Origin: Dehalococcoides mccartyi | Lineage (GTDB): Bacteria > Chloroflexota > Dehalococcoidia > UBA2979 | Direction of reading: 5' to 3' | Length of the DNA: 64,000 nucleotides | NCBI GenBank assembly: GCA_945865925.1 | Contig: CAMBFG010000008.1 | Location: forward strand, 1 to 64,000 | Part shown: positions 1 to 64,000 of the stretch, in pieces | Numbering within the stretch: position 1 is the stretch's first letter | Layout: the number at the start of each line of letters is the position of its first letter | Position numbers and translations under genes: made by a program | Notes under the pieces: model-generated | The model's input: only the letters and a program-made list of their open reading frames with translations | What the model was told of the DNA's origin: nothing | The model's database searches: none

Positions 1-45
1 CCCCCCCGCTTTCTGTTGAGCGAGACTTCGAGGCTCCCTCGGGTG

Positions 46-213
46 CTACCCCTGCGGCCGCCGCCGTCGCACGAGCCGTAGCACGTACAGCCCCACGATT
101 GTCAGCATCCCGAGCACCGCCGCGAGGATCGAGGCGAACAGCGGTATCGCCGCGACGCACCCGCCAGCAGCAATCAACGTGCCCAGCGCACCGAACGCGC
201 GCTTCACAGGCAC
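46..213 (-). CDS. Small hydrophobic (membrane) hypothetical protein
   Basis: C-terminal part of the 46..390 ORF (VPVKRAFGALGTLIAAGGCVAAIPLFASILAAVLGMLTIVGLYVLRLVRRRR) is hydrophobic with a basic tail; the upstream part of that ORF runs through the tRNA and is spurious. Start uncertain. Confidence 0.4.
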   Translation of the reverse strand: MPVKRAFGALGTLIAAGGCVAAIPLFASILAAVLGMLTIVGLYVLRLVRRRRPQG

Positions 214-242
214 TCCTCGAGTTTGGTGTGTGGGGGAAGATG

Positions 243-319
243 GTCGGGGAGGCGGGATTTGAACCCACGACCCCCAGTCCCCCAGACTGGTGCGCTGCCA
301 GACTGCGCCACTCCCCGAC
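243..319 (-). tRNA. tRNA-Pro, anticodon GGG
   Basis: Reverse complement GTCGGGG-A-GTGGCGCAGTCTGGCAGCGC-A-CCAGT-CTGGGGG-ACTGG-GGGTC-GTGGG-TTCAAAT-CCCGC-CTCCCCGAC folds as a cloverleaf with anticodon GGG and canonical TTCAAAT T-loop. Confidence 0.95.
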
Positions 320-443
320 CGTGCTCGAATCGTACCGCGCATGGCCCTAACGGGTAGTCCGTGCCCGGAAAGGTGGCCCCATCCCACCATCCGCAGCGCT
401 GCGATGACTCGAGCGGACCAAGCCTACCGCGCCCGCGATATCG

Positions 444-587
444 CTATTTGGGCGCGTCGGTGCGTTTGTGGCGCTCCTTTAGCTGGTTGTAGATGCGCCA
501 GAACTCGTTCGCCTCATCCAGCCGGATGAAGAAGACGAGCTGCCCGTAGTTGATGTAGGGCACACCCACCGAGGATCGCGTTGCCAT
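444..587 (-). CDS. Small hypothetical protein (MATRSSVGVPYINYGQLVFFIRLDEANEFWRIYNQLKERHKRTDAPK)
   Basis: Protein-like composition in a frame shorter than the ORF-track cutoff; stop at 444-446. Confidence 0.4.
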   Translation of the reverse strand: MATRSSVGVPYINYGQLVFFIRLDEANEFWRIYNQLKERHKRTDAPK

Positions 588-794
588 GCGGTACGCGTGA
601 CCGCGGTGAAGGTAGTGGCTAACGCGTGGGCCTGGAGCAGGTCGTAGCGACTACGCCAGTCGCTCCGAGCCTCCCATTCTGGTTCGGGCCAACAAGCAGG
701 TTCAGGGGAGCGCCCAGCCATACCCGTCACGTCGTCTTGCATGCGGTGATGGTCGCCGCGCGTGAGCGCACTTCCAACCCCCGGATGGCACCGG

Positions 795-995
795 CTAGAT
801 GGCAGGCTTGCGACGTCGGGCTGTGGGTGCCTTTGGCTTAGGTGCGTCGCCCTCGCGAGACGCATCGTCAGGCGGACGTGCCACGTACAGGGTCTGCTCG
901 TGAATAGATGTCTGGATGGTGATGCCCTCGCGACCGGTTGCGTACCACATCGCGCTACGCTCGAACGTGCGCCAATGGTCTCCGGGCAGTAGCAA
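795..995 (-). CDS. Small hypothetical protein
   Basis: 66 aa ORF with plausible composition (GDHWRTFERSAMWYATGREGITIQTSIHEQTLYVARPP); begins a few nt after the stop of the 1000..1440 ORF. Confidence 0.45.
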   Translation of the reverse strand: MLLPGDHWRTFERSAMWYATGREGITIQTSIHEQTLYVARPPDDASREGDAPKPKAPTARRRKPAI

Positions 996-999
996 GGGC

Positions 1000-1440
1000 T
1001 CACCGCTGCACGAGCACCTCAGCCGCCATCGAGCGCAGCGCGCTCACGAGGCCCCCGCCCGTCCGGAACCGGTACGAGAGCGCCTCGGTCTGCTCCTGGA
1101 TCTGGCTCGTCCACTCGGTGTTAGTCTGCCCGGGGCGTTCGGCTTCCCATACCTCGCGGTCGCGCAACTGGTGGATCCACCGCGGCGCCGGTGGCATATG
1201 CGGCCCGTCCCAGCGCACGCCAGCGGGGTAATACAGGTAACAGTCCCACGCGATGTGGTGCTGCCATCCGAGCGTCCGCGCCATCGACCGTCCCGCGCGC
1301 TTGTTCGGGTCGTGGAACACGCGCACTCGAGGGTCCACCACGCGCCGACTCGCCACCGTCGCGGTCGCGAGGTTGTCCTCCGCCAGCACATCGATGAACA
1401 CGATCGCCGCCGCGAAGTCCGCCGCGGGATGCAGTCGCAC
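1000..1440 (-). CDS. Hypothetical protein
   Basis: 146 aa; coherent protein-like sequence (RVFHDPNKRAGRSMARTLGWQHHIAWDCYLYYPAGVRW). Coding-like sequence continues upstream in a shifted frame, so it may be a fragment. Confidence 0.5.
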   Translation of the reverse strand: MRLHPAADFAAAIVFIDVLAEDNLATATVASRRVVDPRVRVFHDPNKRAGRSMARTLGWQHHIAWDCYLYYPAGVRWDGPHMPPAPRWIHQLRDREVWEAERPGQTNTEWTSQIQEQTEALSYRFRTGGGLVSALRSMAAEVLVQR

Positions 1441-1585
1441 GACACCTCGGAGCGCCGCACGGGCGCCCTCTACGCACGGTAGTCAGGTAGGCGACAGGAT
1501 CGCGATGAATCGAGGGCGTCCGACGCCCTCGTTGAACCACCGCCTCAACGGCTCGATCCGCCCGGCCAATGAGTCCACGCGCTGT

Positions 1586-3094
1586 TTACGCCAGCCCGGC
1601 CACGCGCGCCCCGATCACGAGGGCGGCTCCGGCCGTCGCGATCACGGCGTGGTCTATCGTTGTGCGGAGGTCTAGGCTACGCGTGATGTACGCCTGCAGC
1701 AGCCCTGTTACCACGAGGAAGCCGAGGACCACGGCGAGCCCCGCGAGATAGCCGTCCACCGGTAGGTAGTGCAGCGCGAAGCGCCACTGGCCGACGGCCG
1801 CGCCGGCCGCCGCCGCGTACCCCGCCGTCTCCGCCGCGTCGACCTCACCCTCACGTAGTACCTCGATCGCCAGCATCAGCGCGACGAGGCCACACGCGAG
1901 CGCCGAGGCGCCCACGCCGAGGTCGTACACGTAAGTCAGCGAGAAGAACGCGAACGCGGCGGCGTACGCGCCCGCCGTGGAGATCGTCCGTGCCCACGGG
2001 TAGTACGAGGCACCTGGCCGCGCCGACCCCACCTGCGCCGCCACGATCCCGAAGAACGCCACTCCGACCGCGATCCCGGCCGGGATCACGTTCAGCCCTC
2101 GGACGTTGTGCTCGATCAGCGGTGGCACCGCGAGGATGAACAGCGCTGGCATGAACAGCGCCGGGGTCGTCTCCGCGTCGCGGTACGTCACTCGCCAGGT
2201 GGCGCGCAGCACACCATCGAGTCCACCCGCGACCGCGATCGCCCCCATGATCAAGAACCAACGCGGGCTCGGTTCGACGAGCAGGTACGCCAGCGTCACC
2301 AGCGTCACGACCACCGCCAGCACCACCATGTATGGGTTCATCGGCACCGGGATCGGCCGTAGCGAGGCCCACGCCATCAAGGACTCACGGGCGCCCTCGG
2401 GCTCGTCCGGCACCGCGGTCGGGCGCTCCTCAGGGACGCGAGGCGCGGGGGCCGGGACGGGAGCGAGGCTACGCACCACGGTGGGTGCCGGGCTCGGCGT
2501 CGCGACCGGCGGGGGTGCCGCAGGCGGCGTGGCAGGTGGCGCAGCGGGCGACGACACGGCCTCGACGACTGGCGGCGGCGTCGAAGGGAATACCGAGGGC
2601 AACGGGGGCGGCGTGACCATCTCCGCCGCTGGTGCAGGCGGACGCACGTCCTCGGGTTCTGGGGTAGATCGTGGCGGCTCGACCGCCTCGGGCACCGAGG
2701 CCGCCACGACCGTGTCGAGGAGCGGGCTCGGTTGTGCATCGGGTGGTGCGGGCGGGGGCGGCGCAGACAGGGTCACCGCCGCCACGGGCACGCTGTCCTC
2801 GGTGCGCTGCCACGGCGAACGCGCGGGTTCAAGCGGCGGTGGCACGAGGTCGTCCCCGGGCGCCTCCTCGACGGCTGCGGGCTCGTCGTCCGGCAGCAGC
2901 AGGCGCGACTGCAACTCCGGCGCGGGCGTGCGCCCTCGACGGAACCGGTTGAAGATCGAGCGGCGCGGCGCGGACGTGTCATCCGAGGTCACAGCGACCT
3001 CGTCCTCATCGTCCAGGCTGTGCGGCAACGAAGGACGCACTGCCCATGGTGAGAGTGCTGGCAGGTCGGCCTTGGGGTCGCGGTCGTCAGGCAC
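1586..3094 (-). CDS. Proline-rich membrane protein
   Basis: 502 aa; about 240 aa Pro/Ala-rich disordered N-terminus followed by several hydrophobic TM-like segments. Confidence 0.8.
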   Translation of the reverse strand: MPDDRDPKADLPALSPWAVRPSLPHSLDDEDEVAVTSDDTSAPRRSIFNRFRRGRTPAPELQSRLLLPDDEPAAVEEAPGDDLVPPPLEPARSPWQRTEDSVPVAAVTLSAPPPPAPPDAQPSPLLDTVVAASVPEAVEPPRSTPEPEDVRPPAPAAEMVTPPPLPSVFPSTPPPVVEAVSSPAAPPATPPAAPPPVATPSPAPTVVRSLAPVPAPAPRVPEERPTAVPDEPEGARESLMAWASLRPIPVPMNPYMVVLAVVVTLVTLAYLLVEPSPRWFLIMGAIAVAGGLDGVLRATWRVTYRDAETTPALFMPALFILAVPPLIEHNVRGLNVIPAGIAVGVAFFGIVAAQVGSARPGASYYPWARTISTAGAYAAAFAFFSLTYVYDLGVGASALACGLVALMLAIEVLREGEVDAAETAGYAAAAGAAVGQWRFALHYLPVDGYLAGLAVVLGFLVVTGLLQAYITRSLDLRTTIDHAVIATAGAALVIGARVAGLA

Positions 3095-3103
3095 GCGGCA
3101 GGC

Positions 3104-3991
3104 CTACTCGGCAGCCATCACAGGCGTCTCGAAGCCGAAGATCTCGGCCGCGTTCGCCCAACGGATCCGGTTCGCCTCGTCGTCGGTCAGCCCGACCTGC
3201 TCGAAGATCCCTTCGAGGTTCACGACGTGCTGCGCGATCTCGTCGTTGTTGCAGTCCGAGCCCCACGTCAACTTCTCGACGCCGATCTCGTGCTTCACCA
3301 GCCGGCGCTCCACCGCGTGCCGCTCGATCGTGTCGCCACCGGACATGTCCAGAAACACGTTGTGCCGCCAGCGAGTGACCGAGGCGGCCTCGTCGTAGTT
3401 GCCCGTGCCGCCCATGTGGGCGCCGATCATCTTCAGCCGCGGGAAGTTGTTCGCGATCGTGTCCATGTGGAACGGCCGCATCCGCGTCGCGGAGACATCG
3501 CGCCCCTGCATTCGGCCCATCTTCTCCATCCGCGCCATGCTCTCCGCCGCCCGCGGGTCACGCCTCGGGTGCGTGATCGCGTAGTCGACGCCCCCGCCGA
3601 TGACGCCCATGTGCATCAGGATCGGCATCCCGAGTTCCTCGGCCGCCGCATACACGGGGAAGTACTTGTAGTCGTCGTACGCGCGGCGCACGCCGATCAT
3701 CTTTAGACCCTTGTACCCCTGCTCGGAGAGCTTCTTGATATCGCGGTAGCCGAGTTCTTCCGGGTCAACCACGGCGCTCGGGACGAAGAGGTCCGGGTGC
3801 CGCTTCGACCATTCGAGGCCTTCCTCGTAACTTAACCCGAAGCGGCCGCCCATCAGCAGCGACGCCTTCACCACGCCCGCCTCGCGCAGCGCGTCCGCGC
3901 GTTCGTCAAGGGCCTTGCCATGGTCCTGGCTGTCCGGGTCCTCCCAGTTGCGCGGGAAGTGGCAGTGGACGTCCCAGATCGCAGGCTTCAC
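3104..3991 (-). CDS. Amidohydrolase family protein (Amidohydro_2-like)
   Basis: MKPAIWDVHCHF N-terminal HxH, MGVIGGGVDYAITHP, IGAHMGGTG and WGSDCNND metal-dependent hydrolase motifs. Confidence 0.88.
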   Translation of the reverse strand: MKPAIWDVHCHFPRNWEDPDSQDHGKALDERADALREAGVVKASLLMGGRFGLSYEEGLEWSKRHPDLFVPSAVVDPEELGYRDIKKLSEQGYKGLKMIGVRRAYDDYKYFPVYAAAEELGMPILMHMGVIGGGVDYAITHPRRDPRAAESMARMEKMGRMQGRDVSATRMRPFHMDTIANNFPRLKMIGAHMGGTGNYDEAASVTRWRHNVFLDMSGGDTIERHAVERRLVKHEIGVEKLTWGSDCNNDEIAQHVVNLEGIFEQVGLTDDEANRIRWANAAEIFGFETPVMAAE

Positions 3992-4090
3992 GCGTGGCTC
4001 CTTGGCAATCGGTGGCAGGCACTCAGTCGAGGCCCTCGGGCGCCGTCTATCGTACTGCGGCCCCTCCGGACGTTCCGGCGCTCGACCTCT

Positions 4091-4224
4091 GGCTCCCCCT
4101 CGCCCCTCAAGGGGCGAGGGGGCTGGGGGGAGTGGGGTGATCCTGTTTTTCTGTAACCCCCCCCCTTCCCCGAGGGAAGCGGGCAGGGGGATGGGCCGCT
4201 CGTCGCGCAGCGACGGCGGTACGG
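4091..4224. repeat. Dispersed GC-rich intergenic repeat, copy A (left and right modules)
   Basis: ggctccccctcgcccctcaaggggcgagggggctggggggagtgggg ... ccttccccgagggaagcgggcagggggatgggccgctcgtcgcgcagcgacggcggtacgg; closely similar to 18591-18717. Confidence 0.85.
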
Positions 4225-4267
4225 ATGTCCCACTACACCTCGATGATCGCGCGCGCTCTGACTGCTG

Positions 4268-4747
4268 CTACGGCCTCCGCGCCGTGTGTACCTGTCGCAC
4301 CTCGAAGCCGAGGGCGCCCCAGAAGGCGTGCGCCGCCTCGTTGTCGCGCAGGATCCCCGCCTCCACCTCGTACGTCCCGCGCGCCCGCTCCTGCGCGAGG
4401 ATCGTGAGCACGGCGGCCCGCCCGATGCCACCTCGGCGGTGTGGCGCGAACACGCAGAACTCCGCGATCGTCGTGATCATCCGCTCCGGGTCGAGCCAGT
4501 CCGGCAGGTGCCGCAGCACCGCGAACCCCGCCCGCTCCCTACCCACGAGGATCCACGACAACTCCCGCCCCGAGTCCGCGTACGACAGGTCGTCCTCAAC
4601 CGCCTCGCGGTACGCGGCCACGTCCGTCGGCTCGTGTGCCGGGTCGAACGGTTCGAGTTCCGCCGAGTACGCCTCGTACGCCGCAAAGAACGCATCCCGC
4701 TCGTCGACGGCGATCGGCACCAGGCGCACCACGGGCAGCACCGTCAT
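4268..4747 (-). CDS. GNAT family N-acetyltransferase
   Basis: 159 aa from ATG at 4747, ATGA overlap with upstream HAD gene; FAPHRRGGIGRAAVLTILAQERARG and NEAAHAFWGALGFEV acetyltransferase motifs. Confidence 0.85.
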   Translation of the reverse strand: MTVLPVVRLVPIAVDERDAFFAAYEAYSAELEPFDPAHEPTDVAAYREAVEDDLSYADSGRELSWILVGRERAGFAVLRHLPDWLDPERMITTIAEFCVFAPHRRGGIGRAAVLTILAQERARGTYEVEAGILRDNEAAHAFWGALGFEVRQVHTARRP

Positions 4748-5478
4748 GACGGCGGCCATTCGAGGGGGATGTCCAGCAGCGTGCGGATCGTCGTCACCCC
4801 GGGAGGCACCGCACGCGCGCGACGGCCCCCTCCCAGACGATCCAAGTACACCCCGTGCAGCCCCGCACGCTCGCCGCCCTCGACGTCGGCGCTCAGCGAG
4901 TCCCCCACCATCACGATCTCCTCTGGCCGCGCCGAGGTGAGCCGCAGCGCATGCTCGAAGATCAGCGGGTGCGGCTTCCGTGCGCCCACGCGCGCGCTCG
5001 TCACCACGCCCTCGAACTTCGCCCCGACGCCGAGGTTGCGCATGATCTCTGGCAGCCGCCACACGTGGTTCGAGACGATCACCGCCTCCACCCCCGCCTG
5101 CGCCAGCCGGTCAAGCGCTGGCATCGCGTCTTCGTACAGCGCGTACCAGTCGGAATCGCCCTCCACGTCCGCGACGAGTTCTGCGGCCCGGCGGAGCGAT
5201 GCCTCGTCTGCCTGCGCGCCCGCGGCCCGCAGCCGGTCGATCGCGAGCGCGACCCGCACCTCGCGGAAGGCCGATTCGTTCGCCGACTCGTCGAGGTGCA
5301 GCGCGCCGTCTGGCGTCATCCACCGCGCCCACGCGGCATCGAGGTCGCGCGACGCGAGGGCTTCCTCGCTCACCTCGATGCCGCACTCAGCGGCGGCGGC
5401 GCAGTACGCGGCGAAGTGCGACGGGCGCATCTCACCCAACGTGCCGTCGAAGTCGAGGAAGGCCGCCTTGATCCGCAT
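4744..5478 (-). CDS. HAD-family hydrolase
   Basis: FLDFDGTLG motif I, VIVSNH motif II, ARKPHPLIFEHAL motif III, MVGDSLSADVEGGERAG motif IV. Confidence 0.9.
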   Translation of the reverse strand: MRIKAAFLDFDGTLGEMRPSHFAAYCAAAAECGIEVSEEALASRDLDAAWARWMTPDGALHLDESANESAFREVRVALAIDRLRAAGAQADEASLRRAAELVADVEGDSDWYALYEDAMPALDRLAQAGVEAVIVSNHVWRLPEIMRNLGVGAKFEGVVTSARVGARKPHPLIFEHALRLTSARPEEIVMVGDSLSADVEGGERAGLHGVYLDRLGGGRRARAVPPGVTTIRTLLDIPLEWPPS

Positions 5479-5526
5479 GTGCGGACGATACCGGCGCGGT
5501 GCCGCCTGCGCCTAGACCGAGGGCGA

Positions 5527-8500
5527 CTACACCGAGGCGAGCGCCGGTTCACGCTCGCCGGCCAGCAGCCGCAGCAGCGCCTCCACCGACCCCAGCCACG
5601 CCTCCCCCAGCGCCCGACGCGGCACGCGGATCTGCGCCCGCCCGATGTTCGCGTCGCGCGGCAGCGAGGGCAGCCGTCGCATCGAGAACGGGTGGTCGGA
5701 GGTCGCCTGCAGGAGGCACTCGTCTCCCTCCACGCGCACCGAGGCGATCCCGGCCGCCCGCGCCGTCAGCCGCAGCCGCGCCAGCGCGAGCATGTTCGAC
5801 AGCGGCTCCGGCAGCGCCCCGAACCGGTCCTCGGTCTCCACCGCGAGCGCCTCGGCGTCCGCGCGTGAGCGGAGGCCGGCAATCCGCTGGTAGAGCGCCA
5901 ACCGCGCTTCGAGGTCCTGCACGTACGACTCTGGGATATACGAGGCGACCGGCAGGTCGATCACGATGCTGCGCAGCGCGTCGCGGTCCTCGTGCGGCAG
6001 CGTCTGCGGCGCGCGGTGCTCGTGCTGCGCGCGCAACCCCTCGACCGCCTCGGCCAGCATCTCCGTGTACAGGTCGAACCCCACCGACGCGATGTGCCCG
6101 CTCTGCTCCGCGCCCAGCAGGTTGCCCGCCCCGCGGATCTCGAGGTCGCGCAGCGCCACCTGGAACCCCGCGCCCAGCTCCGTCGCTTCGAAGATCGTGG
6201 CGAGGCGCGCCTGCGCCTCCTCGGTCAGGATGCGGCCGCGCGGGTGGAAGAGGTACGCCGAGGCCTGATTCGCCCCTCGGCCGACACGCCCGCGCAACTG
6301 GTACATCTGCGCAAGCCCCAGCAGGTCGGAGCGGTCCACGATCAGCGTGTTCGCGTTCGGGATGTCGATGCCTGACTCGATGATCGTCGTGCAGACGAGG
6401 ACGTCGAACTCACCCTCGGAGAACTTCTCCATCACCGACTTCAGGATGCTCTCTGGCATCTGTCCGTGGCCCACGACGATGCGCGCCTCCGGCACCAGCG
6501 CCCGCAGCGTGTCGGCGAACTCGTCGATGCTGTGGACGCGGTTGTGGACGACGAACACCTGCCCGCCGCGGTCGATCTCGTGCAGGATCGCCTCCCGCGC
6601 GATCGGCGCGTCCCACTCCATCACGTAGGTCTGCACCGGCTGCCGTCCCTCAGGGGCCGTTTCGATGGTGCTCATGTCGCGGATGCCCGTGAGCGCCATG
6701 TGCAGCGTGCGCGGGATCGGCGTCGCGGACAGCGTCAGCACGTCCACCTCCAGCCGCATCCGCTTCAGCCGCTCCTTGTGCGTCACCCCGAACCGCTGCT
6801 CCTCGTCGATCACCACCAGCCCGAGGTTCGCGAACTCGATGTGCGGGTCGAGCAGCCGATGTGTCCCGATCAGGATGTCGATCTGCCCTGCCTTCGCCCG
6901 CTCGAGGATCTCCCGCACCTCCTGGTCCGAGCGGAACCGCGAGATCACATCGATGCGCACGGGGAAGCCGGAGAGCCGCTCGCGGAACGTGCGCAGGTGC
7001 TGCTCGGACAGCACCGTCGTCGGCACCAGCACCGCGACCTGGTAGCCCTCCTGCACCGCCTTGAACGCCGCACGCACCGCGATCTCGGTCTTCCCGAAGC
7101 CGACGTCCCCGCAGATAATGCGGTCCATCGGTTGCGCCGACTGCATGTCGCCCTTCACCGCGCCGAGGGCTTCGATCTGGTCTGGCGTCTCCTCGTACGG
7201 GAACGCCTTCTCCATCTCGCCCTGCCACTGCGTGTCCGGACCGAACGCGTGCCCCTGCAACATCTGTCGCGCCGCGTACAGCCGGATCAGGTCCTGCGCG
7301 ACGAGTTCGATCGCGCCCTTCACCCGCTGCCGGGCGCGGGTCCACTCCTGTGTCCCCAGTCGCGTCAGCCGCGGCACGTGCCCCGCCGGCCCGTTGTAGC
7401 GAGTGACGCGGTCCACCTGCTCCACCGGCACGTACAGGCGGTCCTCGCCGGCGTAGCGGAGTTCGAGGTAGTCCCGCTCCTCCTCGCCCACCATCCGCCG
7501 CACCGTCCCGCCGAAGCGCGCGATGCCGTGGTCGGCGTGGACGACGAAGTCGCCCGGTGATACCTCCGCCAGGAAGCGCGAGCGGTGCGTCGTGCGTGTG
7601 CGCAGCGTCCGCCGTCGCTTCACGAACCCGAACAGTTCGCGGTCCGTGGAGAGCGAGGCGATCCCGTCCGCCGTCTGGATCGCCCAGCCCTCGGGCAGCG
7701 AGCCCTGGAGCAGCGCCAGCGTCCCCCGCACCGGTTTCGCGGGCACCTCGTCCAGTACCGACGTGCGCACACTGTTCTCGCCAAGGACTTCGACATACCG
7801 CTGTGCCTGCTGCGTCACCACCGCGATGCGGTCGCCGCGCGCCACCTGACGCTGGTGGTCGCGTGCCGCGTCGGTCAGCCGCCCCGCGTACGCGTCCGCT
7901 GTCTTGAACGGCAGCCGGAACGCCCCTGGCTCCGCGCCCGTCACCCACCGCCCGAGTTCCGCGCGCAGCCCCCGACCATCGAGGGCGCCTTTCAGCCGCT
8001 CGCGTGGCTCGTGCGGCAGCGGTGCGCGCCGGTCGAGTTCGCCGCGCCCCGCCATCTCCTTGCGCCGCTCTTCCGCCAGTTCGTCCAGGTCGGCCATCGC
8101 CGCCTCAATCGCCTCGCGCTCGTCGAGGATCACGAGGCCCCCGTCGCGCAGGTGGTCGAGGATCGTCGACTCGACCGCGAGCGGGCCGTACAGCGCCGCG
8201 TCCGTCAGTTCGCCCGCGCGCAGTACGTGCAGCGCCTCCTGCGCCTGTGCGTCGCGCACCTCGTCCAGCCGGCCCGCGAGGCGGCTCAACTCCTCGCGCG
8301 TCGGGAACCACTCGCGCGCCGGCCCGATCACCACCTCGTCCAGCGTCCCCACGGTCCGCTGGCTTTCGATGTCGAACGCACGGATCGACTCCACCTCCGG
8401 CCCGAAGAACTCGATCCGCACCGGCCGCGGCGCACCCGGCGGGTACACATCGAGGATGCCCCCACGTCGCGCTGCCTGCCCGGGGATCTCCACCAGCGGC

Positions 8501-9006
8501 ACCACCGCGTACCCCGCCTCGACGAGCCCCAGCGCGAGCGCATCCAGCGACACGTGGTCGCCGCGCTTCAGCCGCCCCGGCCCGCGTCCGAGGTCCGCCG
8601 GCCGCATCGTGTGCGCCGCGATCGCCGCCACCGAGGCGATCACCAGCGGCTGCACCCCACCCGACGATGCCTGCGCGATCCGCGCGAGCACCCCGATCCG
8701 TCGCCACGTCACCTCGGTGTCACCCGACTCACGCTGGTACGGCAGCGCTGCCGGTGCCGGGAACTGCACCGCCGCGTCGCCCGCCCACATCGCCAGTTGC
8801 TCCGCCGCCGCCTGCGCGTCCGCCTCACGCGCCGTCACATACAGCACCGGCCGCCGCACCCGCCGCCACAGCAGCGCCCCCGTCACCGCCTTCGCCGCGT
8901 CCGACACCCCCACCCGCGCCGGCCGCCCCTCGTCGAGGCGTGCAAACACCTCCGGCAGCGGATCCACCCCCTGCAGCAGCGGCAACAACGCAGACAGATC
9001 ACTCAC
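5527..9006 (-). CDS. mfd: Transcription-repair coupling factor
   Basis: 1159 aa; UvrB-like N-terminal region, RID region, helicase motifs CGDVGFGKTEIAVRAAFKA, DEEQRFGV, TLSATPIPRTLHMAL, QLRGRVGR. Confidence 0.98.
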   Translation of the reverse strand: MSDLSALLPLLQGVDPLPEVFARLDEGRPARVGVSDAAKAVTGALLWRRVRRPVLYVTAREADAQAAAEQLAMWAGDAAVQFPAPAALPYQRESGDTEVTWRRIGVLARIAQASSGGVQPLVIASVAAIAAHTMRPADLGRGPGRLKRGDHVSLDALALGLVEAGYAVVPLVEIPGQAARRGGILDVYPPGAPRPVRIEFFGPEVESIRAFDIESQRTVGTLDEVVIGPAREWFPTREELSRLAGRLDEVRDAQAQEALHVLRAGELTDAALYGPLAVESTILDHLRDGGLVILDEREAIEAAMADLDELAEERRKEMAGRGELDRRAPLPHEPRERLKGALDGRGLRAELGRWVTGAEPGAFRLPFKTADAYAGRLTDAARDHQRQVARGDRIAVVTQQAQRYVEVLGENSVRTSVLDEVPAKPVRGTLALLQGSLPEGWAIQTADGIASLSTDRELFGFVKRRRTLRTRTTHRSRFLAEVSPGDFVVHADHGIARFGGTVRRMVGEEERDYLELRYAGEDRLYVPVEQVDRVTRYNGPAGHVPRLTRLGTQEWTRARQRVKGAIELVAQDLIRLYAARQMLQGHAFGPDTQWQGEMEKAFPYEETPDQIEALGAVKGDMQSAQPMDRIICGDVGFGKTEIAVRAAFKAVQEGYQVAVLVPTTVLSEQHLRTFRERLSGFPVRIDVISRFRSDQEVREILERAKAGQIDILIGTHRLLDPHIEFANLGLVVIDEEQRFGVTHKERLKRMRLEVDVLTLSATPIPRTLHMALTGIRDMSTIETAPEGRQPVQTYVMEWDAPIAREAILHEIDRGGQVFVVHNRVHSIDEFADTLRALVPEARIVVGHGQMPESILKSVMEKFSEGEFDVLVCTTIIESGIDIPNANTLIVDRSDLLGLAQMYQLRGRVGRGANQASAYLFHPRGRILTEEAQARLATIFEATELGAGFQVALRDLEIRGAGNLLGAEQSGHIASVGFDLYTEMLAEAVEGLRAQHEHRAPQTLPHEDRDALRSIVIDLPVASYIPESYVQDLEARLALYQRIAGLRSRADAEALAVETEDRFGALPEPLSNMLALARLRLTARAAGIASVRVEGDECLLQATSDHPFSMRRLPSLPRDANIGRAQIRVPRRALGEAWLGSVEALLRLLAGEREPALASV

Positions 9007-9171
9007 GACGGTCGCACTCCCTCGATCCCCGCCCCACGCGGTAACGGGGCCGCCCCGGTTGGGGTGGCCCTCGATGTGGGTGCGGGTGACTCATCCAGTG
9101 TAGATCGCGTCCCCGTCCAGCGACGAGGCCACCGAGTCCGCGCAGGGCGCATACACGGGCTGCGGTTCTGA

Positions 9172-9237
9172 CTCCCCCCCGCCCCCGAGGGGCGGGGGCA
9201 GGGGGTGGGGCCGCCCTCGCGCAGCGAGGCGGTACGA
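9172..9237. repeat. Dispersed GC-rich intergenic repeat, copy B (right module only)
   Basis: cccccgcccccgaggggcgggggcagggggtggggccgccctcgcgcagcgaggcggtacgag; nearly identical to the 18655-18717 segment. Confidence 0.85.
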
Positions 9238-9452
9238 GCCTCACCTCAACATCGAAATCATCGAATCCGAAGAGTTGTGGCGGAGCGATCGCGACCGGTA
9301 ACCGGGAATCCGCTCCCGCTGTCGATCACGGCGAAGGCCGAACGCCGAGTGCTGAAGTGCGTCGGGTTGAGCGTCGAGCGCGTGCGCATCGTCGGCGTCA
9401 ACTTCGCGGGGCTCACCGCACCCATCGAGGCCTCACTCGCGACCAACCGCCC

Positions 9453-10166
9453 CTACAGCGCTGCCGCCGCCCCCGAGGGCTTCCCGCCCTCTCCCTCGTT
9501 CAACAACCGCATCGCTACGTCATACCCCTCGCGTACCGCCACCTCGACCGCCGAGGCGACACGCGCCACCGCCGCATCGAGTAGCACCTTGTCCGCAGCG
9601 CTTGGCCGCGACAGCACCCAACTCGCGATCCGCTCCGGATCACGTACCGGCACCCCCGCGTCGTACGGCCGGTCGATGCCGATGCGCACCCGCGCGAACT
9701 GCTCGCTCCCCAGCGCCGAGATCAGCGACTTCATCCCGTTGTTCCCGCCGCTCGACCCCTGCAGCCGCATCCGCGTCCGCCCCACGGGCAGGTCGAGCTC
9801 GTCGTAGATCACGAGGACCTGCGAGGCCGGCGCGTGCAGCCGCTTCGCCTCCTGCGCCACCGGCCCGCCGCTCTCGTTCATGAACGATCGAGGCCGCGCG
9901 AGCGTCACGCGTCGGCCGTCGATGCTGATCGTCGCGCTGTCCACGCGGCCCTCGCGCTTCAGTTCCACGTGGTACTGCTTCGCCAGCAGCGCGATGCACC
10001 ATGCGCCGACGTTGTGCCGCGTCTGCGCGTAGTCCGACCCCGGGTTGCCGAGGCCAACCACCAGCAGCGGACGCGGCTCCGCCTCCGCCGTCACCCCTAG
10101 TGTCGAGGCGGCCTCGGGCTCCTTCGGTGCAGCACGGCGAAATTGGTTGAAGGTGGGCAGCGGCAT
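9453..10166 (-). CDS. pth: Peptidyl-tRNA hydrolase
   Basis: LLVVGLGNPGSDYAQTRHNVGAW, PRSFMNESGGPV, YDELDLPVGRTRMRLQGSSGGNNGMKSLI motifs. Confidence 0.97.
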   Translation of the reverse strand: MPLPTFNQFRRAAPKEPEAASTLGVTAEAEPRPLLVVGLGNPGSDYAQTRHNVGAWCIALLAKQYHVELKREGRVDSATISIDGRRVTLARPRSFMNESGGPVAQEAKRLHAPASQVLVIYDELDLPVGRTRMRLQGSSGGNNGMKSLISALGSEQFARVRIGIDRPYDAGVPVRDPERIASWVLSRPSAADKVLLDAAVARVASAVEVAVREGYDVAMRLLNEGEGGKPSGAAAAL

Positions 10167-10220
10167 ACGCGCATCGTGTCCCGCGCGCGTCCGCCGCGCA
10201 ACGCGGCAGCCGAGGCCGCC

Positions 10221-11567
10221 CTACCGCGCGAGCCGCGCGACCCCGTCCGGCGCCACCAGCACCGCCGCCGCCAGCGCGTCCCGGAACGCCTCCGCCGCCG
10301 CGTCGAGGTCGTCCACGCGCACCTCCGGGAACCGCGCGGCCACGTCCGCCAGTGGGTCGTCGTGCCGCACGCCCCGCACCAGCCGCGCGAGGTGTGCCGC
10401 CAGCCGGTCGTCCAGCACTCGGTCGAGGTCGCTCACATCGCTCGCCTGGATCGCCGCCAGCGCCCGCGCGAGGTCGTCGCCTTCCCCGTCCAGCACGCGA
10501 TGCGCCAGCGCCGAGGAGAGCGCCCGCAGCCGCGACTCCAGCGCCGCCGCCACCTCGCCCCGCAGCCCGTCGAGCGCTGCCGTCGCCGGGTGTACCTCGC
10601 CCAACCGCACCCCCGCCGTCGTCGCCGCCCCCGCTTGCGGCGCGGCCGGCATCGAGGCGAGCACCGCCGTCGTGCGCCGCACACGCGGCGCGAGCGCCCG
10701 CTCGTCGCACGCCACGATCGAGGCCAGGCGGTCAGCCGTCGCCGCCTGCGCGATCAGCCGTTCCGCCCCGCTCCGTGCGCGTGCCGCCGCCTCGCGTGTC
10801 AGTGCGTAGTGGCGCGCGTACGCCGTCTCGTAGCGCCGTCGCCACGCGGCGAGTGCCGCGAGTGCTGGCGCGAACGTCCGGTCGAAGTACCGCCACGGCG
10901 TCGCCTGTTCCAGCAGCACCCGCCGGTCGATCGCGAGTTCCGCCCACGCACCACCCTCGGGCACCACGGCAGCATTGAGGTATCGCAGCGCAGCGGCGGT
11001 CTCCGGATCGCGCTCGCCGATCCGCTGGATCAGCAGCAGCGTCGCGAACCGCTCCGGCGTCCCGAACCCGACGTGCAGCCACCGCTCGAGGGCTGCGCCC
11101 ACCAGCGGTCCGCGCGCGCCCTCGTGGCCGCGCACGACGGCCACCGGGTCCGCGATCTCACCTCGCGCCGCGGCGTGACGGAGCGCCGCCGCGCCCGCCG
11201 CGCGGAACTCCGCCTCCGCTGACCCGCGTCCGCGGTAGTGCGGTGAGGCCGGCCACAGCGCCTGCGCCGTCGCGCCCCACGCTGCCGGTGCGCCATCGAG
11301 GACCGCGAGCCAGCCCGGCAGCCGCGCCGGCACCCCCACACCCGAAGCGACCGTCACCGCGCGTACGTCCGCCACCTCCACCGCCGGCGGCTCCAGCAGC
11401 CCGTCGTCCCACCGCGTCACCATGCACACCTCGAGGGCGAACGGCACACCGAGCGGCGAGCGGAAGACGTGGACGGCGGACTCGAAGCCGCCCGTAGACG
11501 CCTCGTGGGCGGGTGCCCGTGACGGGACGGTGGGGTCGAGCGGTGCAGGCAGGGGAGTTCGGCGCAT
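10221..11567 (-). CDS. Uncharacterised alpha-helical protein
   Basis: 448 aa from ATG at 11567; high third-position GC, Ala/Arg-rich helical composition; no family recognised. Confidence 0.75.
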   Translation of the reverse strand: MRRTPLPAPLDPTVPSRAPAHEASTGGFESAVHVFRSPLGVPFALEVCMVTRWDDGLLEPPAVEVADVRAVTVASGVGVPARLPGWLAVLDGAPAAWGATAQALWPASPHYRGRGSAEAEFRAAGAAALRHAAARGEIADPVAVVRGHEGARGPLVGAALERWLHVGFGTPERFATLLLIQRIGERDPETAAALRYLNAAVVPEGGAWAELAIDRRVLLEQATPWRYFDRTFAPALAALAAWRRRYETAYARHYALTREAAARARSGAERLIAQAATADRLASIVACDERALAPRVRRTTAVLASMPAAPQAGAATTAGVRLGEVHPATAALDGLRGEVAAALESRLRALSSALAHRVLDGEGDDLARALAAIQASDVSDLDRVLDDRLAAHLARLVRGVRHDDPLADVAARFPEVRVDDLDAAAEAFRDALAAAVLVAPDGVARLAR

Positions 11568-11792
11568 CGGGCTCGCTCCTGGGTCGGACTGAGGTGAGTC
11601 GTACAGATGAGCGGAACTGATGTGCGTAACGTACGGCGGGCGCAGCCGCCTGTCCACTCCGCGTTCGATTCGCCGAGCGGCACGCTTGGATTCAGGTTGT
11701 TCGGGCCTCGGGGCACCGATACGATGCCCGCGCCCCCGCCGCCCTACGGCTGGGCGGTGCGCGCGGCGCCTACCTGTCCGGAGGTGACCGAG

Positions 11793-12485
11793 ATGCCAGA
11801 TGTGATTGCGACCGCCCGCAAGCAGCGGCGGACGCTGCTCAGCGAGGTCGAAGCGAAGGACCTGCTCGCGGAGGCCGGTATCCCGGTCGCCCGCGCCATC
11901 CTCGCGAAGGGCCAGAAAGCCTCCGTCGAGGCCGCCGAATCCGTCGGCTACCCCGTCGTGATGAAGATCGTCTCGCCCGACATCGCCCACAAGTCCGATG
12001 TCGGCGGCGTCACCCTCGGCCTCAAGGACGCGAAGTCCGTGCGCAAGGCCTACAAGGAGATGCTCGCCCGCGTCGCCGAGGCCGCCCCCAACGCCAAGAT
12101 CGCCGGCGTCGCCATCCAGAACATGGCGCCCCAGGGCATCGAGGTCATCGTCGGCGCGACCACCGACCCGCAGTTCGGCCCCGTCATGATGTTCGGCCTC
12201 GGCGGCGTCTTCGTCGAAGTGCTGAAGGACGTCGCCTTCCGCATCGTCCCGCTCGAAGCGCGCGACGCCTCACAGATGGTGCGCGAGATCAAGGGGCTCC
12301 CGATCCTGCAGGGCGCGCGTGGCGCACAGCCCGCCGACCTCCCGGCCCTCGAGGCGCTGATCGTGCAGGTCTCGCAGTTCGTCGCCGCCCACCCGGACAT
12401 CGCCGAACTCGACCTCAACCCCGTCTTTTCCTACCCCGATGGTGCGCTGGCCGTAGACGCCCGCATCGTCCTCGCCAGCGCTTAA
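11793..12485 (+). CDS. ADP-forming acyl-CoA synthetase, ATP-grasp (beta-like) subunit
   Basis: LSEVEAKDLLAEAGIPVARA, GYPVVMKIVSPDIAHKSDVGGV, AELDLNPVFSYPDGALAVDARI are typical of the ATP-grasp_5 domain. Confidence 0.92.
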   Translation: MPDVIATARKQRRTLLSEVEAKDLLAEAGIPVARAILAKGQKASVEAAESVGYPVVMKIVSPDIAHKSDVGGVTLGLKDAKSVRKAYKEMLARVAEAAPNAKIAGVAIQNMAPQGIEVIVGATTDPQFGPVMMFGLGGVFVEVLKDVAFRIVPLEARDASQMVREIKGLPILQGARGAQPADLPALEALIVQVSQFVAAHPDIAELDLNPVFSYPDGALAVDARIVLASA

Positions 12486-12509
12486 CCGCCCACACCGAAG
12501 AGGCCCCCG

Positions 12510-13937
12510 ATGCCCGTCGACCGCGCCCGCCTCCACCGCGCCCTCAACCCGAAGACCGTCGTGGTCGTCGGCGACAAGGGCCCGAACTTCCAGTGGATCA
12601 CCAACTGCGCCGAGTTCACCGGCAACCTCTACTCCGTCCAACTGGACGAGAAAGAGGCCGCCGGCATCGAGGCCAAGGGGATCAAGAATTTCCGCAGCCT
12701 GATGGAGATCCCGGGCGAGGTTGACCTCGTCATCTGCGCCGTCCCGCGCAACGTCGCGCCCTTCATCGTCGCGGACGCCGTGAAGAAGCAGGTCGGTGGC
12801 ATGGCGATGTTCACCTCCGGCTTCGTCGAGACGACCGAGCCGATCGGCATCGAACTCCAGGGCAAGATCGTCACCATGGCGAACGAGGGCGGCATGCCGC
12901 TCGTCGGCCCCAACTGCATGGGTGTCTACAACCGCCGCCTCGGCGTGAAGTTCATGGCGGGCCAGCAGAAGGGCGAGGGCGGTGCGATCTCCATCGTCTC
13001 CCAGTCCGGCACCCACGGCATCGGCATGACCATGGGCGCACAGCGCCTCGGCGTCCCCGTCACCCGCACCATCTCGATCGGCAACGCCGCCGTCCTCAAC
13101 GAGGCCGACTACCTCGAGTACCTGCTGGACGACCCGGAGACCCCCGCGATCGCCATGTACCTCGAAGGCATCCGCGCCGGTCGCCGCTTCTTCGAACTCC
13201 TGCGCGAGGGCACCAAGAAGAAGCCGGTCATCATCTGGCGCGGCGGCCGCACCCGGGCTGGCGCGCGTGCCGTGAAGTCCCACACCGCCTCGCTCGCCTC
13301 CGACGATGCCGTCTGGATGGCGCTCATGCGCCAGTGCGGCGCCATCTCCACCGAGAGCCTCGAAGACACCATCGAGACCATCGCCGCCCTCGTCCACACC
13401 CCGAAGTCCAGCAAGAAGAACATGGCCCTCGTCGCCATGACCGGCGGCCAGTCCGTCGCCATCACCGACCAGTTCGAGCGCGCCGGCTTCGAGGTCCCCG
13501 AACTTTCGGACTCCTCCTACCAGCGCCTCGGCGAATTCTTCGTCACCATCGGCGGCTCCTACCGCAACCCCTTCGACGCCTCCTCCACCATCGGCCGCGA
13601 GTCCGACAACCTCCAGAAGATCCTCGAGATCCTCGCGGACGACCCTGCCATCGAGGGCGTCGCCATCGAGCTCCAGACCCGCGACTTCGAGAAGAGCACC
13701 GAGCGTCTGGACGGCATGCTCGACCTCATGAAGCAATACCGCGACAAGACCGGCCAGCCCGTCGTCGGCCTCATCCCCACCGGCGGCGGTATGGGCGATC
13801 AGGAAGAAATCGGATCGAAGGCACGCGTCCACGTCTCCAACGCCGGCTTCCCCGTCTACCCCTCATTCCGCTCCGGCGCCACCGCCCTCGGCCGCGTCCG
13901 CGCCTACTACGAAGAACTCGAAGCCCGCACCAAGTAG
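12510..13937 (+). CDS. ADP-forming acyl-CoA synthetase, CoA-binding/ligase (alpha-like) subunit
   Basis: CoA-binding Rossmann region, GPNCMGVYN, ISIVSQSGTHG, GRTRAGARAVKSHTASLA motifs; directly downstream of the beta-like gene. Confidence 0.9.
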   Translation: MPVDRARLHRALNPKTVVVVGDKGPNFQWITNCAEFTGNLYSVQLDEKEAAGIEAKGIKNFRSLMEIPGEVDLVICAVPRNVAPFIVADAVKKQVGGMAMFTSGFVETTEPIGIELQGKIVTMANEGGMPLVGPNCMGVYNRRLGVKFMAGQQKGEGGAISIVSQSGTHGIGMTMGAQRLGVPVTRTISIGNAAVLNEADYLEYLLDDPETPAIAMYLEGIRAGRRFFELLREGTKKKPVIIWRGGRTRAGARAVKSHTASLASDDAVWMALMRQCGAISTESLEDTIETIAALVHTPKSSKKNMALVAMTGGQSVAITDQFERAGFEVPELSDSSYQRLGEFFVTIGGSYRNPFDASSTIGRESDNLQKILEILADDPAIEGVAIELQTRDFEKSTERLDGMLDLMKQYRDKTGQPVVGLIPTGGGMGDQEEIGSKARVHVSNAGFPVYPSFRSGATALGRVRAYYEELEARTK

Positions 13938-14034
13938 ACGCTCGTTCGGCTGCGTCGGCAGGTGAGTCCCGACGCGGGATGTCCCCCAGCACGCAGCGAC
14001 CATGGGAGGTTCGAGCTCCCTCCCGAACGCTGCT

Positions 14035-14421
14035 CTACCGCTGGTTGTAAAACTCCACCTGCCAGCGCCACTCGCTGCCGTCAGCCGCGTTCCACCACGC
14101 CAGCAGCGTTCCCACCTCGCCGCCCGGCAAGATGACTAGCGCCCCCAGGTCCGAGGCCACCGGCCAGCGGTCTTCCCGCACGATCTCCTCACCCTGCCGC
14201 TCCAGGCGCGTCATCGGGAACCGCTCACCCGCTCGCTCCAGCGAGTGCCCGCTCGCCACCAGCCGCTCCGCGTCGTCCCGCACCCGCACGCTCAACGCGT
14301 CCGGCGCCGAGTGCACCCACAGCACCGTGGAGGGATCGATGTGCCCACGAGCGAACGACAGCCCCGTTGCTCCTGCGCCCGGATACCAGAGATCCCACCA
14401 CTCGAGTGATTCGTCGGCCAT
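14035..14421 (-). CDS. Conserved hypothetical protein
   Basis: 128 aa, Trp-rich (MADESLEWWDLWYPGAGATGLSFARG...LLAWWNAADGSEWRWQVEFYNQR). Confidence 0.75.
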   Translation of the reverse strand: MADESLEWWDLWYPGAGATGLSFARGHIDPSTVLWVHSAPDALSVRVRDDAERLVASGHSLERAGERFPMTRLERQGEEIVREDRWPVASDLGALVILPGGEVGTLLAWWNAADGSEWRWQVEFYNQR

Positions 14422-14556
14422 CTCTCACCTCACATCAGCACGTCGAGCGCGCCGCCCCTCCCGAGTCTCCGAGGGGCGTCCGTCACGCCGAGGACGCTAC
14501 CGAGGCACGCTGTAAGATGTGCAGCGCCATACACCCATGCCCAGTCTGGATTCCCA

Positions 14557-15786
14557 ATGCCCACTGAGGAATCTCCGAGCGCCCCCACATCGCTGCCCGC
14601 GGGCGGCCCCGTCTACCTCGACTCCGCCGCCTCTACACCCCTCCGCGCCGAGGCGTATCGCGCCATGCTCCCCTTCATCCAGGCCGAGTTCGCCAACCCC
14701 TCGGCACACCACACCGCCGGCCGTCGTGCCTCCGACGCACTCGAAGACGCCCGCGCCCGCATCGCCCGTGTCTTCAACGCCGAGCCTGAAGAAGTCGTCT
14801 TCACTTCCGGCGGCACGGAAAGCATCAACTCCGCCATCAAGGGTGTCGCCTTCGCGCAGCGCGACGCCGGCGGTGGGCACCACATCCTGACCACCACCGT
14901 CGAGCACCACGCCGTCCTCCACTCCGCGCAGTACCTCGAACGCTTCGGCTTCGAGGTCGAAGAACTCCCCGTGGACGAATACGGCCGCGTCTCACCCGAG
15001 GACGTCGCCGCCGCCGTCCGGCCGGACACCGCCCTCGTCTCCGTCGGCTACGCCAACAACGAGGTCGGCACCGTGCAGCCGATCGCCGCCATCGCCGCCG
15101 CCGTCGCCGCGCGCGCGAACGCCCTCGGCAAGCGCATCCCCTTCCACACCGACGCCGTCCAGGCCGCCAGCAGCCACCCGCTCGATGTGCAGGCGCTCGG
15201 CGTCGACCTGCTCTCGCTCTCCGGCCACAAGTTCGGCGGCCCCAAGGGCACCGGCCTGCTCTTCATGCGCCGAGGCATCCCCTTCCTCGAACTGCTCTCC
15301 GGCGGCGGCCAGGAGCGCCAGCGCCGCTCTGGTACCGAGAACGTCCCCGGCAACGTCGGCCTCGCCGTCGCCCTCGAACTCGCGCAGGCCGAACGCGAAG
15401 CCTTCGTCACCCGCACCGCTGCCCTGCGCGACCGCCTGCTCACCGCCGTCCTCGAGGCCTGCCCGGACGCCCTCGTGAACGGCCACCCCACCGAGCGCCT
15501 CCCCCAGGCCCTCCACGTCTGCTTCTCTGGCCTTGAGGGCGAGGCACTCGTCGACGAACTCGACCGCCTTGGCATCGAGTCTTCCGCGGGCGCAGCCTGC
15601 ACCTCGGCGACCTGGGAGCCTTCGCACGTCCTGCTGGCGATGGGGATTCCGCTGGAGATGGCGATTGGCTCGCTACGCATGTCCCTGTGGTCTAGCACCA
15701 CCGCGGAGCAGATCGACTACGTCGCCCAGACCCTCCCCGGCGCCGTAAACCGAGTGCGGGAAGCAGCGCTGCCAGCGCCTCGGTAG
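14557..15786 (+). CDS. Cysteine desulfurase (NifS/IscS family)
   Basis: YLDSAASTPL, TSGGTESINSAIKG, SLSGHKFGGPKGTGLLF (PLP Lys), SSAGAACTS active-site Cys loop. Confidence 0.95.
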   Translation: MPTEESPSAPTSLPAGGPVYLDSAASTPLRAEAYRAMLPFIQAEFANPSAHHTAGRRASDALEDARARIARVFNAEPEEVVFTSGGTESINSAIKGVAFAQRDAGGGHHILTTTVEHHAVLHSAQYLERFGFEVEELPVDEYGRVSPEDVAAAVRPDTALVSVGYANNEVGTVQPIAAIAAAVAARANALGKRIPFHTDAVQAASSHPLDVQALGVDLLSLSGHKFGGPKGTGLLFMRRGIPFLELLSGGGQERQRRSGTENVPGNVGLAVALELAQAEREAFVTRTAALRDRLLTAVLEACPDALVNGHPTERLPQALHVCFSGLEGEALVDELDRLGIESSAGAACTSATWEPSHVLLAMGIPLEMAIGSLRMSLWSSTTAEQIDYVAQTLPGAVNRVREAALPAPR

Positions 15787-15801
15787 CCTCGCCGAGGTCC
15801 G

Positions 15802-15918
15802 CTACTGCTCCTGAGACTCGTGCTGCTGCTCCAGGATCGTGGCGAAGTTCGGGTACAGCGTTGGGTGGGCCAACGGACGTTCCACGGGCGGCTCGGCGGG
15901 CGGGATTGGATGTTTCAT
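15802..15918 (-). CDS. Possible 38-aa small protein
   Basis: MKHPIPPAEPPVERPLAHPTLYPNFATILEQQHESQEQ read by eye in the gap between the cysteine desulfurase and the HTH gene; below ORF-track cutoff; no strong RBS. Confidence 0.4.
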   Translation of the reverse strand: MKHPIPPAEPPVERPLAHPTLYPNFATILEQQHESQEQ

Positions 15919-16039
15919 CTGAAACGACGCTACCGGCGGCTTCGGACCCTTCACACAACGTCGGAATACCCGGGCATCGCAATACCGTCACGGTGCCGGA
16001 CGGGGTTATCCAATCGTCTACGCCGATGATCGAGCATGC

Positions 16040-16068
16040 TTTACATAGCGACCTTGCCGGGGTAGCGT
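16040..16068 (+). promoter_or_regulatory. Candidate sigma-70-like promoter for the HTH gene, followed by GTGTACAC palindrome (16067-16074)
   Basis: TTTACA - 17 nt - TAGCGT about 30 nt upstream of ATG at 16099. Confidence 0.35.
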
Positions 16069-16098
16069 GTACACAGTTGATCCATTCCCGCCGACGAT

Positions 16099-16326
16099 AT
16101 GGACGCAACGGTGCCAGACTCCCCGTTTGACGAGTACCTCGACTTGGTGGAAGCCGCCCGTGAACTGGGCATCCACCCGCAAAGCCTCCGCCGCCTGATC
16201 AAGCAGGGCCGCGTCCCCGCGACCATCTTTGCAGGCAAATATTTGATCGAGCGCGACAAGCTGGACATATTCAAGTCCTCCTACGACCCGCGCCCTGGCC
16301 GCAAGCCGATCCGCCGCCTCCTCTAA
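16099..16326 (+). CDS. Small helix-turn-helix (MerR/excisionase-type) DNA-binding protein
   Basis: 75 aa: LDLVEAARELGIHPQSLRRLIKQGRVPATIFAGKYLIERDKLDIF matches the excisionase/MerR-type HTH_17 pattern. Confidence 0.8.
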   Translation: MDATVPDSPFDEYLDLVEAARELGIHPQSLRRLIKQGRVPATIFAGKYLIERDKLDIFKSSYDPRPGRKPIRRLL

Positions 16327-16330
16327 CCCT

Positions 16331-16397
16331 CGACGCACCAAACGCACGCACGCACCAACAACGAGGCCGCTCATTCGAGCGGCCTTCGTGTGTCTCG
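16331..16397. terminator. Terminator-like hairpin, direct-repeat copy 1
   Basis: cgcaccaacaacgaggccgctcattcgagcggccttcgtgtgtctc: stem gaggccgct/agcggcctt; near-identical to 16881-16943. Confidence 0.75.
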
Positions 16398-16398
16398 G

Positions 16399-16836
16399 CT
16401 ACCCGAGCGCGCGCTCGATGTAACGGACGTGGATGCGCAGATGGAGCAGGTTCCGCTCCACCGCCCGCACCGCCTGCTCGCGCTCCACCATGTCCAGGCG
16501 TATCGCCCGGTGGACCTCGTCCCATGCGGCGAGGACCTCCGCGAGGTCGTCAGTCGAGGCCGTGCCCGCCCCGGTACGTCGAGGCACGCCGCCCGTCGGC
16601 AAGCCGATCGGGTGCCACGCGAAGCCCTTCGGCAGCACCCGACCGAAGTGCCTCCGTTCCGCGTAGAGGAGGTGCCGGACGTTCTCGAGTACCGTCCAGT
16701 CGCCGGAGGCTGGCCGTTGCGTCAACGCCTCGGGCGGCGCTGCGCGCAGCCGCACGTACAGTGAGCGCCTCGCCTGATCGAGTGGCATCAGCAGGTCATC
16801 TTGCGTGTCGGCCACCTCGAGTCCCCCCAGCCGCAT
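16399..16836 (-). CDS. DinB-like domain protein
   Basis: LMPLDQARRSLYVRLRAAPPEALTQRPASGDWTVLENVRHLLYAERRHFGRVL and C-terminal HLRIHVRYIERAL fit the DinB four-helix metal-binding fold; trimmed to MRLGGLEV. Confidence 0.75.
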   Translation of the reverse strand: MRLGGLEVADTQDDLLMPLDQARRSLYVRLRAAPPEALTQRPASGDWTVLENVRHLLYAERRHFGRVLPKGFAWHPIGLPTGGVPRRTGAGTASTDDLAEVLAAWDEVHRAIRLDMVEREQAVRAVERNLLHLRIHVRYIERALG

Positions 16837-16880
16837 CGGCGTGCCCCCGACTGAGGCCCCACCAGCATAATTCTGGCTCC

Positions 16881-16943
16881 CGACACACCCGACGCGCGCA
16901 CCAAACAACGAGGCCGCTCATCGAGCGGCCTTCGTGTGTGTCT
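16881..16943. terminator. Terminator-like hairpin, direct-repeat copy 2
   Basis: cgcgcaccaaacaacgaggccgctcatcgagcggccttcgtgtgtgtct. Confidence 0.75.
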
Positions 16944-16957
16944 GCCACCAGTCGAGG

Positions 16958-17716
16958 TTAGATCGGCGCCTTGATCTCCCCGCCTGCATCGATATCGGAG
17001 ACCTGCACGTCCACCTTCAGGACTTCCTTCTGTTGCGCGTTCTTCCCCGTGATCAACACGCGAAGCAGCACGCCCTGCTGCTCCGCGAACCACACGTCCG
17101 CCTGCGTCTGCACGTCAGCGGCCGACTCCGGCACCGCGCTCTGCGTCCCGAACACCTCCTCGAAGGCCTTGCGGTCGAGCACGTAGTGCCGAGCGCCGAC
17201 ACCACTCGCGGTGTCCTTCGTGAAGGTGCGGCCCTCGAGGCGCTGCGTCAGTTGTGCGGAGGTGGGGCCCGTCGTCCCAGAGAACAGCCCCTGCGGACTG
17301 AAGTCCGATGTCGCGAGCAGCGCGGCGGCGCCGGCGACGCCCTTCCGCCATTGGCCCTGCGGTTCCTTGCTCCACTGCTCGTTGCCGATGCTGATCGTTT
17401 CGAGGTTCACCTTGAGGAACCCCAGGTCCGCGTCCAGGTTGGATTGCTGTCGGTCCGGGTTCACGCGTGTCCCGCTCGCCTTGATCCTGAACGTGCCGCC
17501 CTGCAGCAACGTCTGCGCCATCTGCGGGTCGAGTGCTTCCGACGACACGAGGATGTCCGAGGCGAACCGGTACGACTTCAGCGCGTCCAGCGACGTGACC
17601 TTGAACGCCGTGGGTGTCGCCGCCGCCTTCGGCGAGTCGCCCTTGCAACCCACCAGCGCAAGCGCGAGCAGCAGCACGCCCGCCAGGGCGATTCGAGGTG
17701 CGATGCGACGGGTCAT
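16958..17716 (-). CDS. Lipoprotein, LppX/LprAFG-like
   Basis: Signal peptide with lipobox (MTRRIAPRIALAGVLLLALALVGC), then DALKSYRFASDILV..., outer-surface lipid-binding-like fold suspected. Confidence 0.75.
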   Translation of the reverse strand: MTRRIAPRIALAGVLLLALALVGCKGDSPKAAATPTAFKVTSLDALKSYRFASDILVSSEALDPQMAQTLLQGGTFRIKASGTRVNPDRQQSNLDADLGFLKVNLETISIGNEQWSKEPQGQWRKGVAGAAALLATSDFSPQGLFSGTTGPTSAQLTQRLEGRTFTKDTASGVGARHYVLDRKAFEEVFGTQSAVPESAADVQTQADVWFAEQQGVLLRVLITGKNAQQKEVLKVDVQVSDIDAGGEIKAPI

Positions 17717-17823
17717 GGATCCTCCGCGCGCGGGTGGGCCGCGCACGTCCACCCTCGGCGATCGGACGCAGGTCGTCAATGCGTGTACTTGCCGCTCGTG
17801 CCCCGCACCCTGACGATCACGCG

Positions 17824-18570
17824 ATGCCGTCATTCCCCGAAGTCGCCCCCGGAGTCCACCCCATCCTCGACGGTGCGTGGTGGTTCTCCGGCATTCGAGG
17901 CGCGAACGTCTATCTCCTGCGCTTGCCCTCCGGCGCGCACGTCCTCATCGACACCGGCATGCCCGGATCGGACCGCGCGATCATCGAGCGCCTGACCGCC
18001 CTCGGTATTACGCATGTGGATGCGATCCTGCTCACGCACCGTCATCCCGACCACGCCGGCAGCGCCGCCCGACTGCGCGAGGCGTTGGGCACGCGCGTCA
18101 TCGTCGGTGCCGGCGACGTCCGCGACGGCTTCGTCCGAGGCGAGCGCCGCATGCCCTTCGCCCCCTCACCCGCCGACCTCGCCCTCCCCCTCGAGGAATG
18201 CGAGCCGCTCCCCGGCATCCTTGCGATCCCGCTCCCCGGCCACACCGCGGGCTCCACCGTCTACGTCGTCCCCTCGCTCGACCTCTGGTGCATCGGCGAC
18301 ATCGCCCTCCACTCCGGCGACCGCATGAGCCGCCCTCTCCCCCCGATGAACGAGGACACCCCCGCGCAGGAACGCGCCCTCCAGACCCTCGCCGCCCGCT
18401 GCGGCACCAACGGCGCACCCGGTCACGGCGACCCCGTCATCGGCGGCTTCGGCGACCTCGTCCGCGTGCTGGCAGGGAGGCCTCCCGCGCGGGGGCCGTG
18501 GTGGTTACGTGTGCTGCTGAACCCGCGCGCGATGGCGCGGTTTACCCGCCGTCAGGCCAGCAAGCGCTAA
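17824..18570 (+). CDS. MBL-fold metallo-hydrolase
   Basis: LTHRHPDHAGSA (HxHxDH), PLPGHTAGSTVYV, GHGDPV motifs. Confidence 0.92.
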   Translation: MPSFPEVAPGVHPILDGAWWFSGIRGANVYLLRLPSGAHVLIDTGMPGSDRAIIERLTALGITHVDAILLTHRHPDHAGSAARLREALGTRVIVGAGDVRDGFVRGERRMPFAPSPADLALPLEECEPLPGILAIPLPGHTAGSTVYVVPSLDLWCIGDIALHSGDRMSRPLPPMNEDTPAQERALQTLAARCGTNGAPGHGDPVIGGFGDLVRVLAGRPPARGPWWLRVLLNPRAMARFTRRQASKR

Positions 18571-18590
18571 CCCGCTCGCCTCCGAGTTCA

Positions 18591-18717
18591 GGCTCCCCCT
18601 TGCCCCTTGAGGGGCGAGGGGGCTGGGGGGAGTGGGGATCGATCTTCTTCTTCAACCCCCGCCCCCGAGGGGCGGGGGCAGAGGGTGGGGCCGCCCTCGC
18701 GCAGCGAGGCGGTACGG
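18591..18717. repeat. Dispersed GC-rich intergenic repeat, copy C (left and right modules)
   Basis: ggctcccccttgccccttgaggggcgagggggctggggggagtgggg ... cccccgcccccgaggggcgggggcagagggtggggccgccctcgcgcagcgaggcggtacgg. Confidence 0.85.
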
Positions 18718-18806
18718 CTTCCACACCAACCATCGAGGCCTGGACAATCAACTCCGGAGCGCTCACTCCGCAGGATCGAGGTTCGCCACACAACTCCGGA
18801 TCCGAC

Positions 18807-18860
18807 CTCCCCTCGCCCTCTGATGGCGAGGGGCCGAGGGCGAGTGGCCGGGGGAGTGGG
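18807..18860. repeat. Divergent left-module repeat copy D
   Basis: cctcccctcgccctctgatggcgaggggccgagggcgagtggccgggggagtggg; same hairpin-plus-tail layout as the left module of A and C. Confidence 0.55.
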
Positions 18861-18866
18861 TGACGA

Positions 18867-19553
18867 CTAATCGAACTCCGACCGCGGCTCACCCTCGCGG
18901 CGCAGATACGCCATCGCGCGGTCGAACTCGCCTTCGCGTAGCAACTTCGAAGAGTCGAGGTACGTCAGCACGACCGCCAGCGACAGGATCGTGTGCATCC
19001 GCACACCCGTCGCCTCCAGCCGTCGAGCCGCGCCCTGCTCACGGTCGAGCAGCACCACCGCGTCGGTCACCATCAGCCCCGCGTTCCGCAGCCCCTCTGC
19101 CGTCGTCACCAGCGAGCCACCACCCGCCGCGAGGTCGTCCACGATCAGCACGCGCTGGCCGGGCCGGTAGATCCCCTCGATCTGTGGTGTCGCCGCTTCC
19201 TCCGCGCTCTGCGGCGGACGGATGTACAGCAGCGGCTTCTCCATCTGCAACGCCAGCGCCGTCGCCACGTGCAGCCCGCCGATGGGCACCCCCGCGATCG
19301 CGTCGAACGGGTCGACGGTGCGCTGGCGCTTCAGCATCTCCAGTTCCAGTTCGTCCTGGATCAGCCGTGCCGTGCGCTTCAGCGCGTCCGGCCGCGAGAT
19401 CAGCAACTTCGCGTTCACGTACACCGGCGAGTTGCGCACCGTACGCCCGAGGCTGAAGTCCCCGAACTGGATCGCCCCGATCCGCCACAACGTATCGGCC
19501 AACCACAACCGCCCCTGCGGGTCCATCCGGCCCGACGGATCGCGTGAGGTCAT
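18867..19553 (-). CDS. pyrE: Orotate phosphoribosyltransferase
   Basis: VLIVDDLAAGGGSLVTTAEGLRNAG PRPP-binding motif with OPRT-like context (FDAIAGVPIGGLHVATALALQ). Confidence 0.88.
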   Translation of the reverse strand: MTSRDPSGRMDPQGRLWLADTLWRIGAIQFGDFSLGRTVRNSPVYVNAKLLISRPDALKRTARLIQDELELEMLKRQRTVDPFDAIAGVPIGGLHVATALALQMEKPLLYIRPPQSAEEAATPQIEGIYRPGQRVLIVDDLAAGGGSLVTTAEGLRNAGLMVTDAVVLLDREQGAARRLEATGVRMHTILSLAVVLTYLDSSKLLREGEFDRAMAYLRREGEPRSEFD

Positions 19554-20551
19554 GCGCGCCTCCGTGGCATCGCGAGCGCTTCCGGGTTCACCGCATTCGA
19601 GGGCGCGCGCCCCGCGAGGCCCGCCAGCACACCCTCGACCGCCAGCCGAGCCATCGCCGTGCGTGTCTCCAGCGTGGCACTGCCGAGGTGTGGCGCGACG
19701 ACGAGGTGCGGTGCGCTCAGCAGCGGATCATCCGCCGGCAGTGGCTCCGGCGTCATCACATCGAGGCCCGCGCCCGCGATCTGCCCGGAGCGCAGCGCTT
19801 CGGTTAGCGCCGGCTGGTCGACGACCCCGCCGCGCGTCGTGTTCACGAAGATCGCATCCGGACGCATGCGCGCGAAGAACGCGGCGTCGCACATCCGGGT
19901 GGTCTCGGGGGTCAGGGGGACGTGCATGCTGACATACTCGGCGCGCGCGAGCAGATCGTCGAGGGGCACGAAGGTCCCCGGGAAGTCCGGCACGGCTCGC
20001 CGCCCCGCGTACAGCACTGTCATCCGGAAGCCCGAGGCGCGTTCCGCCACCGCTCGCCCGATCCGCCCCGGCCCCACAATTCCGAGCGTCGCCCCGCTTA
20101 CCCGATGCCCCAGCATCCACGTCGGGTGCCACGGCCCCCACCCGCCGCCTCGGAGGGCCGCATCGCCCTCGGGCAACCGTCGCGCCGCGGCCAGCAGCAG
20201 CGCCCACGTCAGGTCCGCGGTGGCGTCCGTGAGCACACCGGGCGTGTTCGTCACCAGCACGCCGCGCTCCGTGCAGGCGGGGACATCGATGTTGTCGTAC
20301 CCCACCGCCATGTTCGCGACCACGCGCACGCGAGGTGCGGCGTCGAGCAGCGTGCTGTCGATGCGTTCCGTGAGGACGGTCAGGAGCCCGTCGCAGCCCT
20401 CCGCGCGCGTGCGCAGCGCCTCAGCCGAGGGCGGCGTCTGCGCCTCCCAGATGCTGAGGTCCACGGCCTCCTGCAGCGTCGCCAGGGGCGACCCCGGGGC
20501 CGCCCCGCCAGGCAACACGCGCGAGACAAAGACCCGAGGCCGTTCGGTCAT
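19550..20551 (-). CDS. 2-hydroxyacid (D-glycerate/glyoxylate-type) dehydrogenase
   Basis: 333 aa from ATG at 20551; NMAVGYDNIDVPACTERGVLVTNTPGVLTDATADL, GIVGPGRIGRAVAERA, VNTTRGGVVDQPAL, VVAPHLGSAT. Confidence 0.93.
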   Translation of the reverse strand: MTERPRVFVSRVLPGGAAPGSPLATLQEAVDLSIWEAQTPPSAEALRTRAEGCDGLLTVLTERIDSTLLDAAPRVRVVANMAVGYDNIDVPACTERGVLVTNTPGVLTDATADLTWALLLAAARRLPEGDAALRGGGWGPWHPTWMLGHRVSGATLGIVGPGRIGRAVAERASGFRMTVLYAGRRAVPDFPGTFVPLDDLLARAEYVSMHVPLTPETTRMCDAAFFARMRPDAIFVNTTRGGVVDQPALTEALRSGQIAGAGLDVMTPEPLPADDPLLSAPHLVVAPHLGSATLETRTAMARLAVEGVLAGLAGRAPSNAVNPEALAMPRRRA

Positions 20552-21276
20552 CCCCGGATTGTACGGGCGGCCACTCGACCGCTGCCCGGTGAGATACCGC
20601 CCACCACCGGATTCGCCCACACCCGTGACCGCCGAGGCAGCACGAGCGGCACCGGCACCCCGGAGCCCATCACCTCCGTGCGCCGCGCGAGGAACAGCAC
20701 CCCCGTCAGCGCGCACGTCACCGCGTCCAGCTCGTCGTGCGTGATCCGCCGTCGTGGGATCCCTCGGACGCCCGCGCGGAAGAGCCCCAGCCGTAGCCCC
20801 TCGATGCTGGCGCCCTTTCGAGGGATCCCCAGCACATCCTGCGTCATCCCGGGGTAGACCTCGATCACCGTGCGGCCTGCCGCCTGCAGCGTCTCCCGCA
20901 GCGCGATGCCTCGCAGCGTGAGGTTCACCATCGAGGGCAGCAGCGTTGGGAACGGCCGGTACCCCGCGCGCGCCGCGAGGCGGTCCACCTCGCGCATGAT
21001 CCCCGCGCTTGAGCACTCGCACGCCCGGTCGGCGCAGTGGCGCCCCTCCGGCAGCGCGAGTGGCGCGTCGATCGCCACGACCGCTGGGTCGTGTGCCTCG
21101 ACGGCCTCGAGGATCGCCTCGTCCGTGCGCACTACGCGCAGCTCGATCAACCGCCCGTCGCGTCCCATCACCGCGAGGCCCGTGGGGTACCTCGGCCCGC
21201 TCCGCAGGTCGATCCCCACCACCGTCCGTGGCCGGCGAGAGGGGCGCGAGCGGGTGGGCGGCTCTACACTCGACAT
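20548..21276 (-). CDS. DUF429-like (RNase H-fold predicted nuclease) protein
   Basis: VVGIDLRSGPRYPTGLAVM, VVAIDAPLALPEGRHCADRACE, EVYPGMTQDVLG, HDELDAVTCALTG. Confidence 0.8.
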   Translation of the reverse strand: MSSVEPPTRSRPSRRPRTVVGIDLRSGPRYPTGLAVMGRDGRLIELRVVRTDEAILEAVEAHDPAVVAIDAPLALPEGRHCADRACECSSAGIMREVDRLAARAGYRPFPTLLPSMVNLTLRGIALRETLQAAGRTVIEVYPGMTQDVLGIPRKGASIEGLRLGLFRAGVRGIPRRRITHDELDAVTCALTGVLFLARRTEVMGSGVPVPLVLPRRSRVWANPVVGGISPGSGRVAARTIRG

Positions 21277-21381
21277 GCGCCCGTCCTCGATCCGATGGTT
21301 AATGCCGAAGGTTGATGGACGTGTGCGTGAGGCCGCGCCTCGAGTGGGCGCCAGCATATCGAGCACCGTACTGGCCGGAGG

Positions 21382-21729
21382 ATGGCAATGGCTGAGAAGC
21401 GCCCGGGCGAACCGTTCACACGGATCGACGTCAGCGAGGCGAAGGAGATGATCGACGCCGGCGGCGTCCAGGTCATCGACAGCCGCGAGCCCCACGAGCA
21501 CGAGGACGGCCACGTCCCCGGCTCGCTCCAGATCCAGCACATGGCCACGCTCGTCCACGCCGACAAACTGGCGAAGGATCGCCCCATCCTCTTCATCTGC
21601 AAGTCCGGCGCGCGCTCGGCCGTCGCCGCGGAGTTCGCGGCGGCCCTCGGCCTCACCGACATCTACAACGTCGAAGGTGGCCACGAGGCCTGGGAGAAGG
21701 CCGGCTTCCCGATGGACACGGGCCGCTAG
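21382..21729 (+). CDS. Rhodanese-like domain protein
   Basis: VIDSREPHEHEDGHVPGSLQI and active-site loop ICKSGARSA. Confidence 0.93.
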   Translation: MAMAEKRPGEPFTRIDVSEAKEMIDAGGVQVIDSREPHEHEDGHVPGSLQIQHMATLVHADKLAKDRPILFICKSGARSAVAAEFAAALGLTDIYNVEGGHEAWEKAGFPMDTGR

Positions 21730-23354
21730 ACGCTGTTTCGCAGCACCTCGCGCACTGCCGTCATCAGCGCGTCCGCATCGAACGGCTTCTGCAGGTAGCG
21801 TGCCGTTACGCCCGCGGGCAGCGTCGGACGTGCGGCTTCCATGTCGTTCGTGACAAAGACGATCTTGTCCCACAGTTCGCGAGTGTGCGCCTGCACCCAC
21901 GCAGCGAATGTACTCGCGTCGATCCCCCGCATCGCCTGCTCCGCGATCACGAGGTCGGTGCCGCCGCCGATCAGATCCTCCACACCCTGCGCGCCGTCCG
22001 CTGCCGTCGTCACCTCGAACCCCGCCTTGACGAGGATCTCTGAAGTCAGCACCCGGATCGCCGGGTCACTATCGATCACCAGCACCCGGCCGAGATACTC
22101 CGACGGCACCGCCGAGCGGTCCACCGGCTCGTGCGCCTCCGGTGTGGGCGCCATCGTCCGAGGCGCTTGCCCCGCCACCAGTGGCAACTGCACGCCCGCA
22201 GGCGGCAGCGGTATCTCTGGCTCCTGACGCGCGAACTGCAACAGGTTGCGCATGATCCGCGCCGCGCGCTGCGACTCTTCCTCGATCGTGTGCAACGCCA
22301 GCTCGCGGTCGACGCCTTCGAGGGTGTCGAGGATCTGCGCGTACCCGAGGATCGAGGTGAGCGGGTTGTTCAACTCGTGCGCCACACCCGCCACGAGGTC
22401 GCCCAACGCGTCGAATCGTGCGGCGGAGACACCCTCCGGATCGGCGGCTCCGGCGACGGCCGCTGCGGGCGTGATCGGCTCGCGCAGCCGAGGCCCAAGG
22501 CCCCGCAGCGTCCGCTCCGCTAGCCAGCCGTCCGCGCCGGAGAACCCTCGCGCCGCGCGGCGGTAGAGGATCGCGGTGCCTGCGATGTCCGCACCGGCGA
22601 ACAGCGGGATGTGTAACCGCGAACGCAGCCCGAAGGCAGGTAGCCGTCCGAGCGGCGTGAGCGCGATCGCGCCTGAGGCCAACGGCAGCAGGTCGCCATC
22701 CAGCGTCGGCTCGCCACGCTCCCGCACGCCGACCTCGGCCTCGTCGAGCCGCGACCACGCGTCCCCGGACGCCACCCCGGCCATCGCCGTCGGATACGTC
22801 GCGACGACGAGGGCTCCCCCGCCGACGAAGCGGAGCACGCAGGCGAAGTCGAACGACATTGCCGCGTCGAGCGCCTGGAGCACACCCCGGGTAGCGACCC
22901 GTGTCCCCTCGGTGTCATCAAGCACATCGGCGGCGGCCAGCGGCGCGTCGCTCGGGACCGGCGTCACGCTCGATGCGATCTCGGGCAGGGTGCCGCCCGA
23001 GGGGACAGCGAGGCGGATCGCCCAGCCCTCGCCGCTCACCAGTCCCACCATCTCCACCACCAGTGCGACAGAGACCTCGCCAACCTCGAAGCGCAGCGCG
23101 CCGGTCCACGTCAGTCCCGGCCCTGGCCACGGTTCCGGCCAGCGAGCGCGGTCACCACGCGCCACCAGCGAGCGCACTTCGCGCCCGAGCACCGTCCCCG
23201 TCTCCGACAGCCCGAGGAGCGCACACGCGGCAGCGTCGGCGCGGCGGATGGTCCCGCCGGCGTCGACCAGCAGCCACCCCGGGGGTGGTGCGTCCACGGT
23301 GCGTGCCCCAGCGTCAGGCACGAGTACCCCTTTCGAGGGCAGAGCGATCCTCAA
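21726..23354 (-). CDS. Histidine-kinase-like protein: PAS/GAF-like N-terminus, HisKA H-box, no HATPase domain, C-terminal receiver domain
   Basis: GVAHELNNPLTSILGYAQIL H-box; linker leads directly into GRVLVIDSDPAIRVLTSEIL...DLVIAEQAMRG...VFVTND...LQKPFD; no N/G1/F/G2 boxes visible. Confidence 0.85.
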   Translation of the reverse strand: MRIALPSKGVLVPDAGARTVDAPPPGWLLVDAGGTIRRADAAACALLGLSETGTVLGREVRSLVARGDRARWPEPWPGPGLTWTGALRFEVGEVSVALVVEMVGLVSGEGWAIRLAVPSGGTLPEIASSVTPVPSDAPLAAADVLDDTEGTRVATRGVLQALDAAMSFDFACVLRFVGGGALVVATYPTAMAGVASGDAWSRLDEAEVGVRERGEPTLDGDLLPLASGAIALTPLGRLPAFGLRSRLHIPLFAGADIAGTAILYRRAARGFSGADGWLAERTLRGLGPRLREPITPAAAVAGAADPEGVSAARFDALGDLVAGVAHELNNPLTSILGYAQILDTLEGVDRELALHTIEEESQRAARIMRNLLQFARQEPEIPLPPAGVQLPLVAGQAPRTMAPTPEAHEPVDRSAVPSEYLGRVLVIDSDPAIRVLTSEILVKAGFEVTTAADGAQGVEDLIGGGTDLVIAEQAMRGIDASTFAAWVQAHTRELWDKIVFVTNDMEAARPTLPAGVTARYLQKPFDADALMTAVREVLRNSV

Positions 23355-23415
23355 TCAATGGTCGGCCGAAGGCGGAGCCCCATGCTCCGGGGAAACCCTT
23401 GCATTCGCCAGAGGG

Positions 23416-23439
23416 TTGTCCACAGTTCTGTGTGGATAA
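23416..23439. promoter_or_regulatory. Two convergent DnaA-box-like 9-mers
   Basis: TTGTCCACA at 23416-23424 and TGTGGATAA (reverse complement of TTATCCACA) at 23431-23439 in a 105-bp intergenic gap. Confidence 0.6.
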
Positions 23440-23459
23440 CGGTGAACCGCTTCGACGCG

Positions 23460-24119
23460 CTAGTTCCGCCGGTCGACGCCTCCAAAGCGCTCGGACACCG
23501 CCCGCTGCGCCTGTTGGTGCGCCCCGCGGATCAGCGGCTCCAGCACCGCGTCCGCCCGCTCCAGCCGCCGCCGCACGTCCAGCGTGTCGAGGAGCGGTTG
23601 GAGCAGTCGAGGTGGCAGCACATCAGCCGCTGCCGTCCCGATCGCGTCTGCCAGCGCTCCAGGCGCCTCTGGGACGCGCACGTTGCGGCGGTACACCCCG
23701 TCCACCAACTGCCGGAAGCGCTGCACCTGCTGGAACGCCGTCGTCACCTGTTCCAGCAATGCCTCCGGCACGTCCGTCACCTCGTCCACCGGGTACTCGA
23801 CCTCCGCCGTGAGGAACGCGCGGTCGCGGTTCAGGCTCAGGATGCGGAAGCGCCGCTCGCCGATCGTCTGCACCATCACCCGCCCACCACCCACGGGCGA
23901 CGCGGACCGGATGCGAGCCGTCGTGCCGATGTCGTGCGGGACCGCCTCGGCATCGCCGACCTCGGAACCCGAGCGGATCAGCACGACCCCGAACGGCTCG
24001 TCCGCCTCCATGCACTCCGCGAGCAGTTGGTGGTATCGCGGCTCGAAGATCTGGATCGGGAGGGCCATGCCGGGGAACAGGACGGTCCGCAGCGGGAACA
24101 GCCGCAATGGACTCACCAT
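23460..24119 (-). CDS. LON peptidase substrate-binding (Lon N-domain) protein
   Basis: LRLFPLRTVLFPGMALPIQIFEPRYHQLLAECMEADEPFGVVLI, DIGTTARI, GERRFRI. Confidence 0.92.
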   Translation of the reverse strand: MVSPLRLFPLRTVLFPGMALPIQIFEPRYHQLLAECMEADEPFGVVLIRSGSEVGDAEAVPHDIGTTARIRSASPVGGGRVMVQTIGERRFRILSLNRDRAFLTAEVEYPVDEVTDVPEALLEQVTTAFQQVQRFRQLVDGVYRRNVRVPEAPGALADAIGTAAADVLPPRLLQPLLDTLDVRRRLERADAVLEPLIRGAHQQAQRAVSERFGGVDRRN

Positions 24120-24260
24120 GACCAGACACCAGCCGTGGTGGCATCGTCCGCCGCGGCACAGCGGACCGAGGGCTCAGCAGAAGCGTCGCGCATGACGTAA
24201 TGCTACTCCGAGGCGCTGCGTGGCCGCGCTCTGTCGTCGGAATGGCCAGGCGCGAGCCGC

Positions 24261-26804
24261 CTACGCCGTCTGTAGCGCCCGCACGCGAAGCGCAGCCGTC
24301 GAGGCCCCCGCACCCGCCAGCGGCAGCAGCGCCATCAGCGCCCCACCGTCGTAGTAGTGCGGGACATAAGCAGTGCCAGCGGCGACCCCATCGTCGAGCT
24401 TCACCGCGATGCGGATCGAGGCCGTCCCATCCGTCAGGTCGACCACGTCGCCCGTCCGGACACCGGCCGCCTCCGCGTCTCGCGGGTTCAGCCACACGGA
24501 CTCCTCGCGGTGCAACTTGTCCGCGTCGTCCGAGTGGATCGAGGCCGCATCCCACGCCGTGTACAGCGACCGCCCCGTCGCGAGCGTGAGCCCGCCAGCA
24601 GGGGAGACCACCGACGTCGGCGCCGGTTGAGCGTTCGCCGTCGTCGATGCCGCGACCAGCGCGCGCACCTGTGCCGGGTTCGCGTCCACCTCAGCCATCG
24701 TCGGGTAGCCCGTTGCCGCGGCCAGCGCCTCGTGCGCCTCCGCGATGCCCGAGGGTGCCTCGCGGTCGCCGAGGCGTCCCGCCAGCGCCGCGAGGATCGC
24801 GACCCCGTCCGACTCCTGGCCGCGTGCGCGCTGCGCCGAGCGCTGGTGCATCACACGTCGGTCAGCGTTCGTGATCGTCCCGTCCGTCGCGAAGAACGGC
24901 GCAGCCGCCAGCACCACCGTCGCGTGCTCCGCGACCGTCGAGCGCAACGAGTCGATCACCACCAGCGCTTCGAGGTTCCCCAGCGCCGCCTCGATCGCCG
25001 CGCGGCCGGGCGCGTTCAGCAGCGGGTTGTCGGCGTGGATTACCAGCGCCTTCACCTCGCCACGCTGCGCCGCCTCGATGATCTCCGGGAACGACTTGCC
25101 GCCCGCACCCGGCGCGATCCCCATGTCGGCAATGCCGAGCACGTTCGCGTCCGTCGGCAGGTAGTGGAACGCAGAGCCCGCCTCCGCGCCGCGTAGCGCA
25201 ATCGCGAGGTTCACCGCCGCCGTCGCCCCTGCGCCCGCGCGGGCCGCGCCATCCGCACCGTTCGGCGCGTACACGACAGCGCCGTTCCCAGCGCCCTTCG
25301 CCTTCGCGACCACATCGAGGGCGCGCGCCCAGCCGTCAGCGTCCACGCCCGCCGGCGCAGCGCCACCGTCGGCCAGCCCCTGTAGCGCCGCCGCCTCCAG
25401 GCCCGGCGCTACGCGCACGATCGCCGCCGCCCAGCGGTCGAGGGCAGTCCACTTCGCCGAGACGATGACCACCTGCGCCTTGCGCTTGATCACCGAGTCC
25501 TTCAGCCGCAGCGACACCACCTGGTGCGAGTCCTCCACGTCGAGGGCCGCCAGCACCACCGTCTGCGCCTGCTCAAGGTCAGTCAGGGAGGCCGGCACCC
25601 GGTCCGTGCCGAACGCCGCGCGCATCGCCGAGGCGACCGCACGATGCACCGTGCCGTGCGAGAAGTCGAGGTGCGGCGTGCCAATCGCGCGTGCGAGGCG
25701 CGCCAGCAGGTACGCCTCTTCGTTCGTCGCCAGCGGCGAACCGAGGACCGCGATTGCGTTTGCCCCGCTCGCGGCCTTCACCGCGCTCAGCGCGTCCACG
25801 GCCGTCGTCAGCGCCTGCTCGAACACAGCCGGCAGCAGCCTCGACCCCGCACGCACGAGTGATCGCGTCAGCCGTTCGCGCTCCGCGACCGCGACATAGC
25901 CGAAGCGCCCGCGCACACAGATCTGGTCGCGCGAGAACGGGTTCAGCCGGTCGGGCCGCACGATGACCGGGCGGTCGTCGGCCGTGCCGTAGGAGATCGT
26001 GCAGCCCACGGCGCACGAGTTGCACGTGGAGTTCGTCCAGTCGTCCGCGCGGCCGATCCACTTGTTCGGCTTCTCCATCAACGTCGCCGTCGGGCAGACA
26101 TCGATGCACGCGCCACAGAAGTTGCAGTCGGACTCGTGAATCGACCCACCGGTGCCGAAGGCGATCATCGTGCGGTGGCCCTTGCCCGAGAGTGCGATGG
26201 CGCCCGTGTGGCGCAGGTCGTCGCAGGCACGCACGCAGCGCGTGCACAGGATGCACATCTGCGGGTCGAACTCCAGGAACGGGTTGCCGCGGTCCGGCTC
26301 CGGGGGCGGCATCTCGTAGTACGAGCGCGGCTCACCCACCCACGGCTCCTCGAAGTCGCCCTGGTCCACGATCTCGCACGAGGTCTGCAACTCGCAGCGG
26401 TAGTTCTTCGAGCACGTCAGGCAGCGATGCGTCACGACGTCGTCGCGTAGGCAGATGTCGCCCGGCATGCAGTGGACGCGACGGTGACAGGTCAGGCAGC
26501 GGTCCGGGTGGTTCGCGAGGATCAGCGACATCACCGACTGCCGGGTGCGCTGCACCTCGGCCGTCTCGGTGTTCACCACCATGCCATCGGCCACCTGCGC
26601 CACACACGACAACTGCAGCGTCGTCGGCCGCGCGCCCACGATCTCCACGATGCACGTGCGGCAGCCCGCGTACGGGTCCAGCCCGTCGATGTAGCAGAGG
26701 TTCGTGATCGCGACGCCGTTCGCCTTGATCACCTCGACGAGGCGGGCTCCCGCGGGAGCCTCCACGGCCTGGCCGTTGAGTGTGATCTGGACCACGTCCC
26801 CCAC
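24261..26804 (-). CDS. nuoG: NuoG-like / molybdopterin-oxidoreductase-type iron-sulfur protein
   Basis: N-terminal 2Fe-2S ferredoxin, multiple Cys motifs (HPDRCLTCHRRVHC, HRCLTCSKNYRCELQ, MCILCTRCVRACDD, CNFCGACIDVCP, CNSCAVGC), molybdopterin oxidoreductase-like C-terminus. Confidence 0.85.
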   Translation of the reverse strand: MGDVVQITLNGQAVEAPAGARLVEVIKANGVAITNLCYIDGLDPYAGCRTCIVEIVGARPTTLQLSCVAQVADGMVVNTETAEVQRTRQSVMSLILANHPDRCLTCHRRVHCMPGDICLRDDVVTHRCLTCSKNYRCELQTSCEIVDQGDFEEPWVGEPRSYYEMPPPEPDRGNPFLEFDPQMCILCTRCVRACDDLRHTGAIALSGKGHRTMIAFGTGGSIHESDCNFCGACIDVCPTATLMEKPNKWIGRADDWTNSTCNSCAVGCTISYGTADDRPVIVRPDRLNPFSRDQICVRGRFGYVAVAERERLTRSLVRAGSRLLPAVFEQALTTAVDALSAVKAASGANAIAVLGSPLATNEEAYLLARLARAIGTPHLDFSHGTVHRAVASAMRAAFGTDRVPASLTDLEQAQTVVLAALDVEDSHQVVSLRLKDSVIKRKAQVVIVSAKWTALDRWAAAIVRVAPGLEAAALQGLADGGAAPAGVDADGWARALDVVAKAKGAGNGAVVYAPNGADGAARAGAGATAAVNLAIALRGAEAGSAFHYLPTDANVLGIADMGIAPGAGGKSFPEIIEAAQRGEVKALVIHADNPLLNAPGRAAIEAALGNLEALVVIDSLRSTVAEHATVVLAAAPFFATDGTITNADRRVMHQRSAQRARGQESDGVAILAALAGRLGDREAPSGIAEAHEALAAATGYPTMAEVDANPAQVRALVAASTTANAQPAPTSVVSPAGGLTLATGRSLYTAWDAASIHSDDADKLHREESVWLNPRDAEAAGVRTGDVVDLTDGTASIRIAVKLDDGVAAGTAYVPHYYDGGALMALLPLAGAGASTAALRVRALQTA

Positions 26805-26860
26805 CCCTCGATGTCCCGGCGACGCCTCCCCTCGATGTGGGGTGGCGCCTCAGACGTCAG

Positions 26861-27427
26861 TTAGTGCTTGTGCCCGTCGCGGTCGAGTTTCCCCGGCAAC
26901 TTCTGCGGCCCGAACGGCCCGTCCACCCCCGCCACCTCGACGCGTGACCGCGCCGTCGGCATCGAGGTCGTCAGCGGCTGCCGGTCCTGCGTCTGCCCGT
27001 TCGGGTAACGCCCGCCGGTCTCACCGAGGTACTGCTGTGCCTCCGCGGTCAGCGTCTCGCGGTCGCGATACATCGTCTCGAAGACGTAGACCGCATCGTT
27101 GTATCGCCCACCGGACTGGATCGCCTGATACGGGCACGCCTCGGTGCAGAGGCCGCAGTACATGCAGATGCGGAAGTCGATCTCGTAGCGGTCGATGTTC
27201 AGCGTGCCGTCAGCGCGAGGGCTGGTCTGGACCAGGATGCAGCCGTCGGGGCAAGCCTGGGCGCAGGTGGAGCAGCCGGTACAGCGCTCCTCGAACCACA
27301 GCAGATTCGTGCGGGCGCGCACGGGCACCTCGCGCTGCTGTTCCGGGTAGTTCACGGTGATAGCCGGGCGCACGACGTGCCGGAGCGTCACAAGCATCCC
27401 GCGGGCGATGCCGAGTCCGTACGCCAC
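26861..27427 (-). CDS. nuoI: NuoI-like 2x[4Fe-4S] ferredoxin subunit
   Basis: RCTGCSTCAQACPDGCI and ICMYCGLCTEACPYQAI. Confidence 0.88.
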   Translation of the reverse strand: MAYGLGIARGMLVTLRHVVRPAITVNYPEQQREVPVRARTNLLWFEERCTGCSTCAQACPDGCILVQTSPRADGTLNIDRYEIDFRICMYCGLCTEACPYQAIQSGGRYNDAVYVFETMYRDRETLTAEAQQYLGETGGRYPNGQTQDRQPLTTSMPTARSRVEVAGVDGPFGPQKLPGKLDRDGHKH

Positions 27428-27680
27428 GACGCCTCATTCCCTCAGCGAGCCGCCATTCGAGGCACCCCGCCACCGCGCGCGAGCATATCCGAGCCCCGCC
27501 CCGCGCGATACTCGCCCGAATCCGGGGGAGGGTGGCTCAGGACTTGTGAATCCTAGCACAAACCGTCATCCCAGCTTCGCAGGCAGTATCCGCAGGTTGT
27601 CCTGAAGAACAGGCCGACGTCTCCGTGCTGATGGCCGCCGCGATGTTGTCACCAACTCGCCCCCGCGCATCCGTCAACGC

Positions 27681-28628
27681 TCAGGAGCTGAGGAACCACC
27701 CGGCATCGAGCGCCGCCTGGCAGCCGCTCCCGGCGGCGGTCACGGCCTGGCGGTAGGTCGGATCCTGCGCATCGCCTGCGGCGAACACACCCTCGATGTT
27801 CGTGGCGGTCGCGCCGGGGCCGGGCCCGCCACGCGTGCGGAGATACCCGGTGGTGTCCATCTTCAGCACACTCTGGAACAGGGCCGTGTTCGGCCGGTGC
27901 CCGATCGCGATGAAGACCCCGGCGACAGCGAGGTCTCGGGTGGGGGTCCCGACGGTGGAGCGCAGTCTCACCCCGGTGACGCCAGCATCGGTACCCAGGA
28001 TGTCCTCCACCATTTGGTTGAGCGCCAGCGTGATGCGCCCCTGGGCGACCCGCTGCTTCAGCCGCTCGACGAGGATCGCCTCAGCGGTGAACTCCTCCCG
28101 ACGATGGATGAGCGTGACGCTGCCGGCGATGTTCGACAGGTCGATCGCTTCGAGCACCGCGGTGCTGCCGCCGCCCACGATCGCGACGGACTGCCCCTTG
28201 AAGAAGTAGCCGTCACACGTCGCGCAGGTGGAGACGCCGCGCCCAAGGAATCGTTGCTCCGCCGGCAAGCCGAGGTACCTGGGCGACGCTCCGGTGGCGA
28301 TGATCAGGGCGTCGCAGGTGTATTCACCTTCAGCGCCGGTCAGCCGGAACGGGCGCTCCGTCAGCACCACTGACGCAATCTCATCGAACAGGACCTCCGT
28401 GCCGAACCGGACGGCCTGCTCTTCGAAGCGTTCCATCAGATCGACGCCGAGTACGGCCGCGTGTTCCGCGGGCCAGTTCTCGATGTTTGAGGTGGTGACG
28501 AGTTGCCCGCCCTTCTGGACGCCCGTCAGGATCAGCGGCGAGTACCCTCCACGCGCGGCGTACAGCGCGGCGGTGTACCCCGCCGGGCCGGAGCCGAGGA
28601 CGATCACCCGTGCGTGGCGCGCTGCCAT
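27681..28628 (-). CDS. trxB: Thioredoxin-disulfide reductase
   Basis: VLGSGPAGYTAALYAARGG, CATCDG redox motif, VVGGGSTA-like VAIVGGGSTAVLEA, GVFAAGDAQDPTYRQAVTAAGSGCQAALDA. Confidence 0.95.
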   Translation of the reverse strand: MAARHARVIVLGSGPAGYTAALYAARGGYSPLILTGVQKGGQLVTTSNIENWPAEHAAVLGVDLMERFEEQAVRFGTEVLFDEIASVVLTERPFRLTGAEGEYTCDALIIATGASPRYLGLPAEQRFLGRGVSTCATCDGYFFKGQSVAIVGGGSTAVLEAIDLSNIAGSVTLIHRREEFTAEAILVERLKQRVAQGRITLALNQMVEDILGTDAGVTGVRLRSTVGTPTRDLAVAGVFIAIGHRPNTALFQSVLKMDTTGYLRTRGGPGPGATATNIEGVFAAGDAQDPTYRQAVTAAGSGCQAALDAGWFLSS

Positions 28629-28634
28629 CGCGGC

Positions 28635-29273
28635 CTATCCGCCCAGCACGCGGCGGCCTTCAGCGAGGGCCTCCTGCGTGTCGAGGTCCAGCGCAACGCT
28701 CGGCTCCTCCGGCATCGGAATCCGGAGCGGTGGGTGCCGCTGCAAAATCGCTCGCAACCCCTCGGTCGCCTCGGTCGCCTGCGCGAGTTCGTCGAGCAGT
28801 GCCCCCGAGATCACGACCGGGTGCCCCCCGTGCTCGCGCCCCGCGGTATCGAGGTACGTCGGCTGCACCGCCTCGACCCCACGCTCTCGCAGCGTCGCCA
28901 CCAGCCGGTCGATGACGTGCGTGAGCGCAGGCTGGTCGACGTTCTGGATCACGACTACATCCGGCCGCGCGCGCCCTACTGCGAGCAGCGCCGCTGCCCC
29001 CTTCGCGAGCGAGGTCGCGCGTCCCTGCGGCCACCGCTGGTTGAAGACGAGGCGTTCCGGCAAGACACCGAGGGTCCGTCGGACTGCCTCGGCGTGCGCC
29101 CCGATCACCACCACGATCTCGTCCACGCAGGAGGCGCGCAGTTGCTCCAGTTCCCACTCGATCAGCGTGCGTCCCGCCCAGGCGACGAGCGGCTTCGGCT
29201 CGCCCATCCTCGAGGACGCCCCGGCAGCGAGCAGCAGCGCAGCGACCGTCACGCGGTTTGCTTCGCGCGCCAT
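28635..29273 (-). CDS. MobA-like nucleotidyltransferase
   Basis: VAALLLAAGASSRMGEPKPLVAWAGRTLIEWEL; QNVDQPALT; GGHPVVI. Confidence 0.88.
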   Translation of the reverse strand: MAREANRVTVAALLLAAGASSRMGEPKPLVAWAGRTLIEWELEQLRASCVDEIVVVIGAHAEAVRRTLGVLPERLVFNQRWPQGRATSLAKGAAALLAVGRARPDVVVIQNVDQPALTHVIDRLVATLRERGVEAVQPTYLDTAGREHGGHPVVISGALLDELAQATEATEGLRAILQRHPPLRIPMPEEPSVALDLDTQEALAEGRRVLGG

Positions 29274-29644
29274 GCCGCAACGGCCTGTCGCACCGCCGAC
29301 GCCGCGAGGACGGAGCAATGCACCTTGCTCGTCGGCAGCCCGTCGACGGCGGCGGCGTAGTCGTCCCGCGTGAACGCCTCGGCCTCATCGAGCGTGCGCC
29401 CCGTCACCATTTCGGTGGCCGCCGAGGAGGTCGCGATCGAGGCAGGACACCCGGACGACAGGAACGAGGCAGCGATGACGCGACCCTCCGCGAACCGCAG
29501 GAAGATCCGCAGCGAATCCCCGCACACCGGATTCGTCACGAACGCCTCGGCGTCCGCGTCCGGCATGGCGCCAGCGTTCCGCGGCCGCTCGAAGTGGTCG
29601 ATCAGCGTGGCGCTGTACTGCTCGGGCGAGAGTCGTTCGGCCAT
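29249..29644 (-). CDS. IscU/SufU-type Fe-S scaffold protein
   Basis: DHFERPRNAGAM, NPVCGDSLRIFL, SGCPASIATSSAATEM, KVHCSVLAASA: three conserved cysteines. Confidence 0.92.
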   Translation of the reverse strand: MAERLSPEQYSATLIDHFERPRNAGAMPDADAEAFVTNPVCGDSLRIFLRFAEGRVIAASFLSSGCPASIATSSAATEMVTGRTLDEAEAFTRDDYAAAVDGLPTSKVHCSVLAASAVRQAVAAWRAKQTA

Positions 29645-29684
29645 GCCTCGATTGTCGCACGCGCCGCGACGCCGTCGCGCGCTC

Positions 29685-30155
29685 CTATCCGGCGAGGCCC
29701 TCACCCGTGACACCCAGCGCTTCGAAGACCTGCGCGAACTGCGTCATGTCCTGCGGCTGGTAGTGGCCGTTCGCCGCCAGGATGCGCCCGTCCGTCCCGA
29801 TCACGAAGGCCGCGCGCCGTGCCCGCTTTCCGTCGTCCGCGAGCACGTCGTACGCCCGCGCGACATCGAGGCCCGGGTCAGCCGCGAGCGGGAACGGCAG
29901 CGCCTCGCGCGCCGCGAAGCGCCGGTGGGAGTCGAGGTCGTCGGCGGAGATCGCGAGGACGTTCGCGCCCAGGTCGCGGAGCGTCGCGAACTCGTCGCGG
30001 AAACCGCACACCTGCGCCGTACACATCGGTGTTGCGTCCTCCGTATAGAACAGCAGGACGAGCGGCCCGTCGCGCAGCAGCCCTTCGAGGGTGCGCGTCC
30101 CCTCGGTCGTCTCGACCGCGAACGTTGGTGCGAGGTCTCCGACCGCGAGGCTCAC
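29685..30155 (-). CDS. Peroxiredoxin (AhpC/TSA, Bcp-like)
   Basis: LVLLFYTEDATPMCTAQVCGFRDEFATLRDLGANVLAISADD. Confidence 0.9.
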   Translation of the reverse strand: MSLAVGDLAPTFAVETTEGTRTLEGLLRDGPLVLLFYTEDATPMCTAQVCGFRDEFATLRDLGANVLAISADDLDSHRRFAAREALPFPLAADPGLDVARAYDVLADDGKRARRAAFVIGTDGRILAANGHYQPQDMTQFAQVFEALGVTGEGLAG

Positions 30156-31384
30156 GCCAGCACCGGCCTCAGGCAGCGCAACCCGTCGAGCGGCGCCCCC
30201 TTCGCCAGCGCCAGCACGCGAATCCGCCCGAGGCCCTCGGGCTCACACAGTACCTCGGCGGCGCGGCGGTCGGCCGCGAAGCGCTGCGCGTCCGCCGAGG
30301 CGCGCTGCGAGGCCGTGCGTAGCGCCTCCCCCAGCCCGAGCGCCATCAGCGCCTCCGCCTGCGACACCAGCGATGCTGCTTCGAACCCCTCGGCGGCCGC
30401 GGCGAGCGAGGTGAAGTCGACGTGGACGGTGAGGTCGAGGCGTCCCGGTTCGGCGAGCGGGTCAGGCTGCGGCGAATGACGGCGGAACGCCATCAGCGTC
30501 CCCTGCCGCCGCCAGGAGGCGTACAGGTCGCGCGCCGGGTACCCGTAGTCGATCGAAAGCACGTACCCGCGCTCCACCTTCGAGGTGATCGCCCGCATCG
30601 CCTCGGCGGCCGCCAGGCCGATCTCCGCGAGCGCACCGTCCCCCGGCTGCAGTCCGAGGCGCGCGAAGGTCGCCGCGATGGCTGGCGTCGAGAGCGGCCC
30701 GTCCGCGAACGCAAGTGTGCCGTCCTCGTGCGTCACGTACCGCTCGAACAGCCGCTCGCCCTCGCGCCGCACGAGGTGGACGGGCAGCGCATCGAAAAAC
30801 TCGTTGCTGATGACGACACCGGTGACGCGCTTCGCCCGCGCGAGCCAGTCCGAGGTCAGCGCGTGCTCGACCTCGAACCCCGCGCCAGCGAGGTGCGCCC
30901 GCTGGTCGGCGAGACGGTTCGCGTGCCCGTCTAGCATCACCGGCCGCACGGCGGCGAAACAGCGAGGGGCCCGCGCCCGCAGCCACGTCAGCATCGCGCG
31001 CATGAACGCACCGCTGCCGCACCCCACCTCGACCAGCGCGAACACTGATGGCTCTCCGAGCCGCTGCCAGCACTCCAGCACCTGGCGTGCCCACAGGTAG
31101 CCGAAGATCGGGTGGACCTCCGGGCTGGTCTCGTAGTCCCCGTCACGGCCCCACGCCAGCCCGGTGCGGCTGTAGTACCCGTGCTCGGGATGGCCGAGGG
31201 CGTCCCCCATGAACTCCACGAAGGTGATCCGCCCGCCGGACGCCTCGATCCGCGCGACGAGCAGCGGCAGCAGCGGCGTCTGCGTGGCGAGGGCGAACTC
31301 GTCCGCCAGACCAAAGTCGTCCAGCGCGAAGTCGTCGGCGCTGGCCTCGAGGGCGTCGGGGTGGGTCTCCGGAGATGCCGTCAT
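30152..31384 (-). CDS. MidA/NDUFAF7-like SAM-dependent methyltransferase
   Basis: ITFVEFMGDALGHPEHGYYSR, DYETSPEVHPIFGYLWARQVLECW, LVEVGCGSGAFMRAML, VISNEFFDALPVHLV, LSIDYGYPARDLY. Confidence 0.93.
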   Translation of the reverse strand: MTASPETHPDALEASADDFALDDFGLADEFALATQTPLLPLLVARIEASGGRITFVEFMGDALGHPEHGYYSRTGLAWGRDGDYETSPEVHPIFGYLWARQVLECWQRLGEPSVFALVEVGCGSGAFMRAMLTWLRARAPRCFAAVRPVMLDGHANRLADQRAHLAGAGFEVEHALTSDWLARAKRVTGVVISNEFFDALPVHLVRREGERLFERYVTHEDGTLAFADGPLSTPAIAATFARLGLQPGDGALAEIGLAAAEAMRAITSKVERGYVLSIDYGYPARDLYASWRRQGTLMAFRRHSPQPDPLAEPGRLDLTVHVDFTSLAAAAEGFEAASLVSQAEALMALGLGEALRTASQRASADAQRFAADRRAAEVLCEPEGLGRIRVLALAKGAPLDGLRCLRPVLA

Positions 31385-31417
31385 GCCTCGATCGTATCCG
31401 CGTGCTGGCGGCGTCGC

Positions 31418-32053
31418 TCAGACCGCGTTCAGCACGGTGATCCGGTTCGAGGTGATGCGGTCGACGCCCCACGCCTTCAGGTCAAGGGCGCGCGCGGCGT
31501 CGTCCACGGTCCAGACACCGACATCCCCGGCGCGGAGGCGGAGTGCGGCCACCTCGTCCGAGGTGTGCAGAAGGGTGTGGCGGATCACCACAGGCATCGG
31601 TTCGATCGTGCCCGCGTCCCGGCCGGCGAGGTAGGCGCGCAACTGGCGCTCGTCCCGAATCGAGTACGCGACATCGAGGTCGGGGAGCCAGGCGCGGACG
31701 CGGTTCGCCAGATGCCAGTCCTCGCACGTCACGCGGAGCCGCGAGCGGTTGAGTGGTTCGAGCAGCCGCGCGAGGTCGGGCGCCGGGTCGCCGGCCCAGG
31801 CGCGCAGGTCCAGGACGAGTGCGGCGTCCTCGATCACTTCGAGCAGCGCCTCGAAGGGCACGGGGAGCAGGCGACGGATGCCGCGCCGGTGGAGGCCGAA
31901 GGGCGAGCGTCCGATCGGGCGCTCGTGGTGCGCGACGAGGTGCCCGCCGATCGACCAGATGTCGGCCTCGATGGCGTCGACCGCGGGATGGCGGCTGAGC
32001 GGGTGCAGGGCGAGGTCGTTCCCCGCGCGGTGCAGGATGCGCTGAAGGGGCAT
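31418..32053 (-). CDS. Glycerophosphodiester phosphodiesterase-like protein
   Basis: ILHRAGNDLALHPLSRHPAVDAIEADIWSIGGHLVAHHE and VGVWTVDDAARALDLKAWGVDRITSN. Confidence 0.82.
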   Translation of the reverse strand: MPLQRILHRAGNDLALHPLSRHPAVDAIEADIWSIGGHLVAHHERPIGRSPFGLHRRGIRRLLPVPFEALLEVIEDAALVLDLRAWAGDPAPDLARLLEPLNRSRLRVTCEDWHLANRVRAWLPDLDVAYSIRDERQLRAYLAGRDAGTIEPMPVVIRHTLLHTSDEVAALRLRAGDVGVWTVDDAARALDLKAWGVDRITSNRITVLNAV

Positions 32054-32069
32054 CGAGGGTAGTGGGTGG

Positions 32070-32591
32070 CTAGCGGACGTTGGCGGCGCCGAGCGCCTGC
32101 ACGAACACGGAGCGCGGGCGCGCGTGGTCGAGTTCGATGAGGAAGATGCTCTGCCACTGGCCGATGTGCGCTGCGCCGTTGTGGACGGGAACCGTCTCCG
32201 AGGAGCCGAGGAACAACTGCTGGCAGTGCGCGTGGCCGTTGGCGCACTCGCGGTCGGTCATGTGGACGGTGCGGATCGAGAAGTCGTTGTGCTCGTAGTA
32301 GTCGCCCGCCGGGACGATGCGGGACAGCACGCGCGCCATGTCGTTCAGTAGCAGCGGCTCGTGCTCGTTGATGACGATGGCGGCCGTCGTGTGGTTCGAG
32401 ACGATCGCGACCTGCCCGAATTCGACACCCGAACGCGCGACGACGTTCTGGACGTCCGCGGTGATGTCGATGAACTCGAGGGCATGCGAGGTGTGGTACT
32501 CGAGCGTCTCGGCGTACGCGACGAAGTGGGACGCGGGTACGTGCGCCGCATGAAGCGGGCGGGCGTCTGGCCGCGGAATGCTTTCGACCAC
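32070..32591 (-). CDS. YjbQ/UPF0047 family protein
   Basis: FIDITADVQNVVARSGVEFGQVAIVSNHTTAAIVINEHEPLLLNDM, GHAHCQQLFLGSSETVPVHNG, WQSIFLIELDHARPRSV. Confidence 0.9.
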   Translation of the reverse strand: MVESIPRPDARPLHAAHVPASHFVAYAETLEYHTSHALEFIDITADVQNVVARSGVEFGQVAIVSNHTTAAIVINEHEPLLLNDMARVLSRIVPAGDYYEHNDFSIRTVHMTDRECANGHAHCQQLFLGSSETVPVHNGAAHIGQWQSIFLIELDHARPRSVFVQALGAANVR

Positions 32592-32681
32592 TGCGGCCTC
32601 CGCCTTGTCCCTCGGGGCTGCGCGGGTGGGCGCCAGCCTCGAAGCCTTACCCGGAGGGTATCAGCGCGCCCGAGGGGCGGG

Positions 32682-33545
32682 CTAGCGGGCGCCGTCCGGA
32701 CGGTGGCGGCGCAAGGAGCGCACCGCCTCAGTGACGGTCTGGATGTCGCGGGCGCCGGCGCGGAAGCGCACGTACTCCTCGAGGTCGCGGAGGGCCGAAT
32801 CGACTTCCCCGAGGCGCTCCCGGAGCATCCCACGGTCGCGGATCTCGTCGAGGTCCCAGGGGAACATCGCGATCAGGAGGTCGATGACGCGGGCGGCGCG
32901 GTCCTCGTCACCTCGCTGAAGGTAGCCAGCCTTCAGGTTGTGGAGCAGCCGCTGGATGACCTGCCTCGGCGAGAGCGAGGCGAGGTAGTGCTCCTTGAAC
33001 GGCACACGCGCCCCAAAGATGTTCCGCAGCAGCACCTGGCAGTCCCGAGGCGTCAGCAGCCGCCCGAAGTTGAACGCGTCGATCAGGACGGCGTCCTCGC
33101 TCACACCGGCGGGTGTGTAGCGGCAGATGACGTGGCCCGGCAGCCCCACCGGGCGCACATCGAGGCCCACGCGCTGGCAGACGTCCGCGTACAGGATGGC
33201 GAGCGTCACCGGGATGCCGAGGCGCTCCGAGAGCACCTCGTTCATGTAGAGGTTCTTCGGGTCGTCATACAACTCGCTATTCCCGCGGAAGCCCAGTTCG
33301 CGGTAGAGGTAGCGGTTGATCCCGCGCACGACGAAGTGCGGTGTCTGGCGCTCCGGGTCACGCCCGAGTTGGTGGCCGAGCGTTTCCGCAATGTCCTGCA
33401 GCCGGCGCTCGAAGGCGTCGATGTCGAGGTTGGGGTACTCGGACTGTGCGATGACGAGGGCGGCGCGGGCGAGGGGGACTTCTTCGGCGGGTCCGCTGAC
33501 GGTCAGCCGGAACTGCGCGAGCGTCTCCTCGAAGGTGGCGGTCAC
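32682..33545 (-). CDS. SirB1-like transglutaminase-fold protein
   Basis: YLYRELGFRGNSELYDDPKNLYMNEVLSERLGIPVTLAILYADVCQRVGLDVRPVGLPGHVICRY. Confidence 0.9.
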   Translation of the reverse strand: MTATFEETLAQFRLTVSGPAEEVPLARAALVIAQSEYPNLDIDAFERRLQDIAETLGHQLGRDPERQTPHFVVRGINRYLYRELGFRGNSELYDDPKNLYMNEVLSERLGIPVTLAILYADVCQRVGLDVRPVGLPGHVICRYTPAGVSEDAVLIDAFNFGRLLTPRDCQVLLRNIFGARVPFKEHYLASLSPRQVIQRLLHNLKAGYLQRGDEDRAARVIDLLIAMFPWDLDEIRDRGMLRERLGEVDSALRDLEEYVRFRAGARDIQTVTEAVRSLRRHRPDGAR

Positions 33546-34147
33546 CGGTTGATCCGCGAACGGGCGGGGCTGAGCCCCTCGAAGGAGAAGATCTTCGCGG
33601 CGAGGGCTGCGAGCAGCAGGACGACCCCGAGGGTGAGTTCGTTCGGCTCGCCCATCGCGAACGCGATCACCGGCACGGAGGTCAGCCCGACGAACCCGGA
33701 GAACCGCTTGCGCCGCGTAGCGAAGAAGAGCACGGCGGTGAGCGTGATGGCGGCGAACGCCGCCAGCGGCACAAGGCCGAACCAGGCGCCCACGGTCGTC
33801 GCGGTGCCGTTGCCGCCCTTGAAGCGCAGGAACACCGAGTAGTCGTGCCCGATAACGGAGGCGAGGCCCGCGAAAATCGCGAGGGTGTGGCTATCGCTGA
33901 CCCAGTACGCGAGGCCGACCGCCGCCGTGCCCTTGCCGATGTCGCCCGCAGCTGCGACCAGTGCCGGCGCGAGACCGATGTTGTCCCACACGTTCATCAC
34001 GCCCGGGTTGCCGTCGCCGATGTGGTGGATGTCCCGGCCGCCGGTCCAAATGAAGGCGACGATGTACGAAGCGGGGACGGAGCCCAGCAAGTACGCAGTG
34101 GCGAGGATCATCGCGATGGTCACGTGGCCTCCGGGGAGCGTCCTCAT
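33542..34147 (-). CDS. plsY: Acyl-phosphate glycerol-3-phosphate acyltransferase
   Basis: AYLLGSVPASYIVAFIWTGGRDIHHIGDGNPGVMNVW, VIGHDYSVFLRFKGGNGTATTVGAWFGL. Confidence 0.95.
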   Translation of the reverse strand: MRTLPGGHVTIAMILATAYLLGSVPASYIVAFIWTGGRDIHHIGDGNPGVMNVWDNIGLAPALVAAAGDIGKGTAAVGLAYWVSDSHTLAIFAGLASVIGHDYSVFLRFKGGNGTATTVGAWFGLVPLAAFAAITLTAVLFFATRRKRFSGFVGLTSVPVIAFAMGEPNELTLGVVLLLAALAAKIFSFEGLSPARSRINR

Positions 34148-34194
34148 GATACCGCGCCACCCGTTACTAGCCCCTGTCCCCCGTCACCCCACAC

Positions 34195-34225
34195 AGACAG
34201 CCCCGGCATTGCCGGGGCTGTCTGG
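34195..34225. terminator. Strong hairpin between cupredoxin and plsY
   Basis: cagacagccccggcattgccggggctgtctg; long perfect stem, no clear U tract. Confidence 0.7.
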
Positions 34226-34245
34226 CGTTCAAGGCTGATGCTCGG

Positions 34246-34671
34246 CTACTGGACGGTGATGGTGCCCGTCATCGTCGGGTGGATCATGCAGGCATAGGCA
34301 ATGGTGCCCGCCTTCGTCGTCGTGAACTTGAAGGTGCCCCCACGGCCGTCGATCGTCTTGGAGTCGAAGGTCGTCTTGTCCACGGACGTCGCGGTGTGCG
34401 AAGTGGTGTCCTGGTTGACGAACTCGATGACGCTTCCCACCTTCACGGTGGGGGACGGCAGGGTGAAGTCGTTGATCACGGCGCGCACATTGCCCTCGGC
34501 GACGGCCGGTGCTTTCGCGGCTGCCGTTGCTGCTGCCGCCGTGCCCGCCGAGGCGGTCGTGGCGGCCTTCGCTGGCGTCGCCTCGGGTGTGGCTTCGTCG
34601 CTCGAACAGCCAGCGACGATAAGTGTGGCGACGAGCAGTGTCGCCGCTGCGGCCCAACGGATCCGGTACAT
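34246..34671 (-). CDS. Lipoprotein cupredoxin (plastocyanin/amicyanin-like)
   Basis: Lipobox ATLIVAGCSS; His in TSHTAT; CMIHPTMTG type-1 copper ligand set. Confidence 0.9.
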   Translation of the reverse strand: MYRIRWAAAATLLVATLIVAGCSSDEATPEATPAKAATTASAGTAAAATAAAKAPAVAEGNVRAVINDFTLPSPTVKVGSVIEFVNQDTTSHTATSVDKTTFDSKTIDGRGGTFKFTTTKAGTIAYACMIHPTMTGTITVQ

Positions 34672-34830
34672 GGTCACGGTCTCCTCTGACAGTCGCGCAC
34701 GTGGCGCGGTCTTGTCGAGGGTGTCCGGCTGGCCGCACCCGTTGCCGGGTACCGAGCCCCTCGTGACACCGACTGGCGGCGTCAAGGGGCGGAGCGTACT
34801 CGCGCCTCGGCGGTGCCGCTAGCGGCAGGC

Positions 34831-35241
34831 TCAGCGCGCCTCGTCGATCGGGCGGCGGCCGGAGAATCCGGAAGTGCGAGGGTGCCACCAGTCGATGTCG
34901 TCTTCACCGGCGCGCCAACACCAGTACGCCAGGACGCCATCGATCGTTGTCGGGAAGTCGATGAGTCCCTCATCCAGCCCCTTGATCTCGGCGCCGGCTC
35001 CCGTGATGGCGGAGATCTGCCGCTGGGCCTCCTCGCCGAGGCGGCGCAACTCGATGTTGACCTCGCGGATGCGACGCTCGCCGACCACGCCGTTGTTCAG
35101 ATGGCGGCGGTTGAGGGCGTTGAGTTCGTCCTTCACGCCGCGGAGCGTGTGTTGGGTGCGCTGCAACTCGGCGACCGTATCGCGGATCAGGCGTAGTGCC
35201 GCCCGGGCTTCCTCCAGCGTGAAGTCGCCACCCGCGGGCAT
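34831..35241 (-). CDS. DUF2203-like protein
   Basis: FTLEEARAALRLIRDTVAELQ ... EIKGLDEGLIDFPTTIDGVLAYWCWRAGEDDIDWWHPRTSGFSGRRPI. Confidence 0.85.
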   Translation of the reverse strand: MPAGGDFTLEEARAALRLIRDTVAELQRTQHTLRGVKDELNALNRRHLNNGVVGERRIREVNIELRRLGEEAQRQISAITGAGAEIKGLDEGLIDFPTTIDGVLAYWCWRAGEDDIDWWHPRTSGFSGRRPIDEAR

Positions 35242-35247
35242 CGAGCC

Positions 35248-35679
35248 CTACTCCGACCGGTCGAGGTCACCCGGTGCGTCGGGCGCGTAGCCCTCGTCCT
35301 CCACGACGGAGGCGCTCCAGCCGCCACGCCCCCACATCTCCTGCGGGTCGAACCCGAGCGCACCGGTGGTAGCGCGCTCGACCGCCTCACGGAGCGACGA
35401 CAGGTCACCGCCGAAGGAGGCCACGCCAAGGTTCACGCCGAAGGCGGCGAGCGGGGAGGGGATATGCAGCCACGACCACGGCGCGTCGTTCACCCGCAAG
35501 GCGGCGACGATGCCGGGGACCACGTCCTGGGGCCGCAACGTCACCCGGCGGATGTCGATGTCCATCGGGTCGAGGCCAGCCTCCTGGCGCCGTCGCGCTT
35601 CCAGCACCACGCGGCCGAGGACAGCGCCAAGCGCGGCCCCGATCAGGACAAAGAGGGCGGTGCGGAGGCGGCTGAACAT
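35248..35679 (-). CDS. Hypothetical protein with N-terminal TM segment
   Basis: MFSRLRTALFVLIGAALGAVLGRVVLEARRRQ. Confidence 0.7.
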   Translation of the reverse strand: MFSRLRTALFVLIGAALGAVLGRVVLEARRRQEAGLDPMDIDIRRVTLRPQDVVPGIVAALRVNDAPWSWLHIPSPLAAFGVNLGVASFGGDLSSLREAVERATTGALGFDPQEMWGRGGWSASVVEDEGYAPDAPGDLDRSE

Positions 35680-35851
35680 CAGGGGCTCCTCGGGGGCAGT
35701 CAGTCCCTCGAAGGTACCGCAGAGCAGTCGGCCGAGGTCAAACTGAGCGTGATGTCAGGGCGAAAGTAATGTTCAGGTGTATTGACACGTTCGCCATTCA
35801 ATGCCAGACTGCGCCCATCGAACCGCCTTCGGGCGGGGATACGGGGCCACC

Positions 35852-36535
35852 ATGGACGACGCACTCGACCCGCGAGCACTTGTCGCCGAAGCGATCGGGG
35901 CGTTCACGCTCACGTTCGCCGGTGCCGGCGCAATCATCGTGGCCTCCGGCAAGACGAACATCGGTTTGCTCGAAATCGCGCTGGCGCACGGCCTCGCGAT
36001 TGCCCTGATGATCTCGGCGCTGGGCGCCATTTCCGGGGGGCACTTCAACCCGGCGGTCACCGCTGCCATGTGGGTGACAAGGCGCATCGGGACGATCTCG
36101 GCGCTCGGCTACGTGGTGGCGCAACTTGCCGGTGCGGTGATCGCGGCGCTCGCGCTGCGCGGCCTGTTCCCCGAGGGCCTGCGGGTGGAGGCGAACCTCG
36201 GCGCAGCCGCGCTTGGCCCCGGCATCGACTTCGCGCGTGCCGTCGGCATCGAGGCGATCCTGACGTTCTTCCTCGTGACGGTGATCTTTGGCACGGCCGT
36301 CGATTCGCGTGGCCCGAAGGTGGTCGCGGGACTCGCCATCGGCCTCACGATCACGATGGACATCCTGGCGGCTGGCCCGCTGACCGGCGCGGTGATGAAC
36401 CCCTCGAGGGCGTTCGGGCCGGCGCTGGTGGCTGGCGCCTGGGATGACCAGGTCGTGTGGTGGATCGGGCCGATCATCGGCGCGGTCGCCGCTGGCCTCC
36501 TCTACCACTACGTGCTGATCGAGGAGAAGGCGTAA
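35852..36535 (+). CDS. Aquaporin (MIP family)
   Basis: SGGHFNPAVTAAMW and GAVMNPSRAFGPALV pore motifs; six hydrophobic segments. Confidence 0.93.
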   Translation: MDDALDPRALVAEAIGAFTLTFAGAGAIIVASGKTNIGLLEIALAHGLAIALMISALGAISGGHFNPAVTAAMWVTRRIGTISALGYVVAQLAGAVIAALALRGLFPEGLRVEANLGAAALGPGIDFARAVGIEAILTFFLVTVIFGTAVDSRGPKVVAGLAIGLTITMDILAAGPLTGAVMNPSRAFGPALVAGAWDDQVVWWIGPIIGAVAAGLLYHYVLIEEKA

Positions 36536-36627
36536 GTCACGCCAGCGCGGCGAGAGGCCGCGCGTATCCCAACTGACACCCGCATCTGTCGCAACTATTA
36601 CCCCCGCCGCACGGCAGATGTAGGTGA

Positions 36628-36653
36628 GAGGGCGGCCCGTAAGGGCCGCCCTC
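36628..36653. terminator. Terminator-like hairpin
   Basis: gagggcggcccgtaagggccgccctc. Confidence 0.7.
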
Positions 36654-36681
36654 GAACTATCTCCAGCAGCATGCTGACGTC

Positions 36682-37119
36682 CTACCGCAGTCCGGTACTG
36701 CCGTGGCCGCCCGCGCCGCGCTCGGTGTCCTCGAGCGACTCAACCTCCACCCATTCGGCGGGCGCGAGGCGCGCCACCACCAGCTGCGCGATGCGGTCGC
36801 CGTCGTTCACCTCGAAGGGGCCGCAGCCCGGCAGGCAGTACATCGTCACGAAGAGCTCGCCGCGGTAGTCAGCATCGATGGTGCCGAGGACGGAGAGCAC
36901 GCCTCGCGCGGCGAGGCCCGAGCGTGGCCTCGACTGGACGTCCCAGCCCTCGGGTGCCGCCATCGCGATGCCCGTGGGCACCTTCACGGGCTGCTCGCCG
37001 ATGCTCAACGGGGCGTCGAGGCAAGCGTGGAGGTCGTAGCCGGAGGCGGCAGCGCTCTGGCGCGCCGGGATGCGGGCCGAAGGTCGCAGACGCCGGACAC
37101 GCAGCACAGCATCGGTCAC
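36682..37119 (-). CDS. dut: dUTP diphosphatase
   Basis: ASGYDLHACLD, QSRPRSGLAARGV, GTIDADYRGEL, GDRIAQLVV, RGAGGHGSTG: all five dUTPase motifs. Confidence 0.97.
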   Translation of the reverse strand: MTDAVLRVRRLRPSARIPARQSAAASGYDLHACLDAPLSIGEQPVKVPTGIAMAAPEGWDVQSRPRSGLAARGVLSVLGTIDADYRGELFVTMYCLPGCGPFEVNDGDRIAQLVVARLAPAEWVEVESLEDTERGAGGHGSTGLR

Positions 37120-37949
37120 TGGCGCGCAGCGGCCGGTGCAACGAGCGATACGGGTTGGGCGTGGGCCTCGGTGAACCGCACGAGGACAGCGGCCACGCGA
37201 TCCGGGATCTGCGCCGGTGGGTAGTGGCCGATGTCGGTGAACACGTGGAGGTGCCGGCGAGCCACATCGAGTTGGAGATAGCCCCGCAGCGGGTCAGCGG
37301 GCGAGACGACATCGTCAGCGTCGCCGAGCATGACGAGGGTGTGGACGGGGATCTTCGGCGCTTCGTCCTGCAGGCCCGGCCACGGCGCTTCCTGGCCGCG
37401 TGCGCGCTCAAGGGGGTTGGCGCGGATGTCGCGCCACAGCGCGGCGCGTGCGGCCTCGTCGAGGCCCATGTGCTGGCGTGTCCAGGCCTCGGAGGGTGAG
37501 CCATCGCTGGTCGTGACGGCCGTCGGACGCGCGGCGCGGCGGGTGCGCTCCTCGTCAGAGAGTCCGGCGCGCGCCGGATCCGGGCCGGCGATCAGCGCCA
37601 GGGCGCGGACGCGAGTGTGGTGGCGGCGGACGTAATACCTGGACACCAGCGTCCCGAGCGAGTGACCGACGAGGGTGAAGCGCGTGAGTCCGAGCGCGTC
37701 GACGGCGGCGGCGAGGTCTTCGGCGTAGGCCGCCGGCGTGTAGTCAGCCTGCGAGGCACCTCGGTCGGAGGCGCCCGCACCGCGGGTCGAGATCGCATAG
37801 GAGTGGACGCCTGCCTCGGCAAGGTGGCGCTGCACGCTGGCCCACTGGCGATGCGAGGAGGCCGCGCCGTGGATCAGCACCATCACGTTGTCGCCGCTCC
37901 CGGCCTCGTCGTACTCAAGCCTGACCGGACCGGCCTGCACTATTGGCAT
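37116..37949 (-). CDS. Alpha/beta hydrolase
   Basis: VLIHGAASSHRQW, LVGHSLGTLVSRYYV nucleophile elbow, MLGDADDVVSP, IGHYPPAQ. Confidence 0.92.
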   Translation of the reverse strand: MPIVQAGPVRLEYDEAGSGDNVMVLIHGAASSHRQWASVQRHLAEAGVHSYAISTRGAGASDRGASQADYTPAAYAEDLAAAVDALGLTRFTLVGHSLGTLVSRYYVRRHHTRVRALALIAGPDPARAGLSDEERTRRAARPTAVTTSDGSPSEAWTRQHMGLDEAARAALWRDIRANPLERARGQEAPWPGLQDEAPKIPVHTLVMLGDADDVVSPADPLRGYLQLDVARRHLHVFTDIGHYPPAQIPDRVAAVLVRFTEAHAQPVSLVAPAAARQ

Positions 37950-38024
37950 CTGGCACTCCCCCTCGCGCGGCGCCAATGATAGCGAGGCGTGCGGCGCGAG
38001 CCTCGGACGTCCGCACACAGAAGA

Positions 38025-38041
38025 CCCCGCGCGAGGCGGGG
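38025..38041. terminator. Terminator-like hairpin
   Basis: ccccgcgcgaggcgggg. Confidence 0.5.
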
Positions 38042-38073
38042 CCGTTCCGATCGAGGTGTGCAGCGAGCGAGCG

Positions 38074-38580
38074 CTAGGTGGTGGCAGCGGCGCGCTGCAG
38101 GCCCTTCCCCTTCTTGGGGGTGAGGATCTCCAGCGGGTAGACCTTCTTCTTCAGCATCTCGCGCGGCGGGTCGATGTAGATGGCGCCCCAGCCGCAGGCC
38201 TCTTCGCAGAGCCGGCAGCCGACGCACTTCTTGTCGTCCACGGTCGCGATGCCGTAGTAGTCGTGGTGGTTCGGCGCGTCCTGCAGCGTCAGCGCCTCGA
38301 ATGGGCAGATGTTGATGCAGAGCTCGCAGCCAGAGCCGATGCAGTTCTCTTCGATGATCTTGGAGAGCGGCAGTTCGCGGCGGGGGAAGGTGCGGCAGAG
38401 GTCGCCGATTTCGTCGAGGATGGCCTCAGGCGGGCAGACCGCGCCGCAGGCTCCGCAGTTGATGCAGAGTTCCTCGTCGATGATGTGAATCTCGTTGCGC
38501 CGGCCGGAGATCGCCTCGACCGGGCACTTCTTCACACAGGCCGTGCAGCCGATGCAGGTCTCAATGATCGTGTACGGCAA
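38074..38580 (-). CDS. Poly-ferredoxin with four cysteine clusters
   Basis: CIGCTACVKKCP, CINCGACGAVCP, CIGSGCELCINICP, CVGCRLCEEACGW; TTG start at 38580 suggested. Confidence 0.88.
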   Translation of the reverse strand: MPYTIIETCIGCTACVKKCPVEAISGRRNEIHIIDEELCINCGACGAVCPPEAILDEIGDLCRTFPRRELPLSKIIEENCIGSGCELCINICPFEALTLQDAPNHHDYYGIATVDDKKCVGCRLCEEACGWGAIYIDPPREMLKKKVYPLEILTPKKGKGLQRAAATT

Positions 38581-38687
38581 GACGGTGCCTCTCGGTCCGC
38601 GCGGTTCCGGGGCCACCTTACCAACGGCCTGCCGCGCCAGCAACCAGATTCGCGAGGGCGGGTGCGCTGTTTCTATGCCCGGCGCCC

Positions 38688-39065
38688 TCAGGTCGCGAGG
38701 CGCTCGGCAATCGCGTTCACCTCGTAGGGCGGGGGGAGCAGTTCCACGCGGATGGCCTCGGCGGAGAGGACGGCGTCGCCGGATGCCAGGAGCAGGATGC
38801 GGCTGTTCGGTGCGGCCCGCCGGAGGGCGCGGGCGTACCCGGGCACGGATGCCTCCGGCCCACCCGCCACGATGAGGTCGTACCGAGCGCGGTCCAGCCA
38901 GTCGAGGGCCTCGGAGGCGGTGACGCCGCCATCCACGGTGTAGTCGAACTCCTGGAGCAGGTAGGCCGTCGCGCGGGCCGCACGGGCTTCCGAGACGACC
39001 ACGAGGGCTGATCCTCGTCGCGCCAGGCTGCGTTCCGCGCGGCGACCCCAGATGTCGCTGTCCAT
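38688..39065 (-). CDS. Degenerate receiver-like domain protein
   Basis: SALVVVSEARAARATAYLLQEFDYTVDGGVTASEALDWLDRARYDLIVAGGPEASVPG...SRILLLASGD: receiver-like layout without phospho-acceptor Asp. Confidence 0.7.
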   Translation of the reverse strand: MDSDIWGRRAERSLARRGSALVVVSEARAARATAYLLQEFDYTVDGGVTASEALDWLDRARYDLIVAGGPEASVPGYARALRRAAPNSRILLLASGDAVLSAEAIRVELLPPPYEVNAIAERLAT

Positions 39066-39210
39066 CTCGCCCTCCGAGGTCAGACCCGCCGCCTGCGGTC
39101 CTCTACAAATATCGGCACCGGGGACGCCTTGCACAGCGTCGCGAGCCCCCGACTTATCAACGGCCTGTCTCGGCAGCGGGAGTTACGATGAGCGTCTGAG
39201 GGGGCTGACG

Positions 39211-40092
39211 ATGGCGATCCAGGTCGGCGGACACGTTTCTTCTTCGGGCGGCATCTTCACCGCCATCGACCGTGCGCTCGCCATCGAGGCGGAGGCGTGC
39301 CAGATCTTCGTGAGCGCGCCCCAGACCTGGCGCCCCACCAAGCACACCGATGCGGCGATTGCGCAGTTCAAGGCGCGCCGCGCGGAGTCCGGGCTGGGGC
39401 AGGTGTGGATCCACAACATCTACCTCGCCAACCTCGCCTCGGAAGACTCGCTGATGATCGAGAAGTCCGTCGCGAGCGTCGTGAACGCGATGACCGTAGG
39501 CGCGGCGATCGGTGCGGAAGGCATCGTGCTGCACACCGGCTCGCACAAGGGGCTCGGCCTCGCGGCGGTGCTCGACCGCGTCGTCGACTCGCTCCAGCGC
39601 ATCCTCGATGCCGCGCCGGCAGGGCCACTGCTCGCACTTGAGACGATGGCGGGGCAGGGCGGCACGATCGGGACGAAGTTCTCCGACCTCGGCACGCTGC
39701 TGCGCACGGTGAACTCGCCGAGGCTGGCGACGTGCCTCGACACGTGCCACTCGTTTGCGGCCGGGTATGACATCCGCACGAAGGATGGCCTGAAGGCGGC
39801 GCTCGCGGAGTACGACGGCGAGATCGGCCTCGACCGGCTCGCGGTCGTACACGCGAACGACTCGAAGACGCCACTGGGCGGCTTCCGTGACCGTCACGAG
39901 AACATCGGCGACGGCTTCCTCGGTATCGAGGCCTTCGAGTTGCTCATGGGGCACCCGGCGTTCGAGGGCAAGGCGTTCCTGCTGGAGGTGCCCGGCCTGG
40001 CGACGGAGAAGAGCCCGAAGGGTGACGGGCCCGACCTCGAGAACGTGCGACGCCTGAAGGCGATCCGCGACGGTGTGCCCGTCCCGCGTTAG
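39211..40092 (+). CDS. nfo: Deoxyribonuclease IV (AP endonuclease)
   Basis: GGHVSSSGGIFTAIDRALAIEAEACQIFVSAPQTW, LHTGSHKG, LETMAGQGGTIGTKF, CLDTCHSFAAGYD, VHANDSKTPLGGFRDRHENIGDG. Confidence 0.97.
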   Translation: MAIQVGGHVSSSGGIFTAIDRALAIEAEACQIFVSAPQTWRPTKHTDAAIAQFKARRAESGLGQVWIHNIYLANLASEDSLMIEKSVASVVNAMTVGAAIGAEGIVLHTGSHKGLGLAAVLDRVVDSLQRILDAAPAGPLLALETMAGQGGTIGTKFSDLGTLLRTVNSPRLATCLDTCHSFAAGYDIRTKDGLKAALAEYDGEIGLDRLAVVHANDSKTPLGGFRDRHENIGDGFLGIEAFELLMGHPAFEGKAFLLEVPGLATEKSPKGDGPDLENVRRLKAIRDGVPVPR

Positions 40093-40104
40093 GTCAGCCC
40101 TCGG

Positions 40105-40419
40105 CTAGCGGCGGACATCCCGAGGCGCTCCCGCGAGGACGAGGAACTCGTCCTCCCAGTGCAGGATCTCCCGCACGAGGTACTCGGAGACGGCGCCCTC
40201 TTGCGTCGGGATGTCCGGGTCGGCCTCGAAGATCACCATCAGGCGCTTCGCCATTTCGTCGTGGGGCATGCGCTGGTCGCCGGTGTCGTCCCGCACCTTC
40301 TGCTCCGCCTCCATGACGATGTCGCAGAGTTCGGATGGGACGAACGAATCGAGTTCACCGCTGAGCATCTCAGCGATCCAGTCGGCGCCTTCACCAGACA
40401 GTTTCGGGTCAAGCGGCAT
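40105..40419 (-). CDS. Hypothetical protein
   Basis: 104 aa acidic helical protein (GADWIAEMLSGELDSFVPSELCDIVMEAEQKV). Confidence 0.7.
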   Translation of the reverse strand: MPLDPKLSGEGADWIAEMLSGELDSFVPSELCDIVMEAEQKVRDDTGDQRMPHDEMAKRLMVIFEADPDIPTQEGAVSEYLVREILHWEDEFLVLAGAPRDVRR

Positions 40420-40538
40420 CGGGGCTCTCCTCGGCTCTCGCAGAGCGTCCGCGTCGTGTTGCCCGCAGGCTACGACGCGGACGCCGGTTCGCGCGAGAGG
40501 GGGCATCGAGGGCTGGGCGCGCTCAGGTGCCTGCGGCG

Positions 40539-40952
40539 CTACTTGGCGATCCAGGCACCCATCCCGCTGATCTTGTCGAGGTCCAGGCGGACGGAGACGC
40601 GGCGCTCCTTGTCGTTGAAGCCTCCGTATGACTCACGGCCGGTGTACTTCTTCGACAGGCGGTTGATCTGGTCGTTCGCGCCCTCCTCGGAGAGGACGGC
40701 GGTACCCTCGAACACTGCATAAGTGCGAGGCGCGTCGGGGTCCTGCACGGAGACGGCGATGTGCGAGGTGCGGCGCATGTTGAACCACTTGTGACGCCCG
40801 GTCGCGGTGTTGAAGGTCAGGGCGCCATCGCGCTCCTCAACCCAGACCAGCGTCGCGTGCGGCGAACCGTCCTTGTTGGTGGTGATCACGAGGGCGTGCG
40901 CGGCGGGCTTGTTGAGCAGATCGCGCGCGGCGTCGGGCAGCGGGAGGGACAT
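40539..40952 (-). CDS. PPOX-class (F420-dependent type) oxidoreductase
   Basis: AHALVITTNKDGSPHATLVWVEERDGALTFNTATGRHKWFNMRRTSHIAVSVQDPDAPRTYAVFEGTAVL. Confidence 0.9.
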   Translation of the reverse strand: MSLPLPDAARDLLNKPAAHALVITTNKDGSPHATLVWVEERDGALTFNTATGRHKWFNMRRTSHIAVSVQDPDAPRTYAVFEGTAVLSEEGANDQINRLSKKYTGRESYGGFNDKERRVSVRLDLDKISGMGAWIAK

Positions 40953-41129
40953 CGGGGGCTCCGTTCGAGTTCGTTACGGATCGTAAGTAATCACGAGAGT
41001 GCGCCTCGCGTCCACTCGCTTTGAAGGGGCATCGCGAAGGCATTACAGGCGGGGATAACTCATCCACAGGGCAGAATGTCCAGCGCGTCCGTGATGCACA
41101 GCAATGGATTGCGATTCGTTACGCGAGCG

Positions 41130-42368
41130 CTAATGCAGCACTTGCTCCGCGATGAGGGTGGCCGCTTCGTCCTCCGACAGCCCGAGGATCGTCGTGGCGA
41201 TCTCGATGGTGTGCTCGCCGAGGAGTGGGGCGGCGCGGCGCAGCTCGACCGGCGTCGCGGAGAGCCGGACCGGCGGCCCGTCGTAGGCGCGCACGCCCAC
41301 GGCCGGCTCCGGATGGTCGAGGTAGGCGTAGTACTCGCGCGCCTTCAGGTGCGGGTCGGCCAGCACCTCGGAGGCGCGCTGGACGAGGCCCGCCGGGACC
41401 CCTGCCGCTTGTAGCGCGCCGAGCGCCGTCGGCCCGTGCTGCTCGGTGGCCCACGCGGCTACGAGCGCGTCGAGGGCGTCCTCGTTCGCCTTGCGGGCAG
41501 CGACGCTGGCGAAGCGCACATCGGTGGCCCACTCGAGATGGTTCATCGCGCGTGCGGCAGCTTGCCAGTGCGCCTCTTCGAGGCAGGCGAGCACGAGCCA
41601 GCGGTCAGCGCGGTCAGCGGCCTCGGCGGTGCGGTAGGCGCCGTGGGGGGCGGCGTAGGGGGAACGGTTGCCCTGCCGTGGGTAAGCAGCCCCGTTGGCC
41701 TCGGCGAAGACCGGCGTCGAGAGCGCGGCGACCGAAGACTCCAGTTGGGACATGTCGATCAGTTGGCCCTCGCCGATGCGGCGTCGATGCCGGAGGGCGG
41801 CGAGCAGCGCGATCACGGCGTGCATCGGGTTCACGACGTAGTCCGGGTAGTTGGAGCCGACGCCGATCGGTGGGGCGCCCTCGAAGCCCGCGAGGCCGTT
41901 CACGCCACAGACGGCTGAGAGCACGGCACCGAACCCGACGAACTCCGTGTGGGGACCGGTGAGGCCCTGCATCGGCTGGTACATGGCGACGATCCCGGGG
42001 TTGGTGCGCTGGACGACGTCCCAGGTCATCCCGATCTGGCGCACGGCGCGCATGGTCATGTTGGTCATCATGACGTCGGCCCAGCGGATGAGGTCCAGGC
42101 CGAGTTCGTGGCCGCGCTCCGTCGTGAGGTCGATGGTGATCGAGCGTTTCTCAGCGTTGAAGTTGTTGTAGTAGCCGCTCGCGTTCAGGCTCACGTTGCC
42201 TGGCGGCCTCGGCCCCACGAGGCGCAGCCCATCCGGCCGCTTCGCCGTCTCCACGCGCACGACGTCCGCGCCCATATTCGCGAGGGCGCGCGTGGCGATC
42301 GGCCCGGCACCGAACCAGGTGAGGTCGAGCACCTTCACGCCATCGAGGGCACGGGGAGCGCTGCTCAT
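41130..42368 (-). CDS. CaiB/BaiF family CoA-transferase
   Basis: LDGVKVLDLTWFGAGPIATRALANMGADVVRVE; NFNAEKRSITIDL. Confidence 0.95.
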   Translation of the reverse strand: MSSAPRALDGVKVLDLTWFGAGPIATRALANMGADVVRVETAKRPDGLRLVGPRPPGNVSLNASGYYNNFNAEKRSITIDLTTERGHELGLDLIRWADVMMTNMTMRAVRQIGMTWDVVQRTNPGIVAMYQPMQGLTGPHTEFVGFGAVLSAVCGVNGLAGFEGAPPIGVGSNYPDYVVNPMHAVIALLAALRHRRRIGEGQLIDMSQLESSVAALSTPVFAEANGAAYPRQGNRSPYAAPHGAYRTAEAADRADRWLVLACLEEAHWQAAARAMNHLEWATDVRFASVAARKANEDALDALVAAWATEQHGPTALGALQAAGVPAGLVQRASEVLADPHLKAREYYAYLDHPEPAVGVRAYDGPPVRLSATPVELRRAAPLLGEHTIEIATTILGLSEDEAATLIAEQVLH

Positions 42369-43609
42369 CGTGTACCGCCGATCTCAGCGAGGACCTCGTC
42401 CGTGTGCTGGCCGAGGGTGGGTGCGGGACGGCGCAGGGTGGCGGGCGTGCCGGCGAGTGCCCAGGGGAAGCCGGGGTAGCGCAGCCGGCCGCGCGCGGGA
42501 TCGTCGATGTCTCGCCACCAGTCGCGGGCATCGAGTTGGGCGGAGGCGAGGATATCCGCCGGTCCATTCACGGCGCCGACCAGCACGCGCAGTTCCTGCC
42601 CGCGGACGTAGATGGTCTCCTTCGGGTGCCGGCCGAAGAACGCGATCACCTCCACCTCGATCTCACCGAGCATCGCGCGGACGGTGGGGGCGCGGGCCGG
42701 GTCCTCCATCAGCCCCATAAGCTGCGATGTATTGAAGGAGGTCGCGATGAGCGAGGCGTATGGCTCCTCGTCGAGCCGCGTCGAGCCGTCGAGGGCGCGC
42801 ATAAGTTGGACGAGGCCGGGGAAGCCGGAGCCCGCGCTACCCGTACACATCGCGTAGACATGGCCGTCGGTGGTGTCGTAGATGCCAAGGCCCGGCATCT
42901 TGAAGCCGAGCGCGCCCTGACCGCCGGTGCGTGCTCGGTCCGTGCCCAGGATGTCCGCCTGTTGCATGGCGGTCTCCTCCGCCATCAGCAGCGACTCGAG
43001 CATCGAGGCTTCGACGCGCTGGCCCTCGCCGGTCGCGTCACGGTGCAGCAGCGCGGCGAGCACGCCGGCTGCCGCGTTGATCGAGGCGGCGTGGTAGCCC
43101 TGATGGTCGGGCAGTTGTTCGGGTGGCCCGTCCACGAACCCCGCCAGCGTCATCACCCCGGACATCGCGTTCGCGACGATATCGGCGTAGGCCCACTCCG
43201 CGTACGGGCCGGTCGAACCCCACCCGGTGATCGAGGCGTGGATCAGGTCAGGCCTCGCGGTGCGCAGGACCTCGTCAGTGAGCCTCAGGCGCGCCGCCTC
43301 GTTCGGCGTCCACGACTCAAGGAGCACGTCCGCCGATGCGAGGAGCCGGAGGAAGGCGGAACGCCCGCCGTCGCTCTCAAGGTCGAGGGTGACGCCTCGC
43401 TTGTTGGCGTTCAGCAGGACGAAGGGGACGGAGGCCTCGATCACGGGGACGCCGGGGAGCGAAGGTGCCCAGCGGCGCGCCGGGTCGCCCTCGGGCGGTT
43501 CGACCTTGATGACCTCAGCGCCGAGGTCGGCGAGGAGGCGGCCGGCGTAGTGGCCGACTGGCCGCGACAGGTCGAGGACGCGGATGTCCGAAAGGGCTGC
43601 GGGAGGCAT
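42365..43609 (-). CDS. CaiB/BaiF family CoA-transferase
   Basis: LSDIRVLDLSRPVGHYAGRLLADLGAEVIKVEPPEGDPARR; NANKRGVTLDLESDGG; overlaps downstream paralogue by 4 nt. Confidence 0.95.
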   Translation of the reverse strand: MPPAALSDIRVLDLSRPVGHYAGRLLADLGAEVIKVEPPEGDPARRWAPSLPGVPVIEASVPFVLLNANKRGVTLDLESDGGRSAFLRLLASADVLLESWTPNEAARLRLTDEVLRTARPDLIHASITGWGSTGPYAEWAYADIVANAMSGVMTLAGFVDGPPEQLPDHQGYHAASINAAAGVLAALLHRDATGEGQRVEASMLESLLMAEETAMQQADILGTDRARTGGQGALGFKMPGLGIYDTTDGHVYAMCTGSAGSGFPGLVQLMRALDGSTRLDEEPYASLIATSFNTSQLMGLMEDPARAPTVRAMLGEIEVEVIAFFGRHPKETIYVRGQELRVLVGAVNGPADILASAQLDARDWWRDIDDPARGRLRYPGFPWALAGTPATLRRPAPTLGQHTDEVLAEIGGTR

Positions 43610-43699
43610 ACCGACCGCCTGTCTGCTGAAGCAGCGGGCGGATGAAAGTCCTGATGGATAGAGACTGTCAACGGGGGACATACAGAGCGAACCCTGACG

Positions 43700-43729
43700 T
43701 TGACGGTAAGGTTGGGCGTTCCTTACGAT
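43700..43729 (+). promoter_or_regulatory. Candidate sigma-70-like promoter for the MFS gene
   Basis: TTGACG - 18 nt - TACGAT, followed by ggaggt RBS and ATG at 43761. Confidence 0.55.
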
Positions 43730-43760
43730 GCGTACTTCCACCAGCGCTCGGAGGTACTCG

Positions 43761-45131
43761 ATGGCAATGGGACGCGGCGGCCCGATGGGTCATGGCCAGC
43801 GGCCATCGATGCGCGCAGCGCTCGTGGTCTTCAAGTACCCGATCTATCGCCAGTTGTGGATCTCATCCGCCTTCGCATTTACCGGCATGCAGATGCTGAT
43901 GGTGGCGCGGGCGCTGCTCGCGTGGGAACTGACGCACTCGTTCACCGCGATCGGGACGATCTCGCTCGCCTTCGGGTTGCCGATGCTCGCGTTCTCTCTC
44001 GTGGGAGGGGCTGTCGCGGATCGTGTCGACAAGCGGAACCTGACGCTGGTCACCAACACGCTGATCGGCCTCCTGGCCGTGGTCACCGCCGTCATGGTGG
44101 CGATGGGCACGATGACCTTCGAGATCCTCTTCGTCGTCGGCCTCTTGCAGGGGACGCTTTCCGCCCTTGGGATGCCAGCGCGCACGCCGTTGATGGCGGA
44201 GGTCGTTGGGCCCGAGAACATGATGAGTGCCATCGCGATGTCCAACACCGCGATGAACGGCACCCGCCTCTTCGGTCCCGCCCTCGCCGGCGTGATCGCG
44301 GGCGCCTGGGGGCTCGAGTGGGCCTATGCGGCGCAGGCCGTGGCCTACGTGCTGGCGACATTGACGATGCTCACCGTGCCCTCTGGCCTGGGTGCCGAGG
44401 CGCGTGCGAACCGGGCGCCGTCCAATGTGCTCACGGAGATCGGCGGCGGTCTGTCGTACGTGATGAAAAACAGCACGCTGCGCCTGCTGATGGGGATGAT
44501 GTTCATCACCACGTTCTTTGCGATGCCGTACGTCATGCTGATGGCCGGCTTCGTCCAGCGTGACCTCGGCCAGTCGGAGGAAGCCTTCGGCTGGTTGCAG
44601 TCGATCTCCGGGATCGGCGCGCTCGCCGGTTCGCTCGCGATCGCGACCGTCACGAGCTTCGACCGCAAACCGCTGTTGCAGTGGATCTCCGGGATCCTCG
44701 GCGGTGGTGGACTGGTGCTGATGGCGGTGTTGTCCGGCCCGTTCGGCTTCGGTGGCGCGATCGCGGCGACGCTGGTGTTGGGCCTCTTCCTGACGGCCTA
44801 CCAGACGCTGAACAGCACGATGATCATGGACGCCGCGGAGCCGCAGTACTACGGCCGCGTGATGAGCATCAACATGCTCACCTTCAGCGCGATGCCGATC
44901 ATGGCGGCGCCGCTCGGCATCGTCGCCGACCACATCGGCGCGTCGACGTTGTTCATCCTGCAGGGCTCGATGGTGGTCGGCTTCCTGATCCTGGTCGGGC
45001 TGCTGAACCCGAAGTACACCTTCGGGCGGCAGGCGCCTCGGGTGTTCGAGGGTGGGATGCCGGCACCACTGCCCGGCCGGCCCTCGACGGCTGGTGGCGG
45101 GTACGCGGGGGTCTCCGCCCGCCGTCCGTAG
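43761..45131 (+). CDS. MFS transporter
   Basis: 12-TM-like hydrophobic protein; FSLVGGAVADRVDKRN loop motif; PARTPLMAEVVGPENMMSAIAMSNTAMNGTRLFGPALAG. Confidence 0.93.
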   Translation: MAMGRGGPMGHGQRPSMRAALVVFKYPIYRQLWISSAFAFTGMQMLMVARALLAWELTHSFTAIGTISLAFGLPMLAFSLVGGAVADRVDKRNLTLVTNTLIGLLAVVTAVMVAMGTMTFEILFVVGLLQGTLSALGMPARTPLMAEVVGPENMMSAIAMSNTAMNGTRLFGPALAGVIAGAWGLEWAYAAQAVAYVLATLTMLTVPSGLGAEARANRAPSNVLTEIGGGLSYVMKNSTLRLLMGMMFITTFFAMPYVMLMAGFVQRDLGQSEEAFGWLQSISGIGALAGSLAIATVTSFDRKPLLQWISGILGGGGLVLMAVLSGPFGFGGAIAATLVLGLFLTAYQTLNSTMIMDAAEPQYYGRVMSINMLTFSAMPIMAAPLGIVADHIGASTLFILQGSMVVGFLILVGLLNPKYTFGRQAPRVFEGGMPAPLPGRPSTAGGGYAGVSARRP

Positions 45132-45244
45132 CCGCTCGATTCCCCAACCTGACGAATCTGCCTCGCCTCCCGCTGCTTGCGCGCGGGACGTACCATTCCC
45201 GCGCTCCATCACAATCATGGTGATGGCGCTTGGAGGAGGTCGCG

Positions 45245-46576
45245 ATGGCCGGTTGGCGCGAGGAGTACGAGCGTCGTCGGATGTCGTTCGACGCAGCGGC
45301 GGCGCTGATCCAGCGTGGCGACATTGTCCACACGCCGATCGGCGGGGATGCCCGTTCGTTCATGTCGGCGGTGATCCAGCGGGTGATGGCACTCGACTAT
45401 CAGGTCACGATCCACGCGTGCAGCCCCACGCCAGCACAGGAATGGTTCAGCGACGACCTCGCGTCGCTCCCGTTCGACCTCCGCACAGAGATCTACGTCG
45501 GCAACACCGGCCGCGTCGCCCTTGAGGCGAAGCGGGCCGACTTCTACTCCAACCTCTTCTCCAACCAGTTCAACGTGTGGGACCACCGCGAGGGCCAGCG
45601 CGAGCCGATCGACGTCTTCCTGACGCAGTGCACGCCCCCGGACGCGGACGGCTACGTGAACTTCGGTGGTTCACCGTGGCAGAAGGCCGACTTCACGCGC
45701 CGCGCGCGCACCTCGATCTTCGAGGTGTGGCCCTTCCTGCCGAACGTCCCCACGACCGAGCGCATGCATGTGTCGGAGGTGACGGCGTTCGTCGACACCC
45801 TGCTGACGGAGGCGCCCTCAGTGGCGGAGACCGTCCCGCCGGCAGAGGCACTCATCATCGTGGGTTACGTGAACGAGATTCTGCAGGACGGCGACACCGT
45901 CCAGATCGGTGCTGGCCGGACTGCGACGCACCTCGTCCCGCTCGGGTTGTTCGAGGGCAAACATGATCTTGGTTGGCACTCAGAGATCACGCCCCGCGGC
46001 GTGGTGCCGCTGATGATGGAAGGGGTGGTCAACTCGTCCCGCAAGTCGAAAGACCGCGGCCTCCACGTGACGACGACGGTGTCGCCGAAGAACGCCGAGG
46101 AATTCGAGTGGCTGGAGAAGTCCGGCAAGATCGAGACGCGCGCCGTTAAAGAGGTGAACTCGATCCTGGAGATCGCGAAGCAGGATCGGATGTGCGCGAT
46201 CAATAACGCGTTCACCGTGGACCTGACGGGCCAGATCTGCTCGGAATCCCTCGGCACCACCACGTACAACGGCACCGGTGGCCAGTCCGAGTTCCACATC
46301 GGCGCTGCGCTGGCGAACGGCGGGAAGGCGATCACGGTGCTGCCGTCCTCCACGAAGGACGGCACGATCACGCGCATCGTCGGCGCGGTCACGGACGGCC
46401 AATTCGTCACGGTGCCGCGGACGTTCGCGGACTACGTGGTGACCGAGTTCGGCATCGCGCGCCTCGCTGGCAAGAGCCAGCGCCAGCGTGCCGAGGAACT
46501 GATCGCGATCGCGCACCCCGACCACCGGGGGGATCTGCGCGCGCAACTGCGTTCGCGCTTCTTCCCGACGGACTAA
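45245..46576 (+). CDS. Acetyl-CoA hydrolase / 4-hydroxybutyrate CoA-transferase family
   Basis: LILVGYVNE-like EALIIVGYVNEILQDGDTVQIGAGRTATHLVPLGLFEGKHDLGWHSE; GTGGQSEFHIGAALANGGKAITVLPS; ADYVVTEFGIARLAGKS. Confidence 0.92.
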   Translation: MAGWREEYERRRMSFDAAAALIQRGDIVHTPIGGDARSFMSAVIQRVMALDYQVTIHACSPTPAQEWFSDDLASLPFDLRTEIYVGNTGRVALEAKRADFYSNLFSNQFNVWDHREGQREPIDVFLTQCTPPDADGYVNFGGSPWQKADFTRRARTSIFEVWPFLPNVPTTERMHVSEVTAFVDTLLTEAPSVAETVPPAEALIIVGYVNEILQDGDTVQIGAGRTATHLVPLGLFEGKHDLGWHSEITPRGVVPLMMEGVVNSSRKSKDRGLHVTTTVSPKNAEEFEWLEKSGKIETRAVKEVNSILEIAKQDRMCAINNAFTVDLTGQICSESLGTTTYNGTGGQSEFHIGAALANGGKAITVLPSSTKDGTITRIVGAVTDGQFVTVPRTFADYVVTEFGIARLAGKSQRQRAEELIAIAHPDHRGDLRAQLRSRFFPTD

Positions 46577-46580
46577 GGAC

Positions 46581-47579
46581 TTAGTCCTCTTCGACCTCGG
46601 GGGCGCCGGCGCCGATCTGCTGCGCGCCGCCCGCGAGGAGTGCCTGCAACTCGCGCCATTCGCCGGGGGACATCCCGGCGGACTTCGCGGTGAGCGATTC
46701 GCCCGCGAGCATGCGCCGGACGGCCTCGAGTGACTGCTGGGAGAGTTGTGCGCCGCCCTGGCGGTAGTTCACGAACGCCTGGTGGGTCATCGGCACCCAG
46801 CGCGCCATGATGTCCGCCAGCACGTCCGCGTAGACACGGATCTCGTACTGGGCGTGTGCGTCCGCGCGGAGGCGGACGAAGTGCATCAGGTTGTGGAGGT
46901 CTGTCTTCCAGTACCACTGCGTGTAGAAGTTCAGCGACAGGTTCATCCGCGCCAGTTCGCGCGCGACACCGTCGTAGGCCGGGTCACGAGGTGTCCCATC
47001 CGGGCCTTCGTTCAGTAGTTCGTCGTAATGGCCGTATGCCCGCTCGGCGTCCTCGCGGAGAATGGCCTGCACGCGGCGAGCCTGATCGGCGTCGAGCGTC
47101 GCACCTCGCCCCTGACGGTTGACCGAGGACTGTGCGGCGATGTTGGCCGCGTCCGGGATGTAGAACTCGTTGTCGAGGATCGAGTAGCGCGCGGAGTACT
47201 CGTTCACGTTCGCGGTGCGGTGGCGGATCCACTGGCGGGCGATGAAGATCGGCAGCTTCACATGCAGTTTGATCTCGCACATCTCGAACGGCGAGGTGTG
47301 CCAGTTCCGCATGAGGTAGTTGATCAGCCCCTGGTCGTCGCGCTGTCGCTTCGTGCCTCGACCGTAGGAGACACGTGCGGCCTGCACGACGGCTGCGTCG
47401 TCGCCCATGTAGTCGATCACCCGGATGAAGCCGTGGTCGAGCACCGGGAGCGGCTCGTAGAGGATCTCCTCGACGGCCGCGACGGTGGCGCGGCGGGTCG
47501 GGACACACTCGGCGCGCAGGGCGTCGATCTCCGCGCGCTGCTCCGGCGTCAGGTGGGCGGCGTCATCCGAGGTGGCCAT
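46581..47579 (-). CDS. thyX: Flavin-dependent thymidylate synthase
   Basis: [15 protein letters not shown] ThyX signature; [23 protein letters not shown]. Confidence 0.97.
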
Positions 47580-47758
47580 CGGTTCCCCCCGTCGTCGAGG
47601 GGCGCGGTACTGGCGGGTGCGGGCGCGTTCGGCACGCCAGCAGGGGGGAAGCGCCACGCCACACGCGAGGTGTCGTGAAGTGCAGTGCTCCCGGCAGGAT
47701 ACCGAGGCGGTGGACGGACGTCGAAGGTCTGGGTGGCACTCGGCGCGGAGTCGGGCGG

Positions 47759-47971
47759 CTAACGGGCGGCGCGACGGACAGCGCGAGCGCGGGCGACCTC
47801 ATTCGGGTCCCAGAGCCCACAATCGGTCTCGATGTTCTCCAGGAACGGCCCGATGCAGTCCTTGCCTTCCCGGATGATGTGGTTGCAGATCATCACGTAG
47901 GGATCCAGCCGGGACGAGTCGATCGTCCGGCGGAGCCACTGGCATTCAATTGCGAGGCGCTCGGTGTCCAC
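47759..47971 (-). CDS. Small hypothetical protein
   Basis: 70 aa from [57 protein letters not shown]. Confidence 0.6.
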
Positions 47972-48079
47972 AGGACGAGCATATCCCTGCCCTTCCTCAC
48001 GCGCCCCCAACCGGCTGGACGTGCGCAGTACGATGGGTGTTCGGATCCGCCCCGGAACTCGCCATAGCCTGGAGCGAAC

Positions 48080-49060
48080 GTGCCACAACTGCCGCCCGTG
48101 GCTGCCGCGGCGTTTGTCATCGCTGTGCTGATGGCCATCCTTGTGACGACCGTCACCGTTCAAGTGCGCGCTCGGCGCCGCCGGACGCTTCTGGCTGCGA
48201 TGCTGCGTGCCACCGCGCCTGTCCCGGACCCGATCCCGGTACCTGTCCCTCGGTCTGCTGCGTCGTCCGCCGGGTCGTCCGCCACCACCACCACCCTCGA
48301 AGCCCCGATCGCGGCCACGCCCTCGCCCCCCTCGTCGCTACGCGGGAACGACTACAGCCGCGCGGAGCGCGAGGCCCGGTTCAGTGCCTTCGACGAGCGC
48401 TCCTCGACGCGGGAGGCGGCACCCGGCCGACCGGCTCGACGGTTGGCCGCCCAGGTGGCCCACGCGGCCGCTGCGACGGCCCCGGTGCTGGTTGCTGGCC
48501 CGGAGCGCCCGATGTCCGTCGCCCCGGCTGCCGAGGCCCCCCGGCCCGCTCCGGCAACGGCTCCGATCGAGAGAGTCGAGCCACCGCAGGCGCCCAGCAC
48601 TCCCGTCCGCCACATCCCGATGCGGACGCACGGCGGACTCGCCTCCGTGATCCTCGACGTCGACGTTCCGACGGCGATCGCGCCGTCGATGCCGGTGGTC
48701 GCTCCAGTGCCGGTCGCTGTCGTCGAGGTGGCGGTCGAGGAGCCGGTGGTCGCCGAACGTGAGCCCGAGCAGGCGTCGCCCGTAGAGACCCCGCCAGCGC
48801 CCCCGCGCACTCCCGAGCTGCTCCGCGAGGCCATCCGAGAGTCCGTTCGCGAGCCCCAGATGACAGTGCTGGCGCCTCGACAGGTGGTACCGGCGCTGCC
48901 GGCGCTGATGACGCGCGAGGTGACCCTGGGAGACGCGGCACGAGCGCTCCGGAACAGCCTCACGATGACGGATGGCCGTCAGTTGCGTCGTGCGGTCGCG
49001 GTGGGCGCAGCGACTTCGGTGGTGGCTGCAGCCTTCGCGATCCGGGGTCGTAAGCGCTAG
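48080..49060 (+). CDS. Pro/Ala/Val-rich single-pass membrane protein
   Basis: N-terminal TM (AAAAFVIAVLMAILVTTVTV) then low-complexity Pro/Val-rich region. Confidence 0.65.
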   Translation: MPQLPPVAAAAFVIAVLMAILVTTVTVQVRARRRRTLLAAMLRATAPVPDPIPVPVPRSAASSAGSSATTTTLEAPIAATPSPPSSLRGNDYSRAEREARFSAFDERSSTREAAPGRPARRLAAQVAHAAAATAPVLVAGPERPMSVAPAAEAPRPAPATAPIERVEPPQAPSTPVRHIPMRTHGGLASVILDVDVPTAIAPSMPVVAPVPVAVVEVAVEEPVVAEREPEQASPVETPPAPPRTPELLREAIRESVREPQMTVLAPRQVVPALPALMTREVTLGDAARALRNSLTMTDGRQLRRAVAVGAATSVVAAAFAIRGRKR

Positions 49061-49219
49061 TCCAGACTCGTTATCGCGATTCTTCGCAGGGTCTGAGCGG
49101 GATTTCACAGTTCCGCAATGCTTCAGCAATCCACGCAGCACATCTACCCCGCATGATTCCTCTCAAGGAACAAGAGGCGGCTCTCCGTCGTTTCTGTTCC
49201 ACATGGAGAGGAGCCGGAC

Positions 49220-49453
49220 ATGCTGTTTACGAAGGCCTGCCCGCGCTGTCAGGGCGATGTCAGCCGAGTCGAAGACATTGGCGACACGTACTTCTCGTGC
49301 GTCCAGTGCGGACACACGTCGTACGCATCACCGATGCCGAAGGCGCTTCAGGCCGTTGAGCCTCAGCGCACCTGGCTGTCGGCCGTCGACCGGACGGTCG
49401 CACGCAAGCGCCGCATCAGCCGCGCGCCCGCGCGACCCGCTCAGGCGGCGTAG
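49220..49453 (+). CDS. Small zinc-ribbon protein
   Basis: CPRCQGDVSRVEDIGDTYFSCVQCGHTSY: CxxC-x17-CxxC. Confidence 0.8.
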   Translation: MLFTKACPRCQGDVSRVEDIGDTYFSCVQCGHTSYASPMPKALQAVEPQRTWLSAVDRTVARKRRISRAPARPAQAA

Positions 49454-49483
49454 GCACGACGCACTCAGTGCGGCCAACTACCA

Positions 49484-49512
49484 GGAGGCGGGGTCGTGAG
49501 GCCCCGCCTTCT
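49484..49512. terminator. Terminator-like hairpin
   Basis: ggaggcggggtcgtgaggccccgccttc. Confidence 0.7.
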
Positions 49513-49536
49513 GCATACCTGTGGGGTCCGAGGGTC

Positions 49537-50787
49537 CTACGGCTGGTAGCGCCGGAACACCGCGCTCGCGTTCTGCCCACCGAGGCCGAACGAGTTGGAC
49601 ATCACCACGTCGATCTGGGCCTGCACGGCTGTGTTGGGCGTGATGTCCAGGTCGCAGGTCGGGTCGGGGTACTCGTAGTTGATCGTCGGCGGCACGATGC
49701 CGTGGTGGAGCGCCAGCACGGATGCCACCGCCTCGATGCCGCCCGCGCCCGCCGCGAGATGGCCGGTCATCGATTTTGTCGAAGAGATCTTCACGCGGTG
49801 TGCGTCGGCGTCGCCGAATGCGATTTTGATGGCGTGCGTCTCCGTACGGTCGTTCAGCGGCGTGCTGGTGCCGTGCGCGTTGATGTAGTCGACGTGCGAT
49901 GCCTCGATGCCCGCGTCCCGCAGGGCGCGGGTCATGGCGAGCGCCTGGCCATTCGGGTCGGGCGCGGTGTCGTCCGTGGCGTCGAAGGACCAGCCGACAC
50001 CCGCGAGTTCGCCGTAGACGCGCGCGCCACGCTCGAGGGCAGCCTCCTCAGACTCGATGAGGAGGACGCCGGCGCCTTCGCCCAGGATGAAGCCGTCACG
50101 CTGGATGTCGAAGGGGCGGCAGGCGTGCTCGGGGTCGTCGTTGCGCTTGGAGAGCGCGCCGAGGCGGCCCATGGAGGAAAGCGAGAGCGGGGTGATCATC
50201 GCTTCCGCGCCACCGACGAGGATGGCGCGGGCATGGCCGAGCCGGATCATCGAGAGCGCATGGCCGAGGGCGTCCGTGCCGGAGGCGCAAGCGGTGTTGA
50301 TCGTCGTGTTGGGGCCTCGGACGCCAAGTTGTCTCGCAAGGCGGGCCGCGCCCATGTGCTGGCCCATGCGGGTGATGATGAACGGGTCGACGCCTCGGGA
50401 GCCGCGCTCGACGTAGCCCATCCATTCCGGGCCCATGTTGAACACGTCGCCCGAGGTCGCCATCACCACGCCGATGTCGTCGCGGTTGGCGTCGGTGACC
50501 TCGAGGCCGGCGTCGCGGATGGCCTGGACGCCGGCGGCGTGGCCGAACTGCGCGAAACGACCGGTGCGGCGAGCAACCTTCTTTTCGAGGTAGGGCTCGA
50601 TATCAAAATGTTTGACTTCGCCGGCGATCTGGACGAGGTCGCTTGAGGCATCCCACTGGGTCACGCGTCCGATGCCGTTGCGGCCGCTGCGCAGGCCTTC
50701 CCAGTATTCGTCCAGGTCGTTGCCGATCGGGGTGACGGCGCCCATGCCGGTGATCAGGGCGCGGTGGATCGTGCGAGTGGCGGGCAT
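49537..50787 (-). CDS. fabF: Beta-ketoacyl-ACP synthase II
   Basis: ALITGMGAVTPIGNDLDEYWEGLRSGRNGIG, NTACASGTDALGHA, NAHGTSTPLNDRTE, KSMTGHLAAGAGGIEA. Confidence 0.97.
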   Translation of the reverse strand: MPATRTIHRALITGMGAVTPIGNDLDEYWEGLRSGRNGIGRVTQWDASSDLVQIAGEVKHFDIEPYLEKKVARRTGRFAQFGHAAGVQAIRDAGLEVTDANRDDIGVVMATSGDVFNMGPEWMGYVERGSRGVDPFIITRMGQHMGAARLARQLGVRGPNTTINTACASGTDALGHALSMIRLGHARAILVGGAEAMITPLSLSSMGRLGALSKRNDDPEHACRPFDIQRDGFILGEGAGVLLIESEEAALERGARVYGELAGVGWSFDATDDTAPDPNGQALAMTRALRDAGIEASHVDYINAHGTSTPLNDRTETHAIKIAFGDADAHRVKISSTKSMTGHLAAGAGGIEAVASVLALHHGIVPPTINYEYPDPTCDLDITPNTAVQAQIDVVMSNSFGLGGQNASAVFRRYQP

Positions 50788-50920
50788 AGAGGCCTCCCGA
50801 GGTGTTGAGGTCACCATGCTAGCCGCGGTGATGCCTGAACCGCGACGGCGCAGGGGCTGGTCGGGCGTGGCAGAATACCGGCGGCGCAGCGCCCAAGGGC
50901 GCGCGGAGAGGGGCTGGGCC

Positions 50921-52117
50921 ATGCCATTGCCGCTTGAGGGCTTTCGAATCCTCGACCTGTCGATCTGGCAGCAGGGCACCTATGCGACGGCGATGCTCGC
51001 CGACATGGGTGCGGACGTCATCAAGATCGAGTCGTACGCGAATCCAGACCCGGGCCGCGGCCTTCAGCAGGGCGGGCCTCGCAACGCCTACTTCAACACG
51101 CTGAACCGAGGGAAGCGCTCGATCCTCCTCGACATGAAGAATCCGGCGGGCATGGAGGTGTTCTGGCGCCTGGTGCAGACGGCGGACGTCTTCCACAACA
51201 ACATGCGCGGCGGCGTGATGGAACGCCTGGGTGTCACGTTCGAGACGATCCAGCAGCACAACCCTCACTGCATCTTCTCCAGCGCGACCGGGTGGGGGCA
51301 CCTTGGGCCCGAGCGGCACAAGGGCGCGATGGACCTGCTCGCGCAGGCGCGTGGCGGCTTCATGTCCGTGACCGGCGACGGCGAGGATGGTGCGCCGATG
51401 CCCGCCGGCTTCCCGCAGGCCGACCATGTGGGCGCGATGGTTTCGGGGTACTCGATCGTGCTCGCGCTGCTGTCGCGGGAACGGCACGGCGAGGCACAGG
51501 AGGTGAACACCTCGCTGTACGGGTCGCAGATGCTCATCCAGTCATACAACATCACCGGGGCGATGTGGAGCGGGAGCCTGATCGGCCGGCGGAAGCACGA
51601 TGAACGCCCGCCGACGTGGAACCACTTCAAGGCCGGTGACGGCAAATGGTTCATGGTCGGCTTCCTCCCCGCCGACAAGTGGTGGCCGCAATTCTGCGAC
51701 GTGCTGGGCTCCCAGGAGTTGAAGCAGGACCCGTATCGCACGGGCGTCCAGCGCCTCGAGCGACTGGGCGAGGTGACGGCGAAGATGGACGCGATCTTCG
51801 CGACGAAGACGCGAGACGAGTGGATCGCGCTGTTCCACGCGCAGGACCTGCTGGTGCAGCCGGTGATGGACTACCTCGAGATCGGCAAGGACCCACAGGC
51901 CTGGGCGAACGGCTACATCGTGGAAGTGCCGGACGAGAACGGGAAGGCGTGGCCGATGGTCGGCTCGCCGGTCCACCTCTCGAAGACGCCTGCCCAACTG
52001 AAGAAGCAGGCCCCCGAGTTCGGCCAGCACACCGAGGAGGTGCTGCTGGAGTCCGGCTTCACCTGGGACGAGGTCGAGGCGTACCGCGCGAAGGGCGCCT
52101 TCGGCACGTCGCCGTAG
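50921..52117 (+). CDS. CaiB/BaiF family CoA-transferase
   Basis: LEGFRILDLSIWQQGTYATAMLADMGADVIKIES; NRGKRSILLDMKNPAG. Confidence 0.95.
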   Translation: MPLPLEGFRILDLSIWQQGTYATAMLADMGADVIKIESYANPDPGRGLQQGGPRNAYFNTLNRGKRSILLDMKNPAGMEVFWRLVQTADVFHNNMRGGVMERLGVTFETIQQHNPHCIFSSATGWGHLGPERHKGAMDLLAQARGGFMSVTGDGEDGAPMPAGFPQADHVGAMVSGYSIVLALLSRERHGEAQEVNTSLYGSQMLIQSYNITGAMWSGSLIGRRKHDERPPTWNHFKAGDGKWFMVGFLPADKWWPQFCDVLGSQELKQDPYRTGVQRLERLGEVTAKMDAIFATKTRDEWIALFHAQDLLVQPVMDYLEIGKDPQAWANGYIVEVPDENGKAWPMVGSPVHLSKTPAQLKKQAPEFGQHTEEVLLESGFTWDEVEAYRAKGAFGTSP

Positions 52118-52140
52118 CGTCGGCAGCACACGACACAAGC

Positions 52141-52174
52141 AGAAGGCCCGGCAGTGATGCCGGGCCTTCTGCTT
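52141..52174. terminator. Rho-independent-type terminator
   Basis: agaaggcccggcagtgatgccgggccttctgctt just after the CoA-transferase stop. Confidence 0.85.
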
Positions 52175-52195
52175 GTCTGCGCAAACGTCGAGGGG

Positions 52196-53065
52196 CTACA
52201 GGCCGCCGAGGCTCTGGAGGAATTCGCGGATGTTGAGGGCCAGGGCGGACGGCTGATCGGTGGGGACCGGGTGGCCCGCGTCCTCGATCAGGCTGACACG
52301 GGAGCCGCTGATGCGGCGGTGGAGGCGCTGGATGGCCTCGGGCGTCAGCATGTCGGTCTCAGCGCCGCGCACGATCATCGTGGGGCACTGGATGCGGTCA
52401 GCGGAGTCCCAGAGGTCGGCGAGGCGGCGCTGGCCGGGGTCCGGCTCGGGCGGGCGCACGGTCGCGTCGCGGAAGACGGGGTCGAGGTCCCAGACGAAGA
52501 CGCCGTCCTCGTTGACGGTGAAGGAGGCGCGCACGCGGCGCTCCAACTGCTCCGTGTTCGCATAGGGGAAGAACTCACGGAAGGCGATCACGGCGTCATC
52601 CAGGCTGGCGAAGGAGTCGCCGACGGAGAGCAGGCGGCGCAGTTGCTCGACACCGGAGCGCAGCACCTCGGGCGCCGACTCGATGATGACGAGGGCGGTC
52701 ACGGTCTCGGGGTGTTCGGCGGCGTAGCAGACCGCGTTCGCGCCACCCATCGAGTGGCCCACGATGGTGACGGAGCGGAGCCCGAGGGTTTCGATGAGCG
52801 CGGCAAGGTCTTCGACCTGGGTGGCGCGGGTGTAGTCGCGGTCGCCGGCGCGAGCGGTGGAACCGTAACCGCGCTGGTCGACGGCGATGACGCGATATTC
52901 GCGCGCGAGGTCGGAGGCGACGTCTGACCACGCCTCGCACGTCTCGGCGTAGCCGTGGAGCAGGAGGAGCGCGTGGCGGCTGCGGGGGTCACCCCATTCG
53001 CGGACGTGGAAGCGGAGGCTATTGGCCTCGATCATTTCGTCGCGCGGACGTGTGCTGGTGGCCAT
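52196..53065 (-). CDS. Alpha/beta hydrolase
   Basis: LLLHGYAETCEAW, VIAVDQRGYGSTA, IVGHSMGGANAV, IVRGAETDMLT, DAGHPVPTDQP. Confidence 0.94.
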   Translation of the reverse strand: MATSTRPRDEMIEANSLRFHVREWGDPRSRHALLLLHGYAETCEAWSDVASDLAREYRVIAVDQRGYGSTARAGDRDYTRATQVEDLAALIETLGLRSVTIVGHSMGGANAVCYAAEHPETVTALVIIESAPEVLRSGVEQLRRLLSVGDSFASLDDAVIAFREFFPYANTEQLERRVRASFTVNEDGVFVWDLDPVFRDATVRPPEPDPGQRRLADLWDSADRIQCPTMIVRGAETDMLTPEAIQRLHRRISGSRVSLIEDAGHPVPTDQPSALALNIREFLQSLGGL

Positions 53066-53235
53066 CTGGGAGCCTCCGAGGGTTGCGAGCGCCATCGATG
53101 GCGCGTGGGGTGTCGAGCGGCGCGAGCCGATTCGTTCAGGCTGCCGACGGTCGCTCTGGAGCACCCAACGTACGACGCGGGGCCGTTAGAGCGTCGAAAA
53201 TATCACGAAACGTATGAGCCTGAATCTGAGCCGGT

Positions 53236-54171
53236 CTAGAGGGCGGCTGTGATGTCGTTCGCGACCGGGAGTCCGTCCTGGAGGGCGAGCCAGTTTCGGC
53301 CTCGGTCGTGGGAGGCCCACAACTGGGGGCCAGCGGCGATGAAGACGAGGTCATTCCAGTCGAAGGGGCGGACGACGCAAGGGACGCGCTCCCACTCGTC
53401 GTCGGCGTCGAGCATGATGCGCTGCCAGGTGACGCCGCCGTTGGCGGAGCGGAAGACAGCGCCCTCCAGGCCGGGGCCTCGGCGGGCGGCGGAGTAGACG
53501 AGCGCGTCCGGGGTGCCGGGGAGGACGGCGATGGTGCCGCCCCACGAGCGGTCGAGGCCGCCGATGCTCTGCACCCACGTGTAGCCCTCGTCCTCGCTGC
53601 GGAAGATGCCGCTCTGGGTCGAGGCGTAGAGGCGATCGCGGCGCTCCGGGTGGACCCAGACGCGGTGCACCTTCGGGTCCAGGCCATCCGCGCGCCGCAA
53701 CCAGGAGCCACCACCGTCACGGGTGTGCCAGCAGCCACCGCCGACGATCGAGATCACGATGCCGTCCGTGACCTCGCCTGCGGAGGCGACGAACGGGGTG
53801 ACGCCCGGGGGCGGAAGGAGGCGGTTGAGTTTGATGACGTTCTGGACGCCATCCAGCGTCTCCCACGTTGCGCCCTTGTCGGTGGAGCGGTGGAGCTTGC
53901 CATCGGCGCTGCCGATGAACAGGTCGCCTGCCGTGGTGACGGAGACGGACTTCGGGTCGCCCTCCCAGCCGCGCTCCCAGCGCTTGCCGGCGAAGACCCA
54001 GACGCCATCACCCGGCGCACCGGCGAGGCCGAGGCCGTCCTGGAAGTCCACGCGCGTGAAGCGCTTGCCTGCGATGGCGACGACGGGCGGCCGCCCGGGC
54101 TCGACATGCAGCAGGCCCTCGTCGGTGGCAATGACGATGCCCAGCGGGTCGTACTTGCGGCGGCTGATCAT
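53236..54171 (-). CDS. BNR/sortilin-like beta-propeller protein
   Basis: Repeated STDKGATWETL, TRDGGGSWLR, SEDEGYTWVQ, SANGGVTWQRI, SHDRGRNWLAL Asp-box motifs. Confidence 0.9.
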   Translation of the reverse strand: MISRRKYDPLGIVIATDEGLLHVEPGRPPVVAIAGKRFTRVDFQDGLGLAGAPGDGVWVFAGKRWERGWEGDPKSVSVTTAGDLFIGSADGKLHRSTDKGATWETLDGVQNVIKLNRLLPPPGVTPFVASAGEVTDGIVISIVGGGCWHTRDGGGSWLRRADGLDPKVHRVWVHPERRDRLYASTQSGIFRSEDEGYTWVQSIGGLDRSWGGTIAVLPGTPDALVYSAARRGPGLEGAVFRSANGGVTWQRIMLDADDEWERVPCVVRPFDWNDLVFIAAGPQLWASHDRGRNWLALQDGLPVANDITAAL

Positions 54172-54995
54172 CGCGTGCCCTCTCCGTGCGCGGCGGCCTG
54201 CTGCTCCTGGATGGCCGCCACCAGCGCCGGCAACGCCTCTCCCGAGGCGGCCCGCACGACGATGTCCGCGAGCGCCGTCAACGGCGTCTCCTCCGGGTTC
54301 ACCTCAATGAGCGGGACGCCTCGGCGGGCGGCCTCGATCGGAAAGGCGGCGGCGGGATAGACGACGGCGGAGGTGCCCACGGTCATGAAGCAGTCCGCCA
54401 GGCCAGTCTCGGCCTCGCAGCGCGCGAGCGCGAATGGCAGGATGGGCTCACCGAACATGACGGTGTCGCCTTTGACGATGCCGGGGCAGCCCGGCGTGGC
54501 ACAACGAGGCGGCAAGTCGGCCTCGTCGACGGGGAACTCTTCGCGCGGCCAGCGGGTGCCGCAACGGACACAGCGCATCCACAAACGGTTGCCGTGGATC
54601 TCGGTGAGCGAGCGCTGTCCGGCGCGACGGTGGAGGTTGTCGATGTTCTGGGAGATGACGTGAGCGAGGCGGCCCATGCCCTCGAGTTCGGCGAGGGCCC
54701 GGTGTCCGTCGTTCGGCTCGGCGGCCTCGATGCTGGCGCCGAAGGGATTGCCGGCGCGGGCTTCGGCGAGGCGGCGCTCCCACCAGCGCTTCGGGTCAGC
54801 GGCGAAGGTCTCGTACTGGTTGAGGGGCGGCTCACCCTGGGTGGTCCAGATGCCGCCCTCGCCTCGGAAGGTGGGGATGCCGGACTCTTTCGACATCCCG
54901 GCGCCCGCGAGGACGACGGTGTGCCGGCTGCGGAGGAGTACCGCCGCCGCGTTCCGGATGGCCGTCTGAGTCGCGTCGTCGAGCACAGACTCCAT
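54168..54995 (-). CDS. Sirtuin-type NAD-dependent deacylase
   Basis: GAGMSKESGIPTFRGEGGIW, SQNIDNLHRRAG, IHGN, CxxC-x(n)-C-x4-C zinc site, VGTSAVVYPAA. Confidence 0.95.
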   Translation of the reverse strand: MESVLDDATQTAIRNAAAVLLRSRHTVVLAGAGMSKESGIPTFRGEGGIWTTQGEPPLNQYETFAADPKRWWERRLAEARAGNPFGASIEAAEPNDGHRALAELEGMGRLAHVISQNIDNLHRRAGQRSLTEIHGNRLWMRCVRCGTRWPREEFPVDEADLPPRCATPGCPGIVKGDTVMFGEPILPFALARCEAETGLADCFMTVGTSAVVYPAAAFPIEAARRGVPLIEVNPEETPLTALADIVVRAASGEALPALVAAIQEQQAAAHGEGTR

Positions 54996-55056
54996 GCTAC
55001 CGGCCTGAGCATCCACGGCGGGCGCCCGAGGGCGGAGCGCGGGGTATCCTCGACGC

Positions 55057-55662
55057 GTGGCGTCCCTCACTTCCTTCGCGAACCTGTCATCGATGTCGCC
55101 CGCGCGCCGGACGTGGCTGCGGCGTGCGACCGCGACGCTGATCCTGATCGCTGCCGTCGCCGCCTTCGTCTCGCAGGAGCGGGTGAGCGAGGACGCGGGG
55201 GAGCGCCTCGGCATCCTCGAAGGTGCGGCGAGCCCGGCGGTAGGTCAGGTCGCGCCCGACTTCGTGCTCCACGAGTACGGCACCGGACGCCTCGTGCGGC
55301 TGTCCGACTTTCGAGGCAAGACGGTCGTGCTGAACTTCTGGGCGACGTGGTGCCCACCGTGCATCGCGGAGATGCCGGAACTACAGGCGCTGCACGCCTC
55401 GCGGCAGGGGGCGGGGGACCTCGTGGTGCTTGCGGTGGACGTGCAGGAGCCGCCCTCGGTCGCGGGGGAGTTCGTGCAGGCGAAGGGGCTCACGATGCCG
55501 GTACTGAGCGACCGGACGGGTGAGGTCGCGAAGCATTACGGACTGCCCGGGCTGCCGGGTACGTTCTTCATCGACCGAGACGGTACGGTGCGCTCGAAAG
55601 TCCTTGGCCCGATCATCGGGAAGCCGCTGACGGACGGTGTCGCGGCAGCGGGAGGGGGTTAG
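55057..55662 (+). CDS. TlpA/ResA-like thiol-disulfide oxidoreductase
   Basis: N-terminal [38 protein letters not shown]. Confidence 0.94.
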
Positions 55663-55664
55663 CG

Positions 55665-56057
55665 ATGGACCTCGGCTTCGCCTTCTTGTGCGACTCGGCG
55701 CAGGACTCCGGTGGCAAACTACACGCGCTGGGCATCGGCGTGGACACGCTGCACGCGGGGTCGCTGCCGGCGGTACACCCGCACCTCTCGCTCGTCGTCC
55801 GCTTCTCGTACGGCAGTGCCGACGAGGGCGACCACGAGTTCTCGATCGCCGTCCTCGATGCGGACGGCAAGAACGTGGTCGCGCCGGTCGGCGGGCAGAT
55901 GACGCTGCGACTCAACGGCGAAGACACGAGGGGTGGCGCGAACCTCGTGGTTGACCTGCAGAACGCCCAGTTCACGACCTACGGCCCGCACGAGGTGTCC
56001 GTGAGCGTGGACGGCCACGCCTTCGCGACGCTGCCGATCGCCGTGCGCCGGCTGTAG
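55665..56057 (+). CDS. Conserved hypothetical protein (DUF6941-like)
   Basis: MDLGFAFLCDSAQDSGGKLHALGIGVDTLHAGSLPAVHPHLSLVVRFSY... Confidence 0.75.
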   Translation: MDLGFAFLCDSAQDSGGKLHALGIGVDTLHAGSLPAVHPHLSLVVRFSYGSADEGDHEFSIAVLDADGKNVVAPVGGQMTLRLNGEDTRGGANLVVDLQNAQFTTYGPHEVSVSVDGHAFATLPIAVRRL

Positions 56058-56066
56058 GCGGTCTCG

Positions 56067-56645
56067 ATGAGCGCCCGCAGTGCTGAGGTGGTCGCGGAGA
56101 CGCTCCATACCGCGCGCCTCGATCTCGTCCCGTTCGATCTCGCCTTCTGCCGCGCGATCCTTGCGGGCGACCGCGACGTCGCCGCCGAGTGGCTCGGCGC
56201 TGACCTCGGCGTGTGGCCGAGCACGGACGAGGCGGAGGGATTCTTCCCGGTGGTCGCGAGGGCGCTGCGGGAGGACTCCAGCGTCGCGGGGTGGTGGAGT
56301 CGCGCCGTAGTGGTGCGGATGTATGGAGTGGTCGCGGGCAGCCTCGGGATGAAAGGCCCGCCGCGCGACGGCCGCGTGGAGCTCGGTTGGGGCATCGAGC
56401 GCCCGTTCCGCCGTCAGGGGTACGCCCGCGAGGGTGCGCGCGCCATCCTCGCGTATGCGTTCTCGCATCGCGAGGTAGTCGAGGTGGTGGCGGAGATCGA
56501 CGCGGCGAACGAGCCCTCGATCATTGTGGCGGAGGCGATCGGACTGCACCGCACGGATGAGGCAGGGAGCGAAGCGGGGTTGTGGTTGTGGGCGGTCTCG
56601 CGTGTCGAGTACGAGGGGTCCATCTCAGAGCATCGACCGCGCTAA
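56067..56645 (+). CDS. GNAT family N-acetyltransferase
   Basis: TARLDLVPFDLA, GSLGMKGPPRDGRVELGWGIERPFRRQGYAREGARAILAYAF. Confidence 0.92.
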   Translation: MSARSAEVVAETLHTARLDLVPFDLAFCRAILAGDRDVAAEWLGADLGVWPSTDEAEGFFPVVARALREDSSVAGWWSRAVVVRMYGVVAGSLGMKGPPRDGRVELGWGIERPFRRQGYAREGARAILAYAFSHREVVEVVAEIDAANEPSIIVAEAIGLHRTDEAGSEAGLWLWAVSRVEYEGSISEHRPR

Positions 56646-57286
56646 CTGAGTACCCCGTGCCGCTGCACTGCTGCCATCAGTTGTGCCGCCGTGTCACCCA
56701 TCGGATCGATCTGCTCGGCGCGCCAGCCGAGGGCTCGTGCGGCCTCGACGTTCTCTGGGAGGTCATCGAAGAACAGCAGCAGCGATGCTGGCTGACCACT
56801 CGCGGCCTCGAAGGCGTGATAGATGGCAGGGCTTGGTTTGAGGACGCCTGCGAGGTGGCTCGCGACCGCGTACTGAAGGCGAGCGACCGTCGGGAAGTGC
56901 GACTGGGCGCCTCGGAGGTCGGCCCAGTGGGGGGCACTCGTGTTGGAGAGTGCGCCGGTCGCGATGCCAGCGGCCTCGATGGCCTCTACGACCGCATCGA
57001 CGCCGGGATACTCCGCCCAGTGCCACGCGGCGTGGATACGACGCACGTCGTCGGCGGCGTAGACGCCACCCGAGGCTTCGGCGGTCGCTGCGTAGTACGC
57101 GTCAGGTTCGAGGCGGCCGACGGACATCGCGTCGACGAGTGTGCCGCGCCTCGCAAGGAACGCCGCGTCCGAGGCAACGGGATGCGGCGGGATGCCAGCG
57201 CGCGCACACGCCTCGATCCAGGACCGAACGATCTGTACGAGCACTCCGCCGAGGTCGAAGACGACGCACGCGACCGGTTCGGTCAC
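56642..57286 (-). CDS. HAD-family hydrolase
   Basis: VVFDLGGVLVQ, TGALSNTSAPHW, GVLKPSPAIYHAFEA, LLFFDDLPENVEAARALGW. Confidence 0.92.
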   Translation of the reverse strand: MTEPVACVVFDLGGVLVQIVRSWIEACARAGIPPHPVASDAAFLARRGTLVDAMSVGRLEPDAYYAATAEASGGVYAADDVRRIHAAWHWAEYPGVDAVVEAIEAAGIATGALSNTSAPHWADLRGAQSHFPTVARLQYAVASHLAGVLKPSPAIYHAFEAASGQPASLLLFFDDLPENVEAARALGWRAEQIDPMGDTAAQLMAAVQRHGVLS

Positions 57287-57849
57287 CGGGCGCGCTCGTC
57301 ACTCGGGCGGTAGTCGTAGCGCCAGCCGGGCTGCCACGCGCGCTCCTCGATGGCGACGTCAGCGAGCGGGCGGCCGTTCGCGAGGTGTTCGAGGGCCATC
57401 CACGTGGCGTAGTGGCCGACGACGAGGACGATGCCGCTGGGGCGCTCCTGCTCGATGGCGTCGAACGCCGCTCGGTGGCGGGTGACCGCGGCCTCGTAGG
57501 ACTCTCCGTCCGGCCAGGGGACATCGATGTGTGCCGAGCGAGCGAGGTCGATCTCGTGGCGTGGGCGGCCTGACAGGGTGCCGTAGTCACATTCGTCGAG
57601 ACGGGCGTCCGCCGTGATGATGAGCGGGCCGCCCTCGAATGCGATGGCGGCCGTATCACGAGCGCGTTGCAGGGCGGCGGTCACCACGGCGTCGACGGGG
57701 ATGGGCGTTCCGGGGCCATAACGCGCGCGTACCTCAAGTGCTTGCTCACGGCCACGCGTGGACAGCGGAGTGTCGATGAGGCCCGCGGCGAGGCCGGCTT
57801 CCGAGGCTTCGGTGTTCGAGTGAGTAATGAGCCAGATGGTGACGGGCAT
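57283..57849 (-). CDS. Histidine phosphatase family protein
   Basis: WLITHSNTEAS; LSTRGREQALEVRARYG; DECDYGTLSG; VLVVGHYATW. Canonical RHG is replaced by THS, so catalytic status is uncertain. Confidence 0.82.
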   Translation of the reverse strand: MPVTIWLITHSNTEASEAGLAAGLIDTPLSTRGREQALEVRARYGPGTPIPVDAVVTAALQRARDTAAIAFEGGPLIITADARLDECDYGTLSGRPRHEIDLARSAHIDVPWPDGESYEAAVTRHRAAFDAIEQERPSGIVLVVGHYATWMALEHLANGRPLADVAIEERAWQPGWRYDYRPSDERAR

Positions 57850-57984
57850 CGGTCATTCCTTCGGTCAGAGAAACGGTATCCCGTCCGCCCGCCGGGGGAT
57901 GTACCATGCCGCACCGGACGGGCCAAACAGTTTGAGCCGGACAGACAGACGGCGTCCCCATCATTCATGGGGCGGGGAGTACAC

Positions 57985-59649
57985 ATGGCAGAGATCGACG
58001 GCGCCACGATTATCGCTCGGTCGCTGAAGACGCAGGGCGTCGACGCGATGTTCGGGGTGGTGGGCATCCCAGTGACCACGATCGCGATGGCGGCGCAGAA
58101 GGCTGGCATCAACTACGTGGGCATGCGGCACGAGATGCCGGCGACGTACGCCGCACAGGCCGTGTCCTACCTCGGGGGGCGCATTGGCGCCGCCCTGGCG
58201 GTGTCCGGGCCGGGCGTGTTGAATGCGATCGGCGCGTTCTCCAACGCGTGGTCGAACCGTTGGCCAATGATCCTTCTCGGCGGTTCCTACGAGCGCACGG
58301 GCCACCTGATGGGCTTCTTCCAGGAGGCCGACCAACTGACGGCCGTCCGCCCGTACGCGAAGTTCGCGGAGCGGGTCGAGACGATCGAGCGCATCCCGAT
58401 CTACGTCGCGGAGGCCGTGAAGAAGGCGATCCACGGCGTCCCTGGCCCGGTCTACCTCGACCTCCCCGGCGACGTGATCGCTGGCCGCGTGGACGAGGAC
58501 GCGGTGCAGTGGGTGCCGCGTGTGCCGGACCCCCGCCGCACGCTGTCTGACCCGATGGACGTCGAGGCGGCGATGGCCGCCCTGAAGACGGCGGAGCAGC
58601 CCCTGATCATCATCGGTAAGGGCGTTGCCGCCTCGCGCGGTGAGCAGGAGATGAAGGCCTTCGTCGAGAAGACCGGCATCCCGTACCTCGCGATGCCGAT
58701 GGCGAAGGGCATCCTGCCGGACGACCACGACCAGGCGGCCGCTGCGGCACGCTCGTTCGTGCTGCAAAACGCCGACCTCGTGTTCCTCGTGGGCGCGCGC
58801 CTCAACTGGATGTTGCACTTCGGGTTGCCGCCGCGCTTCCGCAAGGACGTGCGAGTGGTGCAGCTGGACTTCAACCCCGAAGAGATCGGCGTGAATGTCC
58901 CGACCGAGGTCATGATGATCGGTGACGCGAAGAAGACGCTCGGGCAATTGCTCGACGTCCTCGACCGCGACCAGTGGCAGTTCCCGCAGGACAGCGAGTG
59001 GTTGCAGTCCGTCCGCGCCGAGGCGCGTTCGAACTCCGAACTCGTCGAGGGGATGAAGCAGGAAGAGACCGACCCGATCGGTTACTACCGTGCGCTGCAC
59101 GCGATTAACCAGGCGCTTCCGCCGGACGCGATCTTCGTCGCTGAAGGTGCGAGCACGATGGACATCAGCCGGACGGTGATCGACCAGCTGGTGCCGCGCT
59201 CCCGCCTCGACGCCGGTTCGTTCGGTTCGATGGGCCTCGGGCACGGGTTCGCGATCGCCGCAGCGGTGCAGAACCCGGGCAAGCGGGTCATCTGCCTCCA
59301 GGGCGACGGTGCCTTCGGCTTCGCGGGCACCGAGTGCGAGGTGGCAGTCCGCTACAACCTGCCGATCACGTGGATCGTGTTCAACAACGGCGGTATCGGC
59401 GGCCACAAGGCGGAGTTGTTCGAGCGTGAGAACAAGCCGGTTGGCGGTATGAGCCTCGGCGCGCGCTACGACATCATGATGGAAGGCCTTGGCGGCGTCG
59501 GGTACAACGCGAAGTCGTACGACGAGCTGCAGGGTGCGCTGAAGCAGGCGCTGGCGCTCTCGGGGCCGTCGCTCATCCACGTGCCGCTGGACCCGGACGC
59601 GAAGCGCAAGCCGCAGAAGTTCGGCTGGCTGACCTCCACCCGCGCCTAG
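57985..59649 (+). CDS. TPP-dependent enzyme, oxalyl-CoA decarboxylase / 2-hydroxyacyl-CoA lyase family
   Basis: GMRHEMPATYAAQAVSYLGGRIGAALAVSGPGVLNAIGAFSNAWSNRWPMILLGGSYE, GFFQEADQLTAVRPYAKFA, GDGAFGFAGTECEVAVRYNLPITWIVFNN TPP motif. Confidence 0.9.
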   Translation: MAEIDGATIIARSLKTQGVDAMFGVVGIPVTTIAMAAQKAGINYVGMRHEMPATYAAQAVSYLGGRIGAALAVSGPGVLNAIGAFSNAWSNRWPMILLGGSYERTGHLMGFFQEADQLTAVRPYAKFAERVETIERIPIYVAEAVKKAIHGVPGPVYLDLPGDVIAGRVDEDAVQWVPRVPDPRRTLSDPMDVEAAMAALKTAEQPLIIIGKGVAASRGEQEMKAFVEKTGIPYLAMPMAKGILPDDHDQAAAAARSFVLQNADLVFLVGARLNWMLHFGLPPRFRKDVRVVQLDFNPEEIGVNVPTEVMMIGDAKKTLGQLLDVLDRDQWQFPQDSEWLQSVRAEARSNSELVEGMKQEETDPIGYYRALHAINQALPPDAIFVAEGASTMDISRTVIDQLVPRSRLDAGSFGSMGLGHGFAIAAAVQNPGKRVICLQGDGAFGFAGTECEVAVRYNLPITWIVFNNGGIGGHKAELFERENKPVGGMSLGARYDIMMEGLGGVGYNAKSYDELQGALKQALALSGPSLIHVPLDPDAKRKPQKFGWLTSTRA

Positions 59650-59687
59650 CGGGTCGCCAGCGGCCTCGGCCGCATCGCGAGCAGAAT

Positions 59688-59715
59688 CGAGGGCGTCCCG
59701 CGAGGGGCGCCCTCG
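59688..59715. terminator. Terminator-like hairpin
   Basis: cgagggcgtcccgcgaggggcgccctcg followed by ttgtg, after the TPP-enzyme stop. Confidence 0.7.
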
Positions 59716-59754
59716 TTGTGTGGATGGCATCCGTTGTGCTCAGGCCTACTCGTT

Positions 59755-59812
59755 AGCCTTCGCGCATAGTGACATAACCGTGACACGAAGGCTGTTCGGC
59801 CAGCGCTAGAAT
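59755..59812 (+). promoter_or_regulatory. Candidate activator-dependent promoter of the acyl-CoA dehydrogenase
   Basis: GTGACA repeats at 59769 and 59780 (11-bp period) inside an 8-bp inverted repeat agccttcg/cgaaggct; TAGAAT -10-like element at 59807-59812; no -35. Confidence 0.45.
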
Positions 59813-59896
59813 CGCCTACGTACAGCCGGTATCTATCCGGCTGGGGCACGAGGACGCCGGAAGCGCCTCGATGCCGTGCTTCGAGGGAGGCCCGCG

Positions 59897-61084
59897 ATGG
59901 ACTGGGACGACAACGCACAGGAGTCGGAGTTCCGAGCGCAGGTGCGTACGTTCATCGCCGAGCACGGGGCGAAGCAGCGGGCGGGCGACGGCGAAGAGTC
60001 CTTCGGCAACTCCCCCGAGGTGCGAGCGCGCACGAAGCCCTGGCGAGACGCCCTCGTCGCCAACGGGTGGATCGCGCCGGCCTGGCCGAAGTCCTACGGC
60101 GGGGCAGGGATGTCGCCCAAAGAGCAGTTCATCCTGAACGAGGAGCTGGCGGAGAACGGCCTCTCTAACGTCGGCGGGTTCGGCGTGATGATGTTGGGGC
60201 CGACGCTGATGATCCACGGCGACGAGGAGCAGAAGGCGGAGCACCTCGGCAAGATCCTGGCGGGCGAGGTCGTGTGGGCACAGGGCTGGTCCGAGCCGAG
60301 CGCCGGGTCAGACCTCGCGTCGTTGCAGACGCGTGCGAAGCGCGACGGCGACGAGTACGTGGTGAACGGGCAGAAGATCTGGACGAGCGGCGCACAACAT
60401 GCTGACTGGATCTACATGCTCGCGCGCACCGACCCGGACGCACCGAAGCACCGAGGCATCTCGCTGCTCATGTTCTCGATGCGCACGCCGGGCGTGGACG
60501 TGCGCCCGCTGATCAACATGGCCGACCAGCACGGCTTCAACGAGGTCTTCTTCGAGGACGTGCGCGTCCCGGTGAAGAACCGCCTGGGTGAGGAGAACCG
60601 TGGCTGGTACGTCGGCATGACGCTGACGGACTACGAGCGCAGCGGCATCGGCTCTGCCGTCGGCACACAGCGCCGTCTCAAGCAACTGCTCGATGTGTCA
60701 CGCACCGACCCGCAGGCGAAGCAGGCGGAAGGGACGCGCTCGAAGTCATGGCGGCTGTACTTCGCCGACCGCTGGATCGAGGCGGAGATCGCGCGGCTGT
60801 TCTCTTACCTGAACATCAGCATTCAGGCGCGCAATCTGGTCCCGAACTACGAGGCCTCAATGTCGAAGTTGTACACGACGGAACTCGGCCAGCGGATCGC
60901 GCACACCGCCCTGAAGATGTACGGCCTGCAGGGGATGGCATGGGACGCGAAGCGCCCGGAGAACGGCCGCGGCCGCGTGGCCACCGGCTACCTCAGCGCT
61001 GTGAGCAGCACGATCGCCGGCGGGACATCCGAGATCCAGCGCGGCATCATCGCCACCCGCGGGCTGGGCCTGCCTCGGGGTTAG
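59897..61084 (+). CDS. Acyl-CoA dehydrogenase
   Basis: AQGWSEPSAGSDLASLQTRAKRDGDEYVVNGQKIWTSGAQHADW; GRVATGYLSAVSSTIAGGTSEIQRGIIATRGLGLPRG. Confidence 0.96.
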   Translation: MDWDDNAQESEFRAQVRTFIAEHGAKQRAGDGEESFGNSPEVRARTKPWRDALVANGWIAPAWPKSYGGAGMSPKEQFILNEELAENGLSNVGGFGVMMLGPTLMIHGDEEQKAEHLGKILAGEVVWAQGWSEPSAGSDLASLQTRAKRDGDEYVVNGQKIWTSGAQHADWIYMLARTDPDAPKHRGISLLMFSMRTPGVDVRPLINMADQHGFNEVFFEDVRVPVKNRLGEENRGWYVGMTLTDYERSGIGSAVGTQRRLKQLLDVSRTDPQAKQAEGTRSKSWRLYFADRWIEAEIARLFSYLNISIQARNLVPNYEASMSKLYTTELGQRIAHTALKMYGLQGMAWDAKRPENGRGRVATGYLSAVSSTIAGGTSEIQRGIIATRGLGLPRG

Positions 61085-61128
61085 GACATACGAAGGCGAG
61101 GCGGGCGCGACGGGCGTATACCGCGCGC

Positions 61129-61542
61129 ATGTTCCCGCCAGCTCGCCCCTGGTCACAGGTCTCCGAGGCGGTCGACCTCGACCGTGAGTACGTTGTGTTC
61201 TCGTCGCGCTTCTACCTGAAATCGATCTGGCGCGTGCCGCGGTTCATGCTCGCGGCGAACCGCATCATGAAGCAGTTGGATGCCTACACCCCTGGCGTCG
61301 TGGGCTGGTCGATGGCCGCCGACCTCGGGAAGTTGGAGTTCCACACGATCTCCGTCTGGGAGAACACTGAGGCCCTGCGCCGCTTCAACGCCTCCGGTGA
61401 ACACGAGGTCGCCTTGCGGCGCTTCGCCTCATCGATGAAGCGCAGAGGCACGTTCTTGCAGTACAAGATCCTCGGGGAGGCGGTACCGATCTCCTGGCCC
61501 GACGCCATCGCCTACCTCGACCGCCACATCGCCAGCGGCTGA
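61129..61542 (+). CDS. Hypothetical protein, dimeric alpha-beta barrel (DUF3291-like)
   Basis: YVVFSSRFYLKSIWRVPRFMLAANRIMKQLDAYTPGVVGWSMAADLGKLEFHTISVWENTEALRRF. Confidence 0.75.
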   Translation: MFPPARPWSQVSEAVDLDREYVVFSSRFYLKSIWRVPRFMLAANRIMKQLDAYTPGVVGWSMAADLGKLEFHTISVWENTEALRRFNASGEHEVALRRFASSMKRRGTFLQYKILGEAVPISWPDAIAYLDRHIASG

Positions 61543-61563
61543 CGCGCCTTCGAGTGCCTCGGC

Positions 61564-61866
61564 CTATCGCTTCACGCCGTCGATGTAGTTGAGGCGAGTG
61601 AGTTCCATCCGTCCGTCCATCAGCCCACCGAGGGCTGCGCCGAACGCCTTCATGTGGTCCGTCGTCCGGTGTGCTGCGAATGCCGCGTCATCCGCGTACT
61701 GCTCGTAGAAGAAGAATACCCCTGGCTGCCCCTCGACGCTGTGGAGTGCGTACTGCATCACGCCCGGCTCCTTCGCCTGCACCTCGGCGATCATCGCGAC
61801 GAGAGCGGCCTGTAGCGCCTCGGCTTTGCCCTCGGCGGCGGTCAGTTTGGCGGTGAGCGTGATCAT
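61564..61866 (-). CDS. Antibiotic biosynthesis monooxygenase (ABM) domain protein
   Basis: MITLTAKLTAAEGKAEALQAALVAMIAEVQAKEPGVMQYALH...FFFYEQYADDAAFAAHRTTDHMKAFG. Confidence 0.92.
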   Translation of the reverse strand: MITLTAKLTAAEGKAEALQAALVAMIAEVQAKEPGVMQYALHSVEGQPGVFFFYEQYADDAAFAAHRTTDHMKAFGAALGGLMDGRMELTRLNYIDGVKR

Positions 61867-61954
61867 GTGGGTGCCTTTCCGGCTGACAGAGGGCGGATCG
61901 TAGCCGAGCGCGCGTGTAGATGGCGCGGCATACTGTCAGTTGAGGAGCCTTCCC

Positions 61955-62854
61955 ATGCCTGACCCCTACTACATGCCCACCGACGACGAACTGCGAACCA
62001 GCGGGGCGCAGGTGACCGTGGGCGTCCTGCACCCGGGGGAGATGGGGAGTGCCGTTGGTGCCTCGACGGTGGCGGCGGGGGCCCGGGTGATCTGGACGTC
62101 CGAGGACCGGAGCGCGGCGACGCGGGCGCGGGCGGAGGCGGACGGGCTGCATGACGTCCACTGGCTGAACGGCCTCGTGAACCAGTCGCACGTCATCCTG
62201 TCCGTGTGTCCGCCCGCCTTCGCGGAGGATGTTGCCGAGTCGGTGACGATGCTCGGCTACCACCGCATCTACGTGGACGCGAACGCGGTGTCGCCCGCGA
62301 CGGTGCGCCGGATGGCGACCCGCATCGAGGAGACCGGGGCGCACTTCGTCGACGGCGGGATCATCGGCGGGCCGCCTCGCAAGGCGGGGACGACTCGGCT
62401 CTATCTCTCGGGCGAGTACGCGCCCAGGGTGGCGACGGCGCTCGCGGGCGGGCCGCTCGAGGTCTGCGTGCTGGACGCGCCGGTGGGGGCCGCCTCGGCG
62501 CTGAAGATGGCCTACGCGGCCTGGACGAAAGGGACCAGCGCGCTGCTCGCTGCCGTCGAGGCGCTCGCGATCCACGAGGACGTGCTGGAGCCGCTGCTGG
62601 GCGAGTGGCGGCGAGGTCGCACAGGCCTCGAGGAGCGCGCGGACGACCTGGGCGGTGCGGCGGCGAAGGCATGGCGCTGGGTGGGCGAGATGGAGCAGAT
62701 CGCGGCGACATTCGAGGCAGCCGGGCTGCCCGGTGGCTTCCACCTCGCAGCTGCCGATGTGTTCGAGCGGATGACGCAGTTCAAGGACGACCGCAACGCG
62801 CCCGGCGGGCCGACGCTCGCGCGCACGCTGCTGAAGGAACTGAAGCCCGACTAG
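61955..62854 (+). CDS. NAD(P)-dependent oxidoreductase (6PGDH-like, DUF1932-type C-terminus)
   Basis: VTVGVLHPGEMGSAVGASTV; VDGGIIGGPPRKAGTTRLYLSG; ALKMAYAAWTKGTSALL. Confidence 0.88.
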   Translation: MPDPYYMPTDDELRTSGAQVTVGVLHPGEMGSAVGASTVAAGARVIWTSEDRSAATRARAEADGLHDVHWLNGLVNQSHVILSVCPPAFAEDVAESVTMLGYHRIYVDANAVSPATVRRMATRIEETGAHFVDGGIIGGPPRKAGTTRLYLSGEYAPRVATALAGGPLEVCVLDAPVGAASALKMAYAAWTKGTSALLAAVEALAIHEDVLEPLLGEWRRGRTGLEERADDLGGAAAKAWRWVGEMEQIAATFEAAGLPGGFHLAAADVFERMTQFKDDRNAPGGPTLARTLLKELKPD

Positions 62855-64000
62855 CCCTCGTAGCCGCGAGCACGCTCGCGGCGGTCCCACACGAGGCCAC
62901 CGGCGAGGCCGCCCATCGCGACGATGAGCCATCCGGCGGCGTACAGCGAGGCGCGGTCGGCTTGCTGGCCCACGACCTCGCTCGCCTGTTCCGCGACCGC
63001 GATCCGCAACTCGTTGGGGACGCGTCCCGCTGGCCGCACCCGCTCGCGCGCCACCCAGGCGTCGAGGGGGCTCGATGCGGCAGCGCTGACGAGGGTGGTG
63101 GTGCCGACGAGCCCGATGGCGGCGGCGACGAGGAGCGCAGCGCTGCCCCACGCCAGCCTCGAAGGCCACGTGGAGCCCGCGAGGAAGGCGATCCCGATGA
63201 CGAGCGCAAGGCAGAGCAGCGGCGCGCCGTAAACACCGAGCACGCGGATGGTGCTGAAGGCCGTGCGCATCTGTCCGATCGTGGGGCCATCGACGGGCTG
63301 GCCGGCGGCGGCACTCTTCGCGCGCTGCCCGTCGTAGCGAGCGAGGACGTCGGCGTCGGTGATGGTGCCGCCCTTCGGAGTGAACAGGGCGACGGTATTG
63401 TCAGCCCTCGCCAGCGCGGGGTTTGAGGCGTTCCCCAACTGCTTCTTCAGATCGGTGTCGGTGAGCCGCCAGCCGTCGCGGGTCATCTGCTCGGGTGGCA
63501 GGTGCAGCGCCTTCGCGAAGGGGTCGGCGAGGAACGGGAACGCGACGAACGAGATGCCGGCGTTCATCGTCTGGGTGTCGCCCGCGAGGTACGGCACGGC
63601 CTGGTCGACGAAGCCGAACCATTGCTGGTCGAACCAGGCGCCCGCCGATTCGCCTCGCAGCTGGATCGCGGCGGTGACGGTCCGGATGCCGGGAGGTGCG
63701 CCTGGGATCGGCTTGCCGGCGTTCGCAGGGTCGTCGTCGTAGGTCTTCGCGATATTGAGCACGACTCGCTGCCCCATGCCGAGATCCTGCCACGTCCGCT
63801 CGAACATCGAGGGCTGGCCCGCCGTCGGGTGGCCGAACGTGTCCGCGAGGCCGTCGTGCAGGCTGACGTTGATCGCGAAGTGGTCTTCCTTGCCAGCGAG
63901 CCACGGGAGGATCTGGTCGATCGCCTGCTCGGTCTCGCGTTCGATGAGTGACGATGGCAGGAACGACTGCAGGAGGGCGGTGATGCGGTCCTCGGCGTTC
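62851..64000 (-). CDS. Membrane-associated hypothetical protein (5'-partial at window edge)
   Basis: ORF 62851..63807 remains open upstream to the window end (NAEDRITALLQSFLPSSLIERETEQAIDQILPWLAGKEDHFAINVSLHDGLADTFGH...); C-terminal TM segments. Confidence 0.8.
   Translation of the reverse strand, partial: NAEDRITALLQSFLPSSLIERETEQAIDQILPWLAGKEDHFAINVSLHDGLADTFGHPTAGQPSMFERTWQDLGMGQRVVLNIAKTYDDDPANAGKPIPGAPPGIRTVTAAIQLRGESAGAWFDQQWFGFVDQAVPYLAGDTQTMNAGISFVAFPFLADPFAKALHLPPEQMTRDGWRLTDTDLKKQLGNASNPALARADNTVALFTPKGGTITDADVLARYDGQRAKSAAAGQPVDGPTIGQMRTAFSTIRVLGVYGAPLLCLALVIGIAFLAGSTWPSRLAWGSAALLVAAAIGLVGTTTLVSAAASSPLDAWVARERVRPAGRVPNELRIAVAEQASEVVGQQADRASLYAAGWLIVAMGGLAGGLVWDRRERARGYEG

Follow-up and report, generated by a model that had tools for sequence, protein, structure and literature searches.

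The minus-strand gene P0001 encodes a histidine-kinase-like protein that retains a HisKA (DHp) domain with its phospho-acceptor histidine and has no ATPase (CA) domain. The ATPase domain was lost by deletion in the ancestor of the genus, before the genus diversified, because sister genera have a full hybrid kinase at the same locus. Constraint on the HisKA domain did not loosen after this loss and equals that of full-length orthologues; only the attached receiver was accelerated, about threefold. The best reading of these sequences, which we hold tentatively, is that sensor input gates the DHp module, that this module targets a separate response regulator, for which it would most likely be a phosphatase, and that the pseudo-receiver is vestigial.

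Gene and domain make-up

The window is the whole stretch of DNA that was analyzed (64,000 nucleotides), and its genome is designated G000. The frame running from 23354 to 21726 has no internal stops over 542 aa. Its start codon is uncertain, with a TTG immediately after a stop and similarity to orthologues beginning at about residues 5 to 8. The features of the locus are listed in Table 1. The kinase-like gene and the convergent rhodanese gene overlap tail to tail by 4 bp (21726-21729).

Table 1. Features of the kinase-like gene and its neighbors in the window
Feature	Position	Strand	Basis
ATPase-less histidine-kinase-like protein P0001	21726..23354	-	542 aa, open frame; 4 genus orthologues, 64-74% identity
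N-terminal PAS-like region, residues about 19-130	22965..23300	-	Sub-threshold Pfam PAS; 52% of genus-alignment columns invariant
GAF domain, residues about 140-297	22464..22937	-	GAF over cut-off in G003 and sister-genus orthologues; aligned region
HisKA (DHp), residues 317-379; H326 (22377-22379), E327, N330	22218..22406	-	Pfam E 2.7e-16
Linker in place of HATPase domain, residues 381-420	22095..22214	-	Genus alignment; about 150 aa of HATPase_c here in sister-genus orthologues
Pseudo-receiver, residues 424-535; D428/S429, E472 (21939-21941), T502, K523	21750..22085	-	Pfam E 1.5e-11; solved-receiver alignment
Convergent rhodanese-domain gene, synteny marker	21382..21729	+	PF00581 E 1e-19; conserved across family
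Stand-alone LON substrate-binding-domain protein, upstream synteny marker	23460..24119	-	PF02190 E 2.2e-33
NuoG-like subunit, upstream synteny marker	24261..26804	-	Pfam Molybdopterin, NADH-G_4Fe-4S_3, and Fer4_Nqo3

A sequence-only reading of this gene had described a PAS/GAF-like N terminus, a HisKA domain, no ATPase domain, and a receiver with Glu at the phospho-acceptor position. Pfam matches confirmed the HisKA domain with its phospho-acceptor histidine (PF00512) and the receiver (Response_reg, PF00072, 44.9 bits, over the cut-off), and profile scans of the genome independently placed the two at C8:22218-22406 and C8:21750-22085, respectively. The phosphatase-type E/DxxT/N motif is present beside the histidine as HELNN. 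The description of the N terminus held only in part: in the window copy both PAS (Pfam, E 0.03-0.07) and GAF are below threshold, but GAF is over the cut-off in the orthologue from G003 (E 4.1e-5) and was found by Pfam in 12 of the 18 family members scanned. An AlphaFold (AF2) model built with four genus sequences was poor (mean pLDDT 39) and was confident only in the DHp hairpin (about 70-84).

Absence of the ATPase domain across the genus

The Pfam search of the 542-aa protein recovered no HATPase_c match even at an E value below 1, and no match to a degenerate CA-like C-terminal domain of the kind found in Spo0B and ChpT (PF10090 or similar). The HATPase_c domain with N, G1, F, and G2 boxes that characterizes HisKA-type sensor histidine kinases gives way to a linker about 40 aa long in each of the five species compared, namely, G000, G001 (SCTU01000012.1), G002 (QZJI01000004.1), G003 (SCVR01000020.1), and G004 (VGPD01000004.1). 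Within the genus two blocks of this linker, PAGVQLPL and TPEAHEP, have been conserved, whereas the linkers of full-length orthologues vary freely. AGVQLPL was considered as a possible scar of the last HATPase strand (VELP), but the similarity in a profile scan was not significant, the score being reached by 77 of 500 shuffles.

Relocation of the domain to a neighboring gene was ruled out by a scan of the window's own genome, in which none of the 14 HATPase_c matches lay in or near the kinase-like gene. An assembly error or strain-level deletion was likewise ruled out, because the domain is absent from five separate species assemblies. The same genome holds a second CA-defective HisKA protein (G000:C1, about 29.1-30.4 kb; L116:1610-2461, 2254-2901), with a weak HisKA and no HATPase match, which is followed by an overlapping weak receiver-like open reading frame.

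The CA domain is required for autophosphorylation of histidine kinases. Therefore, we strongly infer that the known route of autophosphorylation is closed to the protein, which is not an autokinase.

Intact frames of 542 to 568 aa are present in four genus copies, and copies from the other species are 64-74% identical in protein sequence to that of the window, at a dS of about 0.85-1.1. The copy in G004 lies in three frames (L057, 7906-9640), with one break at the PAS/GAF junction and one ahead of the receiver; these breaks may be assembly errors.

A full-length ancestor at a conserved locus

The gene order NuoI, NuoG, LON domain, kinase, and convergent rhodanese is kept across the family, and the LON gene adjoins the kinase in family loci that carry it, as far as the contigs reach. 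At this locus sister genera have a full GAF-HisKA-HATPase-receiver hybrid kinase. The HisKA, HATPase_c, and receiver domains are found in that order in a single frame in G012, G026, G062, and G060, with GAF recognizable in most. The same parts are divided over contig ends or frames in G035, G014, G032, G018, G010, and G024, and G063 has the same domains with one frame break. Full-length orthologues at the same locus indicate that the ancestral form was a hybrid kinase in which the N, G1, F, and G2 boxes were present and the receiver had the complete DD/D/T/K set. The sequence-only reading had held that orthologues with an intact HATPase domain would point to a recent deletion or an assembly error in the window; sister genera do have such orthologues, but within the genus the deletion is ancient and has become fixed.

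A tree was built from five neighboring genes, NuoI, NuoG, LON, rhodanese, and a phosphoribosyltransferase. In this tree the genus shares a 14-row group (support 100) with full-length clades, lying beside and among them, and G005 falls in a separate 11-row group (support 100). In G005 (L117:7435-8679, C34) Pfam finds HisKA and, directly after it, an intact receiver with its Asp, but neither HATPase nor GAF. Two separate ATPase losses, one in the genus and one in G005, are the simplest reading, and the second loss appears likely, with the caveats that G005 sits on a long branch, that its HisKA is divergent, and that its sister genome G020 is not placeable at the locus.

Other forms of erosion occur at the locus. 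The reverse pattern, HATPase kept and receiver decayed, is seen in G021 and G007 (L052:1353-3632; L054, about 6565-8416). The decayed receiver has Ala at the acceptor position and Arg at the Lys position; in G021 the HATPase is intact and the Response_reg match (Pfam, E 2.8e-4) is below the cut-off. The orthologue in G067 (L164:2618-3928) retains HATPase and has lost the receiver entirely. Several other genera have LON beside rhodanese with no kinase between them.

Selection on the retained domains

Because dS was near 1 and partly saturated, dN was compared against a species yardstick instead. This yardstick was the combined NuoI and NuoG distance, which was 0.12 for G012 versus G026 and G035 and 0.08-0.12 within the genus. 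In the HisKA region (residues 311-380), 62 of the 70 columns are invariant across the five species, and H326, E327, and N330 are kept in all five. Pairwise HisKA dN within the genus was 0.013-0.056, versus 0.026-0.047 in a full-length trio at a similar species distance, and it is this comparison that reveals no loosening.

The receiver behaved differently. Its dN within the genus was 0.27-0.44, with one close pair, G002 and G004, at 0.083, and only 35 of 118 columns are invariant; in the full-length G012 compared with G026 and G035, dN was 0.12-0.13 for the receiver and 0.040-0.047 for HisKA. The GAF domain was not faster in the genus (dN 0.10-0.26 in most pairs and 0.31 in one, versus 0.29-0.34 in full-length orthologues). 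The whole-gene dN/dS was 0.13-0.30, and the ratio was below 1 in every domain, including the pseudo-receiver (about 0.09-0.44).

Decay of the attached receiver

Alignment with solved receivers (phmmer) matched E472 to the phospho-Asp and matched Thr502 and Lys523 to the conserved Thr and Lys, respectively, and the genus alignment agreed. The Glu at the acceptor position and the retention of Thr and Lys, both described in the sequence-only reading, were thereby upheld; overlooked there was that the metal-binding DD pair has lost its second Asp, in whose place the window copy has Ser429. A canonical receiver needs every one of the DD pair, phospho-Asp, Thr/Ser, and Lys. The window copy keeps only the last two intact, and a PF00072 match without key catalytic residues is what defines a pseudo-receiver.

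The position of the second metal-binding Asp is occupied by S, A, S, G, and S in G000, G003, G002, G001, and G004, respectively, so the Asp is lost in all five species, and in the same order the acceptor position is E, D, N, D, and S. Only G003 has lost the Thr and Lys. Because the acceptor varies and the second metal-binding Asp is lost throughout, the attached receiver is a decaying pseudo-receiver with no conserved phosphomimic. The earlier suggestion that Glu472 mimics phospho-Asp and makes the protein constitutive is not supported, given this variation. Thus, of the two features whose conservation was in question, the absence of HATPase is shared by all genus members and the D-to-E change is not. 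Elsewhere in the genome, an OmpR-like regulator (G000:C1:300073-300732; L196) has a receiver without the canonical acidic residues and is another possible pseudo-receiver.

Possible functions of the protein

The starting point was a soluble PAS/GAF hybrid histidine kinase, whose CA domain was deleted in the genus ancestor. The sensor and the dimeric DHp helical hairpin are the parts kept under selection. In the proposed mechanism, PAS/GAF input would alter these DHp helices, leading to binding of a separate response regulator and control of its phosphate. The DHp would most likely remove that phosphate, since it retains the His and the ExxN motif, as do the isolated EnvZ and NtrB DHp domains. 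The attached receiver would no longer serve as a phospho-switch.

EnvZ and NtrB need no more than their DHp domains to act as phosphatases (PMC3510030). In CrdS the Asn at H+4 is phosphatase specific and the Glu at H+1 is needed only for kinase activity (PMC3510030). Because both the Asn and the Glu are kept, the sequence is compatible either with a DHp phosphatase or with a His phosphorylated in trans, and retention of the Glu is no less consistent with the second of these. Furthermore, the CA domain greatly raises DHp phosphatase activity in EnvZ and NtrB, and activity without it may be weak. In a possible, if somewhat unlikely, alternative, H326 would receive phosphate in trans, either from another kinase's CA domain within a heterodimer or through back-transfer from a phosphorylated receiver, and would hand it on to a response regulator, as in Spo0B and ChpT; phosphorylation in trans had also been raised by the sequence-only reading. 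H326, E327, and the entire alpha-1 helix are invariant, and ChpT passes phosphate from a DHp-type hairpin without autokinase activity (PMC3433190). However, ChpT has kept a CA-like domain and the 542-aa protein has none. The phosphatase is favored because the genome has no close HisKA paralogue for a heterodimer (the best other HisKA is 44% identical over about 60 aa) and because the protein's own receiver cannot provide the relay Asp in three of the five species (G000, G002, and G004).

The sequence-only reading had also raised a noncatalytic scaffold, in which the hairpin would be only a dimerization rod and PAS/GAF signals would reach a partner bound by the linker or pseudo-receiver. The conserved linker blocks and the constraint still acting on the pseudo-receiver are consistent with this, and some known pseudo-receivers do act through protein contacts (PMC12632262). 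We consider it improbable, since in a pure rod the His and the phosphatase Asn would be expected to drift like the receiver Asp; both are invariant, in helices as constrained as those of full-length kinases. More improbable still is ongoing pseudogenization, in which ATPase loss would have begun the decay and what conservation is left would reflect short time or residual constraint. The scattered active site of the receiver, the two frame breaks in G004, and the decay, loss, or absence of parts or all of the gene elsewhere in the family point that way, but a relaxed gene would decay uniformly. The intact frames at such synonymous distances, the low whole-gene dN/dS, and the constraint on HisKA argue against it, and the G004 breaks may have the trivial explanation given above.

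A search for the regulator on which the putative phosphatase would act compared the distributions of two orphan regulators across family genomes, and neither tracks the kinase: one is mostly confined to the genus and was not found in two members, and almost every family genome holds a relative of the other, including some genomes without a kinase at the locus. The conserved linker blocks are a possible docking motif. A broader proposal, which we regard as doubtful, is that a hybrid kinase has been converted two or more times in the family (genus g1 and G005), each time into a sensor-gated DHp protein that has no ATPase and whose only action is to remove or relay another regulator's phosphate, and that the linker blocks of the genus form a new docking element.

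Comparison with known systems

HisKA proteins without HATPase are usually dismissed as incomplete or misannotated kinases. At this one conserved locus the ancestor, the deletion, and the selected remainder can all be read, with the DHp fully constrained and the receiver decayed. Thus, the long-standing question of the natural role of CA-less DHp domains becomes directly testable with a small soluble protein. Compared with the open-access literature, the combination seen here in bacteria, HisKA without HATPase plus a C-terminal pseudo-receiver and a traceable ancestor, is a variant of known proteins.

One close likeness is to archaeal nonenzymatic histidine-kinase-like proteins, mainly from Archaeoglobi and Methanomicrobia, in which PAS/GAF sensors are followed by HisKA with a conserved His and no recognizable HATPase and which P2CS labels "possible incomplete histidine kinase" (PMC5847659). 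The window protein has this make-up, with GAF over the cut-off in G003 and PAS sub-threshold. Galperin and co-workers proposed phosphatase activity for the archaeal proteins, and one of them, AF_1472, bears a receiver (REC, PAS/GAF, and HisKA, no HATPase) (PMC5847659). Unlike them, the protein described here is bacterial, its (pseudo-)receiver is C-terminal, and its full-length ancestor can be traced at the same locus in sister genera.

The Asp is missing from 2.0% of receivers and is most often replaced by Glu; like bacterial pseudo-receivers (PsR), the domain studied here is a Response_reg match without key residues, and both of its changes, the missing second DD Asp and a Glu at the D position, are common ones (PMC12632262). 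In contrast to described PsR, it lies behind an ATPase-less HisKA, and the state of the D position differs between sister species.

Like Spo0B and ChpT, the protein has a dimeric helical-hairpin histidine module without autokinase activity (PMC3433190). ChpT, however, retains an atypical Bergerat-fold C-terminal domain (PMC3433190), whereas here there is no recognizable CA remnant and a PAS/GAF sensor is present. The likeness to the isolated DHp phosphatases of EnvZ and NtrB is that of a HisKA hairpin with HExxN and no CA domain (PMC3510030). Those are laboratory constructs, whereas the protein described here carries a natural, inherited CA deletion together with its own sensor.
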